DNA of 64,000 nucleotides from Allocoprobacillus halotolerans (lineage in GTDB: Bacteria > Bacillota_I > Bacilli_A > Erysipelotrichales > Coprobacillaceae), in assembly GCF_024399475.1 (NCBI RefSeq), contig NZ_CP101620.1, positions 2,213,608 through 2,277,607 on the forward strand. Direction: 5' to 3'. Below are positions 1 to 64,000 of this stretch, piece by piece. The notes under the pieces are model-generated. The model did no database searches. It had not been told where the DNA came from and was given only the letters and a program-made list of their open reading frames with translations. The position numbers were made by a program, and so were the translations under genes. Numbering within the stretch: position 1 is the stretch's first letter; each line of letters starts with the position of its first letter.

Positions 1-999
1 TATGATGAGGATAGTGGTCGTGTTTTAGCGGATTTAACTCATGATAAGCAAAGAGCAGTGATTGCTAAAGGAGGACGTGGTGGACGAGGAAATGCGCGTT
101 TTGCAACAAGTCGTAATCCTGCTCCAACTATTTGTGAACATGGGGAACCTGGTGAAAAATATAATTTAATTTGTGAGCTAAAATTACTTGCTGATGTAGG
201 ATTAGTAGGTTTTCCATCAGTAGGGAAATCTACATTATTATCTGTTGTATCACGTGCTAGACCAGAAATTGCTGATTATCATTTTACTACAATTGTTCCT
301 AATTTGGGGGTTGCGCAATCTAAAGATGGGCGTTCTTTTGTGATGGCGGATTTACCAGGATTAATTGAAGGAGCAAGTCAAGGAAAAGGATTAGGACATC
401 AATTTTTACGTCATATTGAAAGATGTCGTGTGATTGTTCATGTGATTGATATGGGCGGTACTGAAGGACGTGATCCTTATGAAGATTATCTAGCAATCAA
501 TAAGGAATTAGGTGAATATAAGTATCGTTTGTTAGAAAGACCACAAATTATTGTCGCTAATAAAATGGATGAACCTGAAGCTGAAAATAATTTAAAACGT
601 TTTAAAGAACAGCTAGGTGAAGATATACCTGTTTTTCCTGTGATTGCATTAATTCAAGAAGGTGTGGATATGGTATTATATGCGATTGCTGATTTATTAG
701 ATCGTACACCATCATTTGCAACTGAGGAAGAAGAAACGGAAAACAGTGTGCTTTATACATATCAAAAACCAGATGAAATTGGCTTTGAAATTCATAATAT
801 GGGTAATGGTCAATGGCATGTCACTGGTGAGCGTGTAGAAAAAATTGTTCAAATGGCATCACTTGGCAGTGATGATGGTGTTAAACGTTTTGCCCAAAAA
901 ATGCGTAATATTGGTTTAGATGATGCTTTGCGTGTGGCAGGGGTACAAGCTGGCGATACTGTTTCTATTTTAGATTTTGAATTTGAATTCTATGAATAA
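1..999 (+). CDS. obgE: GTPase Obg/CgtA, 5' end cut by window edge
   Basis: Ribosome-associated GTPase of the Obg family, acting in late 50S assembly and stress control. The reading frame is open from base 1, so the N-terminal glycine-rich Obg fold begins outside the window; the tail of that fold ([14 protein letters not shown]) is visible. The G domain follows with a P-loop GFPSVGKST, the G3 motif DLPGLIEG and the G4 motif NKMD. The last ~80 residues form the OCT domain found in Firmicute Obg proteins. A GTG at 58 is only an internal codon, not the start. A strong terminator follows directly, so it ends its transcription unit. Confidence 0.95.
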
Positions 1000-1010
1000 A
1001 TCTTTTATAC

Positions 1011-1042
1011 AAAAAAATGAGAAAATTGCTTCTCATTTTTTT
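1011..1042 (+). terminator. Rho-independent terminator after obg
   Basis: Stem AATGAGAA / TTCTCATT with a 6-base loop, preceded by A7 and followed by T5 or more. The A-tract makes it look usable from both strands. A TATAAT box at 1062-1067 just downstream probably belongs to a ruvA promoter. Confidence 0.85.
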
Positions 1043-1098
1043 ATTTATTTTAAAAGTATGTTATAATGATAGGGATATTATGAAATAGGAGTTGTGAC

Positions 1099-1665
1099 AT
1101 GTATAGTTATATTAAAGGTATGATTGTCGATATGTCTAAAGATCATATCGTGGTAGATAATCAGGGAATTGGATATTTGATTTATGTTTCCAATCCTTAT
1201 CAATTTAAGCGTGGACAGGAAACGCAGGTTTATGTTTATCAGCAGGTTAAAGAAGATGGCATTGCATTATTTGGTTTTTTAACACCGGAAGAAAAAGATT
1301 TGTTTTTAAAATTGATTCTTGTTAAAGGGATTGGTTGTAAGACAGCGATTGGTATTTTAGCTACTGGAGATGTGGAGGCTATTATCACAGCTATTGAGTC
1401 AAAGAATATTGCTTATTTAAGAAAAATCCCTGGTATTGGGCCTAAAGCAGCTCAACAGATTGTTTTAGATTTGCAGGGTAAATTCCAAAATACAACTTCA
1501 CCAATCGTTTTAACTTCGGTTGAATTTGATGAGGCGATAGAAGTTTTAATTGCTTTAGGATATAAAAAACAAGATGTTGATCGTGTCATGAATACACTTA
1601 CTCATGAAACATTGGATACGAATGGCTATGTCAAAAAAGCACTTGGTTTATTAGTCAAATTATAG
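1099..1665 (+). CDS. ruvA: Holliday junction helicase subunit RuvA
   Basis: DNA-binding subunit of the RuvAB branch-migration complex. The 188-residue product has the usual three parts: an N-terminal OB fold ([19 protein letters not shown]), two helix-hairpin-helix motifs ([13 protein letters not shown] and [13 protein letters not shown]) and a short C-terminal RuvB-contacting domain. It starts at ATG 1099 after GGAG at ~1089-1092, with a TATAAT at 1062-1067. ruvB follows 10 bases after the stop, its Shine-Dalgarno overlapping the ruvA stop codon, so the two are cotranscribed and probably translationally coupled. Confidence 0.96.
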
Positions 1666-1675
1666 GAGGATGATT

Positions 1676-2674
1676 ATGGATTTAAATCATGATATTTTAG
1701 ATACAAAGGAACATGTAGAAGATGAAGAAAATCAATTAAGACCTCAATCTTTTGATGAATATATCGGACAAACAGACTTAAAAAAGAATTTAAAAGTATT
1801 TGTTGGTGCAGCAAAATTAAGAAATGAAACTTTAGATCATGTTTTATTATATGGACCACCAGGTTTAGGAAAAACAACGATGTCCATGATTATTGCCAAT
1901 GAAATGGGAACACATTTAAAAGCAACAACCGGACCAAGCATTGAAAAAACAGGTGATTTGGTTGCCATACTGACATCATTAGAACCAGGGGATGTTTTGT
2001 TTATTGATGAAATTCATCGCTTAAATAAAGTTGTTGAAGAAATTTTATATCCAGCTATGGAAGATTTTTATGTTGATGTGGTGATTGGTAAAGAAGCCTC
2101 AACACGTTCTATTCGTATTGATTTACCACCTTTTACATTAGTTGGGGCCACAACAAGAGCGGGTGATTTATCTGCACCATTAAGAGATCGTTTTGGGATT
2201 GTTTCTAAATTAGAATATTATAATGAAACAGAATTAACAGCCATTATTGACCGTACAAGTCAGGTTTATCGTATTGATATGGATGATGAGGCTAAAGTGG
2301 AACTAGCCAGACGTTCTCGAGGAACACCAAGAATTGCTAATCGTTTGTTTAGACGTGTCAGAGATTTTGCACAATATAATGGAGATGACATCATTACCAA
2401 GTCAAGAACAATTGAGGCTCTGCAATCTCTAAAAGTTGATGAATTAGGTTTAGATGATGTTGATCATAAATATTTATTAGGGATTATTCAACGTTTCCGT
2501 GGTGGACCAGTTGGTTTAGAAGCAATTGCTGCAAGTATCGGGGAAGAACCTTTAACTTTAGAAGATGTGTATGAACCTTATTTATTACAGACTGGATTAA
2601 TTAAAAGAACACCAAGAGGACGTGTGGTGACAGAACTTGCTTATCAGCATTTTCATATTTCAAAAGAATCTTAG
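1676..2674 (+). CDS. ruvB: Holliday junction helicase ATPase RuvB
   Basis: AAA+ motor of RuvAB. Walker A (GPPGLGKTT), Walker B (DEIHRL), the sensor region ([18 protein letters not shown]) and the C-terminal winged helix ([13 protein letters not shown]) are all present, and the 332-residue length is normal. I choose ATG 1676 over the in-frame ATG at 1670, because 1670 lies inside the Shine-Dalgarno AGGAGGA (1664-1670). A terminator hairpin overlaps the stop codon region. Confidence 0.96.
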
Positions 2675-2687
2675 GATTCTTTTTTTA
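2662..2687 (+). terminator. Terminator overlapping the ruvB stop
   Basis: AAAAGAATC / GATTCTTTT around a short TTAG loop followed by more T. The stem includes the last codons of ruvB. It separates ruvAB from the com genes. Confidence 0.8.
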
Positions 2688-2703
2688 TTTGAAGGAGGTT
2701 ATG

Positions 2704-3177
2704 ATGAAAAAGAAGTATCAGATAATTGGACTGCTTGTTTTAATGGTATGTTCCATTATTTATGATTTTCAAAAACCAGAAGTTCAAGAAAAAGAAGTGA
2801 TTTCATTATCATATGTGATTTTAGAAGGCGAATTTTTAACGAATGGAAAATATGAATTTGAGGGTCAAAAAACAATCCAAGATTTAATTGATGAAATTGG
2901 TGTATCTTCAAAAGCCAATTTACAATCTTTAAATACTGATAAAATCGTTGAAGATGAAAGTCGTATTTATTTACCACCCATTAATGATCATGCGATATCT
3001 TTAAATCATGCGACTAAAGAAGAATTGATGACTTTACAGGGCATTGGTGAAAAAACAGCATTAAAAATCATGGACTATCGTAGTCAACAACCTTTTGAAT
3101 CCATTGAAGATATTATGAATGTGAGTGGTATTGGTGAAAAAACATATTTGCGATTGAGGGAAAATTTATGTTTATAA
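2704..3177 (+). CDS. comEA: Competence protein ComEA, membrane-anchored DNA receptor
   Basis: DNA-binding receptor of the natural transformation machine. The protein has an N-terminal membrane anchor (YQIIGLLVLMVCSIIYDF), an SLBB-like middle region and a C-terminal (HhH)2 DNA-binding domain with LMTLQGIGEKTALKIMDYR and MNVSGIGEKTYLRLRE. AAGGAGG at 2692-2698 favours the ATG at 2704 (or 2701); an upstream in-frame TTG lies before the ribosome site and is rejected. The 3' end overlaps comEC by 10 bases, the classic comE order, suggesting translational coupling. Confidence 0.9.
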   Translation: MKKKYQIIGLLVLMVCSIIYDFQKPEVQEKEVISLSYVILEGEFLTNGKYEFEGQKTIQDLIDEIGVSSKANLQSLNTDKIVEDESRIYLPPINDHAISLNHATKEELMTLQGIGEKTALKIMDYRSQQPFESIEDIMNVSGIGEKTYLRLRENLCL

Positions 3178-5159
3178 GATATCATCTTTTTTATTATGCA
3201 TTAGGATTGTTATGCTTTGTTTTGGCCCGATTTTTACATCCTCTTTTTTATTTGGTTTATCTTTGTTATGGTGTTTTTATTTATCATAGATTATCTTTAT
3301 CACATTTGATAATCTTGATTGTTCTTTGTTTGTGTTTATGGATGCGCCCCATGTCTATCAATGCTTTACCTTCTCATCTTGAAGGAAGTGTGAGTAAAGT
3401 TGGAGAAAATTATTGTTATTTAAAAACAGATGCAGGAACTGTTAAACTTTATCATGATAACATTGATATAGAGTATGGGGATTTATTAAAGGTTGAAGTT
3501 AAGGAATTAGAACTCTATGAAAACAGTAATGATAATGCTTTTTGTGAAAAAGATTATCTTTATGGTCAAAAAATATTTCATAAAGCATATGTTGAAAAAC
3601 TCATTTCCCAACAAAAACAACCTACTTTTTATCGTTGGCTAGAACAACGTTTTTCTACCAATCAGGATATTCAGGATTATCAACGATTATTTATTTTAGG
3701 ACAAAAAAGTGCAACAATTGGTGAAGATTATCAGTTATTAACGGATCTTTCTCTTGTGCATATGTTTGCTTTATCAGGAATGCATATCCATATTTTATAT
3801 GCTTTTATCAAAAATAGCTTGTCTTTATTTTTACCACGTCATGTCGCCAAGCTCATTACTTTTTTGATGATTGGTTTTTATATTTTCTCGATTCCAATGC
3901 TTGTGTCTTTATATCGTGCTTTTTTTGTTTTACTGCTATATGAAATCTTTAAAAAATGGTTTCATCAGTTAGATATTTTTGCATTTCTTTTGATTTGTTC
4001 TTTGTTTTATAATCCCTATATCATTTATAATATTTCTTTTGTTTTTTCATATTTTATCTATTTTATTGTTTTAATCACAAAACATTTATGTTATTCATCT
4101 TTTTGGATTTATTTATCATCATTACCTATTATTTTAACTTTGAATGCCCAAATTCCTTTGATTACTTTTGCAGTCAGTGATATTTTAAATGCTTTTATTG
4201 AATGGTTTTATAGTTTGTCTGTTCTTTCTGTATTTTTTCCAGTGTTAGAAATGGTATTAAAATATATGGTTATGATTTTTCAAAACATTCTTTCTTTTTT
4301 AACGTCATTGAATAATTTTATTGTTTTTTCAAAACCAACTCTAGCCTGGTTGGTTCTTTTTTATTTTTTCTATTTTCGTATCATCATTCTTCAGGAATTG
4401 AAACGTTCCTATCGAAAAGAAATCTTAGCATTATTTTCATTAATGATTGTTTTGCAAGTATGGAGTCAATATAAGATTTATGGAGAAGTGACCATGATTG
4501 ATGTGGGACAGGGTGATTGTACGTTGATTCGCTTACCCATGAATCAAGGGAATATTTTAATTGATACGGGTGGCACACAGGATTATGATTTAGCAACCAA
4601 AACCATTATTCCTTATCTAAAATCAGTGGGTATTTCCCATTTGGACTATATTTATATTTCTCACGATGATTTTGATCATTGTGGCGCTTTAACATCTTTG
4701 TTAGAGCATTTTTCAGTTGGTGAGGTCATTGATTCCTTTGAAGAAAGTCGACAAATTGGCTGTGCCACAATACAAATGATTAAAAGTGACAAAGTTTACA
4801 GTGATTCTAATGATCAATCTTTAATTATGTATGTATCTTTACCATCGATGAATATTTTGTTTACTGGTGATGCTTCTAGCGTTGTTGAAAAAGATATATT
4901 GGAACAGTTACGGACATTGGATGTCGATGTTTTAAAAGTTTCACATCATGGAAGTGCGACTGCGACTTCTCCAGCATTTTTATCAACTGTGCATCCTGAT
5001 ATTGCGATGATAGGAGTCAAAAAGAATAATATGTATCATCATCCTTCTACGCAGGTTATTGAACGTTTAGAAAGAAAAGGCATAACGATTTTAAGAACGG
5101 ATCAAGATGGGATGTTTCACATTCGATTTTATGGAAAAGAACGTTACATTTTGCGTTGA
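3168..5159 (+). CDS. comEC: Competence DNA-uptake channel ComEC/Rec2
   Basis: Polytopic channel moving single-stranded DNA across the membrane during transformation. About 663 residues: N-terminal membrane segments and an OB-like region, the central Competence domain with many hydrophobic helices (LVHMFALSGMHIHILYAF is the conserved entry), then a metallo-beta-lactamase domain with MIDVGQGDCTLIRLP, the metal motif SHDDFDHCGAL and VSHHGS. It is full length and unbroken. With comEA and intact uptake residues, the strain likely carries at least the uptake arm of competence. Confidence 0.94.
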   Translation: MFIRYHLFYYALGLLCFVLARFLHPLFYLVYLCYGVFIYHRLSLSHLIILIVLCLCLWMRPMSINALPSHLEGSVSKVGENYCYLKTDAGTVKLYHDNIDIEYGDLLKVEVKELELYENSNDNAFCEKDYLYGQKIFHKAYVEKLISQQKQPTFYRWLEQRFSTNQDIQDYQRLFILGQKSATIGEDYQLLTDLSLVHMFALSGMHIHILYAFIKNSLSLFLPRHVAKLITFLMIGFYIFSIPMLVSLYRAFFVLLLYEIFKKWFHQLDIFAFLLICSLFYNPYIIYNISFVFSYFIYFIVLITKHLCYSSFWIYLSSLPIILTLNAQIPLITFAVSDILNAFIEWFYSLSVLSVFFPVLEMVLKYMVMIFQNILSFLTSLNNFIVFSKPTLAWLVLFYFFYFRIIILQELKRSYRKEILALFSLMIVLQVWSQYKIYGEVTMIDVGQGDCTLIRLPMNQGNILIDTGGTQDYDLATKTIIPYLKSVGISHLDYIYISHDDFDHCGALTSLLEHFSVGEVIDSFEESRQIGCATIQMIKSDKVYSDSNDQSLIMYVSLPSMNILFTGDASSVVEKDILEQLRTLDVDVLKVSHHGSATATSPAFLSTVHPDIAMIGVKKNNMYHHPSTQVIERLERKGITILRTDQDGMFHIRFYGKERYILR

Positions 5160-5171
5160 TTCATGTATAAT
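5144..5171 (+). promoter_or_regulatory. Probable sigma-A promoter for holA
   Basis: TTACAT (5144-5149), a 16-base spacer and a perfect TATAAT (5166-5171). It overlaps the 3' end of comEC and sits 20 bases before the holA start. Confidence 0.55.
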
Positions 5172-5191
5172 GGTAAACGTGAGGTGATGTT

Positions 5192-6133
5192 ATGAATTTT
5201 GTCATCTATGGTGAAGATAAATTATTAATGGAGCAAAGATTAAAGACATTAAAAAAGAAATATCATATTCAAGAAGAAGATATGAATATGGTGACATATT
5301 GGTGTCAGGAAACAAGTATGGCAACCATTATTGAAGATGCTTTAACACCACCATTTTTAACAGAATATAAGATGATTGTTTTAAAGAATCCCCTCTTTTT
5401 AACAACTCAAAAACAAAAAACAATGAGTGAAGAAGATATTCAAAAATTTATGGATTATTTAAAGCTGGATAATCCCACAACTGTGTTTGTTATTTATCAT
5501 GATCAACGTAATTTTGATGAACGAAAAAAGGTTGTCAAATCATTACGTAAATTGGCTCATTTTTATGAAATTGAAAAGATGGATGAGCATCAGTTATATA
5601 AAGCAACACATCAGGCGATTAAAAGTCGAGGATGTGAGATTGAAGAAGATGCATTGAGATTATTTTTATCACGTATGCCTTCAAATCTTTTAGAAATTTC
5701 ACAGGAAGTTAATAAACTTTGTTTATATACAAAACATATTACAGTAGAAACAATAGATTTATTAGTGACAAAACAGGTTGAAGAAAATGTTTTTGAACTC
5801 AGTCAGGCAATATTAAATAAAGAAACAGCTCGTAGTTTTCGTATTTATAAAGATTTAATTGTCAATAATGAGGAACCGATTAAATTGATTGTTTTGATAG
5901 GTAATGCAATGCGTTTGTTATATCAAGTGAAATTATTAGATAGAAAAGGTTATAATGATAGAGAAATTGCGCAAATTTTATCTATGAATCCTTATCGTTT
6001 AAAATATATTAGACGTGATGGACAAGATTTTGATTTAAAAGAATTATTAGCACATATTGATGAATTATCGCAGTTGGATATTGCGATTAAAACAGGAAAA
6101 ATAGATAAATATAAAGGTTTAGAACTTTTTTAA
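5192..6133 (+). CDS. holA: DNA polymerase III delta subunit
   Basis: Clamp-loader delta subunit that opens the beta sliding clamp. The 313-residue product matches the family in length and layout: an N-terminal AAA+-like fold without a working P-loop (MNFVIYGEDKLLMEQRLKTL), a middle helical region and a C-terminal collar domain. The position directly after comEC is the standard Firmicute order. Shine-Dalgarno GAGGTGATG precedes ATG 5192. Confidence 0.9.
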   Translation: MNFVIYGEDKLLMEQRLKTLKKKYHIQEEDMNMVTYWCQETSMATIIEDALTPPFLTEYKMIVLKNPLFLTTQKQKTMSEEDIQKFMDYLKLDNPTTVFVIYHDQRNFDERKKVVKSLRKLAHFYEIEKMDEHQLYKATHQAIKSRGCEIEEDALRLFLSRMPSNLLEISQEVNKLCLYTKHITVETIDLLVTKQVEENVFELSQAILNKETARSFRIYKDLIVNNEEPIKLIVLIGNAMRLLYQVKLLDRKGYNDREIAQILSMNPYRLKYIRRDGQDFDLKELLAHIDELSQLDIAIKTGKIDKYKGLELF

Positions 6134-6155
6134 TGCGAATGGGAGGAAATGAATC

Positions 6156-7361
6156 ATGGAATCAATGAGAGAATTATTTAAAATCGGGTTTGGCCCTTCA
6201 TCATCACATACAATGGGACCACAAAGAGCAGCCTTAAAAATTAAAGAAATGTATCCTGAAGCAACACATTTTCATGTTGACTTACATGGATCATTGGCAC
6301 TTACAGGAAAAGGCCATTTAACAGATTATATTATTGAAAAAACATTGGCTCCTAAGCCGGTGGAATTTTCTTTTAAAAGTGATGAATTACCCGAACATCC
6401 TAATGGAATGTTAGTACATGTTTTTCAAGATGATCAGGAATTAAAGGTCATAGAGGTGTATTCTATTGGTGGAGGATCTATTTTATTTAAAGGAGATTTG
6501 GCACAAGAACCTGTACAAGTTTATCAACAAAAAACAATGAAAGAGATTTTACATTATGTTGATGTTCATGGTATTTCTTTATATGATTATGTTTTAGAAA
6601 ATGAAGGTGATGATTTTGATCATTTTCTTTCTGATATTTTAGAAGCAATGTTTGAAAGTGTTGAAAATGGCTTGAAAAAAGAAGGTGTGATTCAAGGGCG
6701 ACTCAAATTAAAAAGAGTTGCGAAATCTATGTATCAACAAGCTCAAAATACGCGTCGTGAGGCTGATCGTGAAAGATTATTTATTTCTAGTTATGCTTAT
6801 GCTGTTTCAGAAGAGAATGCCGATGGTGGAAAAATTGTGACAGCTCCAACTTGTGGAGCGAGTGGCATTTTACCAGCTGTATTATATTATTGTTATAAGC
6901 AATTACATATTGAAAAGAAGGATTTAATTAAAGCCTTAGCTATTGGGGGACTATTTGGCAATGTTGTCAAAACCAATGGTACAATTTCAGGAGCTGATGG
7001 TGGTTGCCAGGCAGAGGTTGGAACAGCTTGTGCAATGGTAGCTGCCACAATGGCATGGATATATGAACTAAATAATTCTTTAATTGAATATGCTGCTGAA
7101 ATGGGGTTGGAACATAATTTAGGATTAACTTGTGATCCGGTTGGAGGTTATGTCCAAATTCCATGTATTGAACGTAATGGTTATGGGTCTTTACGTGCCT
7201 TAGATGCCGCTATGTTAGCTAAACAACTTGGTTATTTAAGAAAAAATAAAGTGTCTTTTGATACCATTGTGAAAGTGATGAAAGAAACTGGAAAAGATTT
7301 ATCAAGTGATTATAAAGAAACATCATTAGGTGGATTAGCGAAAGAATTTGGTTTATCATGA
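6156..7361 (+). CDS. sdaA: L-serine ammonia-lyase (iron-sulfur L-serine dehydratase), single chain
   Basis: Deaminates L-serine to pyruvate and ammonia using a 4Fe-4S cluster. The N-terminal beta domain carries the hallmark FGPSSSHTMGP; the alpha domain carries APTCGASGILPA and TCDPVGGYVQIPC, whose cysteines should bind the cluster. At 401 residues it is a fused alpha/beta form, somewhat shorter than enterobacterial SdaA; many Bacillota split the two domains. The start at 6156 follows GGGAGGA. hemW begins four bases before its stop (ATGA overlap), so the two form an operon. Confidence 0.9.
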   Translation: MESMRELFKIGFGPSSSHTMGPQRAALKIKEMYPEATHFHVDLHGSLALTGKGHLTDYIIEKTLAPKPVEFSFKSDELPEHPNGMLVHVFQDDQELKVIEVYSIGGGSILFKGDLAQEPVQVYQQKTMKEILHYVDVHGISLYDYVLENEGDDFDHFLSDILEAMFESVENGLKKEGVIQGRLKLKRVAKSMYQQAQNTRREADRERLFISSYAYAVSEENADGGKIVTAPTCGASGILPAVLYYCYKQLHIEKKDLIKALAIGGLFGNVVKTNGTISGADGGCQAEVGTACAMVAATMAWIYELNNSLIEYAAEMGLEHNLGLTCDPVGGYVQIPCIERNGYGSLRALDAAMLAKQLGYLRKNKVSFDTIVKVMKETGKDLSSDYKETSLGGLAKEFGLS

Positions 7362-8446
7362 GTTCTTTATATGTACATATTCCTTTTTGTAAGCATATAT
7401 GTAGTTATTGTGATTTTTGTAAGGTTTTCTATCATGAAAAGTGGGCGTGGCAATATTTAGAAGCATTGGCCTATGAAATACAACAAAAGGATTTAAAACA
7501 AGATTATCAGACAATTTATATTGGAGGAGGAACACCTACTACTTTAACATATGAACAGCTCCAATATCTCTTTGATTTGTTGAAACCATTTGCTTATCAA
7601 GTTCAGGAATATAGTATTGAAATAAATCCAGAAACAATGGATCATGAGAAGTTAGCGTTATGTTTGCAAAATGGTGTCAATCGTTTGAGCATTGGTGTTC
7701 AAACCTTTCAAGATGATTTACTCAAAAAAATAGGGCGTGTGCATACATCGAGTCAAGCTAAAGCATTTATTCAAGAGGCTCAAAATATGGACTTTCAAGA
7801 TATAAATATTGATTTGATGTATGGTTTGCCTGATCAAACATTAGAAGATGTTTATCAAGATATGGAAACTCTCAATCAATTAAATGTGGGACATGTTTCC
7901 TATTATTCATTAATTTTAGAGGATCATACAATTTTAAAGAATATCAATTATCAGCCTTTAGATGATGAAGAAGATGCCAAATGGTATGAAATTATTCGCC
8001 AGCAAATACAGCAATATGGTTACAAGCAATATGAAGTGAGTAATTTTTATCGTTTCAAACCTTCCTTGCATAATTTAGTTTATTGGCATTATCAAGATTA
8101 TGATGGGATAGGGGTATCTGCACATTCTTTAAAAAATGGTCATCGCTTGGAAAATACAAAATCATTAACGCGATATCTTAAACATGATTTTTTAGCAAGT
8201 GATATTTCATTGACATTACAAGATCAATTGTTTGAAAAAATCATGATGGGATTACGTTTGAATCAAGGTCTATCCATTGAAGAAATGAACCAGCTTTACC
8301 GAATAGATTTTTTGAATCAATATCAAAAAGTGATTACAAAATATCAACAAATGGGTTTTTTAGAAATCGTTGATGGTTATTTAAAAACAACATTTTCTGG
8401 AATCAATTATTTAAATAATATTTTAATAGATTTTTTGGATGAATAA
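7358..8446 (+). CDS. hemW: HemW-type radical SAM protein (heme chaperone)
   Basis: Radical SAM protein long named oxygen-independent coproporphyrinogen oxidase-like and now assigned as the heme chaperone HemW. The cluster motif is IPFCKHICSYCDF (CxxxCxxC), followed by the glycine-rich SAM motif YIGGGTPT and INPETM. The length of 362 residues and the C-terminal HemW domain are normal. It overlaps sdaA by four bases; in many Firmicutes it precedes hrcA, as it does here. Its last 43 bases are duplicated downstream (see repeat at 9174). Confidence 0.9.
   Translation: MSSLYVHIPFCKHICSYCDFCKVFYHEKWAWQYLEALAYEIQQKDLKQDYQTIYIGGGTPTTLTYEQLQYLFDLLKPFAYQVQEYSIEINPETMDHEKLALCLQNGVNRLSIGVQTFQDDLLKKIGRVHTSSQAKAFIQEAQNMDFQDINIDLMYGLPDQTLEDVYQDMETLNQLNVGHVSYYSLILEDHTILKNINYQPLDDEEDAKWYEIIRQQIQQYGYKQYEVSNFYRFKPSLHNLVYWHYQDYDGIGVSAHSLKNGHRLENTKSLTRYLKHDFLASDISLTLQDQLFEKIMMGLRLNQGLSIEEMNQLYRIDFLNQYQKVITKYQQMGFLEIVDGYLKTTFSGINYLNNILIDFLDE
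8401..8443 (+). repeat. Direct repeat, copy 1 (hemW 3' tail)
   Basis: 43 bases at the end of hemW that recur at 9174-9216 with two mismatches. The two copies flank the decayed toxin-antitoxin pair. Confidence 0.85.
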
Positions 8447-8565
8447 ATGAAATGTATTAATTTCTACTGAAAGTAATTATTTTATATGAAAATGCATTTC
8501 TAAAAACGACTGTGTATCATAATAGTTGTATATAAATAAAGTATAATATAGATGAGGTGAAAGTG

Positions 8566-8843
8566 ATGGAAAATATTATCATTAGACCAATATCTGATTT
8601 ACGTACAAAATTATCAGAGATTTCAAAAACGGTACATGAAAATAAACAGCCTATTTTTTAACAAAAAATGGATATGATGATATGGTTATTATGAGTATGA
8701 CGGTATATCAAAATATGCTTAAAGAAAATGAAATATATTTAAAAATGAAAGAAGCTGAAATATATGCTGAACTCTATAGTCACCGATTGGAGCAGTCTGA
8801 TGTCTTTGATGATTTGCATAACATGATTGATAACATTGAATGA
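8566..8843 (+). pseudogene. Phd/YefM-family antitoxin, frameshifted
   Basis: Frame 1 encodes MENIIIRPISDLRTKLSEIS and then stops at TAA after a T6 run (8654-8659). If the run were T7, the frame continues as LTKNGYDDMVIMSMTVYQNM and ends at TGA 8841. That is the typical Phd/YefM antitoxin layout (DLR...LSEIS, then the KNGY/DMVVMS strand), about 92 residues. A Shine-Dalgarno (GAGGTGA) and a TATAAT lie upstream. The break may be a sequencing error, given the same pattern elsewhere. Confidence 0.75.
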
Positions 8844-9150
8844 ATCATTATAAAATGGAATATTTACAAACCTTTAAAAATGATTTAAAGGAGATTGTTA
8901 GATATATTTCAGTAGAATTTGATAATAAAATAGCAGCTCATCAGTTATTGAATAGTTTAGAAAAAAGATTGAACTATTAAAAACAAATCTTGAAATTTTT
9001 CAATTTTATGATTTTGTAAAACCTCTAAAAAGAAAGTATAGATATTTTGTGATAGGGAATCATATTACATTTTATTATGTAGACGTGAAAACAAAAATTG
9101 TGGTTATATATAGAATCATATACAGAAAAAGAAATATGTCTTATATATAA
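8840..9150 (+). pseudogene. RelE/ParE-family toxin, frameshifted
   Basis: Starts at ATG 8840, overlapping the antitoxin stop by four bases, the usual type II toxin-antitoxin coupling. MNHYKMEYLQTFKNDLKEIV is RelE/ParE-like. The frame stops after LEKRLNY because an A6 run (8961-8966) is one base short; with A7 it reads on through LEIFQFYDFVKPLKRKYRYF and VIYRIIYRKRNMSYI to TAA 9150, giving a full ~103-residue RelE-type fold ending. Either truly decayed or a base-calling error. Confidence 0.75.
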
Positions 9151-9173
9151 AATATCTGAGGATATTGTTTAGA

Positions 9174-9216
9174 AATCAATTGTTTAAATAATATTTTAAT
9201 AGATTTTTTGGGTGAA
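9174..9216 (+). repeat. Direct repeat, copy 2 (ghost of hemW tail)
   Basis: Near copy of 8401-8443 (41 of 43 bases). It is directly followed by the terminator that would ancestrally have ended hemW. Confidence 0.85.
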
Positions 9217-9236
9217 CAGACTTAGGTCTGTTTTTT
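9216..9236 (+). terminator. Terminator before the hrcA operon
   Basis: ACAGAC, loop TTAG, GTCTGT and six T. It separates hemW and the inserted pair from the heat-shock operon. Confidence 0.8.
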
Positions 9237-9245
9237 CTTTGATTT

Positions 9246-9272
9246 TTAGCACAAAAGTGTTGACAGTGCTAA
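9246..9272 (+). promoter_or_regulatory. CIRCE operator 1
   Basis: TTAGCACAA, nine bases, CAGTGCTAA: one mismatch in each half against TTAGCACTC-N9-GAGTGCTAA. HrcA binding site. It overlaps the -35 box of the operon promoter (TTGACA 9260-9265), so bound HrcA should block RNA polymerase. Confidence 0.9.
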
Positions 9273-9287
9273 AAAGATGAGTATAAT
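9260..9287 (+). promoter_or_regulatory. Sigma-A promoter of the hrcA-grpE-dnaK-dnaJ operon
   Basis: Perfect TTGACA (9260-9265), 16-base spacer, perfect TATAAT (9282-9287). The -35 lies inside CIRCE 1 and CIRCE 2 starts five bases after the -10. Confidence 0.88.
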
Positions 9288-9291
9288 GTAA

Positions 9292-9318
9292 TTAGCACAA
9301 AGGGAAAAGGAGTGCTAA
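9292..9318 (+). promoter_or_regulatory. CIRCE operator 2
   Basis: TTAGCACAA, nine bases, GAGTGCTAA: second HrcA operator, whose right half is perfect. It covers the likely transcription start and abuts the hrcA ribosome site AAAGGAGGT. Confidence 0.9.
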
Positions 9319-9331
9319 AGGAGGTTGAGAT

Positions 9332-10369
9332 ATGCTGACAGCTAGACAATTACTGATTTTAAAATGTATAGTTGAAGAATTCGTGGAAACGGCTGAACCA
9401 GTAGGATCAAAAACCTTGATGACAAAATATCAGCTTCCTTATTCAAGTGCGACAATTAGAAATGAAATGTCATTCCTTGAAGAACATGGATATCTTGAAA
9501 AAACACATACATCATCAGGACGTGTTCCTTCCACAGATGGGTATCGCTTCTATGTTGATACATTAATGCAACCCAATGTAGATGATGAAGTGAAGAATCA
9601 AGTGTCAATGATTTTAGGCAATCGACATCGTTCACTTAATGAGATTATTAAAGAAAGCTGTCAAATTTTAAGTCAGCTCACTCATTTAACAACTGTGGCA
9701 TTGGGGCCTAACGCGATTTATGAACATTTACAGAATATTACACTTGTTCCATTGTCTGAACATACTGTAACAGCAATTATTGTGACAGATAAAGGGCATG
9801 TTGAAAATCGTAATTTCAATATTAAAAATAATGCCTATATGGAAGACTTGACAAGTTGTGTCAATGTAATGAATGAATTGTTAGATGGGACTCCAATTAA
9901 TCAGGTTGCCTTTCGTTTAGAAAGAGATGTCAAACCAATATTGAGTGCACGCATTAAGGAGCATGAGGTTTTGTTTAATGCTTTTTTAGAGGCATTTATG
10001 AAGTTTGCGAACAATAATGTTTACTTCTCAGGTAAGGAAAACTTATTGTATCAACCAGAATATGATGATGTGAATAAATTACGTCGTTTGGTTAGTGCCT
10101 TTGAAAATTCGCAATCTTGGAAAAGTTTAGAACCGATTGCTTTGGAAGATGGTGTGACAGTAAGAATTGGGAATGATTCCCCAATTCAGGATTTAAATGA
10201 TGTGTCCGTTATTTCGGCTTCATTTAAAACAGGGAATAAGTCTAAAGGATCTATTTCAGTCATTGGGCCGACACGTATGCCTTATGAAAGAGTTGTTTCT
10301 TTAGTTGAGTATATTTCAAAGAGCTTAGAAGAAGTTCTTGTTGATTACGATGATAAAGATGATGAATAG
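9332..10369 (+). CDS. hrcA: Heat-inducible transcription repressor HrcA
   Basis: Represses the class I heat-shock operon by binding CIRCE; folding depends on GroEL/DnaK. The N-terminal winged helix (MLTARQLLILKCIVEEFVET, then SSATIRNEM and SSGRVPS) and the C-terminal HrcA domain (RIGNDSP...DVSVISASF) are visible. 345 residues, normal length. Strong Shine-Dalgarno AAAGGAGGT at 9318. It is first in the operon and is autoregulated by the two CIRCE sites. Confidence 0.96.
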   Translation: MLTARQLLILKCIVEEFVETAEPVGSKTLMTKYQLPYSSATIRNEMSFLEEHGYLEKTHTSSGRVPSTDGYRFYVDTLMQPNVDDEVKNQVSMILGNRHRSLNEIIKESCQILSQLTHLTTVALGPNAIYEHLQNITLVPLSEHTVTAIIVTDKGHVENRNFNIKNNAYMEDLTSCVNVMNELLDGTPINQVAFRLERDVKPILSARIKEHEVLFNAFLEAFMKFANNNVYFSGKENLLYQPEYDDVNKLRRLVSAFENSQSWKSLEPIALEDGVTVRIGNDSPIQDLNDVSVISASFKTGNKSKGSISVIGPTRMPYERVVSLVEYISKSLEEVLVDYDDKDDE

Positions 10370-10379
10370 AGGTGAAATA

Positions 10380-12763
<2,384 letters not shown>

Positions 12764-12773
12764 CATAAAATAA

Positions 12774-12797
12774 GGCCAAGGCTTTGCCTTGGTTTTA
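12774..12797 (+). terminator. Attenuating terminator between dnaK and dnaJ
   Basis: CCAAGGC, loop TTT, GCCTTGG and four T. The short T tract suggests partial termination, lowering dnaJ relative to dnaK. Confidence 0.7.
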
Positions 12798-12817
12798 TCT
12801 AGTCGAGAGGTGAAATT

Positions 12818-13981
12818 ATGGCTGAAAAAAGAGATTATTATGAAGTGCTTGGTGTATCAAAGAGTGCCAGTGCTGATGAAATAAAAAGAGCTTATCGTAA
12901 AATGGCTAAAAAATATCACCCTGATGTCAATAAGGATCCTGGTGCTGAAGAAAAATTTAAAGAAGTTCAGGAAGCTTATGATGTTTTATCTGATGAAAAT
13001 AAAAAAGCTGCCTATGATCGTTATGGTCACGCTGCATTTGATCAAGCTGGTGGATTCGGTGGTGGTGCCGGAGGCTTTGGAGGATTCGGTGGCTTTGAAG
13101 ATGTTGACTTAGGAGATATTTTTGGTTCATTCTTTGGTGGTGGCGGATCACGTCAAAGAAAAAGTGGTCCAATGCGTGGAGAAGATCGTTTTGTTCAATT
13201 AGAAATTGATTTCATGGATGCTATTAAAGGAAAGAAAACAGAAATTAAAATCAATTATGATGAACAATGTTCTCATTGTCATGGAACAGGTGCAAAAACA
13301 CCTAATGATTATCAGACGTGTTCTCGTTGTGGTGGAACAGGTACAATTCGTACCCAACAACGTTCTCCATTTGGAACATTTGTGAATCAGACAACATGTC
13401 CAGATTGCCATGGAACAGGTAAAGTTGTGAAAGAAAAATGTTCACATTGTCATGGAAATGGATATGTTAATAAAAATATTACAGTAGAACTAAATATACC
13501 TGCTGGTATTAATACACATCAACAGTTACGTGTGCAAGGTAAAGGACATCGTGGTACAAATGGTGGACCTAATGGTGATTTATATGTGGAAATTTATGTG
13601 AAACCACATCAACACTTCCAACGTGATGGCAAAAACATTTATATTTCTATTCCAATTTCAGCAGTTGATGCCACACTAGGTTGTGAAGTTGATGTACCAA
13701 CTGTTTATGGTGATGTGACATTAAAAGTTCCTGAAGGAACTCAACCAGGAACAACATTACGTTTAAAAGGTAAAGGTGTAAAAGATTTACGTAGTGATAA
13801 TTATGGGGATCAGTTTGTAAAAATTGATGTTAAAATTCCTACAAAATTATCTCGTGAAGAAAAAGATCTTTATCATAAACTTAAAAAAGCCACAAAAAAA
13901 GAATCGATCTTTGATCAATTCAAAAAGGTTTTAGAAGATAACAATTGTTATCTTCTTTTTTTGCATAAAAGGGCAAAATAA
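12818..13981 (+). CDS. dnaJ: Chaperone DnaJ (Hsp40), probable 3' frame error
   Basis: Hsp70 co-chaperone. J domain with HPD ([12 protein letters not shown]), Gly/Phe-rich linker ([12 protein letters not shown]), four zinc repeats ([32 protein letters not shown]) and two C-terminal substrate domains. As read, the last codons run through the operon terminator and end at 13981 with a non-family tail. Adding one A to the A5 run at 13922-13926 gives FKKGFRR and a stop at ~13941 inside the terminator stem, a far more normal end. I think the true gene ends there. Confidence 0.95.
13933..13962 (+). terminator. Terminator of the heat-shock operon
   Basis: Ten-base perfect stem AGAAGATAAC / GTTATCTTCT, loop AATT, then T6. 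Confidence 0.9.
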
Positions 13982-13999
13982 ACATAAAATAAAGAGTAT

Positions 14000-14022
14000 A
14001 AAAAAAGCATCCAGATGGATGC
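14000..14022 (-). terminator. Terminator of rpmB (reverse strand)
   Basis: On the reverse strand: GCATCCA, two-base loop, TGGATGC followed by T7. Confidence 0.85.
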
Positions 14023-14033
14023 AATCTTTATCA

Positions 14034-14219
14034 TTAAGCACTCTTTCTAAGACTTCTTAATTCTCTTGCTGAAATTTTTACTTTTTTTGGTTTACCATTG
14101 ACTAAAATAGTAGCTTTTTGTAAGTTAACATTCCATTTTCTCTTAGTTGCATTTAATGCATGAGAACGAGAATTACCAGACATAGGTCCTTTTCCGCTCA
14201 CTTCACATTTTCTAGCCAT
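14034..14219 (-). CDS. rpmB: 50S ribosomal protein L28
   Basis: 61 residues starting [16 protein letters not shown] and containing [16 protein letters not shown], diagnostic for bL28. I start at the ATG at 14219 after AAAGGATGG; an in-frame upstream ATG adds only MVNI. It is transcribed away from asp23, as in other Firmicutes where rpmB faces the yloU-yloV pair. Confidence 0.96.
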
Positions 14220-14436
14220 TATATTCACCATCCTTTACAAAGTGTCATTCACATACCTAAGTATAATATCATTAATAAAAAGAAAATGCAAATACTTTTT
14301 CATATAAATATAAAAAATAGTTGTATTTGAACGTTAATATAATATATGAAAAGAACGAATATTTCAATATTTTTTTAAATTTTATTTACAAGATATTATA
14401 AGTGGGTTATAATGCGTATGCATTGTTATGAAATAA

Positions 14437-14465
14437 TTGTCAATAATTTAAAAATAAGATATAAT
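14437..14465 (+). promoter_or_regulatory. Sigma-A promoter for asp23-fakA
   Basis: TTGTCA (14437-14442), 17-base spacer, TATAAT (14460-14465), 45 bases before the asp23 start. Confidence 0.75.
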
Positions 14466-14510
14466 ATAGGTAACTATTTATAAATTTATGATAAGAACGG
14501 AGGAATAGTT

Positions 14511-14867
14511 ATGATAACAAAAACAACTGATTTAGGAGATATACATCTTTCATTAGATGTTGTTGCAAGTATTACTGGAGGTGCTGCAACAGAATGCTAT
14601 GGTGTTGTTGGAATGGCAAGCCAAAAGATTATGAAGGATGGATTTTATGATCTTTTAGGTAAGGATAATTATGCTAAAGGGATTGTCGTAGAAGATGGGG
14701 AAACAGGAATCATTTTAAATGTGTATATTATCGTTGGATATGGAGTTAAAATTTCTGAGGTTGTTTATGAAGTACAAAAGAAAGTGAAATATGTTTTAGA
14801 AACAACTTTAGATATTGATATTGAAGCTGTGAATGTTTTTGTACAAAGCATTCGTGTAACAGATTAG
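14511..14867 (+). CDS. Asp23/Gls24 family protein (YloU-like)
   Basis: 118-residue Asp23/DUF322 protein. Visible family features are the start DLGDIHLSLDVVASITGGAA, the central EDGETGIILNVYIIVGYGVK and VNVFVQSIRV at the end. Members associate with the membrane and envelope stress in Gram-positives. It precedes fakA by 12 bases, the conserved yloU-yloV pair, with GGAGGA before ATG 14511. Confidence 0.9.
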   Translation: MITKTTDLGDIHLSLDVVASITGGAATECYGVVGMASQKIMKDGFYDLLGKDNYAKGIVVEDGETGIILNVYIIVGYGVKISEVVYEVQKKVKYVLETTLDIDIEAVNVFVQSIRVTD

Positions 14868-14879
14868 TGGAGGGTTAAC

Positions 14880-16541
14880 ATGAAAATCATTGATGGTAAA
14901 CTGTTTAAAGAGATGGTTATAACAGGTGCAACTGTTTTGCATAATAATCATCCTGAAATTGATGCATTAAATGTCTTTCCTGTGCCAGATGGGGATACAG
15001 GAACAAATATGTCTTTGACATTTAGTTCTGGCGCAAGTGAAATTGAAAAATTAGATTCTAACGATATATATGAAATTTCTAAAAAGTTATCTAAAGGATT
15101 ATTGATGGGGGCAAGAGGAAATTCTGGGGTTATCTTGTCACAAATCTTTAGAGGAATTTCGATGGCTTTTGAAGGGAAAAAACAAGTTGATGCAGTTGAA
15201 TTAGCACAAGCTTTACAAAATGGTGCAAAAATTGCTTATAAAGCTGTTATGCGTCCAGTTGAAGGGACAATTTTAACAGTTATTAGAGAATCAAGTGAAG
15301 CTGTTGTTCAATATGCCAAACCAGGAATGGAAATTGAAGATGTCTTTTCTTATTTTGTTAAAGAAGCTGAAGAATCATTAGAAAGAACACCTGAACTTTT
15401 ACCAGTTTTAAAAGAAGTTGGGGTTGTAGATAGTGGTGGAGCTGGTTTATTATTAATCATGACTGGATTTATGGCAGCTCTTGCTGGTGAAGAAATTGAA
15501 CGTGTTGATATTAAAGGTGAGGCTGCTAAAGAGGCACTTGTTGATGTAGAATCAGATAGTGAAGATGCATATGGTTATTGTACTGAATTTATCTTTAGAT
15601 TAGATCCTGGAAAGATGAAAGTCTTTAAAGAAGAAAATTTAAGAAATGAATTAGAAAGATTACCAGGAAATAGTATTGTTGTTGTACAAGATGAAGATAT
15701 TGTCAAAGTCCATGTGCATACATTAAAACCAGGTAATGCTTTAAATACAGCTCAAAGATATGGTGAGTTTATTAAATTAAAGATTGAAAATATGCAAGAA
15801 CAACACAATTCTATTTTAGAAGCTAACAGTACACCAGCAGCGAATGCAAAAGCAACATTAACAGCTCCTAAAGAAGAACCAAAAGAAGTTTCTATTATTA
15901 GTGTAGCAGCTGGTGATGGTATTAAAGATATGTTCTTGGAGTTACATTGTGACTATGTTGTCAGTGGTGGACAAACAATGAACCCATCTGCTGAAGATAT
16001 TGTTCAAGCGATTAGAGATGTTAATGCGAAACATGTGATTATCTTACCAAATAACTCTAATATCGTGATGACAGCACAACAAGCAGCTATTATTTTAGAA
16101 GATGAAGTTGATGTTCAAGTGATTCCATCTAAAACAATACCTCAAGGTTTATCAGCATGTATTATGTTCAATCCTGAAGTATCTTTAGAAGATAATTTAT
16201 CAGAAATGAATGAAGCAATTGCATGTGTCAAAACAGGGCAAGTGACTTTCGCAATTAAAGATACAAATATTGATGGTGTAGATATTAAAGCTAATCAATA
16301 TATGGCATTATGCGAAAAAGATATTATTGCTTGTGTTCCAGATAAAGTTGATGCTTTAAAAGAAACTTTAAAAGGTTTGGTTGATGAAGATTCAGAAATC
16401 ATTACTTTAATCTATGGTGAAGATGTGACTGAAGATGAAGTTCAAGACATTGAAGATTATGTAGAAGAAAATTTTGAAGCTGAAATCGAATGTGTGAATG
16501 GAAAACAACCTGTATATTCATTTATTGTTGGTGTTGAATAA
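14880..16541 (+). CDS. fakA: Fatty acid kinase FakA / DAK2-domain protein (YloV)
   Basis: ATP-dependent kinase that phosphorylates FakB-bound fatty acids for phospholipid synthesis. The N-terminal DhaL/DAK2 domain shows NVFPVPDGDTGTNMSLT and GARGNSGVILSQIFRG, the Mg-ATP binding motifs. The middle and C-terminal Y-domain (SGGQTMNPSAEDIV, ILPNNSNIVMTAQQAA) is complete. 553 residues, normal. In most Firmicutes recG follows soon after; here recG is 34.5 kb away, so a large insertion sits between them. Confidence 0.92.
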   Translation: MKIIDGKLFKEMVITGATVLHNNHPEIDALNVFPVPDGDTGTNMSLTFSSGASEIEKLDSNDIYEISKKLSKGLLMGARGNSGVILSQIFRGISMAFEGKKQVDAVELAQALQNGAKIAYKAVMRPVEGTILTVIRESSEAVVQYAKPGMEIEDVFSYFVKEAEESLERTPELLPVLKEVGVVDSGGAGLLLIMTGFMAALAGEEIERVDIKGEAAKEALVDVESDSEDAYGYCTEFIFRLDPGKMKVFKEENLRNELERLPGNSIVVVQDEDIVKVHVHTLKPGNALNTAQRYGEFIKLKIENMQEQHNSILEANSTPAANAKATLTAPKEEPKEVSIISVAAGDGIKDMFLELHCDYVVSGGQTMNPSAEDIVQAIRDVNAKHVIILPNNSNIVMTAQQAAIILEDEVDVQVIPSKTIPQGLSACIMFNPEVSLEDNLSEMNEAIACVKTGQVTFAIKDTNIDGVDIKANQYMALCEKDIIACVPDKVDALKETLKGLVDEDSEIITLIYGEDVTEDEVQDIEDYVEENFEAEIECVNGKQPVYSFIVGVE

Positions 16542-16552
16542 TAAAGCTATTG

Positions 16553-16581
16553 AAAAAGCGCCCTATTTATCGGCGCTTTTT
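16553..16581 (+). terminator. Terminator of asp23-fakA
   Basis: AAAAAGCGCC / GGCGCTTTTT stem. This marks the left edge of the ancestral backbone before the accessory island. Confidence 0.9.
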
Positions 16582-16665
16582 GCATGTTGGTAAATTTTTG
16601 GTGTTTATTTGGTGTTTAAAATCGCTGAACCCAACTAAATGTCAGTAAATTCCAGGTCATATATA

Positions 16666-17860
16666 CTAGATTTCAAGGTTAAATTCAATCAGTTGTGCTA
16701 CCATCTGTTGTTGAGATTTTAAGACATCAATATAGATGTTAGCAGTGGTTTGAATATCATTATGCCCTAGATGTGCTGATACAATTTTTAAATCAATACC
16801 ATTTAAAAGAAGTAAAGTTGCATTTGAATGGACTAAGGAATGAACGGTGATGTCTTCATAGTTTGTTCCTTTTTATAATGGGTTTAAGCGATTGTTAATG
16901 TTTGCTTTTTGAATGTAACCACCAGTATCTTGAGTAAATACTAAATTTAAATTTTGCCAAACATCTTTTAAATCGTCTTTCATCTTATTTTGATAATCTT
17001 TTACTTGGCTAAGAAGTTTATAAACAGTTTCATTCATTCCTAACACTCTGTAACTGTTCTCTGTTTTAGGTGGACCAATTTTAAATTCACCTTTCACAAA
17101 ATTTACTGTTTTATTGATATGGATAAGACGTTGGCTGAAATCGATGTCATCCCATGTAAGTGCAAGCGTTTCCCCAATTCGCATTCCAGTGTATAGTTGA
17201 AAATGAATAACAGCATTATAGGTATTGAAATCTTCACTTCGTTTTAATAAATCTTTAATTTGATCAATTTCTAAAGGTTTAATCTTTTTAGGTTTATTTC
17301 GTTTAGGTTTAATAGCATTAGTACAGGTGTTGTCTTTTATGCAGCCTTGTTTAACAGCAGCATCAAAAAGTGTGTGCAACTTTGAAAATATCAATTGAGT
17401 ATATGAATCTTTATAGTATTTAGTAGGTTTTATAGGATTGCCATCTTTGTCTTTGTATACTGCTGCATCATAAAGAAACATGGTAATTCTATTCGGTGAG
17501 AAGTCATCAAGTTTTATATGTCCAATGTCAGGAAGAATTTTTGCTTCTACAATGCTTTGCATGGTTTAGATGGTAGATTCTCTAAGATAGTTTGGTGGAT
17601 AGTATTTTTCAAACCAATTCCATACTTCACTTAATCTCATATTGATTCCACTAGCTTGATGTTTTTATATTGATCACAAAAGTCTAAATCCATTTGTTGT
17701 GCAATTTTTCTTGCCTGACGCAATGGCATATCTTTTGGAGGTTTATAGGTCATAGTTTTTCTTACTTGTTTATATTCACCGTTTTTATCAGGTTTATATC
17801 CATCATAGGCAGAATTCTAAAATTAATTCCATATTTAGATTTTCGTTCTTGTATTGACAT
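16666..17860 (-). pseudogene. Tyrosine site-specific integrase, degenerate
   Basis: Phage/ICE-type tyrosine recombinase. The N-terminal arm-binding part begins at ATG 17860 (MSIQERKSKYGINFR), is frameshifted, and stops early. A long open piece (16873-17562) carries the SAM-like core and the start of the catalytic domain with YTGMRIGETLALTWDDID. It ends at an in-frame TAA near 16875, after which the same frame continues as KGTNYEDITVHSLVHSNATL and HLGHNDIQTTANIYIDV. The catalytic HxLRH is HSLVH, so the essential Arg is lost. Several independent lesions, at least two of them not homopolymer slips, make this a true pseudogene. Confidence 0.85.
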
Positions 17861-17861
17861 A

Positions 17862-18197
17862 TTATTCTTCACTCCTTGTCATGCTGTTTTGTATAAATTT
17901 TTTGAGTATGGTATTGATTGATGTATGTTCTAAATTAGATTTCAAAATTGAAATTGATTTTTCATTTAATCCTAATTCAGATATTGTAAAATCTTCATTA
18001 AGTAAATAGTCTAATGAAACATGATAAAGTTTAGGCAGGGAATATAAAACCATGTTACTAGGAATTCTCTTTCCTTGTTCATAAAGAGATAATGCTTGAA
18101 AACTTAGAAAATCAAGAATACGTGATACATCTCTTTGAGAATAACCAGCATTTATACGTGCGACTTTAAAGCGATTATTGGTTGTCTTTATTTTCAT
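17862..18197 (-). CDS. XRE-family DNA-binding repressor
   Basis: 111 residues. The N-terminal Cro/C1 helix-turn-helix is NRFKVARINAGYSQRDVSRI followed by LSLYEQGKRIPS; a short C-terminal region follows (VSLDYLLNEDFTISELGLNE). Overlaps the end of the preceding truncated paralogue by 23 bases. Probably the repressor of the mobile element that carried the integrase. Confidence 0.8.
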   Translation of the reverse strand: MKIKTTNNRFKVARINAGYSQRDVSRILDFLSFQALSLYEQGKRIPSNMVLYSLPKLYHVSLDYLLNEDFTISELGLNEKSISILKSNLEHTSINTILKKFIQNSMTRSEE

Positions 18198-18419
18198 AAA
18201 TTTTGATCTCCTTTAGCAATTGATGTTGAATGAAATCATTTAATTTCATATTTAATTCTTGATGGGTAGAAAGTTCTAGTAACAACTGTATAGTTTCATC
18301 ATCTAACCCGAGTTCATTTTTTGTATAATCTATATGTGTTAGATAATCATCTAAGCACAGCAAATAATCTAAGGATACTTGGAAGATGTTTTTCATTTTA
18401 ATTAAGGTTGCTACATTCG
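18175..18419 (-). pseudogene. Second XRE-type regulator, 5' end removed by IS
   Basis: Only the C-terminal part remains: NVATLIKMKNIFQVSLDYLL and on to KEIKIYENKDNQ. The frame is open right up to the IS inverted repeat at 18420, and the helix-turn-helix half is missing. The similarity of VSLDYLL and ELGLD to the downstream gene shows they were tandem paralogues. Confidence 0.75.
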
Positions 18420-20104
18420 CAATGTCATTAAGTTAAAGGATAGTATGCAATCATAACGATTAAGTTAAGGTATCAATTCAATTGAGAGTTGGTACCTTTT
18501 AGAATATTTCGAAACTATAAACTTATTTTATCTATTTCATGCGCACTCGAAAAGAACTAAACATTTAGCTCAAAAAATTTCTTGTTATTCTAAAATAACG
18601 TGCTATAATGAATCATGTCAGGACGTTCTATTATTAAACGGTTTGACTGATTTCGGTTTTATAGAACGTTTATATGATCTTTCTGGTCGTTCAGGGACCA
18701 GAAATTTTTTTATTCTTGAAACAAGAACATCTTCTTCCAATAGATCCCTGAGATACAATCGTATGTTTGTCACTGCATTGGCAAAATTCGCCTTGTAGCG
18801 GTATCTGCAGTTCTGTTTCATCTCGATATTATTGATGATGATTTCAGAAACATTATACATCAGGAATGTTGCATTGATTTCCTGCTGGATCAGCTGTCTT
18901 TTTCTTGCATGGAAATAAATCATTCCAAGTGTATTCTTTACCTTATTGAAGGCTGTTTCCTCATTCCAGCGAAAGTGGTACAGCTCCCTGAAGTCATCAA
19001 GCGAAAATTCATCTTCGCTAAGGTTCGTGATGATTGTCACATAGTTGTTTTCAGTGGCTTCGAAACGTACGATGCGAAGTGTCATTTCATAATAATCCTG
19101 AGTTGGACCCAAAAATCAAATTTGGATGTAGAAGGAACAAAGACATATTTTTCCTTGTTGGCTTTTATTTCCTTTGTCTGAAGTCTTGTCAATGTGCGTG
19201 TGACAGTCATGTCAAAAGAGCCTTCAGGTGTAGATATGTTTGTCATGATGCCACTTTTTGTATTGATATCCTTGACACGAATGGCGAACTTGAGATTGTT
19301 TTCAATGAAATGGGCAAACAGATTGTAATTCTCATAGCCACGATCAGCAGTAAATATAGCATTTCTAGGATAATGCCCATTATTGATGATGGAGATGAGG
19401 GCGTCGCATTCCTGCTTTTTCGTTGCCGAATCAATACTCCAGTCGAGAAAGACGTGATTCAGGCAGTCATATAGAGCGTTGATATGATACTGACAGCAGG
19501 GGCTGCCAAGAGAGTTATAAAGAATTTTGGTATCATCATCCTCAAAAGGGATGTTGATGTCAGAACCATCCTGAGCCAGTATGCGATAGCCATTGATGGT
19601 GGCATAATTATCAAAACTTGACAGAAACAGCTGATTGATACGCTTAAAGATGACAGGATCCAGCAAACTTCTTCGCTGACAGAGAGCGGAAGGAGAAGGC
19701 ATATCCTTAATGTCATAAAAGAAGTTTGACATTTCACAGACAGTGGAATGACTGGAGAAGTTCATAATGCATTCGATTAGTGTTCTGGCAGTAATCTTGC
19801 GATTGCGGTAAAATTGGAAACGGGATCAGGGCAGTAGTTTTGGATGCCCTCAAGAGTAAAATCAATGGATTTGTCCAAGTTGTTTTTGATAATACTTGGT
19901 GAATAGTAGATGTTAGATTTTGATTGATTCAACATGATAAGTACCTCCTAAAAAACACATCTACTAAAAAGGGCTAAAAATTATAGAACATTATAATTTT
20001 TAGCCCCACAAACCTTTCAGTTTGTCAATAGAAAAATAAAAAAGAGCCTCAATATTTTAGAAATATCAATATTGAGGTTCTTTAGGCTTAACTTAATGAC
20101 ATTG
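18420..20104 (-). mobile_element. IS4-family insertion sequence, 1.69 kb
   Basis: Bounded by perfect 17-base inverted repeats CAATGTCATTAAGTTAA (18420-18436, and its complement at 20088-20104). It encodes one transposase on the reverse strand. A stem-loop with AATATTGAG arms (20045-20080) lies inside the right end. I see no clear target-site duplication. It truncates the XRE gene at 18419. Confidence 0.8.
18618..19935 (-). CDS. IS4-family transposase, two frameshifts
   Basis: DDE transposase starting at the ATG at 19935 (MLNQSKSNIYYSPSIIKNN) after GGAGGT. Acid motifs are in LAQDGSDINIPFED and FTADRGYENYN; the YREK signature is YHFRWNEETAFNKVK. The frame breaks at a GG pair (19807-19808, one base short) and an A5 run (19111-19115, read as T5 on the coding strand). 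Restoring one base at each gives a single ~439-residue protein, so the gene was probably intact in the cell. Confidence 0.8.
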
Positions 20105-20247
20105 GAAAAAAGGTAGACATTTTATTCCATTAAAATGAGAAGTTTTTCTAAATGGAATAGCTATAAAACTTCTGTTTTTCTTCATATTTTAAGAAGTAAA
20201 ATACAAAAACATTTCATATTATCTCAATTCTTGATTTTATCACTACT

Positions 20248-20273
20248 GGTAACAAAAGTCTGCTTTTCTTACC
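20248..20273. other. Putative recombination site A upstream of the surface-protein gene
   Basis: Imperfect palindrome of GGTAACAAAAGT, core CT, and GCTTTTCTTACC. It shares its 12+2+12 layout and right half with sites B (23703) and C (28940). Its core dinucleotide (CT) differs from theirs (AC/GT), so exchange with B or C should be poor. The rest of 19936-20331 holds the IS end and the leader of the surface-protein gene. Confidence 0.5.
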
Positions 20274-20331
20274 ATTTCATGTATCTCTTAATTTACATTT
20301 GGTTAAAAAAGATAGATAAGGAGGAAAAAGG

Positions 20332-22911
20332 GTGAATTTAACAAAGAAGATCGTTGCTTGTTTTCTTGTATTAGTTATGGCGTTGGGATTGATAAAACAG
20401 ACTATATATGCTGTAGAGATTGAAAACTCTCCTCTACAAAAAGAGATCTTACAAAATGAAGATTTGTATGATAAAAAAATAACAGCTGATATTACAAATA
20501 TCAGTAATCCAACAGAGGTGTTCCAAGGTGATAACACAGAGATTGAATTTAGCTTTGTGATCAATGCCTCATTAGGAACATCGTTCGTTATAGGGGAAAA
20601 AATAGAAATTCCTACAAATGTAGGCGATTTATTTGATGCTAAATGGAATGAGGTGAATGCTCAAGAAATTAAAGATAGTGAAGGTAATATTTTAGCAACA
20701 GGACTGATCACGAAAGATAAAGTAATTTTTGAGATCAAAGAAGATTCTAATGGAAACAACGAATTATCTGGAATGATAAATTTTGCTACCCATTTCGTTG
20801 CTAAAGATGTTGGTGCATCAAAAGATAAAGATGTTGTAAAAGAATTGGTGATTGGTAATGCTAAAAAAAGTGTAACTTTTAAGTATAAGAATGAGGATAA
20901 ACCTACTGTTCAACCGGGATCTGTTGATATTGATACTTTCTGGAAAATAGGATGGTCAATGAATGATTATAAGGGTGCAGGAATTGGACTTGAAGTAAAT
21001 CCGATTGGTTCTATGGACTTATATGGATCCACTTCATATAATGATAGAAAACCCAAGATACATGATACATTTTTTGTCAAAGATATAATTCCAGAAAATG
21101 GATTTATCAATCCAAGCAGTATGAAAATATATGCAGCAGTTCCCAGATTAGTTAAAAGTACAAGTGATACTAAATTTAATGGCTGGTACGACGTTCCTGA
21201 AGGAACATACTATGCAGGGAGACAAGGTACGCAAAGATATCTCATAAATGAGCGTATGCAGCGTTTATATCAGCAAGAAAATGAAACATATGAGGATTTT
21301 GAAGCCAGGGTGAAAAACATCTCACTTAGCTGGGGGATTTATGAAGATTCAGATAAGATTCAAACGTTTATTTGTAATTTTGGACGTATAGGCGATCCTA
21401 ATAATAATAACGGCATTATGTATAAAGATTTCGGTGTAGATAAATGGCCGGAGGCTGACCAAGTTAATATTTGGTCTGAAACAGGAGCTTCTGGAGGTAA
21501 TGTAGTTAGTTATTATATTGAATTTGATACTTATTATCCGGATGTTGAATGGAAGAAAGAAGTTACCAATTATGCTAGTAGAACATCTTATGAAAACAAC
21601 TCTTCTAAACCTAGCTCTAACGGAAACAGTGTTACCTATATAATAAACAATGGAGGGGGTATAGGAACTGTTAGAAAAAATGAGCTTACTATACAGCTGT
21701 TAGATGAAACTACAAAACAGCCGATTGAAAAAGCTGATTTTAAACTTCAGCAATCAGTTGATAACCAGTGGATAGACACTGCTCTTAATGGTACCACAGA
21801 TACAAATGGTAAACTAACATTTGGCCCATTAAGTGATGGTAAATACAAGGTAGTGCAGACGAGTACAGCAGATGGATATTTGTTTGATAATACTACTTAT
21901 AGAGATAGCGACAATGATTTAGTAGGGAAACTTTCAAATACTGGAGAATTTACAGTTAGTGCCAGTGATAGGTTTGGATATGGAGCTATTGTAACTAATA
22001 AGAAACTGGATACCTATCATGTACTATATAAGTTTGTGAGCGGGAATGAAGGTAAAGGACTTCCAAAAGAAATTACAGATCAGTTACCAGAAGCAGGAAA
22101 TGTTGAGCACGGAAAAACAGCCAAACCATCAATAGAAACATTTACAAATGTAAAAGTAACAGATGGTGTATGGAAGTTCAAAGGCTGGACACCTGCTGAG
22201 TACGAAAATGTAACAGAAGATGTAGAATTTGTTGGGACATGGAAATTTGAGAAAAATGCAAGTATCATCAATAATATTCCGGCGATCAATGCGAATAATA
22301 AGACATTGACGGTTGGAGATGAATTTGATCCATATAAAGATGTAATGGCAACGGATAAAGAAGATGGAGATATTACAAAGAAAATTGAAATCTTAAAAAA
22401 TGAAGTTAATACAGGCAAAGCCGGAGTATATGAAGTTACATATAAAGTAACAGACAGTCAGGGTGTTTCTTCAACTAAGACAGTCTGTGTAACAGTTAAT
22501 CCAAAAATGGAAGACCTGAATGAAATTCCTGCAATCAGTGCAGATGATAAGACATTGACGGTTGGGGATGAATTTGACCCGTTAGAAGATGTAACAGCAA
22601 CGGACAAAGAAGATGGAGATATTACAAAGAAAATTGAAATCTTAAAAAATGAAGTTAATACAGGTAAAGCCGGAGTATATGAAGTTGCATATAAAGTAAC
22701 AGATAGCAAGAGCGCTTCATCGGTTAAAACGGTTAAGGTTACTGTTATAGAAAAAGATACACCAGCAGTTCCAAATGAACCAACTAAGCCCAATGATACT
22801 GGAAGTGTAGACACAGGTGATAAAACAAATATGAAATTATGGACATTACTGTTGACTGTATCATGCATTGGAGCTATCGGTGTATATCGAAAAAAACGAA
22901 AAACAAATTAA
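20332..22911 (+). CDS. Cell-wall-anchored surface protein with Cna-B, SHIRT and Ig-like repeats
   Basis: 859 residues starting at GTG 20332 after AAGGAGG. In order: signal peptide (KIVACFLVLVMALGLIKQ); a large unassigned N-terminal adhesin-like region (to ~430); a Cna-B/SpaA-like domain (LTIQLLDETTKQPIEKADFK...GPLSDGKYKVVQTS); a SHIRT-like domain (YHVLYKFVSG...WKFKGWTPAEY); two DUF5011-type repeats (KTLTVGDEFDP...DKEDGDITKKIE); and a sorting signal SVDTGDKT followed by a hydrophobic helix and KKRK. The anchor lacks a true LPXTG and resembles the VxTGD-type motifs common in gut Firmicutes. Likely an adhesin displayed on the wall. Confidence 0.82.
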   Translation: MNLTKKIVACFLVLVMALGLIKQTIYAVEIENSPLQKEILQNEDLYDKKITADITNISNPTEVFQGDNTEIEFSFVINASLGTSFVIGEKIEIPTNVGDLFDAKWNEVNAQEIKDSEGNILATGLITKDKVIFEIKEDSNGNNELSGMINFATHFVAKDVGASKDKDVVKELVIGNAKKSVTFKYKNEDKPTVQPGSVDIDTFWKIGWSMNDYKGAGIGLEVNPIGSMDLYGSTSYNDRKPKIHDTFFVKDIIPENGFINPSSMKIYAAVPRLVKSTSDTKFNGWYDVPEGTYYAGRQGTQRYLINERMQRLYQQENETYEDFEARVKNISLSWGIYEDSDKIQTFICNFGRIGDPNNNNGIMYKDFGVDKWPEADQVNIWSETGASGGNVVSYYIEFDTYYPDVEWKKEVTNYASRTSYENNSSKPSSNGNSVTYIINNGGGIGTVRKNELTIQLLDETTKQPIEKADFKLQQSVDNQWIDTALNGTTDTNGKLTFGPLSDGKYKVVQTSTADGYLFDNTTYRDSDNDLVGKLSNTGEFTVSASDRFGYGAIVTNKKLDTYHVLYKFVSGNEGKGLPKEITDQLPEAGNVEHGKTAKPSIETFTNVKVTDGVWKFKGWTPAEYENVTEDVEFVGTWKFEKNASIINNIPAINANNKTLTVGDEFDPYKDVMATDKEDGDITKKIEILKNEVNTGKAGVYEVTYKVTDSQGVSSTKTVCVTVNPKMEDLNEIPAISADDKTLTVGDEFDPLEDVTATDKEDGDITKKIEILKNEVNTGKAGVYEVAYKVTDSKSASSVKTVKVTVIEKDTPAVPNEPTKPNDTGSVDTGDKTNMKLWTLLLTVSCIGAIGVYRKKRKTN
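22276..22498 (+). repeat. DUF5011-type repeat unit 1 (in gene)
   Basis: First of two tandem units with a period of 249 bases (83 codons), nearly identical in DNA over long stretches. Encodes the NTGKAGVYEVTYKVTDS strand set. Confidence 0.8.
22525..22747 (+). repeat. DUF5011-type repeat unit 2 (in gene)
   Basis: Second unit, 249 bases after the first. High DNA identity means the number of units could change by recombination or slippage. Confidence 0.8.
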
Positions 22912-23043
22912 TATTTATAAACGGTTTAAGTCATCTTTTAAATAGAAAGTTGAAAAAATGCATATTTAACACTTTAAGGTGAAAGTTCTTTATGTGGTTT
23001 TTCATTTTATGATATTTATGCTTTTATTACTACAAGTAAATTT

Positions 23044-23082
23044 ATAATTCCTCCTATAAAGTTAATATATAGGAGGAATTAT
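23044..23082 (+). promoter_or_regulatory. Perfect hairpin sequestering the recombinase ribosome site
   Basis: ATAATTCCTCCTATA (23044-23058), nine-base loop, TATAGGAGGAATTAT (23068-23082): a perfect 15-bp stem one base before the ATG. The anti-Shine-Dalgarno TCCTCC pairs fully with AGGAGGA. A transcript containing the whole hairpin should be translated poorly. Confidence 0.85.
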
Positions 23083-23083
23083 T

Positions 23084-23683
23084 ATGATAAATAAATATGC
23101 ATATATTCGAGTTTCAAGTAAAGATCAGAATATTGATAGACAGGTAGAAGCAATGCGAGGAATAGGGATTCTAGATAAAAACATGTATATTGACAGGCAA
23201 TCAGGTAAAAATTTTGACCGCAAGCAGTATCAATCATTATTAAAACAATTAAAATCAAATGATGAAATATATATCAAGTCGATAGATCGCTTAGGGAGAG
23301 ATTATGATGAGATTCAGGAACAATGGCGATATCTTACAAAAATAAGAAACATTGATGTTATTGTTCTGGATTTGCCATTGTTAGATACAAGAAATCAGGT
23401 AAATGGAATTACAGGCAAGTTTATTGCGGATTTAGTGTTGCAGATACTTTCTTATGTGGCGCAGGTAGAACGCGAAAATATAAAACAACGACAAGCTGAA
23501 GGGATAAGAATAGCAAAAGAAAAAGGAGTTCGGCTTGGTCGACCACCCCTTCCTGTTCCAAAAGAATTTGATGAAATTTATAAATTATGGAAAGAAAATA
23601 AAATTAGTAAACGTGAAGGTGCAAAAATGTTGCATACAAATCATAATACATTAACTAATTGGATAAAAAAACATGAAAGTTGA
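23084..23683 (+). CDS. Serine recombinase (Pin/Hin-type DNA invertase or resolvase)
   Basis: 199 residues. The catalytic serine is in YIRVSSKDQNIDRQ; further family motifs are IKSIDRLGRDYDEI and VAQVERENIKQRQAEGI with GVRLGRPP at the hinge, followed by a C-terminal helix-turn-helix (ISKREGAKMLHTNHNTLTNW). Small serine recombinases of this size invert or resolve short DNA segments. It lies 20 bases before an inverted-repeat recombination site (B) whose partner C precedes the pilus operon, which suggests it drives that switch. Translation is likely damped by the hairpin on its ribosome site. Confidence 0.88.
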   Translation: MINKYAYIRVSSKDQNIDRQVEAMRGIGILDKNMYIDRQSGKNFDRKQYQSLLKQLKSNDEIYIKSIDRLGRDYDEIQEQWRYLTKIRNIDVIVLDLPLLDTRNQVNGITGKFIADLVLQILSYVAQVERENIKQRQAEGIRIAKEKGVRLGRPPLPVPKEFDEIYKLWKENKISKREGAKMLHTNHNTLTNWIKKHES

Positions 23684-23702
23684 CATAATTTAATACGATT
23701 TC

Positions 23703-23728
23703 TGTAAAAAAAGTACACTTTTCTTACC
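23703..23728. other. Recombination site B (left border of invertible segment)
   Basis: TGTAAAAAAAGT, core AC, ACTTTTCTTACC. Twenty bases (23710-23729) are an exact inverted copy of 28939-28958 at site C. Confidence 0.75.
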
Positions 23729-23772
23729 ATGTTTTTTAAGACATAAATAAACGACTTGTTAATTCTTTTAAT

Positions 23773-23801
23773 ATGATATTACATAATTTTCCAAAAATCA
23801 A
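23773..23801 (-). promoter_or_regulatory. Candidate switchable promoter between sites B and C
   Basis: Reverse strand: TTGATT (23801-23796), 17-base spacer, TATCAT (23778-23773). It points left, toward the recombinase tail. If the segment between the recombination sites were flipped it would point right, into the Rrf2-pilus operon. The remainder of 23684-23812 is AT-rich without genes. Confidence 0.5.
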
Positions 23802-23804
23802 TAG

Positions 23805-23812
23805 TCTGGTAA
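23805..23812 (+). repeat. Target-site duplication TCTGGTAA, left copy
   Basis: Matches 28937-28944 exactly. Generated when IS copy 1 inserted; its GGTAA is also part of recombination site C. Confidence 0.85.
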
Positions 23813-23980
23813 TTTGACTTTCGGTTTTTTGCATTCTTTTTTGAAGGGTATGTCTTGTTGTTTATTGTCATAACCCTTGTTTTCTTATCTATATCATCTT
23901 TTTTGTTTTTGTTCTCTTTTTATTGTAGCTGAAAAAGTGTCATTTTCATGACCTTTTTTATTATTTACTATATGTTCATT

Positions 23981-24121
23981 TTATAGTTTCAGTTGCAGCT
24001 GCCTGTATTCCTGCTTCTCTCTTATATTTTGAAACTCCTTGATTCCCTTTTGTGCATATTTTAATATTTCCTGTATCCCTTTACTGATCTGATAGCACCA
24101 GTAATATCTCTTTCCTTTAAG
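23981..24121 (-). pseudogene. 3' remnant of IS4-type transposase copy 1
   Basis: Encodes the tail GKRYYWCYQISKGIQE...REKQEYRQLQLKL seen intact in copy 2. It is cut off from the rest of the gene (27588-28796) by the nested transposon. The stop is at 23983-23981. Confidence 0.8.
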
Positions 24122-24255
24122 TGTTAAACCACAAATTCTGCGATAATGTTAACTGCAGATTAATTTATACTGATTTATCACGTCCTTTTATTTTTAACCG
24201 CAGATTATTTGCTACCTGCTGATGGATAGTAAGTGATCAATGAAAAAAGGATATA

Positions 24256-24597
24256 TCATATCGATACATCCTCATAGTTATATTGTTCAAATATACTTTT
24301 TATCGCGTATGCAATCCTTCTGCTTTCTAATTCATCATCTATATTATCATACACAGATTCCGTATTCCACATGATATCTGTTGGATATGCCAGTGGTATA
24401 AATCTATCCTGGTTTTTTCTTATGATTTTATCGTAGTAATGTATAAACAATTCCCATTCCCCCGCTATTACGTGCATCTGACACCTATATATACTTTTTT
24501 CTGTTTTTATGTTAAATGTATAATATGGTCTGATTTCTATGCAGTCGATCTCCCCAACCTGTTTTTTATTTTCTCTATCTTTATATATATAATCCAT
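24256..24597 (-). CDS. Unknown small protein of the nested transposon
   Basis: 113 residues beginning MDYIYKDRENKKQVGEIDCI. No motif I recognise; mixed charge, no membrane helix or signal peptide. It lies five bases after the ATPase stop on the same strand, so it is probably the last gene of the transposition operon. Its position suggests an accessory transposition or regulatory role, but this is inference only. Confidence 0.55.
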   Translation of the reverse strand: MDYIYKDRENKKQVGEIDCIEIRPYYTFNIKTEKSIYRCQMHVIAGEWELFIHYYDKIIRKNQDRFIPLAYPTDIMWNTESVYDNIDDELESRRIAYAIKSIFEQYNYEDVSI

Positions 24598-24602
24598 CTT
24601 TC

Positions 24603-25409
24603 CTATCCTATCATTAATTCCTTGCCTGCTTCCATGATCAGTTCGCTATCAATGATATCCTTTTTATAATGCATTCCTAATATCAGGCTCTTACTGATGA
24701 TCTGATTGAGTATCCTGACGGAGGTATTCATCAGTGTATAAAGTGTATGATAGCTTTCTTTTGTAAACAGGTCTGTTCGGCAACCGACCGATTCCAAACG
24801 TGATTCCACATAATTTTTTACTTCTTCTTCATTGAATCCTGTAAACGTATAATTCATATTGATACGTTGTCTAAATGGTTCCAGGACTTTAAGTCGCAGT
24901 GTTCTTATAAATTCATTCTGCCCTACGAATATCAGTGTACAGTAATCTTTTGAATCATAATCAAAATTCATAAGCATGATGAATTCTCTAAGCACTTCTT
25001 TTCTGAGAAATTGTGCTTCATCTATCGCTATAATGACTTCCATTTTGTTTTCTACTGTCAATCTTCTCAGTTCATCCTGGATAGCTTGAAACATCTTCGA
25101 CTTTTTTGTCATCTCTTCAAGCCCCAGTGCATCATTAAGCATTCTGTAAAAATCTATGGCTGTAATCGTTGTCATACAGATATAGATTACTACATATCGA
25201 TTGGGGTTGAGAGATTCCAATGTTTTTCTCAGACATGTGGTCTTTCCCATCCCAGGATTGCTTAAAAATACACCGATTCCTCTTGATTTGATGATAAATT
25301 CCAATCGGTTCGTCATCTGTTTAAAATCATTAGATTCATATAATGTTTTAATCATTGTATCTTTAGTAAATGGATTTCTGTCCATTCCGTAATACGTTGT
25401 CATTTCCAT
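24603..25409 (-). CDS. AAA ATPase, TniB/TnsC/ExeA-like transposition regulator
   Basis: 268 residues. An N-terminal GMDRNPFTKD as in ExeA-type ATPases, Walker A SNPGMGKTT and Walker B VIIAIDEAQFL are visible, followed by a sensor-like LIFVGQNEF. In Tn552/Tn7-like systems such ATPases bind target DNA and activate the transposase. The start overlaps the end of the transposase gene by 47 bases, indicating coupled translation. Confidence 0.85.
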   Translation of the reverse strand: MEMTTYYGMDRNPFTKDTMIKTLYESNDFKQMTNRLEFIIKSRGIGVFLSNPGMGKTTCLRKTLESLNPNRYVVIYICMTTITAIDFYRMLNDALGLEEMTKKSKMFQAIQDELRRLTVENKMEVIIAIDEAQFLRKEVLREFIMLMNFDYDSKDYCTLIFVGQNEFIRTLRLKVLEPFRQRINMNYTFTGFNEEEVKNYVESRLESVGCRTDLFTKESYHTLYTLMNTSVRILNQIISKSLILGMHYKKDIIDSELIMEAGKELMIG

Positions 25410-26703
25410 TAATAAATAATCTCCTCTCTTCTTGTCCTTCCGTTTTCAACCTTATCTGTCCTACTGATTGGAACTTTCTTTTTTCGGATATATCATACAG
25501 ATAGGTATTTTCAAAAGTTCTTGGATCATATCGAATGATTACCCTCATCCCGATATAAATGGACGGAACATCAAATAAAACATTTTCAATCAATACGGTT
25601 GAATCTCCATTTACCTTACGTGTCGTTTCATGCATGAACACATCGTCAAGCCAGGCTCTGTATTCAACGGATGATTTATTGGATAGCTGACATACCTCCA
25701 CGTCCTTCATATCGTACATGTATCTTTCCAATGGAGTGTGATTGTCGTGAATGTCATCCTTCAGTGAAGAATGAGGGGTACGGTTATATTCGTTAATCCA
25801 ACTTTTTAATCTCATATTGAGCTCGGTCAATGAATGATAATGGCTTCCATGATCCCCATTCATCCATCTCATCTTGATGGTAGAAAAGAACCTTTCAATA
25901 ACGGCCTTTCCTTCCGGTGAATAAGGTGGATTGTAGATGATTTTTGTGCCCAGCCTTGCTTCTATCTCCTTGGTGCTTTTATTTTTGTAGCTTGATCCAT
26001 TGTCAAGGATGATCATCTTACTTCTCCCATATCTTAGTACTGCATCATGCCATACCTTCTGAAAATTAACGGCATTATCATTAAAAAAGAATTCAGCACC
26101 AACTATCATTCTTGAATGATTATCGATGATGGCAATCAGATAAGTTTTTCTGTACTCACCGGCTTCATCAAAAATATAAAAGGTATGACAGGTATCCGCT
26201 TCATATCCATCACATGAATGAGCAAATTCCCATGTACGTCTTTCTTTTGTGACAGGTTTTGACCCATGACGCAATCCTGAATTTTTAATGTACCTCTGAA
26301 CAGTATCTACCGATACATCACCTACGTTGAGGAGCCCCTTTTCAATCATTCTTTCATAGATCATGACGCCTGTCACTTTAGGGAATTCCTTGATCATATC
26401 GCTAATAAAATCTTTATGGCGATTGTCCAGCTTCCTGACTCTTCCGGCATCCAGACGATCTTTAGGCATCAGTTCATCAAATCCACAATTTCTATAAATA
26501 TAAAGCCAATTCTTTAAAGTTACAGCAGAAAACTTTCTTCTGGTACCATCGGGCCAATCGACCTCATTCTTGGAAACACGCCTAAAATAGGCTTCAGCGG
26601 ATATATCCGTAAATGTAGCCGAAACGACAGGTGCAATAAGTGAAAATTTGACCTGTGCAACGAGTTTTCTGTACTCGTAACGATCAGTATTCTGTTTGTT
26701 CAT
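25363..26703 (-). CDS. DDE integrase-type transposase (rve/Mu-C family)
   Basis: 446 residues. N-terminal helix-turn-helix region, rve core with acid residues in YEADTCHTFYIFDE, IILDNGSSYKNKS and PEGKAVIERFFSTIK, then a Mu-transposase C-terminal beta domain (VLFDVPSIYIGMRVIIRYDP). This is the TniA/TnsB-like catalytic subunit of the element. Full length and unbroken. Confidence 0.88.
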   Translation of the reverse strand: MNKQNTDRYEYRKLVAQVKFSLIAPVVSATFTDISAEAYFRRVSKNEVDWPDGTRRKFSAVTLKNWLYIYRNCGFDELMPKDRLDAGRVRKLDNRHKDFISDMIKEFPKVTGVMIYERMIEKGLLNVGDVSVDTVQRYIKNSGLRHGSKPVTKERRTWEFAHSCDGYEADTCHTFYIFDEAGEYRKTYLIAIIDNHSRMIVGAEFFFNDNAVNFQKVWHDAVLRYGRSKMIILDNGSSYKNKSTKEIEARLGTKIIYNPPYSPEGKAVIERFFSTIKMRWMNGDHGSHYHSLTELNMRLKSWINEYNRTPHSSLKDDIHDNHTPLERYMYDMKDVEVCQLSNKSSVEYRAWLDDVFMHETTRKVNGDSTVLIENVLFDVPSIYIGMRVIIRYDPRTFENTYLYDISEKRKFQSVGQIRLKTEGQEERRLFINGNDNVLRNGQKSIY

Positions 26704-26792
26704 AACTTTTTACCTCCCAAAAAAGTATAGAACAGTGAAAATGATAAAGATATTTCCATCTTATTTATTTTTATATTCTAATGATCATCATT

Positions 26793-27419
26793 TCACGAAG
26801 GAGCAAATAATTTGCGGTCATATTGAAATAAAGCATGGGAACTCAAATCGTAGATATCATTCATGACATCCTCATAAAGATAAATCATTGAAACAAAAAA
26901 AGACATGCGGTAACTGTTTCTAAGCTGCATATAGTAGCGTAGATAGCACATGTATTTTTTGATCCATCTGTAGATTGTAGAAATAGATATTCCATATTTA
27001 TTTGAAACATCATTTACAGTCAATGAAGAATAAAATTTATCAAAAAGGACAGATAATATAAAAGGAATAGAATATTGGCAATGAGGCACAATGAAAAGAT
27101 GAGGAAGGACAGCATGAAAATGTTTGCAGTTTTCACAGTAAAGCACGGGAATCGAAACAGTTTCCTCAACAACGGCATTATCACGGAAAGTAATAAAATA
27201 GCGATCATAAGAGATAAAGAATTTAAAATTAGGTGACTTACATATATGATCATCATGGATATGAAACGCAGAGAGTTCCAGATGATTTAATAAAAAGGTT
27301 TCGAGAAGCTGAAATTCACTAGCAGAGAGAGAATGGTTAAAATTAATAGGACAAGTTTGAAAAATATGCTTGATTAAAACAGAAAATGATTGTACCATAG
27401 TAGCGGGTGGATTCATCAA
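26793..27419 (-). CDS. DUF6431-like zinc-finger/HTH protein
   Basis: 208 residues. A probable metal site (CENCKHFHAVLPHLFIVPHC) is followed by a helix-turn-helix segment (VNDVSNKYGISISTIYRWIK). I associate this layout with DUF6431 proteins beside DDE transposases in gut Firmicutes. Its role is undefined; as first gene of the transposon it could regulate transposition or choose targets. AAGGAG-type ribosome site not obvious. Confidence 0.6.
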   Translation of the reverse strand: MMNPPATMVQSFSVLIKHIFQTCPINFNHSLSASEFQLLETFLLNHLELSAFHIHDDHICKSPNFKFFISYDRYFITFRDNAVVEETVSIPVLYCENCKHFHAVLPHLFIVPHCQYSIPFILSVLFDKFYSSLTVNDVSNKYGISISTIYRWIKKYMCYLRYYMQLRNSYRMSFFVSMIYLYEDVMNDIYDLSSHALFQYDRKLFAPS

Positions 27420-27587
27420 AGATGAACCCAGGAGAAAAGATGAGATTGAGCCTGCAAAACTGAACCTATCTTTTCTCTTTTTCCTTTCTTAAGATTAAAA
27501 AAATCAGTCAAAATAAATAACACATAGAATATTATAAATCAAAAAACAGATAAAGGATATAAGAACTGCGGTTTCTAACGGCAAATC

Positions 27588-28796
27588 TTATATCCTTTTG
27601 ATTATATTAATCTGCGGTTTTTCATCTAAATTGATTTTGTAGAGTTTTCGGTTTAACACTTTAAGCGATTTGCTTCTCTCTATCATCTTTATGACCAGTA
27701 ATTTCTTGTCTACTTTCTCTGCCAACAGTGTTATATGCCCTATATGCATCATCAATATCGTATTCAATACATTTATTGATTTCATTGTCCTTACTCTTAT
27801 ATTTTCAAAACCGTACTGATTCTTTTTGAATCTGAATTTCTCCTCGATTCGCCACCTTGACATATATGCCCTCACTATCTTATGCACATCTCTTTTATTC
27901 CTGATCTCCCTATTCGTTAAAAGCATCATCGGTTTTTCTTCACTTAATCCATACACAATGACTAGATTTAATATCCTTCCCTTTTGTGATGGCAGTTCCA
28001 CTCTCGTATGTGATACATAGACTTCACTATCTTCCTTAGAAAAATACATGTTCATCTTAATCTTGCCTTTTCTTCTTTTGGCGATTTCTCCTACTTTCTT
28101 TGGCTTCCCTTTAAACAATAATGTTCTATTTTCTTTGAGTCTGATGATGAAATCATCTGCATTATGATTTTCATCTATGAAGTAATCATAAAATACATTG
28201 GCATCATATCCTCTGTCACATACAAATGTACATCTTTCAGGAATGAGAGATTTGACATATTTTATGCTCTTTATTGTTTCATCGTTCATTGACCTGAATC
28301 CTTCACTTTCAGTTGAATAGATATGGCTATACAAAGATATTGGATGATGTTGATCCTGTGTGAGGGCAGTTGCCTCACATACATGGTATCCAGGATAAAT
28401 GTCATCCTTAAGTGAGGAAGCATCCCTGACCATACAAAGATCTTCAAATTTTCTTCCATATTTTTTGATGATTTCACTGTTATCAAGTAAAATGATCCTG
28501 TCTTCGCTAAGATGCTTGATAACCATATCATTATAATTGGATTTCATTTGGTTCATTGCTTCATCATCAAATTGAGCCAAATGATTGGATAATCTGTCAA
28601 TTGTATAATTGAGCTTGATATTTTCATCAAGAGCTCTGGCAATATCGCTAAGTAGAACACTTTGACTTCTTGCAAGACCAAACATCATGTCCATGACAAA
28701 CTTGGCAGCAGGTTTATCAAGACTGTCTGATAATTTATTAGAAAAATTGACAATTTCTCTTTTCGTTTCATATAGATCTGTGGTAAAATAACTCAT
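27588..28796 (-). CDS. IS4-family transposase copy 1, C-terminus replaced by transposon sequence
   Basis: 402 residues, starting MSYFTTDLYETKREIVNF after AGGAGGG. Acid motifs in IILLDNSEIIKKYG and TFVCDRGYDANVF, and a YREK-type signature YMSRWRIEEKFRFKK. Residues up to RSKSLK match copy 2; the rest (VLNRKLYKINLDEKPQ...) is read from the nested transposon end. Catalytic residues are present, so activity cannot be excluded, but the native tail is lost. Confidence 0.85.
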   Translation of the reverse strand: MSYFTTDLYETKREIVNFSNKLSDSLDKPAAKFVMDMMFGLARSQSVLLSDIARALDENIKLNYTIDRLSNHLAQFDDEAMNQMKSNYNDMVIKHLSEDRIILLDNSEIIKKYGRKFEDLCMVRDASSLKDDIYPGYHVCEATALTQDQHHPISLYSHIYSTESEGFRSMNDETIKSIKYVKSLIPERCTFVCDRGYDANVFYDYFIDENHNADDFIIRLKENRTLLFKGKPKKVGEIAKRRKGKIKMNMYFSKEDSEVYVSHTRVELPSQKGRILNLVIVYGLSEEKPMMLLTNREIRNKRDVHKIVRAYMSRWRIEEKFRFKKNQYGFENIRVRTMKSINVLNTILMMHIGHITLLAEKVDKKLLVIKMIERSKSLKVLNRKLYKINLDEKPQINIIKRI

Positions 28797-28936
28797 GGAA
28801 AATCCCTCCTAAATTTTGTTTATTGATCTAAAATTATTATAACATTTAAGAGGTTGATTTTCCTTATAAATAAAGCAAAACAGGCAATTTGTGAATAACT
28901 TTTTACCTGTTTTTTATTTTTTTACCGAAACTCAAA

Positions 28937-28944
28937 TCTGGTAA
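28937..28944 (+). repeat. Target-site duplication TCTGGTAA, right copy
   Basis: Exact match to 23805-23812; forms the start of recombination site C. Confidence 0.85.
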
Positions 28945-28965
28945 GAAAAGTGTACTTTATAAACC
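28940..28965. other. Recombination site C (right border of invertible segment)
   Basis: GGTAAGAAAAGT, core GT, ACTTTATAAACC. Inverted relative to site B; read on the other strand its core is AC, the same as B, as serine invertases require. It lies 85 bases before the first gene of the pilus operon. Confidence 0.75.
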
Positions 28966-29050
28966 ATTAAATAAAAATATAAAAAGTTCTTTTATTTTTC
29001 ACGGAATATATACCATGACTTGTCAGGCTATAAAATATGGGAGGAATTAT

Positions 29051-29452
29051 ATGCAACTAAACATGACAACAGACTACGCGATTAGGATTGTTTTATATCT
29101 ATCTAGATCAGAAGGGAAATTAACATCAAAAGAGCTATCAGAAAATTTGTGTATCCCTCAGCATTATATATTAAAAGTAACTAAAAAATTAGAAAATGGA
29201 AAATTGATAAATGCATATAATGGAAAAAATGGAGGTTTTTCCATTGCGAAAGACAAAGCACAGATTAGTTTATTAGATATTATAAAGTTGACGGAACCTA
29301 CCATCAAGATAAACCGATGTTTAGAATTAGATAAGTATTGCAATAGATGTGCAACAGAATATTGTTCTGTTAGAAAAACTTATTGTTTTCTTCAAAAAAA
29401 TATGGAGGAAAGATTATCTTCAATTACTATTGAAGAAATATTGAATCAATAG
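29051..29452 (+). CDS. Rrf2-family transcriptional regulator with cysteine cluster
   Basis: 133 residues. Rrf2 winged helix: MTTDYAIRIVLYLSRSEG, then SKELSENLCIPQHYILKV and NGKNGGFSIAKDKAQISLLD. Cysteines at 90, 97, 100, 105 and 112 crowd the region where IscR/NsrR bind an Fe-S cluster. I choose ATG 29051, preceded by GGGAGGAATT, over an earlier ATG at 29015 with no ribosome site. It sits 24 bases before the adhesin gene as the likely first gene of the pilus operon, so it may tie pilus expression to redox or iron state. Confidence 0.85.
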   Translation: MQLNMTTDYAIRIVLYLSRSEGKLTSKELSENLCIPQHYILKVTKKLENGKLINAYNGKNGGFSIAKDKAQISLLDIIKLTEPTIKINRCLELDKYCNRCATEYCSVRKTYCFLQKNMEERLSSITIEEILNQ

Positions 29453-29475
29453 GTCTTTATAAGGGGAATTAAGAG

Positions 29476-32400
29476 ATGAAAAAGAGAAAAGTGAAAGATT
29501 TATTATTATTGTTGTTATGTTTAGCAATAACATTCTCTTCAGTTACAGTATATGGATTTTCAGAAACAAATATATATGCTGAAGTAAATGAGGGTGAAGA
29601 TCATATTGTTCCAGTTGAACTATCTAAGGACTATTCACATTTATATAAGGACGAAGCAATTCATATTTATAATCTTGAACAATTAAAAGCTGTAGGTACG
29701 AATCAAAAAGTAAAAGATTTAGATGAGACAAAAGATGGTTTTGGTTTGGGAAAAGATATTGTTGTTGCTAATCAAACAATCACATATGCATTAGACGCAA
29801 CTTATATATTAGAAAATGATATTGCATTAAATGGAGAAAAATGGAATTTGCCAGAAGGGTTTAATGGTTCTTTTATTCATAAACAGGAAAGTGAATCTCC
29901 TCAATTATATGATGAAGATACAGATACTATTTACCTATATAATTCCTACCAATTAGATTTGATAGAAAGTGATAAAGCTTCCTTGGAGCCTATATTATCA
30001 TTCGATTATGATGTAACTCAATTTGGAAAAGGACAATTGATTTATCCGAATGATTCACAAGAGTATCTAACATATAGCAATGAACATAATTATGTTCTTT
30101 CAAAAAACTTCACTGCTTTACGTCCTGCCACTGAGGCAATCAAAGTACAAAAAGAACAAGAAGAAAAGAAACAAGAAATAGAGACTCTGCAAAATAGTAA
30201 ATGGGGAAATGCAGAGTTATCCGGTAGAGATTATATAGGACAGGTTTATAAAGAGTTAAACGGCGTTAAATATATTCTTGTAGGAAACAAACAACAGTTG
30301 GCTGCTATCGGATCAAATAAACAGGTGACACCAACATTGGTTCTCGCAAAAAACCTGGTCTTTTAAATCCCACGAACAAATACACACCTCTTTATCCGGG
30401 AGATGCGATTTCAAAACGGATATAACGTTGAAATTGGATAAATCGGATAGTATAAATTTTAAATACTTTGAAGGAAATATAACCGAATTGATGAATGTAG
30501 ATTTCTTAAACGAAAACGGTTTACTAGGTAGTGTTAACGATATTTTAGGAGGCTTGTTAGGGAGCTTATTGGGAGGAGATCATGAAATTTTAGGTTATGA
30601 TAGTCAAAATGGAACATATATTTCAGAATCAACTTTAAAATCAGAATATTCAGGTTTAAAGTATTCTAGTGATGCGAATTATATTATTTTTAGAGATATT
30701 GACTTGAATAATGTTGATTGGAAGCCGTTGATGTTTAGTGGCACAATGGTCGGTGCTGTTTCTGAAGATAGCAATGCTGAAAGTACTTTATGGAAGGATG
30801 GCGGAATCGTAAATACAAGTCAGCCTGTCATTTCTAATATTACAGTGAATCAAACTTCTCCGATTGACATAAAAAAACAATCAGGAGTGGGCTTTTTGGA
30901 AGTATCATGTCAAAGTCTACGAAAACAATGGGTGTCGCTGGTCATCATGTTTCTGTAAAGAATATAAAACTTCAAAATATTTCCGTGACAAATGCAACTA
31001 GTGATATTGTGGATCATAGAGGATTGATACAAGGACTTTTAGATATTTTGAAGCCAATTTTAGGCGGTTTGTTAGGAAATCTTGGAGATGTGTTAGGAAA
31101 TTTACTAAATCCTAATGGCGATGGAGATCCAAGCGTTTTTGCGACCGGTTCATTTGCAGGTAGAATTAGTGGTGATGTATCTGTTGAAGATTGTGTTGTA
31201 GAAAATGTAATAAAGATAAGTAATGTAAATGACTTAACCGGTGGCTTTGTAGGGCATGTTGAAGGAATTACGGAATATGGAAATTTACAGGATGCTTTAG
31301 GGGATGTAACAACTATTTTAGAAAAACTCTTAAATATTATTCCATTTGTAGATTTAGGTACATTGATTGAGGTACTTTTAGATGGAAACATTATTGATTT
31401 AAGTAAGCTTATCCCGACAGGCTATAAAAGTCCAATCATTTCAAATTCTCACCTTGATAACAGTGGTAAAGATTTATCCGTTGGAAATACAGCATATAAT
31501 TTTCAAGGTGGTTTTGTTGGAAAAGCAGTTGGAACACAAATCAAAAATTCTTCAATCAAAGCAAACAGCTTAGCTGTAGCAGGAAAGAATATGGCAGGTG
31601 GATTTGCAGGATATAGTGCAAATGCCGAATTGGTGGGTGTATTAAATGGTTTAGGTATAGAATTGTTTAATGCATTCCAGCTGAATACATTCTTATTAAA
31701 TTGTCGTGTAGAAACCAAGAACTTAAATGTTCAGGCAAATGAAAGCTATAGTGGCGGTATCAGCGGTGCATTGGCAAACAGCTTTATTGTTGATGGTACT
31801 GTATCTGGAACAATCAATATTACAGCTCATTCTTATGCTGGTGGAATAAGTGGGATTGCGGCTTTAGGGCAATCTATTGCGTTAAAAGATTTTTATACCG
31901 GTAGAAAAGACTTAACGGGATTATTGGGGAATTTACTAAGTGGACTATTAACGCAAGATCAAGAAAACGTACTACTGTCTTTAACAGGTATTAGTCCAAG
32001 TGTTTTAGCTGGAAATGAAATAACAGGTTCGTTAACGGTGAAAGCAAAAGATAAGTATGCCGGAGGTATGGTTGGTCAAGGCGATGGAGTTAAAATTATT
32101 TCTTCTTCTGACTTAGAAACAAAATCCTATGTTTGGAAAAATCTTATCGATAAATTAAATTACACAGTATTAGGAAGAAAAAATACAATATCTAATTTAA
32201 AAGAAATTTCCGTTCAAGCTTGTAGTGGTGGAGTCATTGGAGAAGCAAAAACAGCAAGTGCCGGGGGACTCTTAAATACAACTTTAGGAATCGGAAATTT
32301 CTTAGGATTTGAAATTGAAAATATAACAGTATCGAGCATTGATACACCGGGAATTATTCATGCAACCCAGGATTATGCCGGTGGTTTTGCAGGTAAAGCG

Positions 32401-35400
32401 ATGGGTGGAAAAGTTTCGAATGTGCAGATCAGTGAACTTCAAAAAGTGGAAGCAAACAATTATGCCGGAGGATTTGTAGGCTATGGTGGAACCGGAAGTT
32501 TAGCTGAAACCGGGGCATTGAATATACTTGGTTTAGTTAAAATATCAAACCTGCTGAATCTAGCACAAGGACTTGTATTAGATATTAACGAATGTAATGT
32601 AAAAGGAACACTAAACGGATTTACAGTGAAGGCATTAGGAAGACGGACATCGGATGCTGATGTAACAAAACATTATGTTGGTGGGTTTATCGGAAAATCA
32701 ACAAGTGTACACATTCGCAATTCTCACGTAAAAACATTAAAAAATGTAACAGCTGATGAGATAAGCGGATATGCCGGTGGTTTTGCAGGTGCAACGGAAA
32801 CCGGAGGCTTAGCCGATGCTGCTAATAAGGATACAGAGGCATTAAAGCTTTTAGGAATCGATGGCTTATTGAATGCTGTTCCATATCTGGTATCTGATTT
32901 TAAAAACACAACAGTGGAGTATCAGCCGGAATCTGAAGAGGCTGTACAGGTACGTGCAGCGTATGCCGGTGGCTTTATTGGAGAAATGCAAAGTGGAAAT
33001 ATAAATAACAAAGATTTAGAGAATCCATATGCAGTATCGAATATATTCCATGTCCAAGGTACATATTATGCCGGTGGATTTGGTGGAAAGATCTATTCAG
33101 GTGGGTTAGCGACAGCCGGTGATTTATCCATTTTAAATGGACTCTTAAATATTAATGCCAGTAACCTGTTAAGTGTTTTAAATGTTTATATCCCAATCAT
33201 TCATTCAGCAGGCGTTTCTTCAAAAGGACTTATTGTTGAAGTAACCGCAATAAATAAAGATGACAGCAATTCCGGTAGTGCCGGAGGTTATGTCGGATAT
33301 GGAAGCGATTGAAAATCAGCAACTCGCATGTTGAGAAGTTAAAACATACAACGGTCAAAGCACCAAGTGATTTAAATAGCAGTGATGGTTCTTCCTATTT
33401 TTCTGATCAATCAAAGTATGCAATCAAAGGATTGCGATATGCCGGAGGGTATGTTGGTAAATTAGATATAGGAAGCTCAGCTGCGTTAGGCTCGGGATTA
33501 GGTGTTCTTGGAGATATTTTAGGTTTAAATGATGTAACGCAAGCGTTGGATGTTGTAGCATCTCAAATTGAACATTCGAATGTTTCAGGTGCAGTTGGGG
33601 GATATTCCGTACTTGCGAACTTCAAAGATGGCAATGATTTACAAGGTCATGCCGGAGGATATGCCGGAGCGATTGATGGTTCATCACTTCAGGATTGCAA
33701 TGCTTATAATTTCGAATATATTATCGGTCAAGAAACAGCCGGTGGATATGTTGGAAGAATGCAACCGGGAGATGTGGCAAGCGTTGTAGGAGATGCCAAA
33801 ATATTAGGTGGATTGTTAAATGTTGAAGGAAATCTGTTGTCCGTTCTTCAATCGTTTATTCCGATGATATACAATTCAGAAACAACATCTGTTCCATGTG
33901 GTGGTGCAGTTCGTGCTGATGCTGCTAGTGATGGAATACGTGAAAGAGGATTGGCTGGTGGGTATGTTGGACATAACCTAGGTGGAAGAATCGAAGGAAT
34001 GTCTGACAGAGAATGGAATAACGAGAAACCTACGGCTTTAAAAGAAAATGCAGCAGTACGTATTCGAAATGTTTATGGATATGAATTCGCCGGTGGTTTC
34101 AGCGGTCGAACAGAAAATACAAATGTTGCAGATACCGGAAATCTGAATGTATTATTTGGTATTATCAATATCAGCAATCCACTGTCTGCACTTGGGGCTG
34201 TTTATTCTGCGGAAACAAACACAGCAGTATATGGTCCATTAAGAAAATTAACCGTTGATGTATGGAATGCTTGGGTTGGAGCAGTCGGAATCAATGGAGC
34301 ATACGGTCAACAACTACAAGAGATAGGTAAAGTAGATACGCAAGAACAGTTAAATGAAATTATTGAAAAATATGCTTATGGATATGATGTTAAGGCTGCT
34401 AGAGAAGTCGTTGGTACATTGGCAACCCAAGGTGGCAGTGCCGGTGGCTATGTTGGAAGAATGGACGGAGGAGTTGTAACTTCTGGACATGCACATGATA
34501 TAAAATTAGTTACTGCTTATCGAAGCAGTGGTGGATTTGTCGGTGAGATGTCAAGTGCCGGTGTAGCCAATGTCGGTGGCATTCAAATAGGAGATCTTGA
34601 TGTTGTAGGCTCCTTACCGGTGTTGCAGACATTCGTACCGGTAATCAATACTTCCTCTGCTTATGGCTATCGTTCAGGAGCAACGATTCTTGCGAACGGA
34701 ACGGATTTAAATAACCAGCAAGGTCATGCCGGTGGATTCGCAGGAATTATCATTGGTGGTCAAATTAAAGGAGAGATAGATGATTTCTGTTCCATTGAGA
34801 AATTAAAAACAGTCAAGGGAACAAATACAATCGGTGGATTTGCCGGAAGTATCCTTTCAGGAAGTGCTGCTGAAGTAAATGTTGGATCAAGCAGTGGTTT
34901 GCTTCCAATATTATTAAAGCCTATTTTAGGAAATCCGGATAAGTTAGCTTCTTTATTAAATGCAACGGTATCTACAATAAAATATGCGAAAGTAGATGCA
35001 TGGGATCCTTGGGGTATTACTATTGATGGAAGATACCAAGAAGGTAACGATCCAAACACACAATATACCTATGCAAGTGGCGGTTTTGCAGGAAATATAA
35101 GTGGAGCGGTAGTAGGAGATAAAGATAGCAATCAAGATTCATTGATTGTAAACAACGTAAGAAAAGTAATCGGCGGGGAACATGTCGGAGGTTTCTTTGG
35201 ACTAGCAGATGTGGCAGCCGTCGCTGAAGTAGGAGACAATGCATCAAATGGTATTTTAGGTCTCATTAAGCTTGGTGAGTTGGATGTACTGGATGCTTTC
35301 CGAACGTATATTTATCATGCATCAGTGCGTGGTTCAACGGAGAATGGACTAAGCGTTAATGCCAATACCCAAAACGAAGCAGGAGCATTTGAAAACATAG

Positions 35401-37207
35401 TACAAACAGGAAATGCCGGTGGTTTTGGCGAAGCTTATTAAATGGGTCTGTAAAAAATGCAAGCGTTACGAATCTGAATCAAGTGAATGCATTGAATTAT
35501 ACCGGTGGTTTCATCGGGCATCTTGGAAAAAGCGGTGTTGTTGATTTAGATAAAGCAAGCACCGGAGGAGCACTTAGTGGCTTATTAAATGCCACAGCTG
35601 GTGTGTTGGATAACTTTGGTTCACATTGCGATCATTGTAAGGTTGAAGGAATACAAGCAGGCTTTATTGTCAATTCAAAAAATGGAAAAGAAAGCATTGC
35701 CGGAGGATTTACAGGACTTGCGGATCTTGCAAAAATAGATGATAGCCATGTTACAAATATCAAGAAAGTAAGTAGTGATCAAATTGCCGGTGGATTTGTT
35801 GGAAGAACGACATTCTCTTACCTAGCAGATATTGATGCAGGTTCCAACACATTGCTAGATCCCGTTTTGAGTATTGTAAATAAATTATTGGATTATTTAT
35901 ATATTGATAATTTAGAAAACTTAGGTGCAATTGATATAGGATTGGGAAAACTTTTAGAAGTCAAGTTGCTAAGTGATGGCAAAACACTTTCTGTAACTCT
36001 TCTAGGATTACCGATTTCGGTTGCTTTAGTAAAAAATAACGGAGATGGAACAAGTGATCTAGCCCAAATTCACATTGGAGACAGTTATATTGAGGTGCCT
36101 TGTACCAATACAGAGGGAAATCATATAAGCGAGGAAGATAAGAAAAATATCAATATTAGTCTAATTAAATCCAATCGTACAAGTATTAAACATTCTTCAG
36201 TTACAGGAATTTCAATTGGCTATGATGTTTTTGGTGGTGGTGCAAATGATGAAAAAGACGGTACACATGAAAAAGGTCATGCCGGTGGGTTTGTAGGATA
36301 TAACGATGAAGGATTGTTTGAAAATAATCAAATGTATTATGCAGATACCATTCGTGGTATTCGAGATAAGGTCGGTCCGTTCGCTGGTAAAACTTCTTTA
36401 GATTCAGCATACGATTTTAATACAGTTGAAAATATCGAAGGAAATCAGAATGGATATCGTGTTTATCGTAATCATAATGACTTAACTTCTCTTATAGTCG
36501 ATAGTAAAACGATAACTGCAGAATTATCCAATAAGAATTGGAATGAGTTTGTAATCTCACATATTAAAGATATAGATATATATGATAAGTTCAAAAATGC
36601 TATTCTTTCTAGCGTTGATATAACAGAAGATGCAGGGGTTTATGTTTCATCAGCGAAAGCAGTATTGATGGAAGATAAAAAAACATCAGAGAATGAGGAA
36701 AATTTATCCCCACCTCCATCTGATATGCAAGATCCTTGCGATGAGTTAATCAATTTAACAATCAACAAGATTTGGAAAGATTTTGGCAATTTTGAAAATA
36801 TTCGCCCAGCTCAAATCGAACTTCTTTTAACAAGAACATACAAAGAAAATGGTTCAGAGATTAAAGATGCACAATTTGAACAGACGATTATAGTAACACC
36901 ATCAGATGATATGCAAAATATATGGCGAGAGACTGTGAAAGGATTAGAAGCCTATAAAGTATTAGATGATGGTACGCAAGCTTATTATACCTATCAATTA
37001 ACTGAAAAAGCGGTAGATGGCTATTCGACAACAATCGAGAGTTCAGAAGATGGATTCACTATTACGATTACCAATTCACATATTCCGTTTTTACCGGATA
37101 CAGGTGGGATAGGAACATTAGCATTTACCCTTATAGGAATGATAGGTATAGGAGCAGTATTGTATAGTTTAAGGAAAGGAAGAAAGAAAAATGAAAAATA
37201 TGCTTAA
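29476..37207 (+). CDS. Giant LPXTG pilus-tip adhesin with glycine-rich repeats, frameshifted
   Basis: Repaired length about 2578 residues. Signal peptide (KDLLLLLLCLAITFSSVTVYG), an N-terminal region, then dozens of YAGGFVG/SAGGYVG-type repeats resembling GLUG motifs and alternating with hydrophobic LLGGLLG-like spacers, a Cna-B-like domain near the end (LTINKIWKDFGNFENI...YQLTEKAVDGY) and an LPDTG sorting signal with helix and KGRKKNEK. The frame breaks at A6 30348-30353, near 30405, T5 30893-30897, G 33307 and G 35430; each is repaired by adding one base, and the repeat pattern continues across every junction. Overlaps the pilin start by 17 bases. Likely the ancillary/tip pilin. Confidence 0.85.
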
Positions 37208-38654
37208 AAAATTAGGAACAATTGCGTTTACATTTTTTGTTATGTTTTCAATGGCAACAAATGTATTCGTGCGCAACACAAGGAACAATCACCCTACACA
37301 CAGGAAAACACAATGTTAACGGAGTAACATTTAAAGTTTATAAGATGATGGATGCCACTGTTACAGCAGATGGAACAGCAGCAGCGTATACAATCGGTAG
37401 TGATTTTAAAGATTTCTTTGTAACAAATGCCAATCTAGGTAGCAATGTTACTGATGAACAGGCATATAACTACATTAGAGATAATGTAAAGAATGCAGAA
37501 TTTCAAACGAAAGTGAAGGAATATGTTAAAACTAAATCATTATCACCTGTTGCAACATTAACTGGAAAAGAAGGAACGAAAACATATACTACAAGTGCAT
37601 TAGATACAGGTTATTATGTTATTATTCCAAGTGATGAAAGCTTTACTCCAATGTTTACAACCGTAGCAAAAGCAAACCAAGACGTTTATCTAAAAGGAAA
37701 AAACCTGATGTAGATAAAACCGTTAATGGAAATGATTGGACTTCTGCACAGGTGGGAGATACTATTCGATTCAAGGTGGAATCTATGGTTCCAAATATGA
37801 CAGGATATACTGAGTACCACTTCCAATTAACAGATACAATGAGTTCAGGGTTAACCGTATCAGCAGATACATTGAACGAAAAAGTTACGATTGGTAATCA
37901 AGTACTTACAAAAGATACTAATTATACAGTAGAAATTGCAGATCAAACAATTACCATTAAAATCAAGGATTTTATTAAGTATCAAGCTCAAGCAAATGAA
38001 GCTATCGTATTCGAATATAGTGCAGTGTTAAATGAAAAAGCAGTTGAAAAGGATAAAGAAACCAATACTGCAAATGTCGAATATGGAAATGATCCAAATC
38101 AGTTAGATAAGGGAACTCCTGATACAGTCATTGTAAGAACACATAAGTTAACTATTACAAAGACAAATCAAGATGGTAGTGAAAAACTAGCAGGAGCACA
38201 ATTTAAATTGTATAAAGGAGATGCTGCGAGCGGTGATCCAATTAAATTTGTGAAACTTGGAGATGGAAAATATAGAGTAGCTATTAAAAATGCTCTAAAT
38301 GCTACAGATACACTGGAGTCACCGAATGGTAATGATGGTGTTAAAGGTATCATTACTATTTCCGGTTTAGATGCTGGAACTTATACATTGGTCGAAACCA
38401 AAGCACCTGATGGATATAACAAATTAGATAATCCTACAACAATCACGATTCAAGCAACGTCTAATAATAACGGAACTGATGTTACCGTAAGTGGAAATGA
38501 AGTGACTGTAAAGAACAATAAAGGTTCTTTATTACCGGAAACCGGTGGAATGGGTACTGTGTTATTTACCGTTGTTGGTGTAGGTGGAATCTTAGCAGTA
38601 GGATATTCATTTATGAAGTCAAATAAAAAGAATAGATTACATGAAAAGAAATAA
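37191..38654 (+). CDS. Major pilin with Cna-B domain and LPETG anchor, frameshifted
   Basis: Repaired length ~488 residues. Signal peptide (MKNMLKKLGTIAFTFFVMFS), an N-terminal pilin domain, a pilin-like lysine region (VYLKGKKPDVDKTV), a fimbrial isopeptide domain, a Cna-B domain with an E-box (YTLVETKAPDGY) and the anchor LPETG plus helix and KKNRLHEKK. These are the hallmarks of FimA/SpaA-type polymerised pilins. Frame changes occur near 37271-37278 (signal-peptide end) and at the A6 run 37698-37703 (one A short). The next gene is its class C sortase. Confidence 0.88.
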
Positions 38655-38663
38655 CCTATACTT

Positions 38664-39512
38664 ATGAGTAGGAAAAAGAGAATTTTTGATGGAATTAGGA
38701 TCATAGCATTATTGTTTTTTGTTGGTGTATTGCTCTATCCCACAGTTAGTGATTATTTGTCAAGAATTCATAGCTCCAAAGTTATTCAATCGTATGAAAA
38801 ATCTATTGTAGGATTGGATCAAGAGACAAAAAATAAAATGCTTCAAGAAGCACAAGCATACAATTCCTCTTTGATAGGAAAAGAGGAATTGTATGATCCT
38901 TTTATGAGTATTGAAAAAGTAGATAAGTATTATATGAGTTTGCTAAATTCTAATGGTGATGGAGTCATGGGATATATTCAGATTCCTAGAATTGACGTTA
39001 AATTACCAATCTACCATACTACTTCAGACAAGGTCTTACAAAAAGGAGTCGGACATTTACAAGGAACTTCTTTACCGGTTGGGGGTAAGAGTACCCATGT
39101 GGCTTTATCAGGTCATAGAGGCTTGCCAAGCTCCAGTTTGTTTACGGATTTAGATTTGTTAGAAATCGGAGATATTTTCTATATGGAAGTGCTGGGAAAT
39201 ACAAGTGCTTATAAAATTGATCAAATCAAGATCGTTTTACCAACAGAAACAAAAGATCTTGAAATTGTAGATGGAAAAGACTATGTAACATTGATTACTT
39301 GTACTCCTTATTCTGTCAATACTCATCGATTGTTAGTTAGAGGAACAAGGATTGATTATCAAAAAGCGATTAAAGAACAAGTCAATGAAGTTAATAACGG
39401 AATTCATATACCGTTTGAAATTCAAATTCTTCTCATTGGGTTTACAGTTTTAGCACTAATCTTTTTATTATGGAAGGTAAGGAGGAAAAAACATGAAGTG
39501 GTTAGTAAATAA
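38664..39512 (+). CDS. srtC: Class C (pilus-polymerising) sortase
   Basis: 282 residues with N- and C-terminal membrane helices. The lid motif is LYDPF, the catalytic His lies in LSGHRGLPSSS, the catalytic Cys in TLITCTPYSVNTHRLLVRG, with Arg after it. This set, including the DPF lid and the C-terminal helix, defines class C sortases that join pilin subunits through lysines. It follows the major pilin by nine bases and overlaps the minor pilin start by 20. Confidence 0.93.
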   Translation: MSRKKRIFDGIRIIALLFFVGVLLYPTVSDYLSRIHSSKVIQSYEKSIVGLDQETKNKMLQEAQAYNSSLIGKEELYDPFMSIEKVDKYYMSLLNSNGDGVMGYIQIPRIDVKLPIYHTTSDKVLQKGVGHLQGTSLPVGGKSTHVALSGHRGLPSSSLFTDLDLLEIGDIFYMEVLGNTSAYKIDQIKIVLPTETKDLEIVDGKDYVTLITCTPYSVNTHRLLVRGTRIDYQKAIKEQVNEVNNGIHIPFEIQILLIGFTVLALIFLLWKVRRKKHEVVSK

Positions 39513-40152
39513 AAATCATTTAAAAATCATAATCATTTGTATGTTATTTATCTTTTTGCCTACAAGAACAGTTTTTGCTAAAGAAAATATAGGCTCCATT
39601 TCTCTGTGTGCTCATTATCTTGATGATGGTAAAGTTATTGAACTTAGTGATGTGCCATTTCAGATTGTTAAAGTTGCGGATGTTGTTAGCGGAGAAGTTG
39701 TCAATGTTGGTGATTTTAAATATTTTAAGAAGATTTCGACAAATATGAATGCATCACAGATGAAAGAAGTGAGTTATGAATTACAAGCATATATGAAAAG
39801 TAAGAATATTTCGTTTACTGATGAAAAAAGTACGAATAAGAATGGAATCGTTCAATTTTCTAATTTAAATTTAGGTTTATATTTCGTTTCTCAAAAAGAA
39901 AAAGAGGATAGTAAATATTATTCGGAACCGTTTTTACTATCCGTACCTATGGTTGAGGATAGTGATGAAGTATTTAATGTCTATTCTAAGCCAAAATTTA
40001 TTGAGAAAGATGATAATGAGATTCCTATTTCTCCTAATATTCCAGATAGTTCGGTAAGAACAGGCGATAATACAAATGTAATATTATGGACAGTATTATT
40101 GTTAGTTTCAGGATTAGCTATGTTAAGTGTTACAAGAAAACGAAAAAAATAA
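39493..40152 (+). CDS. Minor (basal) pilin with VRTGD-type anchor
   Basis: 219 residues. Signal peptide (IIIICMLFIFLPTRTVFA), one Cna-B-like/SpaA domain (SLCAHYLDDGKVIELSDVPF...LGLYFVSQKE) and a C-terminal SVRTGDNTN anchor with helix and RKRKK. Like the 20332 surface protein it lacks Leu-Pro in the anchor, so it may be handled by a different (housekeeping) sortase that fixes the pilus base to the wall. Overlaps the sortase gene; a terminator follows. Confidence 0.85.
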   Translation: MKWLVNKNHLKIIIICMLFIFLPTRTVFAKENIGSISLCAHYLDDGKVIELSDVPFQIVKVADVVSGEVVNVGDFKYFKKISTNMNASQMKEVSYELQAYMKSKNISFTDEKSTNKNGIVQFSNLNLGLYFVSQKEKEDSKYYSEPFLLSVPMVEDSDEVFNVYSKPKFIEKDDNEIPISPNIPDSSVRTGDNTNVILWTVLLLVSGLAMLSVTRKRKK

Positions 40153-40163
40153 TTGTTTTAATC

Positions 40164-40199
40164 AAGGGTAGTTGCTTCATAATAGCATTACCCTTTTTT
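40164..40199 (+). terminator. Terminator of the pilus operon
   Basis: AAGGGTA ... TACCCTT stem with inner pairing and T6. Confidence 0.8.
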
Positions 40200-40392
40200 A
40201 GTTAATACTGCTATATATGGAGATATTTTATAAAGACATTATTCTTTGGGTAATAGATAAAGTGTAGAAAACATTTTTAGAATTACCATGATTAGACACA
40301 GTCTATCCCATAAGTATCTTTCTAATTATGTGGGGCTATAAAAGTCTCTAGAATTAAATAGCGAATTCATAACTATAAGGGAGAGAAAAGTT

Positions 40393-40437
40393 ATGAACAA
40401 TAATCGTGCTCCTCCTTTTTCAATTTTTATCAATTAA
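40393..40437 (+). CDS. Possible leader peptide (14 aa)
   Basis: ATG 40393 after GGGAGAGAAAAG reads MNNNRAPPFSIFIN and stops just before ATG 40440. Could be a leader or a gene remnant. The rest of 40200-40439 shows nothing I can name. Confidence 0.25.
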   Translation: MNNNRAPPFSIFIN

Positions 40438-40439
40438 AT

Positions 40440-40718
40440 ATGAGGAGGAAATTATTTAGGGACCTATGCAGTCATCAAGTGAATGAACTAAAAGTCTCTG
40501 CTATTCAAAATCATATGATCACTGTTAGTGCAAAAAGATTTTTAAAGAGGAAATGGACGGATTCATTTAAAATGAGTAGATTTATGACTTCTATCATAGA
40601 AAAAGAAACCACAGTTTTTTTTGTAAATTACTCTACTAGAATTTCAGTATTTCCAGATACTTATGATGAATTAGACAATTATTGTTATGCTCATGATGTA
40701 ATTATTTTGAAAGTATAA
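40440..40718 (+). CDS. Unknown 92-residue protein
   Basis: Starts MRRKLFRDLCSHQVNELKVS and ends DELDNYCYAHDVIILKV. No motif recognised. The AGGAGG directly after the ATG could be the ribosome site of a later start, so the true start is uncertain. The neighbours are conjugative-element genes, so it is probably an accessory gene of that element. Confidence 0.4.
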   Translation: MRRKLFRDLCSHQVNELKVSAIQNHMITVSAKRFLKRKWTDSFKMSRFMTSIIEKETTVFFVNYSTRISVFPDTYDELDNYCYAHDVIILKV

Positions 40719-40794
40719 TATGGAGTTTAAAATTAGATGTCGCAGTCCTCCTATTCTAAATAGTTTATCTTTTACGTAAATGGAGGATTATCAT

Positions 40795-41211
40795 ATGGAT
40801 TACGATTATAAAAAAGAGTACATGCGTTGGAAAGAATGGAAAGATGAAGAGGAAAAGCTTTTAAGACAGCATCATTTCAACGAACAAAAAATAGAAGAAT
40901 TACATGAATTTGATTTGAAACAGTTTAATGCAGAGCGAAGATTTAGACGAAATCAAAATGTTACAAAAGATATTTTTTGATATGCAGCCAGTGCATGACA
41001 GAAAAATCTTTATTCAATAGAAGAGGTATTAGATCAGTTAGAAAATGAAACATTATTTGAATATTTAAAACATGCCGATCCAATTGTATCAAATATTATT
41101 TTATTAAAGCAACAAGGCTATAACGTTCGAGAAATTTCACAAATTCTAGGTATTTCTATGAGTTCAATCTACCGTAAAATAAAAAAAGTAAAAAAACTTT
41201 TAAAAATGTGA
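40795..41211 (+). CDS. Sigma-70-like small factor of conjugative elements, frameshifted
   Basis: Begins MDYDYKKEYMRWKEWKDEEE, typical of the small sigma-like proteins of Tn1549-type elements. The frame stops at TGA after a T6 run (~40973-40978); with T7, and one more A in the A5 run after GACAG (~41001-41005), it reads on through SIEEVLDQLENETLFEYLKH to the region-4-like helix-turn-helix QGYNVREISQILGISMSSIY and ends at TGA 41211. About 139 residues when repaired. Possibly also a real decay product. Confidence 0.6.
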
Positions 41212-41399
41212 AAAAAAGATGTTTTCATGGCATATATAGTGAAGCCAATTGATGAAATGGTTTCAGACAGTTCCTTGAAAACAAAATAACAACTATTAGA
41301 TACGTTCCTATTAAATGAGCCTTTCAGTCAATACGCCATGACCAGTGATATGAGAGCGAATAAGATTGAACTGTAAAAACATCTAGCAATTGTTTGGCA

Positions 41400-41498
41400 A
41401 TGAAATTTATTAGGTATAATGATACTCCTGTAATGAAGTTGTGTGAGATACCACACAAAGGTGAAATTCCTGTGAAAGCAGTGCTAATGCTTGTCTAA
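41400..41498 (+). CDS. Possible 32-residue peptide
   Basis: ATG 41400 reads MKFIRYNDTPVMKLCEIP and continues to TAA 41498. It contains the hairpin TTGTGTG/CACACAA (41439-41458). There is no strong ribosome site, so I cannot say whether it is translated or is a structured DNA/RNA signal. The remaining 41212-41605 holds only this and the hairpin at 41562. Confidence 0.25.
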   Translation: MKFIRYNDTPVMKLCEIPHKGEIPVKAVLMLV

Positions 41499-41561
41499 TA
41501 GTATCCTTAATGTTTTCGGGTATTCAGGGAAAAATAGAAAACAATGATTCATATGATAAAT

Positions 41562-41590
41562 AACCAGATTCAATTTTGAGTCTGGTTTTA
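41562..41590 (+). terminator. Terminator or attenuator before mazF
   Basis: AACCAGA ... TCTGGTT with inner TCAA/TTGA pairing and TTTTA, ending seven bases before the mazF ribosome site. Confidence 0.6.
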
Positions 41591-41605
41591 CATAGGAGGT
41601 AAAAA

Positions 41606-41956
41606 ATGAAAATTAAAAGAGGGCAGATTTATCTAGCTGATTTAAGTGAAAGTTATGGTTCTGAACAAGCTGGTGTTAGACCAGTATTAGTAATACAAAA
41701 TAATAAAGGAAATAAATATAGTCCAACAGTTATTGTTGCTTGCATCACAAGTCGTTATCAATATAAGCACCACTTACCTACCCATTACTATATTCCTGAT
41801 TCAGCTGGTCTTAGATATCGTTCTATCGTTATGATGGAGCAAATCAAAGTCATAGATAAAACTAGACTAATTAAGCATATAGGAAGTGTATCACCAAGAT
41901 TTATGAAAATACTAGATAAGCGTATATTGATCAGTTTAGGTATTCCTAAAAAATGA
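41606..41956 (+). CDS. MazF/PemK-family endoribonuclease toxin
   Basis: 116 residues: KIKRGQIYLADLSESYGSEQ, then GVRPVLVIQNNKGNKYSPTV and VACITSR, and ICS-like VMMEQIKVIDKTRL, the standard PemK/MazF barrel that cleaves single-stranded mRNA. Shine-Dalgarno AGGAGGT. No MazE-like antitoxin is visible next to it, though the short peptide region downstream is degraded. Firmicute mobile elements often carry such solitary MazF genes. Confidence 0.85.
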   Translation: MKIKRGQIYLADLSESYGSEQAGVRPVLVIQNNKGNKYSPTVIVACITSRYQYKHHLPTHYYIPDSAGLRYRSIVMMEQIKVIDKTRLIKHIGSVSPRFMKILDKRILISLGIPKK

Positions 41957-42011
41957 TTTTAATGAATTAATGATAATAGCAGATACATAAAGAAAGTAGG
42001 TGAAGAGGATA

Positions 42012-42089
42012 TGCTAAGAATTAAGAAAATAGAATTAAAGCAAGAAGAAAATTTAATAAACGAATTAAAAAAATATCGTAGTTTATAAT
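42012..42089 (+). CDS. Short unknown ORF, probably broken
   Basis: MLRIKKIELKQEENLINELK and a stop after a few codons. Another frame just after it (VYNEDIDIVLIPL) looks like its continuation. No function assigned. Confidence 0.25.
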
Positions 42090-42361
42090 GAGGATATAGA
42101 TATTGTTTTAATTCCCCTATAGATGAAACGAATTAATTTAAAATACCTATATCCTGATACTTATCAAGAAGATATATTAGTTGAAGTTGAGGATAATGTA
42201 TATAAAGTATTGCGAAAAAGGAAAGAAATATGTTAATTAATTTGGATTGTACTAGCAACGAACAAGCAAATTATGAAAGTCTACTTAATTTAATACATTT
42301 AAAGGATATGAAAGAAATTATATTTTTAGCATTAAATCAGTTACCATTGCGACAAAGTAAC

Positions 42362-42368
42362 AGAATAT
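42362..42368 (+). repeat. Target-site duplication AGAATAT, left
   Basis: Repeated at 43949-43955 on the other side of IS copy 2. Confidence 0.85.
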
Positions 42369-43948
42369 TTTGAGTTTCGGTAAAAAAATAAAAAACAGGT
42401 AAAAAGTTATTCACAAATTGCCTGTTTTGCTTTATTTATAAGGAAAATCAACCTCTTAAATGTTATAATAATTTTAGATCAATAAACAAAATTTAGGAGG
42501 GATTTTCCATGAGTTATTTTACCACAGATCTATATGAAACGAAAAGAGAAATTGTCAATTTTTCTAATAAATTATCAGACAGTCTTGATAAACCTGCTGC
42601 CAAGTTTGTCATGGACATGATGTTTGGTCTTGCAAGAAGTCAAAGTGTTCTACTTAGCGATATTGCCAGAGCTCTTGATGAAAATATCAAGCTCAATTAT
42701 ACAATTGACAGATTATCCAATCATTTGGCTCAATTTGATGATGAAGCAATGAACCAAATGAAATCCAATTATAATGATATGGTTATCAAGCATCTTAGCG
42801 AAGACAGGATCATTTTACTTGATAACAGTGAAATCATCAAAAAATATGGAAGAAAATTTGAAGATCTTTGTATGGTCAGGGATGCTTCCTCACTTAAGGA
42901 TGACATTTATCCTGGATACCATGTATGTGAGGCAACTGCCCTCACACAGGATCAACATCATCCAATATCTTTGTATAGCCATATCTATTCAACTGAAAGT
43001 GAAGGATTCAGGTCAATGAACGATGAAACAATAAAGAGCATAAAATATGTCAAATCTCTCATTACTGAAAGATGTACATTTGTATGTGACAGAGGATATG
43101 ATGCCAATGTATTTTATGATTACTTCATAGATGAAAATCATAATGCAGATGATTTCATCATCAGACTCAAAGAAAATAGAACATTATTGTTTAAAGGGAA
43201 GCCAAAGAAAGTAGGAGAAATCGCCAAAAGAAGAAAAGGCAAGATTAAGATGAACATGTATTTTTCTAAGGAAGACAGTGAAGTCTATGTATCACATACG
43301 AGAGTGGAACTGCCATCACAAAAGGGAAGGATATTAAATCTAGTCATTGTGTATGGATTAAGTGAAGAAAAACCGATGATGCTTTTAACGAATAGAGAGA
43401 TCAGGAATAAAAGAGATGTGCATAAGATAGTGAGGGCATATATGTCAAGGTGGCGAATCGAGGAGAAATTCAGATTCAAAAAGAATCAGTATGGTTTTGA
43501 AAATATAAGAGTAAGGACAATGAAATCAATAAATGTATTGAATACGATATTGATGATGCATATAGGGCATATAACACTGTTGGCAGAGAAAGTAGACAAG
43601 AAATTACTGGTCATAAAGATGATAGAGAGAAGCAAATCGCTTAAAGGAAAGAGATATTACTGGTGCTATCAGATTAGTAAAGGAATACAGGAAATATTAA
43701 AATATGCACAAAAGGGAATCAAGGAGTTTCAAAATATAAGAGAGAAGCAGGAATACAGGCAGCTGCAACTGAAACTATAAAATGAACATATAGTAAATAA
43801 TAAAAAAGGTCATGAAAATGACACTTTTTCAGCTACAATAAAAAGAGAATAAAAACAAAAAAGATGATATAGATAAGAAAACAAGGGTTATGACAATAAA
43901 CAACAAGACATACCCTTCAAAAAAGAATGCAAAAAACCGAAAGTCAAA
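42369..43948 (+). mobile_element. IS4-family element copy 2, intact, 1580 bp
   Basis: Inverted ends TTTGAGTTTCGG and CCGAAAGTCAAA, flanked by a 7-bp duplication AGAATAT. Almost identical to copy 1 (23813-28936), which lies in opposite orientation. The 7-8 bp duplications fit the IS4 family. Confidence 0.9.
42509..43780 (+). CDS. IS4-family transposase copy 2
   Basis: 423 residues, intact. Acid motifs in IILLDNSEIIKKYG and TFVCDRGYDANVF, YREK-type YMSRWRIEEKFRFKK, and a basic C-terminus (REKQEYRQLQLKL). Starts at ATG 42509 after TTTAGGAGGG. Differs from copy 1 at Pro to Thr in LITERC and has the native tail, so this is the likely active copy and the source of the insertion into the pilus switch. 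Confidence 0.92.
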   Translation: MSYFTTDLYETKREIVNFSNKLSDSLDKPAAKFVMDMMFGLARSQSVLLSDIARALDENIKLNYTIDRLSNHLAQFDDEAMNQMKSNYNDMVIKHLSEDRIILLDNSEIIKKYGRKFEDLCMVRDASSLKDDIYPGYHVCEATALTQDQHHPISLYSHIYSTESEGFRSMNDETIKSIKYVKSLITERCTFVCDRGYDANVFYDYFIDENHNADDFIIRLKENRTLLFKGKPKKVGEIAKRRKGKIKMNMYFSKEDSEVYVSHTRVELPSQKGRILNLVIVYGLSEEKPMMLLTNREIRNKRDVHKIVRAYMSRWRIEEKFRFKKNQYGFENIRVRTMKSINVLNTILMMHIGHITLLAEKVDKKLLVIKMIERSKSLKGKRYYWCYQISKGIQEILKYAQKGIKEFQNIREKQEYRQLQLKL

Positions 43949-43955
43949 AGAATAT
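43949..43955 (+). repeat. Target-site duplication AGAATAT, right
   Basis: Pair of 42362-42368. Confidence 0.85.
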
Positions 43956-44133
43956 ATCTTGTATATTTTTTAGGTTTTTCTAAAGCAGAGCTAGCACGTA
44001 TTGAGGGTTGTACTGAAGGTGCAATTAGAAAATCAATTAAACGTAGACTCATACAGTTAAAAAGAATGCTTAGAAAATATTATGAATGATGTATTTACAA
44101 ATTATGATTATGATATAAAGGAGTGATGACACT

Positions 44134-44316
44134 ATGGAAGATAATGACAAGAATATTCTTGCTATAAAACAATTTAGTTCTAGAACTGGATTGAGCATTA
44201 AAGTTGTGAGAAGATTAATCAAAGAGAAGAAACTTGTATTTTTTATGAGTGGGAAACGAGCCTATATCAATTATCAACTTTCGGTAAAAAGATTATTGGC
44301 AAGTGAGAATAAGTAG
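44134..44316 (+). CDS. Excisionase-like helix-turn-helix protein
   Basis: 60 residues: LAIKQFSSRTGLSIKVVRRL then KKLVFFMSGKRAYIN, the MerR-like winged helix of small ICE excisionases, which usually sit next to a tyrosine integrase. No integrase follows here; the only one in the window is the pseudogene at 16.7 kb, so this may be the other end of the same ancient element. Shine-Dalgarno AAAGGAGTG. Confidence 0.7.
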   Translation: MEDNDKNILAIKQFSSRTGLSIKVVRRLIKEKKLVFFMSGKRAYINYQLSVKRLLASENK

Positions 44317-44533
44317 TATGCGAAGTTTAACATTTTTGTGTTAAGAAAATTAAATCTCTCAAGAGCTAAAATAAAGGTAAGGATATATTCATAGAGTACG
44401 ATAATTCTATTAAAATATTAGCGTGTAAAATTGAAAATCATTGACTTAAATATCAATCAATACTCATTAAAATGAAATTGAAGGATATAGATGAATATTT
44501 ATTTATATCTGGACATACTATTAAATGAAAAGT

Positions 44534-44660
44534 GATGTTCAAATATTTTCCGCTAGCTAGCTTGCGGATATAAAAGGCCAGTGTTCAAATATTATCCGTT
44601 AATTCGTGTACGGGATATAAAAGACGAATGTACAAATTGCCCCTAATTGGGGCATTTTAT
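44534..44660 (+). ncRNA. Type III antitoxin RNA (ToxI/CptI-like repeat RNA)
   Basis: Two near-repeats of 46-47 bases (starting 44535 and 44581) and the start of a third (44628). Each unit runs TGTTCAAATATT, a CCG-stem hairpin, GGATATAAAAG. The stem is CCGC/GCGG in unit 1 and CCGT/ACGG in unit 2, a compensatory change supporting RNA structure. A terminator follows and then the toxin gene: the exact order repeats-terminator-toxin of type III systems. The promoter is unclear; a TTGACT lies at 44441. Confidence 0.75.
44638..44660 (+). terminator. Terminator between antitoxin RNA and toxin
   Basis: TGCCCC, TAATT loop, GGGGCA, then TTTTATTT. In type III systems this partial terminator sets the RNA-to-toxin ratio. 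Confidence 0.85.
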
Positions 44661-44676
44661 TTAGGAGTATAATTTT

Positions 44677-45150
44677 ATGGTTCAATTAGGAAATTTATAT
44701 TTTATAAAACAATCGTTTTTTAATTTGGTTCAAGACAATAATTTGTCTATCAATAAACCAGACGATGAAAATGGAAAGCATGGGCGTCCTGCTTTTTGTG
44801 TTATCAAGATTGATCAAAGTAACTACTACTGGGTAATACCATTTTCTCATCAAATAGAAAAGTACCAGAAAATATATGATAAGAACATTCAAAAATATGG
44901 TGGTTGTGATACTATCGAATTTGGATATGTTTTAGGAGAAAAGAAGGCTTTATTGTTACAAAATATGTTTCCAGTTACTGAACAATATTTTGAAAAAGTA
45001 TATATAGATAAAAATACAAAAAAGCCCATTGAATTATCAAATAAGTTAAAACATAATTTTAATAAAATAATATCTTTATATAGTAGAAAAGGGGTAAAAC
45101 TAATATTTACTGATATAAATAAGATACTGCAAACATTAAACATTATTTAG
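44677..45150 (+). CDS. Type III toxin endoribonuclease (CptN/ToxN/AbiQ-like)
   Basis: 157 residues: MVQLGNLYFIKQSFFNLVQD, KHGRPAFCVIKIDQSNYYWV, IPFSHQIEKYQKIYDKN, then a helical tail (SNKLKHNFNKIISLYSRKGV). The compact beta-barrel start (GNLYFIK...GRPAFCVI...YWVIPFSH) and the size fit the ToxN/CptN/AbiQ superfamily, which cleaves mRNA and its own repeat RNA. The assignment rests strongly on the repeat RNA and terminator directly upstream. Shine-Dalgarno AGGAG. Confidence 0.75.
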   Translation: MVQLGNLYFIKQSFFNLVQDNNLSINKPDDENGKHGRPAFCVIKIDQSNYYWVIPFSHQIEKYQKIYDKNIQKYGGCDTIEFGYVLGEKKALLLQNMFPVTEQYFEKVYIDKNTKKPIELSNKLKHNFNKIISLYSRKGVKLIFTDINKILQTLNII

Positions 45151-45681
45151 ATTGTTTGATCCTATAAATTTTTGAATTTCTTGTTTTATCTGGATCTTAA
45201 ACTTTCAAAAACTACTCAAATACAGTAAATTATAGGCAATACAAATATTCAAAGCAGTTAGTATTTATCGACGAAAATTAAAATCACTTAATTCTAGAAT
45301 AAGAGTTATAAAATGGGGATAGAGTAAAATAATATATGATACAATTGAAGATTAAAAGTTTGATTTTTTTGTTTAGGCTTTTTTATTATTCAATATTTTA
45401 AATATCGAAAATTTCTGACAATGAATATGATATGTTTGAAAATTATGTTTTAATGATTTTTATTTGGGTTTAATGGAAGAAGAAAATGTTGTTTTAAAAA
45501 ATGCTTAAACAAACATCAATGATTGATGAAAAATCAATGAGATAAAATGAATGGTTTTCATAAAGTTAAAAAAGCAGAATTCTTAAAAATGCTTGAAATT
45601 TATATATATTTTCATAGAAATATGTTATGATAAAAATAGCTTTCGATAAGACTTGACGAAAGAATAGAAAAGAGTGATAAT
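45151..45681 (+). other. Gene-poor AT-rich stretch, right edge of island
   Basis: No convincing gene. A short open piece around 45240-45325 (QIFKAVSIYRRKLKSLNSRI) may be a gene fragment. TATGATAAAAAT near 45625 could be the -10 region of the following regulator. Confidence 0.4.
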
Positions 45682-46653
45682 TTGTCAAAAGTGAATGATT
45701 TAAAGTACATGAATATTCAAAAAATAAGGAAGTGTTTTTATCAGGGAAAAGTTTGGACAAAGAATGAACTTGCGAAAGCAACACATTTATCGTTAGCCTC
45801 TACAACAAATATTTTGCAAGAATTATTAAAGAATGAAGAAATATTTTTTATTGGTGAAAATGATTCAACAGGTGGAAGAAAATCTAAACAATATGTTTTA
45901 AATAAAGATTACCATCATATTTTAAAAGTCATATTAAAAAGACAAGAAGATTGTTATGAATTTATTTGTCAAGATGTTAACTTATTAAATCAAATTATTA
46001 TGACACAATCTTTATCTTCTTTACAGGGAACAAAAGAAGAATTAATGATATTATTAAAAGATATTTTAAATAAAGATAAGTGCATTAAGATGATGAGTTT
46101 AAGTATTCCAGGTGTTTGTTATCAAGGAAAGATTGGTGTCTGTGATTTTGAACAGTTTGAAAATTTTGATTTTAAAAAGTCTATTCAGACTTTTTACCAA
46201 CATCAAATGATTTTAGAAAATGATGTCAATATTGCAAGTATTGGTTTTTCTTGTCATTATCCAGAATGTTCTCATATGATTCTTGTTTATCAGCCGTTAG
46301 TAGAATATATTGGTTGTGGAATTATTGTTAATGGTAAGCTTTATAATGGATTTACGCATTTTGCAGGAGAACTGAGATTCTTGCCATTTTACACACCACA
46401 AATGCAGGATGAAATGTTAAAAAAGAATCCAGCTGAATTATTAGAAAAACAATTATCAACACTTTGTTGTGTGTTAAATCCTGAAATGATAGGTGTTTGT
46501 AGTGATGCAATCGATGATATTAAAAAGATTCATTTATCCACAATCCCAACAATGCATCAACCACGAATGATTCATGTCAAAGATTTATATCCACTTATAG
46601 AAGATGGACTTTATCAAATGAGTATAAAAGGAATATTGGAGGAAGAAAGATAA
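45682..46653 (+). CDS. ROK-family regulator-like protein
   Basis: 323 residues from a TTG start. N-terminal winged helix (KVWTKNELAKATHLSLASTT, then LLKNEEIFFIGENDSTGGRK), followed by a ROK-like actin-fold body (MSLSIPGVCYQGKIG, ENDVNIASIG, EYIGCGIIVNGKLYNGFTHFAGEL). It looks like a sugar-responsive repressor of the NagC/XylR type. Its stop overlaps the next start (TAATG), so it is cotranscribed with the PHP gene. Confidence 0.75.
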   Translation: MSKVNDLKYMNIQKIRKCFYQGKVWTKNELAKATHLSLASTTNILQELLKNEEIFFIGENDSTGGRKSKQYVLNKDYHHILKVILKRQEDCYEFICQDVNLLNQIIMTQSLSSLQGTKEELMILLKDILNKDKCIKMMSLSIPGVCYQGKIGVCDFEQFENFDFKKSIQTFYQHQMILENDVNIASIGFSCHYPECSHMILVYQPLVEYIGCGIIVNGKLYNGFTHFAGELRFLPFYTPQMQDEMLKKNPAELLEKQLSTLCCVLNPEMIGVCSDAIDDIKKIHLSTIPTMHQPRMIHVKDLYPLIEDGLYQMSIKGILEEER

Positions 46654-47539
46654 TGAAGAAAAGTTACATTGATTTACACATGCATAGTTTTTATAGTGAT
46701 GATGGAGAATTTACACCGATTGAACTTGTTGATATGTGCCATGAGGCTGGTATTCAAATCATGGCTATCGCTGATCATAACTGGGTAAAAGCAAACAAGG
46801 AGGCAGCTAAACATGCCAAAGCATTAAACATGACGTATATTCCAGCTATTGAAATTGATTGTACATATAAAGGTGTGAATTTACATGTGTTAGGTTATGG
46901 CATTGATAATGATGTGTGTTTTAATCAGCTAGGGGAAAACATTGAAAAACAAGAACTTACTTGCAGTATGAAAAAGTTAGAACTCACAAATGCTTTAGGT
47001 TTTGATTTAAAAAAGAACAACTTGATGCACTTTCTAGCAATGGTGTTTATACCGGTGAAATGTTTGGAGAAGCTTTGCTTAATGATTCAAGATATACTGA
47101 TCATGAATTATTAAAACCTTATCGTGAAGGTGGAGCGCGCAGTGATAACCCTTATGTTAATTTTTATTGGGATTATTATGCACAAGGAAAACCATGTTAT
47201 ACAGAAATTCATTTTCCAACTTTAGAAAAAACGATTGCCTTAATTCAACAACATGGAGGCGTTGCAGTTTTAGCACATCCAGGTAATAATTTAAAAGGAA
47301 AATATGAATTGTTTGATGAAATGGTGGCTTTAGGTTTACAAGGAGTGGAATGTTTCTCAAGTTATCATGTACCTGAAACCAATGAATATTTCTACAATAA
47401 AGCCAAAGAGCTTAAGCTTTTATATACTTGTGGAAGTGATTTTCATGGTAAAACAAAACCAGCTATCCATTTAGGAAAAAATGGTTGTCAAGATCCTCAA
47501 GAGATTGAAAAACTTTTAAAAGATTATCATCTTATTTAG
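46653..47539 (+). CDS. PHP-domain phosphoesterase, frameshifted
   Basis: Repaired length ~295 residues. The metal-binding PHP motifs are YIDLHMHSFYSDDGEFTPIE, IMAIADHNWV, IPAIEIDC and later GGVAVLAHPGN and TCGSDFHGK. Family members are RNase AM / 3',5'-nucleotide bisphosphatases. The frame breaks at an A6 run (47009-47014); A7 restores FDLKKEQLDALSSNGVYTGE. Terminator at 47541. Confidence 0.85.
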
Positions 47540-47540
47540 T

Positions 47541-47569
47541 AATACACCCTTTGGGTTGTATTATTTTTT
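47541..47569 (+). terminator. Terminator after the PHP gene
   Basis: AATACACCC, TTT loop, GGGTTGTATT and then T6 after one A. Confidence 0.8.
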
Positions 47570-47640
47570 AAACCTCTACTTTTTATTTGAACGCTTACAT
47601 AAAAGTGATAAAATAAAAATATGTAGGTAGGAGGAAAATT

Positions 47641-49110
47641 ATGTTAAAGAATTATAAATTTGAACAAATTGAAATTGCACCCGATATTGAAGAATGTTTA
47701 GAAAATGCAAAACTTGAACTTTCAAAAAAACAGATGTTATTAAAAGAAAAGAAATTACCTGTTGTTGTTTTATTTGAAGGATGGGGAGCATCAGGAATTG
47801 GAACAACACTTGGAAAAGTGATTCAAAACATGGATCCTCGTTTTTATAATGTTGAAACAATGAATAAAATCAGTGAGGATGAAAGTCGTAGACCATTTTT
47901 ATATCGTTATTTTTTACGTATTCCTGAAAATGGAATGGCAACTTTTTATGATCATGGTTGGATGAATGATCTTACAAAACAATATATGCATCAAACAATT
48001 TCTAAAAAGACATATCATCAACGTGTTGAAAGTATTCAAAAATTTGAAAGAAGTTTGGTTGATAATGGTTATATTGTGATTAAATTCTTTTTTCATATTT
48101 CTAGATATGAACAAGCTGAGCGTATGCGTAAATTATTGAAAAACAAAAATACTAAGTGGCGTATCAGTGATGAAGATTTATGGCAAAATAAACATTATGA
48201 AGAATATTTGGAATTATATGATGATTATATGAATGATACCAATGCTAGCTATGCACCGTGGTATGTTATTGATGCAACAAATAAAAAATTGGCACAATTA
48301 CAAGTTCTAGAGACATTAATGAGCTGCATTCAAGAACGTTTGGATCATGAAAAACAAGATGCTCCATTGATTGAAAATGTTTTTGAAATGAGAGAAATGA
48401 TTCATTTGGATGATTATGATTTAAGTGTAGGCATCAGTGATGAAACATATCGTAAAGAATTGAAGAAATGTCGTAAAAAATTAATGAAATTGCATAATAA
48501 ATTATATCGTAAAAAAATCCCAGTTGTGATTGCTTATGAAGGATGGGATGCAGCTGGAAAAGGTGGTAATATTAAACGTGTGGCTTCTGGACTTGATCCA
48601 AGAGGTTATACAGTTTATCCAATTGCTGCTCCTGATAAAAGTGAATTAAATAGACATTATTTATGGCGTTTTTATAAACGTTTGCCAAAAGATGGTCATA
48701 TTGCGATTTTTGATAGAACATGGTATGGACGTGTCATGGTAGAAAGACTAGAAGGGTTCTGTAGTGAAAATGATTGGCAAAGAGCTTATAATGAAATGAA
48801 TGAATTTGAAAAAGAATTACATGATTGGGGTGCTATTGTTATTAAATTTTGGGTACAGATTGATAATCAGACACAATTAGATCGTTTTACAGAACGTCAA
48901 AATACACCAGAAAAACAATGGAAGATTACTGAAGAAGATTGGCGTAATCGTGAAAAATGGGATTTATATGAAAATGCAATTACGGAAATGCTGCAAAAAA
49001 CAAATACGATTTTTGCCCCTTGGTATGTCCTAGAATCTGTTGATAAAAAATACGCTCGTATTAAAGCGATGAAAATTGTGATTCGTGAGATTGAAAAAAG
49101 ACTTGGATAA
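47641..49110 (+). CDS. Polyphosphate kinase 2 family, two-domain (polyP:AMP phosphotransferase type)
   Basis: 489 residues with two PPK2 domains. The C-terminal domain is canonical: Walker A EGWDAAGKGGNIKR, Walker B FDRTWYGRVMVER. The N-terminal domain has EGWGASGIGTTL, where the P-loop Lys is missing, and a changed Walker B (YDHGWMND), so it is likely structural. This split is typical of two-domain class II PPK2 enzymes, which phosphorylate AMP to ADP with polyphosphate. Monocistronic, with GTAGGAGG upstream and a terminator after. Confidence 0.88.
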   Translation: MLKNYKFEQIEIAPDIEECLENAKLELSKKQMLLKEKKLPVVVLFEGWGASGIGTTLGKVIQNMDPRFYNVETMNKISEDESRRPFLYRYFLRIPENGMATFYDHGWMNDLTKQYMHQTISKKTYHQRVESIQKFERSLVDNGYIVIKFFFHISRYEQAERMRKLLKNKNTKWRISDEDLWQNKHYEEYLELYDDYMNDTNASYAPWYVIDATNKKLAQLQVLETLMSCIQERLDHEKQDAPLIENVFEMREMIHLDDYDLSVGISDETYRKELKKCRKKLMKLHNKLYRKKIPVVIAYEGWDAAGKGGNIKRVASGLDPRGYTVYPIAAPDKSELNRHYLWRFYKRLPKDGHIAIFDRTWYGRVMVERLEGFCSENDWQRAYNEMNEFEKELHDWGAIVIKFWVQIDNQTQLDRFTERQNTPEKQWKITEEDWRNREKWDLYENAITEMLQKTNTIFAPWYVLESVDKKYARIKAMKIVIREIEKRLG

Positions 49111-49112
49111 AA

Positions 49113-49145
49113 AATAAGAATAAGGTTTGTTGCCTTATTCTTATT
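49113..49145. terminator. Bidirectional terminator between converging genes
   Basis: AATAAGAATAAGG / CCTTATTCTTATT with a 7-base loop; serves the PPK2 gene and the reverse-strand phosphatase. Confidence 0.85.
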
Positions 49146-49146
49146 T

Positions 49147-49916
49147 TTATAACAATTGAAAATGTTTACAAGCTTTATAAATACTATCATGATCAACATC
49201 GTCTGTCACATAATCTACAATAGCTTTGACTTTATCATTCGCATTTTTCATTGCAATGCTTAAAGCAACATGTTTTAGCATGGGTATATCATTGCCACCA
49301 TCACCAAAAGCCATGGTATGAGCTAAATCAATGTGATAATATTTTAAAAATTGATCAATGCCATGTTGTTTAGATCCACCTAATGGGGAAATATCACAAA
49401 AAGTTGGATACCATCTTGAAGCATGACAATGAGGCATCACTTTCAATACTTCTATTTCTTCTTTTTCATCTACAAAACACATACATTGATATATTTTTTG
49501 TTGAGCAACATCACGACAATCTCTAGCTGGATGATTATCATTATGAGTGATTTCATGGATTTCATCAACTAGATGATTACGCATATTAAAATATTTTGTA
49601 TGTTCTTCAGTGAATCCACAAGGAAAAGGTTTCTTGTCTAAATAATTTAATAAATTCTGAATATCTTGTGAATCAATTGTATTTTCATAGATGACTTCTT
49701 CATCGGTAAAGCAATACTGACCATTTAAAGTGATGTAGCCATCAAAAGGGAAACCTTGTAAAATGTCCAATCCATCTTTGCCACGACCAGTTGCGATAAA
49801 TAATTTGATTCCGTTATTTTTAAGTGTTTTTAAAGTTTCAAATGTAGATAAGGGGATTTGATGCGTCTGAAAACTTGCAAGAGTCCCATCAATATCAAAA
49901 AAATTGCCTGAATCAT
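49147..49916 (-). CDS. Cof-type HAD-IIB sugar-phosphatase, frameshifted
   Basis: Repaired ~256 residues. Starts at the ATG at 49916 (MIQAIFFDIDGTLASFQ, motif I DxDGT) after GAGGCAA. The cap region has GYITLNGQYCF; motif IV is MAFGDGGNDIPMLKHV. The frame is lost at an A7 run on the plus strand (49897-49903, T7 in the coding strand); T8 restores the DxD motif. Typical Cof/YidA family. Confidence 0.88.
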
Positions 49917-50047
49917 AATTGCCTCCTTCATTCTTTTTTTATTATAGCAGTCATTTCTATAAATACAAAAATTTTTTTCATATTTTGCTTGTTTTTTCTT
50001 TTTTATACAAGACATGTTATAATGCATAGAGAAGGAGAGGACCAAAC

Positions 50048-50958
50048 ATGTTTGACGTTTTTATAACATCTTTAACTTTTGTTTTGATTATTGTTATTGC
50101 CTATACACTTAAAAAGTTAAAAGTCTTAAAAAGAGTGATGCGAATATTCTTGCAACTATTATTATGAATGTGACTTTACCCTGTGCCCTTTTAACAAGTG
50201 CCAATGGTATATCTTTAGATGCAACGATTCTTATCTTGATTGCAGTAGGGATTCTTTCTAATGTATTGATGATTTGTGTAGGATATTTTGCTGCTTTTAA
50301 GGAACGTCCAATCTTAAAAGGAACATATATGATTAATGTTTCAGGGTATAATATTGGAAATTTTGTTTTACCTTTTGTGCAAGCCTTTTTTCCAGGCATG
50401 GGTGTTGTTTATTTATGTTCATTTGATATTGGAAATGCATTAATGGGACTAGGAATCACTTATGCAGTGGCTGATCATGTTGCCAGTGGTGAAAATTCAT
50501 TTTCACTTCTGGAAGTGTTTAAAAAACTTTTTTCATCTATTCCTTTTGATGTTTATTTGTTGATTTTTATCATGGCTATTTTTCATATTCAATTTCCATC
50601 GTTTCTTTTGTCTATGGCTACTACGATTGGGGCTGGCAATAGCTTTTTAGCAATGATGATGATTGGATTGATGCTTGAAATTAAAGTTTCACCAAGTGAA
50701 GCTTATCATGTTATCAAAATTATGATTTTAAGAATTGTTGGAACTATACTTGTGGCAGGATTGATTTTTGTAGCATTGCCATTACCAATACTTGCTAAGC
50801 AAATCTTAATCATGGCCTGTTGTGCCCCTTTATCCACAGTATCAGCTGTTTTTAGCCAAAGAATAGGATATAGTGGTGATATGCCTGCAACAACTAATTC
50901 TTTAAGCATTATAGTTTCCATTGTTTGTATGGTTATTTTGTTATTGATTTTTATTTAA
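50048..50958 (+). CDS. AEC-family permease (auxin efflux carrier-like), frameshifted
   Basis: Repaired 303 residues, about ten hydrophobic segments. Starts MFDVFITSLTFVLIIVIAYT, then LKKSDANILATIIMNVTLPCALLTSA, the AEC signature (first helix, then the N-x-x-L-P-C crossover). The C-terminal half has CCAPLSTVSAVFSQRIGYS. The break is an A5 run (50128-50132), one base short. Ribosome site AGAAGGAGAGG. A transporter of small organic acids or amino acids by family. Confidence 0.82.
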
Positions 50959-50961
50959 TGA

Positions 50962-50994
50962 AGATATTCTTATTGAGAGAGTATCTTTTTTCAA
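50962..50994 (+). terminator. Terminator before recG
   Basis: AAGATA ... TATCTT with T6. Confidence 0.65.
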
Positions 50995-51028
50995 AATTAT
51001 GATACAATAGACCTCAGGTGGTGCGAAA

Positions 51029-53036
51029 ATGACAGATATTCGATTATTAAAGACAACAGCCAAACGTATAGAACTTTTAGAACAAATGAATATTCATACT
51101 TTAGAAGATTTGATTACCCAATATCCCTATCGTTATGAAATTATTGAAGAACAATATCCAACTGAAGAAGATGACCATATCATCATTGAAGCAAACGTCA
51201 TTTCACCAGTAAAAATCTTTTTAAAGGAAGAATGTCAAGAATGACTTTTGAGGTTGAAGATCGTTATTTACAACATTTTCAAGTAACAATCTTTAATCGT
51301 CATTATTTAAGGCAATATTTAAAAATAGATACAACGATTACAATCATTGGAAAATGTCAACATCACCGTATTACGGCTTCAGATATTAAAATTAAGTCAT
51401 TGAAGGATATGGGAGGTATTTATCCTGTTTATTCATTAAAAGAAGGATTAACTCAAAAATCTTATCGGCAATATATAAAAAAAGCACTCCATCTTTTACA
51501 TCAACAAATTGAGGAATTTATTCCAGAAAAATATTTAATTCAACACCATCTAATACGTAAAGAAAATGCATTGTATTGTATTCATTTTCCAGAAAATAAA
51601 AAAGATATTCAAGAAGCTTTGAAATATTTAAAATATGAAGAATTTTTAAGGTTTCAATTAACGATGCAGCTGATTAAGCAACAACGTATTCAAGAAATTG
51701 GCATAGCCAAAGTTTTTGATATTGAAAAATTTCAAAACTGGATACTTTCCTTGCCTTTTGCTTTAACACAAGATCAACAAACATCTATTAAAGAAATCGT
51801 TGAAGATTTAAAGAGTCCTCATATGATGTATCGTTTTTTACAAGGTGATGTTGGTAGTGGTAAAACAGTTGTCAGCTCAGCAGCTTTGTATGCCAACTAT
51901 TTAGCAGGTTTTCAAGGGGCTTTAATGGCACCAACAGAAATTCTAGCAACCCAGCATTATCAGACTTTGATACAGTTTTTTGAAAATACAGATGTTCATA
52001 TTGAATTGTTGACAGGATCTTTATCAGTCAAAGAAAAAGAGGAAGTTTATCAAAAAATCATCAGTGGTGAGGCTGATATGATTGTAGGAACCCATGCTTT
52101 GTTTCAAGAAAAAGTAGTTTATGGTAATTTAGGTCTGGTGATTACAGATGAACAGCATCGTTTTGGGGTTATGCAAAGAAAAGCGTTGAAAAATAAAGGA
52201 CAACAAGTCGATTTTCTGATTATGAGCGCTACACCAATTCGCGTACTTTGGCCATTTCGATGTATGGGGATATGGATGTATCTACGATTAAAACAATGCC
52301 TCAAGGACGTTTGCCCGTCATTACACGTTATATTTCTTCTTCATCAATGAAACCAATATTAAAAGATTTAAAAGAATATCTATCACGTGGTGGACAATGT
52401 TATGTGATTTGTCCATTGGTTGAAGAAAGTGAGAATTTACAAGCCAAAAGTGCTATCCAAATTGCTGGAGCAATGCAAAAATATTTTCAATCGCAATATC
52501 AGGTTGGTCTTTTACATGGACAAATGAAAGAAGAAGATAAAGAAAAAGTTATGACTGGTTTTTTAAACAATACAATTCAAATTTTAGTTTCGACAACTGT
52601 AGTAGAAGTTGGTGTTGATGTTAAAAATGCGAATATGATGGTGATTTATAATGCTGAACGTTTTGGGATGAGTCAACTTCATCAATTACGTGGACGTATT
52701 GGACGTGGAAAAGAACAAGCCTATTGTTATTTGATGAGCTCATCTACAACATCAGAGGCTAAAGAACGTTTGAGATATTTAGAAAAAAGTCATGATGGTT
52801 TTGAAATTTCATTATATGATTTAAAATTAAGAGGACCTGGAGAAGTTTTAGGACATCGTCAAAGTGGTTTGCCAACTTTTTTGGTGGCTGATTTGATGAA
52901 AGACTTTCCCATCTTGTCTATTGCCAGAAAAGACGCTGATAAGATTATTCAAGACTATGTTCAAAAACATGAATATCAAGGGATTATTTGTAAGATTCAA
53001 GAGAAATTGAAAGTGAATAATGAATATGTTGATTAA
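51029..53036 (+). CDS. recG: ATP-dependent DNA helicase RecG, two frameshifts
   Basis: Repaired ~669 residues. The wedge OB domain is N-terminal; helicase motif I is LQGDVGSGKTVV, motif II DEQHRFG, motif III MSATPIPRTLA (restored), then VVEVGVDVKNANMMVI and QLHQLRGRIGRG. The frame breaks at a T5 run (51218-51222; T6 restores KIFFKGRMSRMTF) and at C 52240 (CC restores PIPRT). No other defect, so I take the gene to be functional. Normally lies next to fakA and before plsX-rnc in Firmicutes. Confidence 0.92.
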
Positions 53037-53071
53037 ATATGTTATACTTACAGACGGGGAGTGAATGAAAC

Positions 53072-54054
53072 ATGTATAAATTATCAATAGATGCAATGAG
53101 TGGTGATTTAGGAAGTTCAATTGTTGTAGAAGCTTGTGAAATGTTTATGAAAAAACATCAAGATGTAGAACTTTATGTCACTGGAAAAAAGAAGAATTAG
53201 AAAAATTATCTAAATATGCCAATATTCATATTGTGGATGCCAGAGATATTGTGAAAATGGATGATGGCATTATGTCAGTTCGTCGTAAAAAAGAATCAAG
53301 TATGGTTAAAGCTGTCATGATGGCAAGAGAAGGTGTTGTGGATGGTGTGGTTTCATGTGGTTCCACAGGTGCATTCTATACGAGTGCCATGCTATTTTTA
53401 AAACGTATTGAAGGGGTAGAAAAATCATGTTTAATGGTCATGATGCCAACTTATAATGGGAAAGGAATGGCGATGCTTGATGTTGGAGCTAATGCTGAAA
53501 ATACTGCCCAGCAACTTTATGACTTTGCAATTATGGGAAATATTTATGCGAAAAATATCAGAGGAATCGCAAAACCACGAGTTGCTTTATTAAATATTGG
53601 AACAGAGTCTAAAAAAGGTGATGAAGCCCATCAACAAGCCTTTCAATTATTAGAACAAAGTGATCGTTTGCATTTTGTGGGAAATGTTGAAGGACGAGAT
53701 ATCATTAGTGGTGATTATGATGTTGTGGTCACTGATGGTTTTAGCGGGAATATTGCTTTAAAAACATGTGAAGGTGTTGCAGCAACTTTAATGAAAATGA
53801 TTAAAGAAAGTATGATGTCATCATTAAAGGGAAAACTAGGAGCATTATTAGCGAAATCTTCATTATATAGTTTAAAAGAAAAATTTGATTATAAATCTGT
53901 AGGTGGCGCTTTAATGATGGGGTTTGAAAAAGCTGTTGTCAAAGCTCATGGTGCCAGTGATGCTAAAGCTTTCTCTAATGCAATGGAGTTAGCATACCAG
54001 ATGGTTAAATTAGATGTTGTGGGACAAATGAAAGAAGGATTAAGTCAAAAATGA
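53072..54054 (+). CDS. plsX: Phosphate acyltransferase PlsX, frameshifted
   Basis: Repaired 327 residues. N-terminus YKLSIDAMSGDLGSS (family: IDAMGGD), then DGVVSCGSTGAFYTSAML, MAMLDVGANAE, LLNIGTESKKG and VTDGFSGNIALKT. It makes acyl-phosphate from acyl-ACP for phospholipid synthesis, which links it to FakA upstream of the island. The frame breaks after VTGKK at an A6 run (53185-53190); A7 restores TGKKEELEKL. Overlaps rnc by four bases (ATGA). Confidence 0.92.
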
Positions 54055-54733
54055 AAATATTAGATTTTTTACAGAAAGAAAAGATACCATTTCAAAATAT
54101 AGCACTTTATAAAGAAGCTTTTACCCATGCTTCTTATGCAAATGAATCGCATTTTGTACATAAAGATTATGAACGCTTAGAATTTATGGGTGATGCTGTT
54201 TTACAATTATTTGTATCAGAATTTTTATTTCAACTTTTCCTTGATGTTCCTGAAGGAACATTAACGACTTTACGAAGTAAATTAGTTCGTGAAGAATCTT
54301 TAGCTCGTTTTTCCAAAGAATTAGGTTTAGGTGAATTGCTTTATTTAGGAGTTGGAGAAGAAAAAGTGGAGGACGCACACGTGAAAGTGTTTTAGCTAAT
54401 ATTTTTGAATCTTTTATTGGTGCATTGTATTTAGATTGTGGAAAAGATGAAGTTTTAAAGATTTTAGAACAAACTATTTTTAAACATGTCAATGATTTAG
54501 ATTATGATGATATTACTGATTATAAAACAACTTTACAAGAATTAATACAAGCTGATCAGCGTCGTACAGTTACATATGAATTATTAGAGACATCTGGTCC
54601 ATCCAATGCTCCTGAGTTTAAAGTGGCTGTCATGATGGATGACATGTGTTTAGGTGTAGGAAAAGGAACAAGCAAAAAACGAGCTGAACAACAAGCTGCA
54701 AAAGATGCTTTAAATAAATTAGCAACAAAATAA
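54051..54733 (+). CDS. rnc: Ribonuclease III, frameshifted
   Basis: Repaired 227 residues. The catalytic RNase III motif is YERLEFMGDAVLQLFVSEFL, the second ANIFESFIGALYLDCG, and the C-terminal dsRBD ends GVGKGTSKKRAEQQAAKDAL. The frame breaks at an A5 run (54361-54365); A6 restores EEKSGGRTRESVLAN. RNase III processes rRNA and mRNA and is usually needed, so a real break is unlikely. Confidence 0.93.
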
Positions 54734-54797
54734 AAATACTGAGGATTATGCCTAGACATTTTTGTGAGAATACACATACATTATCTTGGGAGTGATA

Positions 54798-55067
54798 ATG
54801 ATGTATAATCCATATATGTATGATGATGAAAGAATTGTGAATCCACGTGTTGGAGAAATTGTTTTGTATACGGTTCATAAAGGAGATAATGTTTATCGTA
54901 TTGCAAAAACTTTAAATAGTGAGGTGGCATGGATTCAAGCAATGAATCAATTGGATGATGATTTGTTAATTCATCCTCACCAGCAATTGTTGATTCCAAT
55001 TGTTTTTCAAAAAGTTCCACCAATACCACAACCTTATCAAAGAGAAACCTATGATTTATATTTTTAA
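54798..55067 (+). CDS. Small LysM-domain protein
   Basis: 89 residues with a single LysM motif (YTVHKGDNVYRIAKTLNSEV ... IHPHQQLLIP). No signal peptide, so it is probably cytoplasmic or spore/envelope associated, like SafA/YneA-type small LysM proteins; the exact role is unknown. The start is at 54798 or 54801, after GGGAGTGAT. Confidence 0.7.
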   Translation: MMYNPYMYDDERIVNPRVGEIVLYTVHKGDNVYRIAKTLNSEVAWIQAMNQLDDDLLIHPHQQLLIPIVFQKVPPIPQPYQRETYDLYF

Positions 55068-55120
55068 AAAATGCATAAGATTTGAAATTAAGCAAAAACT
55101 ATAAATAGGAGGTTTGGAAA

Positions 55121-55476
55121 ATGAAAAAAATAATCATCCTATTTATGGTTGCTTTGTTGTATGGATGCTCAAATGAAAAGCCAACAGAAGAAAAGAAAAC
55201 CCAATATAAAGATGGCACTTATACAACAACGGCGATGGGATATGGTGGCGAATTTGAAGTTGAAACAACATTAAAAGATGATAAAATTCAAGATATTGTT
55301 ATTAAAGAACATAATGAAACACCTTCTATTGGTGGTGTAGCTTTAGAACAAATGATTGAAACAATGAAAGAAAAAATCATTATGATGTGGATACAATTTC
55401 TGGGGCAACCAAATCATCACAGGCGTTGAAAGAAGCTGTTGCGAAAGCTTATGAAAAAGCCAAAAATGAATCTTGA
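55121..55476 (+). CDS. FMN-binding-domain lipoprotein, frameshifted
   Basis: Repaired 118 residues. Lipoprotein signal (IIILFMVALLYGC), a short linker, then an FMN-binding domain (YKDGTYTTTAMGYGGEFEVE ... VDTISGATKSSQALKEAV). The SGATKSS motif, whose Thr takes covalent FMN in RnfG/NqrC-type domains, is only read after restoring one A in the A6 run at 55371-55376. Probably an extracellular flavin-linked electron carrier. Confidence 0.82.
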
Positions 55477-55493
55477 TATTCTTTATTTGTCGA

Positions 55494-55527
55494 AAGTAGT
55501 TACAAAAAAATGTAGCTACTTTTTTTA
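55494..55527 (+). terminator. Terminator after the FMN-binding gene
   Basis: AGTAGTTAC / GTAGCTACT with T7. Confidence 0.75.
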
Positions 55528-55598
55528 TCTAGGAAGAATAAGTCTTTATTTTTTATAAAAAATGGTATATGATAATGAAAATGATAGGGGGCTAAATA

Positions 55599-57067
55599 AT
55601 GGAAGAAAACTATGTTGGTCGTGAAAGAAATATTACTTTAATTATGGATTTTTATGAATTGACGATGTCATATAATTATTTTAAATTAGGAAAACAGAAT
55701 GAAATTGTTTATTTTGATATGTTTTATCGTAAAAATCCTGATCAAGGTGGATTTGTGATTTTTGCTGGTTTACAGCAATTGATTGAAGCTATTGAAAATA
55801 TGCATTTTAGTGATGGAGATATTGAATATTTAAGATCTTTAAATGTTTTTGATGAGGATTTTTTCACTTATTTAAAAAATTTCCGTTTTACTGGAACGAT
55901 TTATTCAGTCAAAGAGGGAACACCTGTATTTCCTTATGAACCATTAATTACTGTGAAGGCAAAATTAATTGAAGCACAATTAATAGAGACATTTTTGTTA
56001 GTAACAATTAATCATCAATCTTTAATTGCAACAAAAGCAAGACGTATTGTTCAAGAGGCCAAGGGACGTGCTGTCATGGAATTTGGTGCTAGACGTGCAC
56101 AAGGTTATGATGGGGCTCATTACGGAGCAAGAGCAGCTTATATTGGCGGTGTTGTTGGAAGTGCTACAGTATCAGCTGGAAAAGATTTTCATATGCCGGT
56201 TTTAGGAACAATGGCTCATTCATTTGTCCAATCTTTTGATTCTGAATATGAGGCTTTTAAAGCTTATGCTACAACATATCCCGATAATTGTGTTTTATTA
56301 GTAGATACATATGATACTTTAAAGAGTGGTGTTCCTCACGCTATTCGTGTCGCTGAAGAAGTTTTAGCACCAATGGGGAAAAGATTAAAAGGAATTCGTT
56401 TAGATAGTGGGGATATTGCCTATTTAACAAAGAAAGCTAGAATGATGTTGGATGTAGCAGGGTTACATGATTGTCAGATTACTGTTTCTAATTCATTAGA
56501 TGAATATTTAATTCGTTCAATATTGGAACAAGGCGCTCAAATTGATTCTTTTGGTGTCGGTGAAAACATGATTGTCTCTAAATCTTCACCAGTTTTTGGA
56601 GGCGTTTATAAATTAGCTGCTGTTGAAAAAGATGGAGAGATTATTCCTAAAATTAAAATTTCTGAAAATACTGAAAAAATTACGAATCCAGGATTTAAGA
56701 AAGTCTATCGTCTAATCGAAAAAGAAACAAATAAAGCCATTGCTGATATTATTGCTTTCCATGATGAAATATTGGATGAAAATCAAGATTTAACGATTTA
56801 TCATCAATTAGATTCTTGGAAACATAAAACACTTTTTGCTGGTACATATGAGATTCATCCTTTACAGACACTTGTTTTTGATGAAGGAAAGAATGTCTAT
56901 CCGCATTATTCATTAGATGAAATTAGAAAGTATTCTGAGCAACAGAAACGTCTATTATGGGATGAAATCTTCCGTTTAGAATATCCTCATATGTATTATG
57001 TTGATTTGACACAAAAATTATTAGATTATAAGCTAAAAATGTTAGCGAAAGGAAAAAAGGACATTAG
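55599..57067 (+). CDS. pncB: Nicotinate phosphoribosyltransferase, probable 3' frame error
   Basis: Makes nicotinate mononucleotide in NAD salvage. Motifs: MDFYELTMSYNYFKLGKQNE, EFGARRAQGYDGAHYGARAA, GTMAHSFVQSF, RLDSGDIAYL and DSFGVGENM. As read it runs to 57134 into tyrA with an odd tail; adding one A to the A6 run at 57053-57058 gives LAKGKKGH and a stop at 57067, inside the terminator, 489 residues long. Ribosome site AGGGGG. Confidence 0.93.
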
Positions 57068-57079
57068 TCCTTTCTTTTT
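57056..57079 (+). terminator. Terminator of pncB
   Basis: AAAGGAC, loop ATTA, GTCCTTT, then C and T5. Confidence 0.8.
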
Positions 57080-57093
57080 AAAGGATTTGTTTT

Positions 57094-57922
57094 ATGATAA
57101 TTACAGTTGTTGGTTTAGGTGTTATAGGTGGTAGCTTTGTAAAAGCGTTGAAAGGCAAAGGATATGATGTATATGGTGTGGATTGTGATTTAAAGACTTT
57201 AGAAATGGCAAAGGCTGAGGGGTGTATTATAGAAGGATACCAAGATGGACATGAGATTATTGCTCGAAGTGATTTAACGATTATTTGTTTGTATCCTTCT
57301 AAAGTTTTAGAATTTATTGCTAATCATCAATTTAAAAAAGGTAGTATTGTGACAGACGTGGTTGGAATTAAATCTTATTTTTGAAACAGGCATTGGCTAT
57401 TATAGATAAAGATGTCGAGTATATCAGTGGTCATCCAATGGCTGGACGTGAGAAAAAGGATATCTTTATGCCAGTCAAGAAGTGTTTTATAATGCCAATT
57501 ATATTGTCATTCAACATGAATTCAATCAATTAGATAAAATTGAATGGATGCGTCAATTTGTTGGAAAGTTAGGTTTTAAAAGTGTCAAAATTATGAGTCC
57601 CTATGATCATGATGAAATCATTTCATTTACTTCTCAGTTACCACATACATTGGCAGTTGCTTTAATGAATAGTAATGATGAAAAATATGAAACTGGAAAG
57701 TATATTGGAGATTCTTTTCGTGATTTAACAAGAATTGCTAATATTAATGCAGACTTGTGGTCAGAACTTTTCTTCCACAATAAAGAATATCTATTGGCAT
57801 CAATGGAACGATTTGAAAAAGAGTTTGATCAGTTAAAACAAGCTATTGCTAATGGTGATGAAAAAACTTTAAAAGCTAAGTTTTTAGAATCCTCTAGACG
57901 ACGAGAGAAATTAGAAAAATAG
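57094..57922 (+). CDS. tyrA: Prephenate dehydrogenase-like protein, two frameshifts
   Basis: Repaired 276 residues. NAD-binding Rossmann start IITVVGLGVIGGSFVKALKG, then SIVTDVVGIKS, SGHPMAGREKKG and the helical C-terminal domain (DSFRDLTRIANINADLWSEL). It converts prephenate to 4-hydroxyphenylpyruvate in tyrosine synthesis. Breaks at T5 57378-57382 and A5 57453-57457; adding one base at each joins SYFLKQALAIIDKD and EKKGYLYASQEVFY. No ribosome site is clear, because pncB ends just upstream. Confidence 0.88.
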
Positions 57923-57960
57923 AAAGAAGAGACTTCATTGCATGAATAATCTTCTTTTTT
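57923..57960 (+). terminator. Terminator of tyrA and insertion point of the intron
   Basis: AAAGAAGA / TCTTCTTT stem with a long loop and T6. The intron begins at the base after the T tract. Confidence 0.75.
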
Positions 57961-59851
57961 GTATGCCGGGCATGGCATATATCTAGGTGGTGAAAGTCCA
58001 CTGTGGGGGGCGATGTCGCAACTGCCAACCACTAGCCAATATCAAGGGTGTCTATCGTGAGATGGAATCTGAAAGAAGATGGAGGCAAAGTCCTGGTCCG
58101 AGGAACACGAATCACATCAGGCATATAATAGGGACGAGTGTGCAAAACAACACGAAGTCATAAGAGGTTGCGGAATAGGACTATTATATGTAAATGTGGC
58201 GGATATATGGGAGGAAAGAGATATGACCTTATCCCGGGAGGTCTCACTAGCGATACAGCAGTAACAACGAATAGTGAGAAGTCAGCAGAAGTCGTAGTAG
58301 TAAGGAAGTGACTGTAATGGTCATGGAGCGAAGGACTGAATAAATCTATCAGTTATTGAATTTTGAATTGATTTCATTATACGAAACCGTGGAGATAGAC
58401 GAGTACACTAGAAGACCCGAAAGAAGAATGTAGGGAAGGTGAGTATAATGGATAGCGAAAGAAATGGAGGTAACGAAAATATGAAAACTGATAACACATT
58501 GCTTGAGGAAATGCTTAGTGATACTAATCTAGAACTAGCATTTACACAAGTCAAACGAAACAAAGGTGCAAGTGGAGTAGATGGAATGGAAGTAGCTGAA
58601 CTTAAAGACTATTTAGATAAACATCTAGAAGAAATTAAGGACAGTATACGAAACAAGACATATAAGCCACAACCTGTGAGAAGAGTAGAAATACCCAAAC
58701 CCGATGGCGGAATACGAAATCTAGGAGTGCCAACAGTACTTGATAGATTTGTCCAACAAGCCATAGCCCAAGTGTTAATACCTATCTATGAACCAATATT
58801 CAGTGACAATAGTTTTGGATTTAGACCAAATAGATGTTGCGAAATGGCAATCATCAAAGCATTGGAATATATGAATGAAGGCTATCAGTGGATAGTAGAT
58901 ATAGACCTAGAAAAGTTCTTTGATACAGTTAATCATGATAAACTTATTTCACTTGTCATGAAAGATGTAAAGAGTGGAGAAATAGTATCCCTAATTAGGA
59001 AATATCTAGTAAGCGGGATTATGATTGATAATGAATATAAAGAGTCAGTCGTAGGAACACCACAAGGTGGAAATCTAAGTCCGCTACTCAGTAACATAGT
59101 TCTCAATGAACTAGATAAGGAAATGGAAGCACGAGGACTAAGATTCACACGATATGCAGATGATTGTATTATATTAGTGGGTAGCAGTAAAGCCGCCGAT
59201 AGAGTAATGGAAAACATTAGTAAATTCATAGAAAAGAAACTAGGACTTAAAGTAAATATGACTAAAAGTAAAGTTTCCAAACCTAATGATATTAAATATC
59301 TAGGATTTGGATTCTATTATGACTCTTTTTCATCTATGTGGAAAGCAAAACCACATGAGAAATCTATCGCAACACTGCAAACAAAACTAAGGAGACTAAC
59401 AAATAGAAGTTGGTCAGTATCGTGGGAATATAGAATACTTAAGATAAGACAACTTGTAAATGGGTGGATTAACTATTACCGTATTGGAAATTTTATAAAA
59501 GTCTGTAGAAAACTAGATGCACAAATAAGATTTAGGATACGTATGTACTTATGGAAGAAATGGAAAACCATAGGAAATAGAGAAAAGCAACTAAGAAAGT
59601 TAGGGGCATTACCATGGCAAGCTAAAACTTGGGCAAACAGTCGAAAATCATATGCAAGATGTGCAAGTACATTTCTTCAAACAAGAATAACTAATGATTT
59701 ATTATATAGAAAAGGACTACCATCAATGGTAGCCCAATATCAGTTAAAACATATTTCAGTATAGATTTAAACCGCCGTATGCCGAACGGCACGTACGGTG
59801 GTGTGAGAGGTCGAAAATAAATATAAAATTATTTATTTTCTCCTACTCGAT
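57961..59851 (+). mobile_element. Group II intron, class C-like
   Basis: Starts near GTATGCCGGGCATGGC, runs through a structured ~480-base 5' region (domains I-IV), a reverse transcriptase gene, and ends with a domain V core (CCGCCGTATGCC ... GGCACGTACGGTGG), a domain VI stem around 59813-59840 and CTACTCGAT. Placement directly after a terminator stem is the hallmark of bacterial class C introns. The 5' and 3' ends are accurate to a few bases only. Confidence 0.82.
58448..59764 (+). CDS. ltrA: Group II intron reverse transcriptase/maturase
   Basis: ~438 residues. RT fingers and palm: ASGVDGMEVAEL, RRVEIPKPDGGIRNLGVPTV, DNSFGFRPNRCCEMAI, IVDIDLEKFFDTVNHDKL, GTPQGGNLSPLLSNIVLNEL and the catalytic YADD in FTRYADDCIIL. 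The maturase domain X follows (WKTIGNREKQLRKLG). There is no HNH endonuclease, as in class C introns. It is unbroken. The start may instead be ATG 58481, which has the better GGAGGT ribosome site. Confidence 0.9.
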   Translation: MDSERNGGNENMKTDNTLLEEMLSDTNLELAFTQVKRNKGASGVDGMEVAELKDYLDKHLEEIKDSIRNKTYKPQPVRRVEIPKPDGGIRNLGVPTVLDRFVQQAIAQVLIPIYEPIFSDNSFGFRPNRCCEMAIIKALEYMNEGYQWIVDIDLEKFFDTVNHDKLISLVMKDVKSGEIVSLIRKYLVSGIMIDNEYKESVVGTPQGGNLSPLLSNIVLNELDKEMEARGLRFTRYADDCIILVGSSKAADRVMENISKFIEKKLGLKVNMTKSKVSKPNDIKYLGFGFYYDSFSSMWKAKPHEKSIATLQTKLRRLTNRSWSVSWEYRILKIRQLVNGWINYYRIGNFIKVCRKLDAQIRFRIRMYLWKKWKTIGNREKQLRKLGALPWQAKTWANSRKSYARCASTFLQTRITNDLLYRKGLPSMVAQYQLKHISV

Positions 59852-59980
59852 TATATTTATGGAAAGAAAAGTGAAAAAATATGATTTTTTATAAAACGAA
59901 AAAACATTGAATTAAAGAAGAAAAAATAATTTATAGTATGAGATGTAGTAAGGGAATTATAAAAAAAACAAAAAAAGGTA

Positions 59981-60009
59981 TTGCATAAATGTGGAAAATA
60001 TTATATACT
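59981..60009 (+). promoter_or_regulatory. tRNA operon promoter
   Basis: TTGCAT, 17-base spacer, TATACT. 59852-59980 is AT-rich without genes. Confidence 0.7.
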
Positions 60010-60034
60010 ATTTGAGCAACGAGTTAAGGAAGTT

Positions 60035-60109
60035 GGTTCCATAGCCAAGTTGGTAAGGCTACAGACTGCAACTCTGTCATCGTCGGTTCGAGTCCGGCTG
60101 GAACCTCCA
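60035..60109 (+). tRNA. tRNA-Cys (GCA)
   Basis: Acceptor GGTTCCA/TGGAACC, anticodon loop CTGCAAC, encoded CCA. Confidence 0.93.
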
Positions 60110-60114
60110 TCGTT

Positions 60115-60203
60115 GCCCAGGTGGCGAAATTGGTAGACGCACAGGACTTAAAATCCTGCGGACCTTAAAATCCGTGCCGGTTCGACTCCGGCCCTGGGCA
60201 CCA
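60115..60203 (+). tRNA. tRNA-Leu (TAA)
   Basis: Acceptor GCCCAGG/CCTGGGC, loop CTTAAAA, long variable arm, encoded CCA. Confidence 0.94.
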
Positions 60204-60250
60204 GTTATAAAAATCGGCTCTGAAAAGAGTTGAAAAAAATAAAAAAAGTG

Positions 60251-60279
60251 TTGCAATTGAATATGAAATGTGATACTAT
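60251..60279 (+). promoter_or_regulatory. Internal tRNA promoter
   Basis: TTGCAA, 17-base spacer, TACTAT in the gap between tRNA-Leu and tRNA-Arg. Confidence 0.6.
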
Positions 60280-60298
60280 TGAATGGCACTGTTAAGAG

Positions 60299-60375
60299 GC
60301 GCTAGTAGCTCAACTGGATAGAGTGCTTGACTACGGATCAAGAGGTTGTGGGTTCGATTCCTGCCTAGCGCGCCA
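60299..60375 (+). tRNA. tRNA-Arg (ACG)
   Basis: Acceptor GCGCTAG/CTAGCGC, loop CTACGGA, encoded CCA. The A34 would be read as inosine. Confidence 0.94.
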
Positions 60376-60389
60376 ATCAATTATGTTAA

Positions 60390-60466
60390 CGGGAAGTAGC
60401 ACAGCTTGGTAGTGCACCTGGTTTGGGACCAGGGGGTCGCAGGTTCGAATCCTGTCTTCCCGACCA
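60390..60466 (+). tRNA. tRNA-Pro (TGG)
   Basis: Acceptor CGGGAAG/CTTCCCG, loop TTTGGGA, encoded CCA. Confidence 0.94.
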
Positions 60467-60473
60467 TTGTAAT

Positions 60474-60549
60474 GGGGCTTTAGCTCAGCTGGGAGAGCGC
60501 CTGCTTTGCAAGCAGGAGGTCAGCGGTTCGATCCCGCTAAGCTCCACCA
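60474..60549 (+). tRNA. tRNA-Ala (TGC)
   Basis: Acceptor GGGGCTT/AAGCTCC, loop TTTGCAA, encoded CCA. Confidence 0.94.
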
Positions 60550-60557
60550 TTATGTTG

Positions 60558-60649
60558 CGAGGTTTACCCAAGTCCGGCTGAAGGGATCGGTCTTGAAAAC
60601 CGACAGGGGATGAAAGTCCCGCGGGGTTCGAATCCCTCAACCTCCGCCA
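60558..60649 (+). tRNA. tRNA-Ser (TGA), slightly irregular
   Basis: Loop CTTGAAA, long variable arm, encoded CCA. The first acceptor position reads C opposite C where G is expected, and the T stem looks one G short (GCGGGG before TTCGAAT). Both fit small sequencing errors. Confidence 0.88.
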
Positions 60650-60667
60650 TTTTATTTAATTTCATAT

Positions 60668-60744
<77 letters not shown>

Positions 60745-60747
60745 AAT

Positions 60748-60823
60748 GGTCTGGTAGTTCAGTTGGTTAGAATGCCGCCCTGTCACGGCGGAGGTCGCGG
60801 TTCGAGCCCCGTCCAGACCGCCA
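60748..60823 (+). tRNA. tRNA-Asp (GTC)
   Basis: Acceptor GGTCTGG/CCAGACC, loop CTGTCAC, encoded CCA. Confidence 0.94.
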
Positions 60824-60827
60824 TTAT

Positions 60828-60903
<76 letters not shown>

Positions 60904-60928
60904 TTCATTTAAAAACGATTCACTACAT

Positions 60929-61005
60929 GGCGGGGTAGCTCAGTTGGCTAGAGCAATCGGTTCATACCCGGTGGGTCGGGGGTTCGAATCCCTTCCCCGC
61001 TACCA
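60929..61005 (+). tRNA. tRNA-Met (CAT), elongator
   Basis: Acceptor GGCGGGG/CCCCGCT, loop TTCATAC. The body resembles the Bacillus elongator tRNA-Met. Confidence 0.88.
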
Positions 61006-61016
61006 TTAAGTATCGT

Positions 61017-61041
61017 AGTGGTGAATACCACTTTTTATTTT
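61017..61041 (+). terminator. Hairpin between the last two tRNAs
   Basis: AGTGGT, GAAT loop, ACCACT and T5; a possible partial terminator inside the tRNA operon. Confidence 0.6.
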
Positions 61042-61045
61042 ATAC

Positions 61046-61122
61046 GGACCCTTAGCTCAGTTGGTTAGAGCTATCGGCTCATAACCGATCGGTCGAAGGT
61101 TCGAGTCCTTCAGGGTCCACCA
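61046..61122 (+). tRNA. tRNA-Ile2 (CAT, lysidine type)
   Basis: Acceptor GGACCCT/AGGGTCC, loop CTCATAA. The body resembles the Bacillus AUA-reading tRNA-Ile rather than tRNA-Met; C34 would be modified to lysidine by TilS. Confidence 0.85.
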
Positions 61123-61131
61123 ATTGTCATT

Positions 61132-61160
61132 AACCTCAATTCTTGAGGTTTTTATTTTTT
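61132..61160 (+). terminator. Terminator of the tRNA operon
   Basis: AACCTCAA, TTC loop, TTGAGGTT and T tract. Confidence 0.85.
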
Positions 61161-61248
61161 ATAGTCTTATTTATGTTATAATGGTTTTGTTAATATTCAT
61201 ATATATTTCATAACAATATGATATATTCAGTGAGAAGTAGGTGATAGA

Positions 61249-63582
61249 ATGGATAATATAAAATTAATGGGATTAACTCATCAACAAGTTGAACAACGTG
61301 TACAACAGGGATTGATGAATATATCCCATGACAATATTTCAAAAACAAAAAAACAAATTATATTAGAACATACTCTTACATATTTTAACTGTTTAAATCT
61401 CTTTTTAGCAGCTATTATTATTTCAACAGGACGTTGGACGAATTTAACATTTATGGTTGTTATTTTTATTAATGCTTTTATTGGTATATATCAAGAATTA
61501 AAAGTAAAAAAGATTATAGATCAGTTAACAGTTGTTACAGTTAAAAAAGTAAAAGTTATCCGTGATCAACAAGAAATGATTATTCCGACTGAAGAACTTG
61601 TAAAAGATGATATCGTTTTTTAGAAACTGGCAATCAAATAGGAAGTGACTGTATTGTTTTAGATTCACATGGGATGGAAGTCAATGAAGCTTTATTGACA
61701 GGTGAATCAGAACCAGTTAAAAAAATCTAAATGATGAACTTTTATCAGGAAGTTTTGTGGTTGCTGGAAGTGCCTATGCAAAAGTTATTCGTGTGGGTAA
61801 TGAGAATTATTCTACAAAACTTGTTCATAAAGCAAAAAATAAAAATAATGCTTCTTCAGAAATGAAAGATTCTATTGAAAAAGTTATTAAAATATTAAGT
61901 GTTGTTATTATACCTGTTGGATTGGTTTTATATTTTTCACAACGTAGTGCTTTTCCTAATGATTTAGCAAGCGCTATTGTTAAAACAGTAGCTGGTGTTA
62001 TTGGAATGATTCCCGAAGGACTTGTTTTATTGACAAGTTTGTCATTTATTATTGGAGTGGGAAAGTTAGCACGTAAGAAAGCTTTGATACAGGAGATGGA
62101 AGCCATCGAAGCTTTAGCAAGAGTTGATGTTTTGTGTCTTGATAAAACAGGAACTATCACAACTGGAGAATTAAAAGTTGAAAATGTTTTACCAATTAAT
62201 TCTCATACTCTTCAAGATATTGAATTTATAATGGGGGTTATGGCTCATGAATGTGATGATGTCAATGCAACGCAGTTAGCACTCCAAAATTATTTTTCTA
62301 AGCAGTATCATGTCAAGATTGATAACTCTATTCCATTTTCATCACAACGTAAAATGCGTGCTTTAACGATTGTGGGAAGAGGTAACTATGTTTTAGGGGC
62401 ACCTGATTTCTTACTGATGCCTGATGATGAATTTTTGATAGAGGCTGAAAAGTATGCTAGTAAAGGATATCGTGTTTTATTATTAGGACAAACGGATTCC
62501 ATTGATGTTTCACAGTCACAAATTGGTGCAGTGAAAGCTATGGCTTTGATTGTTATTTATGATTGTATTCGTCCTGAAGCCAAAGAAACATTACGTTTCT
62601 TTGAAAATGCTCATGTTGATATTCGTATTTTATCAGGTGATAATCCAACTACAGTTGCGCGTGTGGCACAATTAGCGGGTTTAAAAGATGGACATCTTTA
62701 TATTGATGCTTCAACATTACCTGAAGATGATTTGGAAATGGAAAAAATTGTTTCACATTATCATGTTTTTGGACGTGTCAAACCAGAACAAAAACAACGT
62801 ATTATAAAAGCATTACAAGCCAATGGACATGTTGTAGGGATGGTTGGAGATGGAGTCAATGATGTTTTGGCTTTGAAAGATGCTGATTGTGGTATTGCGA
62901 TGGCGGCTGGTAGTGATGCTGCTAAACAAGCTGCTCATATTGTATTATTGGATTCTTCATTTGCCTCAATGGTTGATATTGTTAAAGAGGGAGAGCGATT
63001 ATTGCAGATATTGAAAGAGTCAGCTCACTTTATCTTACAAAAACAATTTATTCTACAGTTCTTTGTCTTGTCTTTGCTGGATTACAAATGAGTTATCCTT
63101 TTACCCCTTTACAATTAAGTTTAATCAGTGGATTAGCTATTGGTTTACCAAGCTTTTTATTGACTTTAGAACGTTCTTCATCATTATCATCACAAGGTTT
63201 TTTAAAGCATGTTATTTCAACAGCATTACCATGTGCTTTAACAATGATTATTTATATGCTTTTGATTACTTTTATTGGATATCAGTTTCATTTTAGTGAT
63301 CGTCTATTATCAACATATTATTATCTTGTGGCTGGTTTTATTAGTTTTCTTGTTGTTTTTGTTGTATGTCTGCCTTGGAATCGCTTAAGAGTTATTGTCG
63401 CTAGTGTGATTACTGTTGTTTTCTACTTGATTTTAATGGTTATGCATGATTTCTTTGAAATCAATTCTTTATTTTCTGTGTCGATGCTTTTTATCATTCC
63501 TATTTGTGCAACAACACCTTTTGTTTTGTTTGCATTGAAACGAGGTATTGTTCATATTTATAAATATCTAGGAAAACATTAA
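61249..63582 (+). CDS. Cation-translocating P-type ATPase, three frameshifts
   Basis: Repaired 778 residues. N-terminal MGLTHQQVEQRVQQGLMN, actuator loop TGESEPVKK, transport helix VIGMIPEGLVLLTS, phosphorylation motif CLDKTGTITTGEL, hinge MVGDGVNDVLALKDADCG and C-terminal membrane helices. The PEGL helix and length resemble the CtpE/Exp7-type ATPases (Ca-type cations). Breaks at T6 61616-61621, A7 61719-61725 and A5 63039-63043 are each repaired by one base, joining VFLETGNQIGSD, KKNLNDELLSGSF and LQKTIYSTVLCLVFAGLQMS. Confidence 0.85.
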
Positions 63583-64000
63583 CGTAATAGCTTTAAATTA
63601 TAAACGGAAATATGCGTATTGGTTTTAGAAAGAATTTGTTGGCATTGTTCCTTTGAAAGATCAAAGAGTTTATAAGGATGAATATTAATGGTGGATACAT
63701 AAGCACCACATTTGATTTGAAATGAACATTTCTTATGTAAATAATCAAAAGTTTTATCTTGTAGATAATGATAAAGATCAATGAATGCTATTTCAATCAA
63801 ATCTTCGTTCGTATTAAACATGACCATAAAGAAAAAATTAGATCTTTCATAATAAAGACTAACATCTCCGAAATCAAAATACTCTTTCATTTTTTCCATG
63901 AGATGCTTAGAAACATGAAAATAGAGTTGAGGATATTCTTCAATCAGGTAAGGTATAATTTGAAATTCAATATAAATACCTGTTAAAAAGCGAACGGATT
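63579..64000 (-). CDS. Unknown protein, 5' end beyond window
   Basis: The reverse-strand frame is open from the window edge (SVRFLTGIYIEFQIIPYLIE ...) to TAA at 63579, overlapping the ATPase stop tail to tail. 139 residues visible, no motif I can name; alternating strands and helices with a few aromatics (FDFGDVSLYYERSNFFFMVM). It could be the C-terminal part of a sensory or GGDEF-like domain, but I cannot support that. Confidence 0.5.
   Translation of the reverse strand, partial: SVRFLTGIYIEFQIIPYLIEEYPQLYFHVSKHLMEKMKEYFDFGDVSLYYERSNFFFMVMFNTNEDLIEIAFIDLYHYLQDKTFDYLHKKCSFQIKCGAYVSTINIHPYKLFDLSKEQCQQILSKTNTHISVYNLKLLR

Follow-up and report, generated by a model that had tools for sequence, protein, structure and literature searches.

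A promoter-overlapping inverted repeat as a likely read-through lock on the putative DNA invertase of a surface-protein phase switch

Introduction

Several recombination enzymes are shielded from transcripts that enter their genes from outside. In IS10 and IS50, the promoter is reportedly placed so that only such outside transcripts have the whole hairpin. IS200 has two stem-loops, one of which stops impinging transcripts while the ribosome binding site is blocked by the other (PMC3196728; PMC12594629). Furthermore, in ISPpu9 of Pseudomonas putida, transposase expression is reported to be limited by secondary structure in the 5′ untranslated region that the transposase mRNA itself carries, with the involvement of two small RNAs (PMC8450116).

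Here we examine a 64,000-nt stretch of the genome of Allocoprobacillus halotolerans (GCF_024399475.1, NZ_CP101620.1, positions 2,213,608–2,277,607, forward strand), referred to as the window. It contains a gene which resembles the transposases of IS10, IS50 and IS200 in that a recombination enzyme is encoded and that the ribosome site would be occluded by an upstream complement. In this case, a perfect inverted repeat precedes the gene of a small serine recombinase. We consider it likely, on balance, that this repeat shields the invertase of a phase-variable surface protein from read-through, in the manner of a lock.

The recombinase and its phase switch

The recombinase gene (23084–23683, plus strand) encodes 199 amino acids and adjoins an inverted-repeat switch, and its product is presumed to be a promoter-switch invertase. 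Residues 5–149 match the resolvase N-terminal catalytic domain (PF00239, E 7.5e-26). The nearest solved structures are those of Tn552 Bin3/Sin and gamma-delta resolvase, and the individual matches (2r0q, 6.6e-29; 1zr2, 1.2e-18; 3uj3, 2e-11) are to Sin-, gamma-delta- and Gin-type enzymes. The Mpi-family model NCBIfam NF009949 scored 47.5 bits, below its cut-off of 272, which leaves the enzyme outside that family. The gene layout is that of the promoter-switch invertases: inverted sites adjoin the gene and the segment flanked by them lies upstream of a target gene. Judged from this layout, the recombinase looks like the invertase of such a switch, and it probably controls whether a surface protein of the bacterium is made.

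The left inverted repeat of the switch (AAAGTACACTTTTCTTACCATGTTT) occupies positions 23710–23734 and the right one, which is 92% complementary to it, positions 28934–28958 (both plus strand). Each repeat is 25 nt long, and 5,199 nt separate the two arms, compared with 77 nt in the 91% homologue L100. This spacing is due to intervening transposition genes (24256–28796, minus strand) which encode an AAA ATPase, an rve/Mu-type transposase and a DDE_Tnp_1 transposase. About 5 kb of transposition (IS) genes thus interrupt the phase switch (23710–28958).

Downstream of the switch lies a gene for an Rrf2-family regulator (29015–29452, plus strand; PF02082, 1e-28) with a likely start at ATG 29051. 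The gene order is the same in L100, and an Rrf2-family regulator is found between switch and adhesin in the window, in L100 and on the plasmid pGTC3. In the window, it is followed by surface-protein fragments which extend to 37207 and finish with an LPXTG end, by pilins and by a class C sortase. The fragments belong to a GLUG/Cna_B surface protein (29476–37207) whose gene is disrupted, by either decay or sequencing error, so that it now spans about five reading frames. Its counterpart in L100 is a single open frame of at least 1446 amino acids.

On the other side of the recombinase gene, a co-directional gene encodes a surface adhesin with Ig-like, SHIRT and SpaA domains (20332–22911, plus strand). 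This gene ends at 22911, 172 bp upstream, and is the presumed source of read-through; a terminator scan of the plus strand between adhesin and recombinase found none. The adhesin gene is itself preceded by a second switch-like region (GGTAGACATT ... AAAAGTCTGCTTTT, 20110–20267), which has no adjacent invertase gene and whose middle is inverted relative to locus L005 of Amedibacillus dolichus. A split transposase-like ORF pair (18618–19765) is located upstream of this region.

The inverted repeat at the recombinase start

The repeat search revealed two arms on the plus strand which are complementary at 15 of 15 positions. The left arm (ATAATTCCTCCTATA, 23044–23058) is the anti-Shine-Dalgarno (SD) strand and the right arm (TATAGGAGGAATTAT, 23068–23082) contains the SD sequence AGGAGGA at 23071–23077. 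They enclose a 9-nt loop (AAGTTAATA, 23059–23067) which differs among homologues, and a single base separates the right arm from the recombinase ATG at 23084. The search hence bears out the description in an earlier note on this DNA, made from the sequence alone, of a 15-bp hairpin with a nine-base loop ending one base before the ATG.

The 121-nt leader folds with −24.5 kcal/mol, against −15.1 ± 3.0 kcal/mol in dinucleotide shuffles (z −3.1), and one shuffle in 200 matched its stability. When leaders of 44 nt are compared, that of the recombinase (−18.5 kcal/mol) is the lowest among the window's 33 SD-bearing ORFs (mean −4.3, sd 3.8); the next-lowest leaders reach −12.1 and −11.2 kcal/mol and have their main stems upstream of their SD. 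Randomly swapping the ten bases behind the −10 box described below for AT-rich sequence gave an equally stable fold in 0 of 2000 trials. Across the entire 2.93-Mb genome, the pattern TCCTCC-N3..30-GGAGGA occurs at 5 sites (2 for the reversed control), and a long perfect stem continues only at the recombinase leader.

A search of the leader against Rfam gave zero matches, and a terminator scan at the hairpin found none, the stem having no following T-run. The possibility that the repeat is itself an invertible element was rejected since the 9-nt loop is too short to form an invertible segment.

The promoter within the left arm

The hexamer TATAAT at 23043–23048 (plus strand) overlaps the left arm and is most simply read as the −10 element of the recombinase gene, because the box persists where the base of the stem is unpaired and in homologues which lack the hairpin. 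In the L079 group and in L092 the stem base is unpaired, yet the −10 box is still present, and xATAAT boxes also precede several hairpin-less homologues of 56–67% identity. Between the box and the presumed transcription start lies a tract of seven pyrimidines within the left arm (23049–23055, plus strand), so that the SD complement occupies the seven bases directly behind the −10 box. The first purine past this tract, at 23056, is the likely start, a position suggested by the −10 box alone.

The same arrangement recurs among the aligned leaders of homologues with at least 67% identity. A −10-like hexamer is located 34–38 nt before the ATG in 15/16 of them (TATAAT in most, AATAAT or CATAAT in two), and is followed by seven pyrimidines and then a purine. 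This purine, 8 nt past the box, is kept in all 15 leaders having the box. No −35 element is recognisable upstream of the −10 box of the recombinase, and the gene's own promoter is probably weak. The conserved −10 box within the left arm had been overlooked in the earlier note.

The position of the start has a large predicted effect on SD accessibility. For a read-through RNA with both arms, opening of the SD is predicted to cost 16.6–17.1 kcal/mol, whereas an RNA starting at 23055–23058 would require 1.6 kcal/mol. In the prediction, the upstream complement therefore sequesters the SD as in a lock against impinging transcription, and to this extent the hairpin hides AGGAGGA in any read-through transcript, as had been proposed. 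The read-through RNA was costlier to open in 15/15 leaders tested, by 2 to 15 kcal/mol; the gain is below 3 kcal/mol in L079 and L020. Homologues without the conserved hairpin show differences of 0 to 7.6 kcal/mol, some of them 6–7, so the members with weaker hairpins are not clearly distinct.

Taken as a lock, the leader would operate as follows. The −10 box of the invertase promoter would at the same time form the outer end of the left arm, and the bases between the box and the start point would encode the complement of the gene's own SD. Because the −10 box and the purine put the start inside the left arm, RNA from the gene's own promoter, starting at about 23056, should lack this arm, expose the SD and be translatable. 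RNA entering from the upstream adhesin gene would have both arms, fold and hide the ribosome site. The invertase level would be set by its own promoter only, and with it the flipping rate of the adjoining switch.

A start which probably lies inside the left arm also changes the role that the earlier note had assigned to the hairpin. Rather than a general brake on the recombinase level, it should be a device that acts only on RNA entering from upstream. Of the two circumstances which that note had held against its own proposal, a start inside the left arm is probably true, given the conserved −10 box, while a lack of conservation is not found.

Homologous loci

Recombinase homologues were gathered from genome contigs, whole genomes and plasmids. 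At 13 large homologous loci, the recombinase gene is followed after ~200–400 bp by the gene of a large protein, or by that of an Rrf2 regulator and then of such a protein; these large proteins mostly have a signal peptide. Most of the intervals between recombinase and surface protein contain inverted repeats around AAAGTAGACTTT / AAAGTCTGCTTT, and most loci have a co-directional gene upstream of the recombinase; L092 has a strong hairpin, yet no such upstream gene. In L100, the closest relative (91% identity), the order invertase, switch, Rrf2 and surface protein is intact. A cross-species comparison of the organism's own paralogue L002 with A. dolichus L005 shows the middle 165 bp inverted and both flanks collinear. 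The homology shared among loci begins near the −10 box and spans the recombinase, and in several pairs it extends to the switch region. Terminal repeats common to the homologous loci were not seen, which does not fit a recombinase gene carried as part of a transposable element.

Two further hosts may be mentioned. L092 is the Enterococcus faecalis conjugative plasmid pGTC3, which carries an invertase, a switch, an Rrf2 regulator and a leucine-rich surface protein; its invertase has its own version of the SD hairpin. The Extibacter muris genome contains four close invertase paralogues (L079, L083, L085 and L086) with an identical SD hairpin, each preceding a large signal-peptide-bearing protein.

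Conservation of the pairing

The expectation that conservation would be seen in homologous leaders is confirmed: a hairpin covering the SD is kept in about 14 close homologues with at least 68% amino-acid identity and is absent in more distant ones. Its hosts are Erysipelotrichales, Lachnospiraceae and one Enterococcus plasmid, and a related group of invertase genes in gut bacteria thus has the same hairpin arrangement. Among the 15 leaders with a −10-like box, 14 form the SD-covering hairpin and L080 does so weakly. The mean pairing z is −2.0 in the hairpin clade, compared with 0.1 and −0.15 (no excess) below 67% identity. A branch of the recombinase tree with moderate support (73/78) separates the hairpin group from the other homologues.

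Three types of pairing, in at least two registers, are found: CCTCCTATA/TATAGGAGG; CTCCTTTGT/ACAAAGGAG, which is shifted by two bases; and TCTTCCTT/AAGGGAGG on the Enterococcus plasmid. The two-base shift in register separates the L001 group from the L079 group. In L092, the variant SD AAGGGAGG pairs with the left arm TCTTCCTT at −16 kcal/mol (p = 0.0005). Random replacement of the ten bases past the −10 box gave p = 0.0005 in each of L001, L079 and L092, and p = 5e-14 for ten leaders combined. Permuting C and T inside the pyrimidine tract also gave a poorer fit to the SD than the actual order (combined p = 0.006). The leaders in both combined tests are related, and such p-values overstate the support because of this shared ancestry. 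Beyond the tract, bases of the upper stem match as well (TATA/TATA, TTGT/ACAA).

Tract changes within the L001 group are restricted to C/T exchanges which keep G-U pairs in the RNA and break the dyad in the DNA; the C-to-T changes of this kind are in the left arms of L002, L019, L020 and L077. The earlier note had looked to compensatory changes in the leader alignment, and these were not seen: at fixed columns of the 15-bp stem there is no two-sided compensatory change, and covariation is no better than in shuffles. The fixed-column count has this outcome because the pairing register shifts, and the case for conserved pairing comes from that shift and from the random-replacement tests. Some stems are weak, namely L019, L020 and L078 (about −7 to −10 kcal/mol) and L080 (−3.9 kcal/mol).

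Alternative explanations

Four other readings of the repeat were weighed. If transcription started upstream of 23043, the normal mRNA would contain the whole hairpin, and either the invertase would be kept constitutively low or the hairpin would be opened by a helper in the form of an RNA, a protein or a translating ribosome. The hairpin is very stable and conserved, which suits this idea, and the promoter assignment is incomplete as the −35 element is not visible. We nonetheless regard it as unlikely: the TATAAT-like box is kept without basal pairing in the L079 group and L092 and again in hairpin-less relatives, the expected start point retains its purine, no Rfam family matches, and the 17 kcal/mol needed for opening the SD would make unaided initiation negligible. 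The ligand or ribosome-stalling switch suggested previously gains no positive support, as Rfam gave no match and the loop is variable. It is more difficult still to regard the left arm as kept for its promoter sequence only, with the fit to the SD incidental and functionless. The overlap with the −10 box is what one would expect from such a history; all members have a pyrimidine tract that pairs weakly with any purine-rich SD, some stems are weak, and covariation at fixed columns is absent. However, the C/T order within the tract beats permutations, the upper stem matches outside the tract, and the SD variant of L092 has a left arm to match it. We hold a purely incidental fit to be distinctly improbable.

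A DNA operator, to which the recombinase or another regulator binds and represses the promoter, was among the earlier suggestions. A perfect dyad over the −10 box is indeed a suitable position for a repressor, but the C-to-T changes listed above break the dyad in homologues while keeping G-U pairs, the L079 group pairs in a register two bases away, and AAAGT-NN-ACTTT, the presumed recombinase site of the switch, does not occur in the leader. An operator is accordingly very improbable. The thermosensor proposed at the same time deserves hardly any credence. RNA thermometers generally have their SD in a hairpin, as here, and usually contain internal loops, which the perfect 15-bp stem lacks; moreover, the predicted probability of an open SD stays below 1e-9 across 25 to 50 °C, unlike that of a thermometer.

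Generality of the design

The arrangement can be written as a rule for sequence searches: TATAAT, then seven pyrimidines which complement the SD, a purine, and the SD itself. The pattern TATAAT-Y7-R-N8..22-GGAGG retrieved nine sites in eight genomes, all of them invertase leaders, and its reversed control none. With a loose pattern in 316 and 387 genomes, matches outside invertases were mostly background, and the reversed control matched too. In viral contigs, TATAAT-CTCCTT-AAGGAG was found in at least 120 stretches, while two permuted controls gave 77 and 76. Among the matches listed, 35 preceded a start codon with an ORF of at least 60 amino acids and so counted as real leaders, against 32 and 31 for the controls, and there is no clear enrichment.

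Two genes unrelated to invertases have a perfect SD complement directly behind TATAAT. At L178 (position 1043, minus strand), the complement CCTCCTTGT/ACAAGGAGG (−20.3 kcal/mol) precedes an ABC-transporter ATPase behind a MerR-like promoter. At L177 (position 1039), CTCCCTTGTA/TACAAGGGAG (−18.6 kcal/mol) precedes a GH3-like glycosidase. Both genes were named by eye from their sequences. An anti-SD coded in the promoter would allow only RNA from the correct promoter to be translated, and it is conceivable, though doubtful, that it generally keeps tightly controlled bacterial genes deaf to read-through. Beyond the invertase clade, generality of the design is a lead only.

Comparison with known systems

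In tandem arrays of phase-variable surface proteins, read-through from an adhesin gene that is switched on could drive the invertase next to it and thereby couple switches which should flip independently. With a lock in the invertase leader, transcription nearby would have no bearing on switching rates, and a device of transposons would be carried over to chromosomal phase variation. We found no report of a leader hairpin or read-through lock on a DNA invertase in the open-access literature.

With the Hin/Gin and Mpi promoter-switch invertases, the enzyme shares the resolvase N-terminal domain and a short C-terminal part as well as nearby inverted repeats and a surface protein as the apparent target. 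It differs from Mpi in its weak match to the family model and in that the nearest solved sequences are Sin and Tn552 Bin3. In contrast to ISPpu9, where the structure is part of the transposase mRNA itself, the invertase hairpin should be absent from the own-promoter transcript. Unlike in IS10, IS50 and IS200, the gene encodes no transposase but a small serine recombinase that belongs to a chromosomal phase switch, and it lies outside IS ends; in addition, its SD complement stands directly behind the −10 box. The invertase leader would work like the IS10/IS50 lock without belonging to that set. Transposases already provide the principle, and what is new is the gene class, a DNA invertase, together with the placement of the SD complement immediately after the −10 box.
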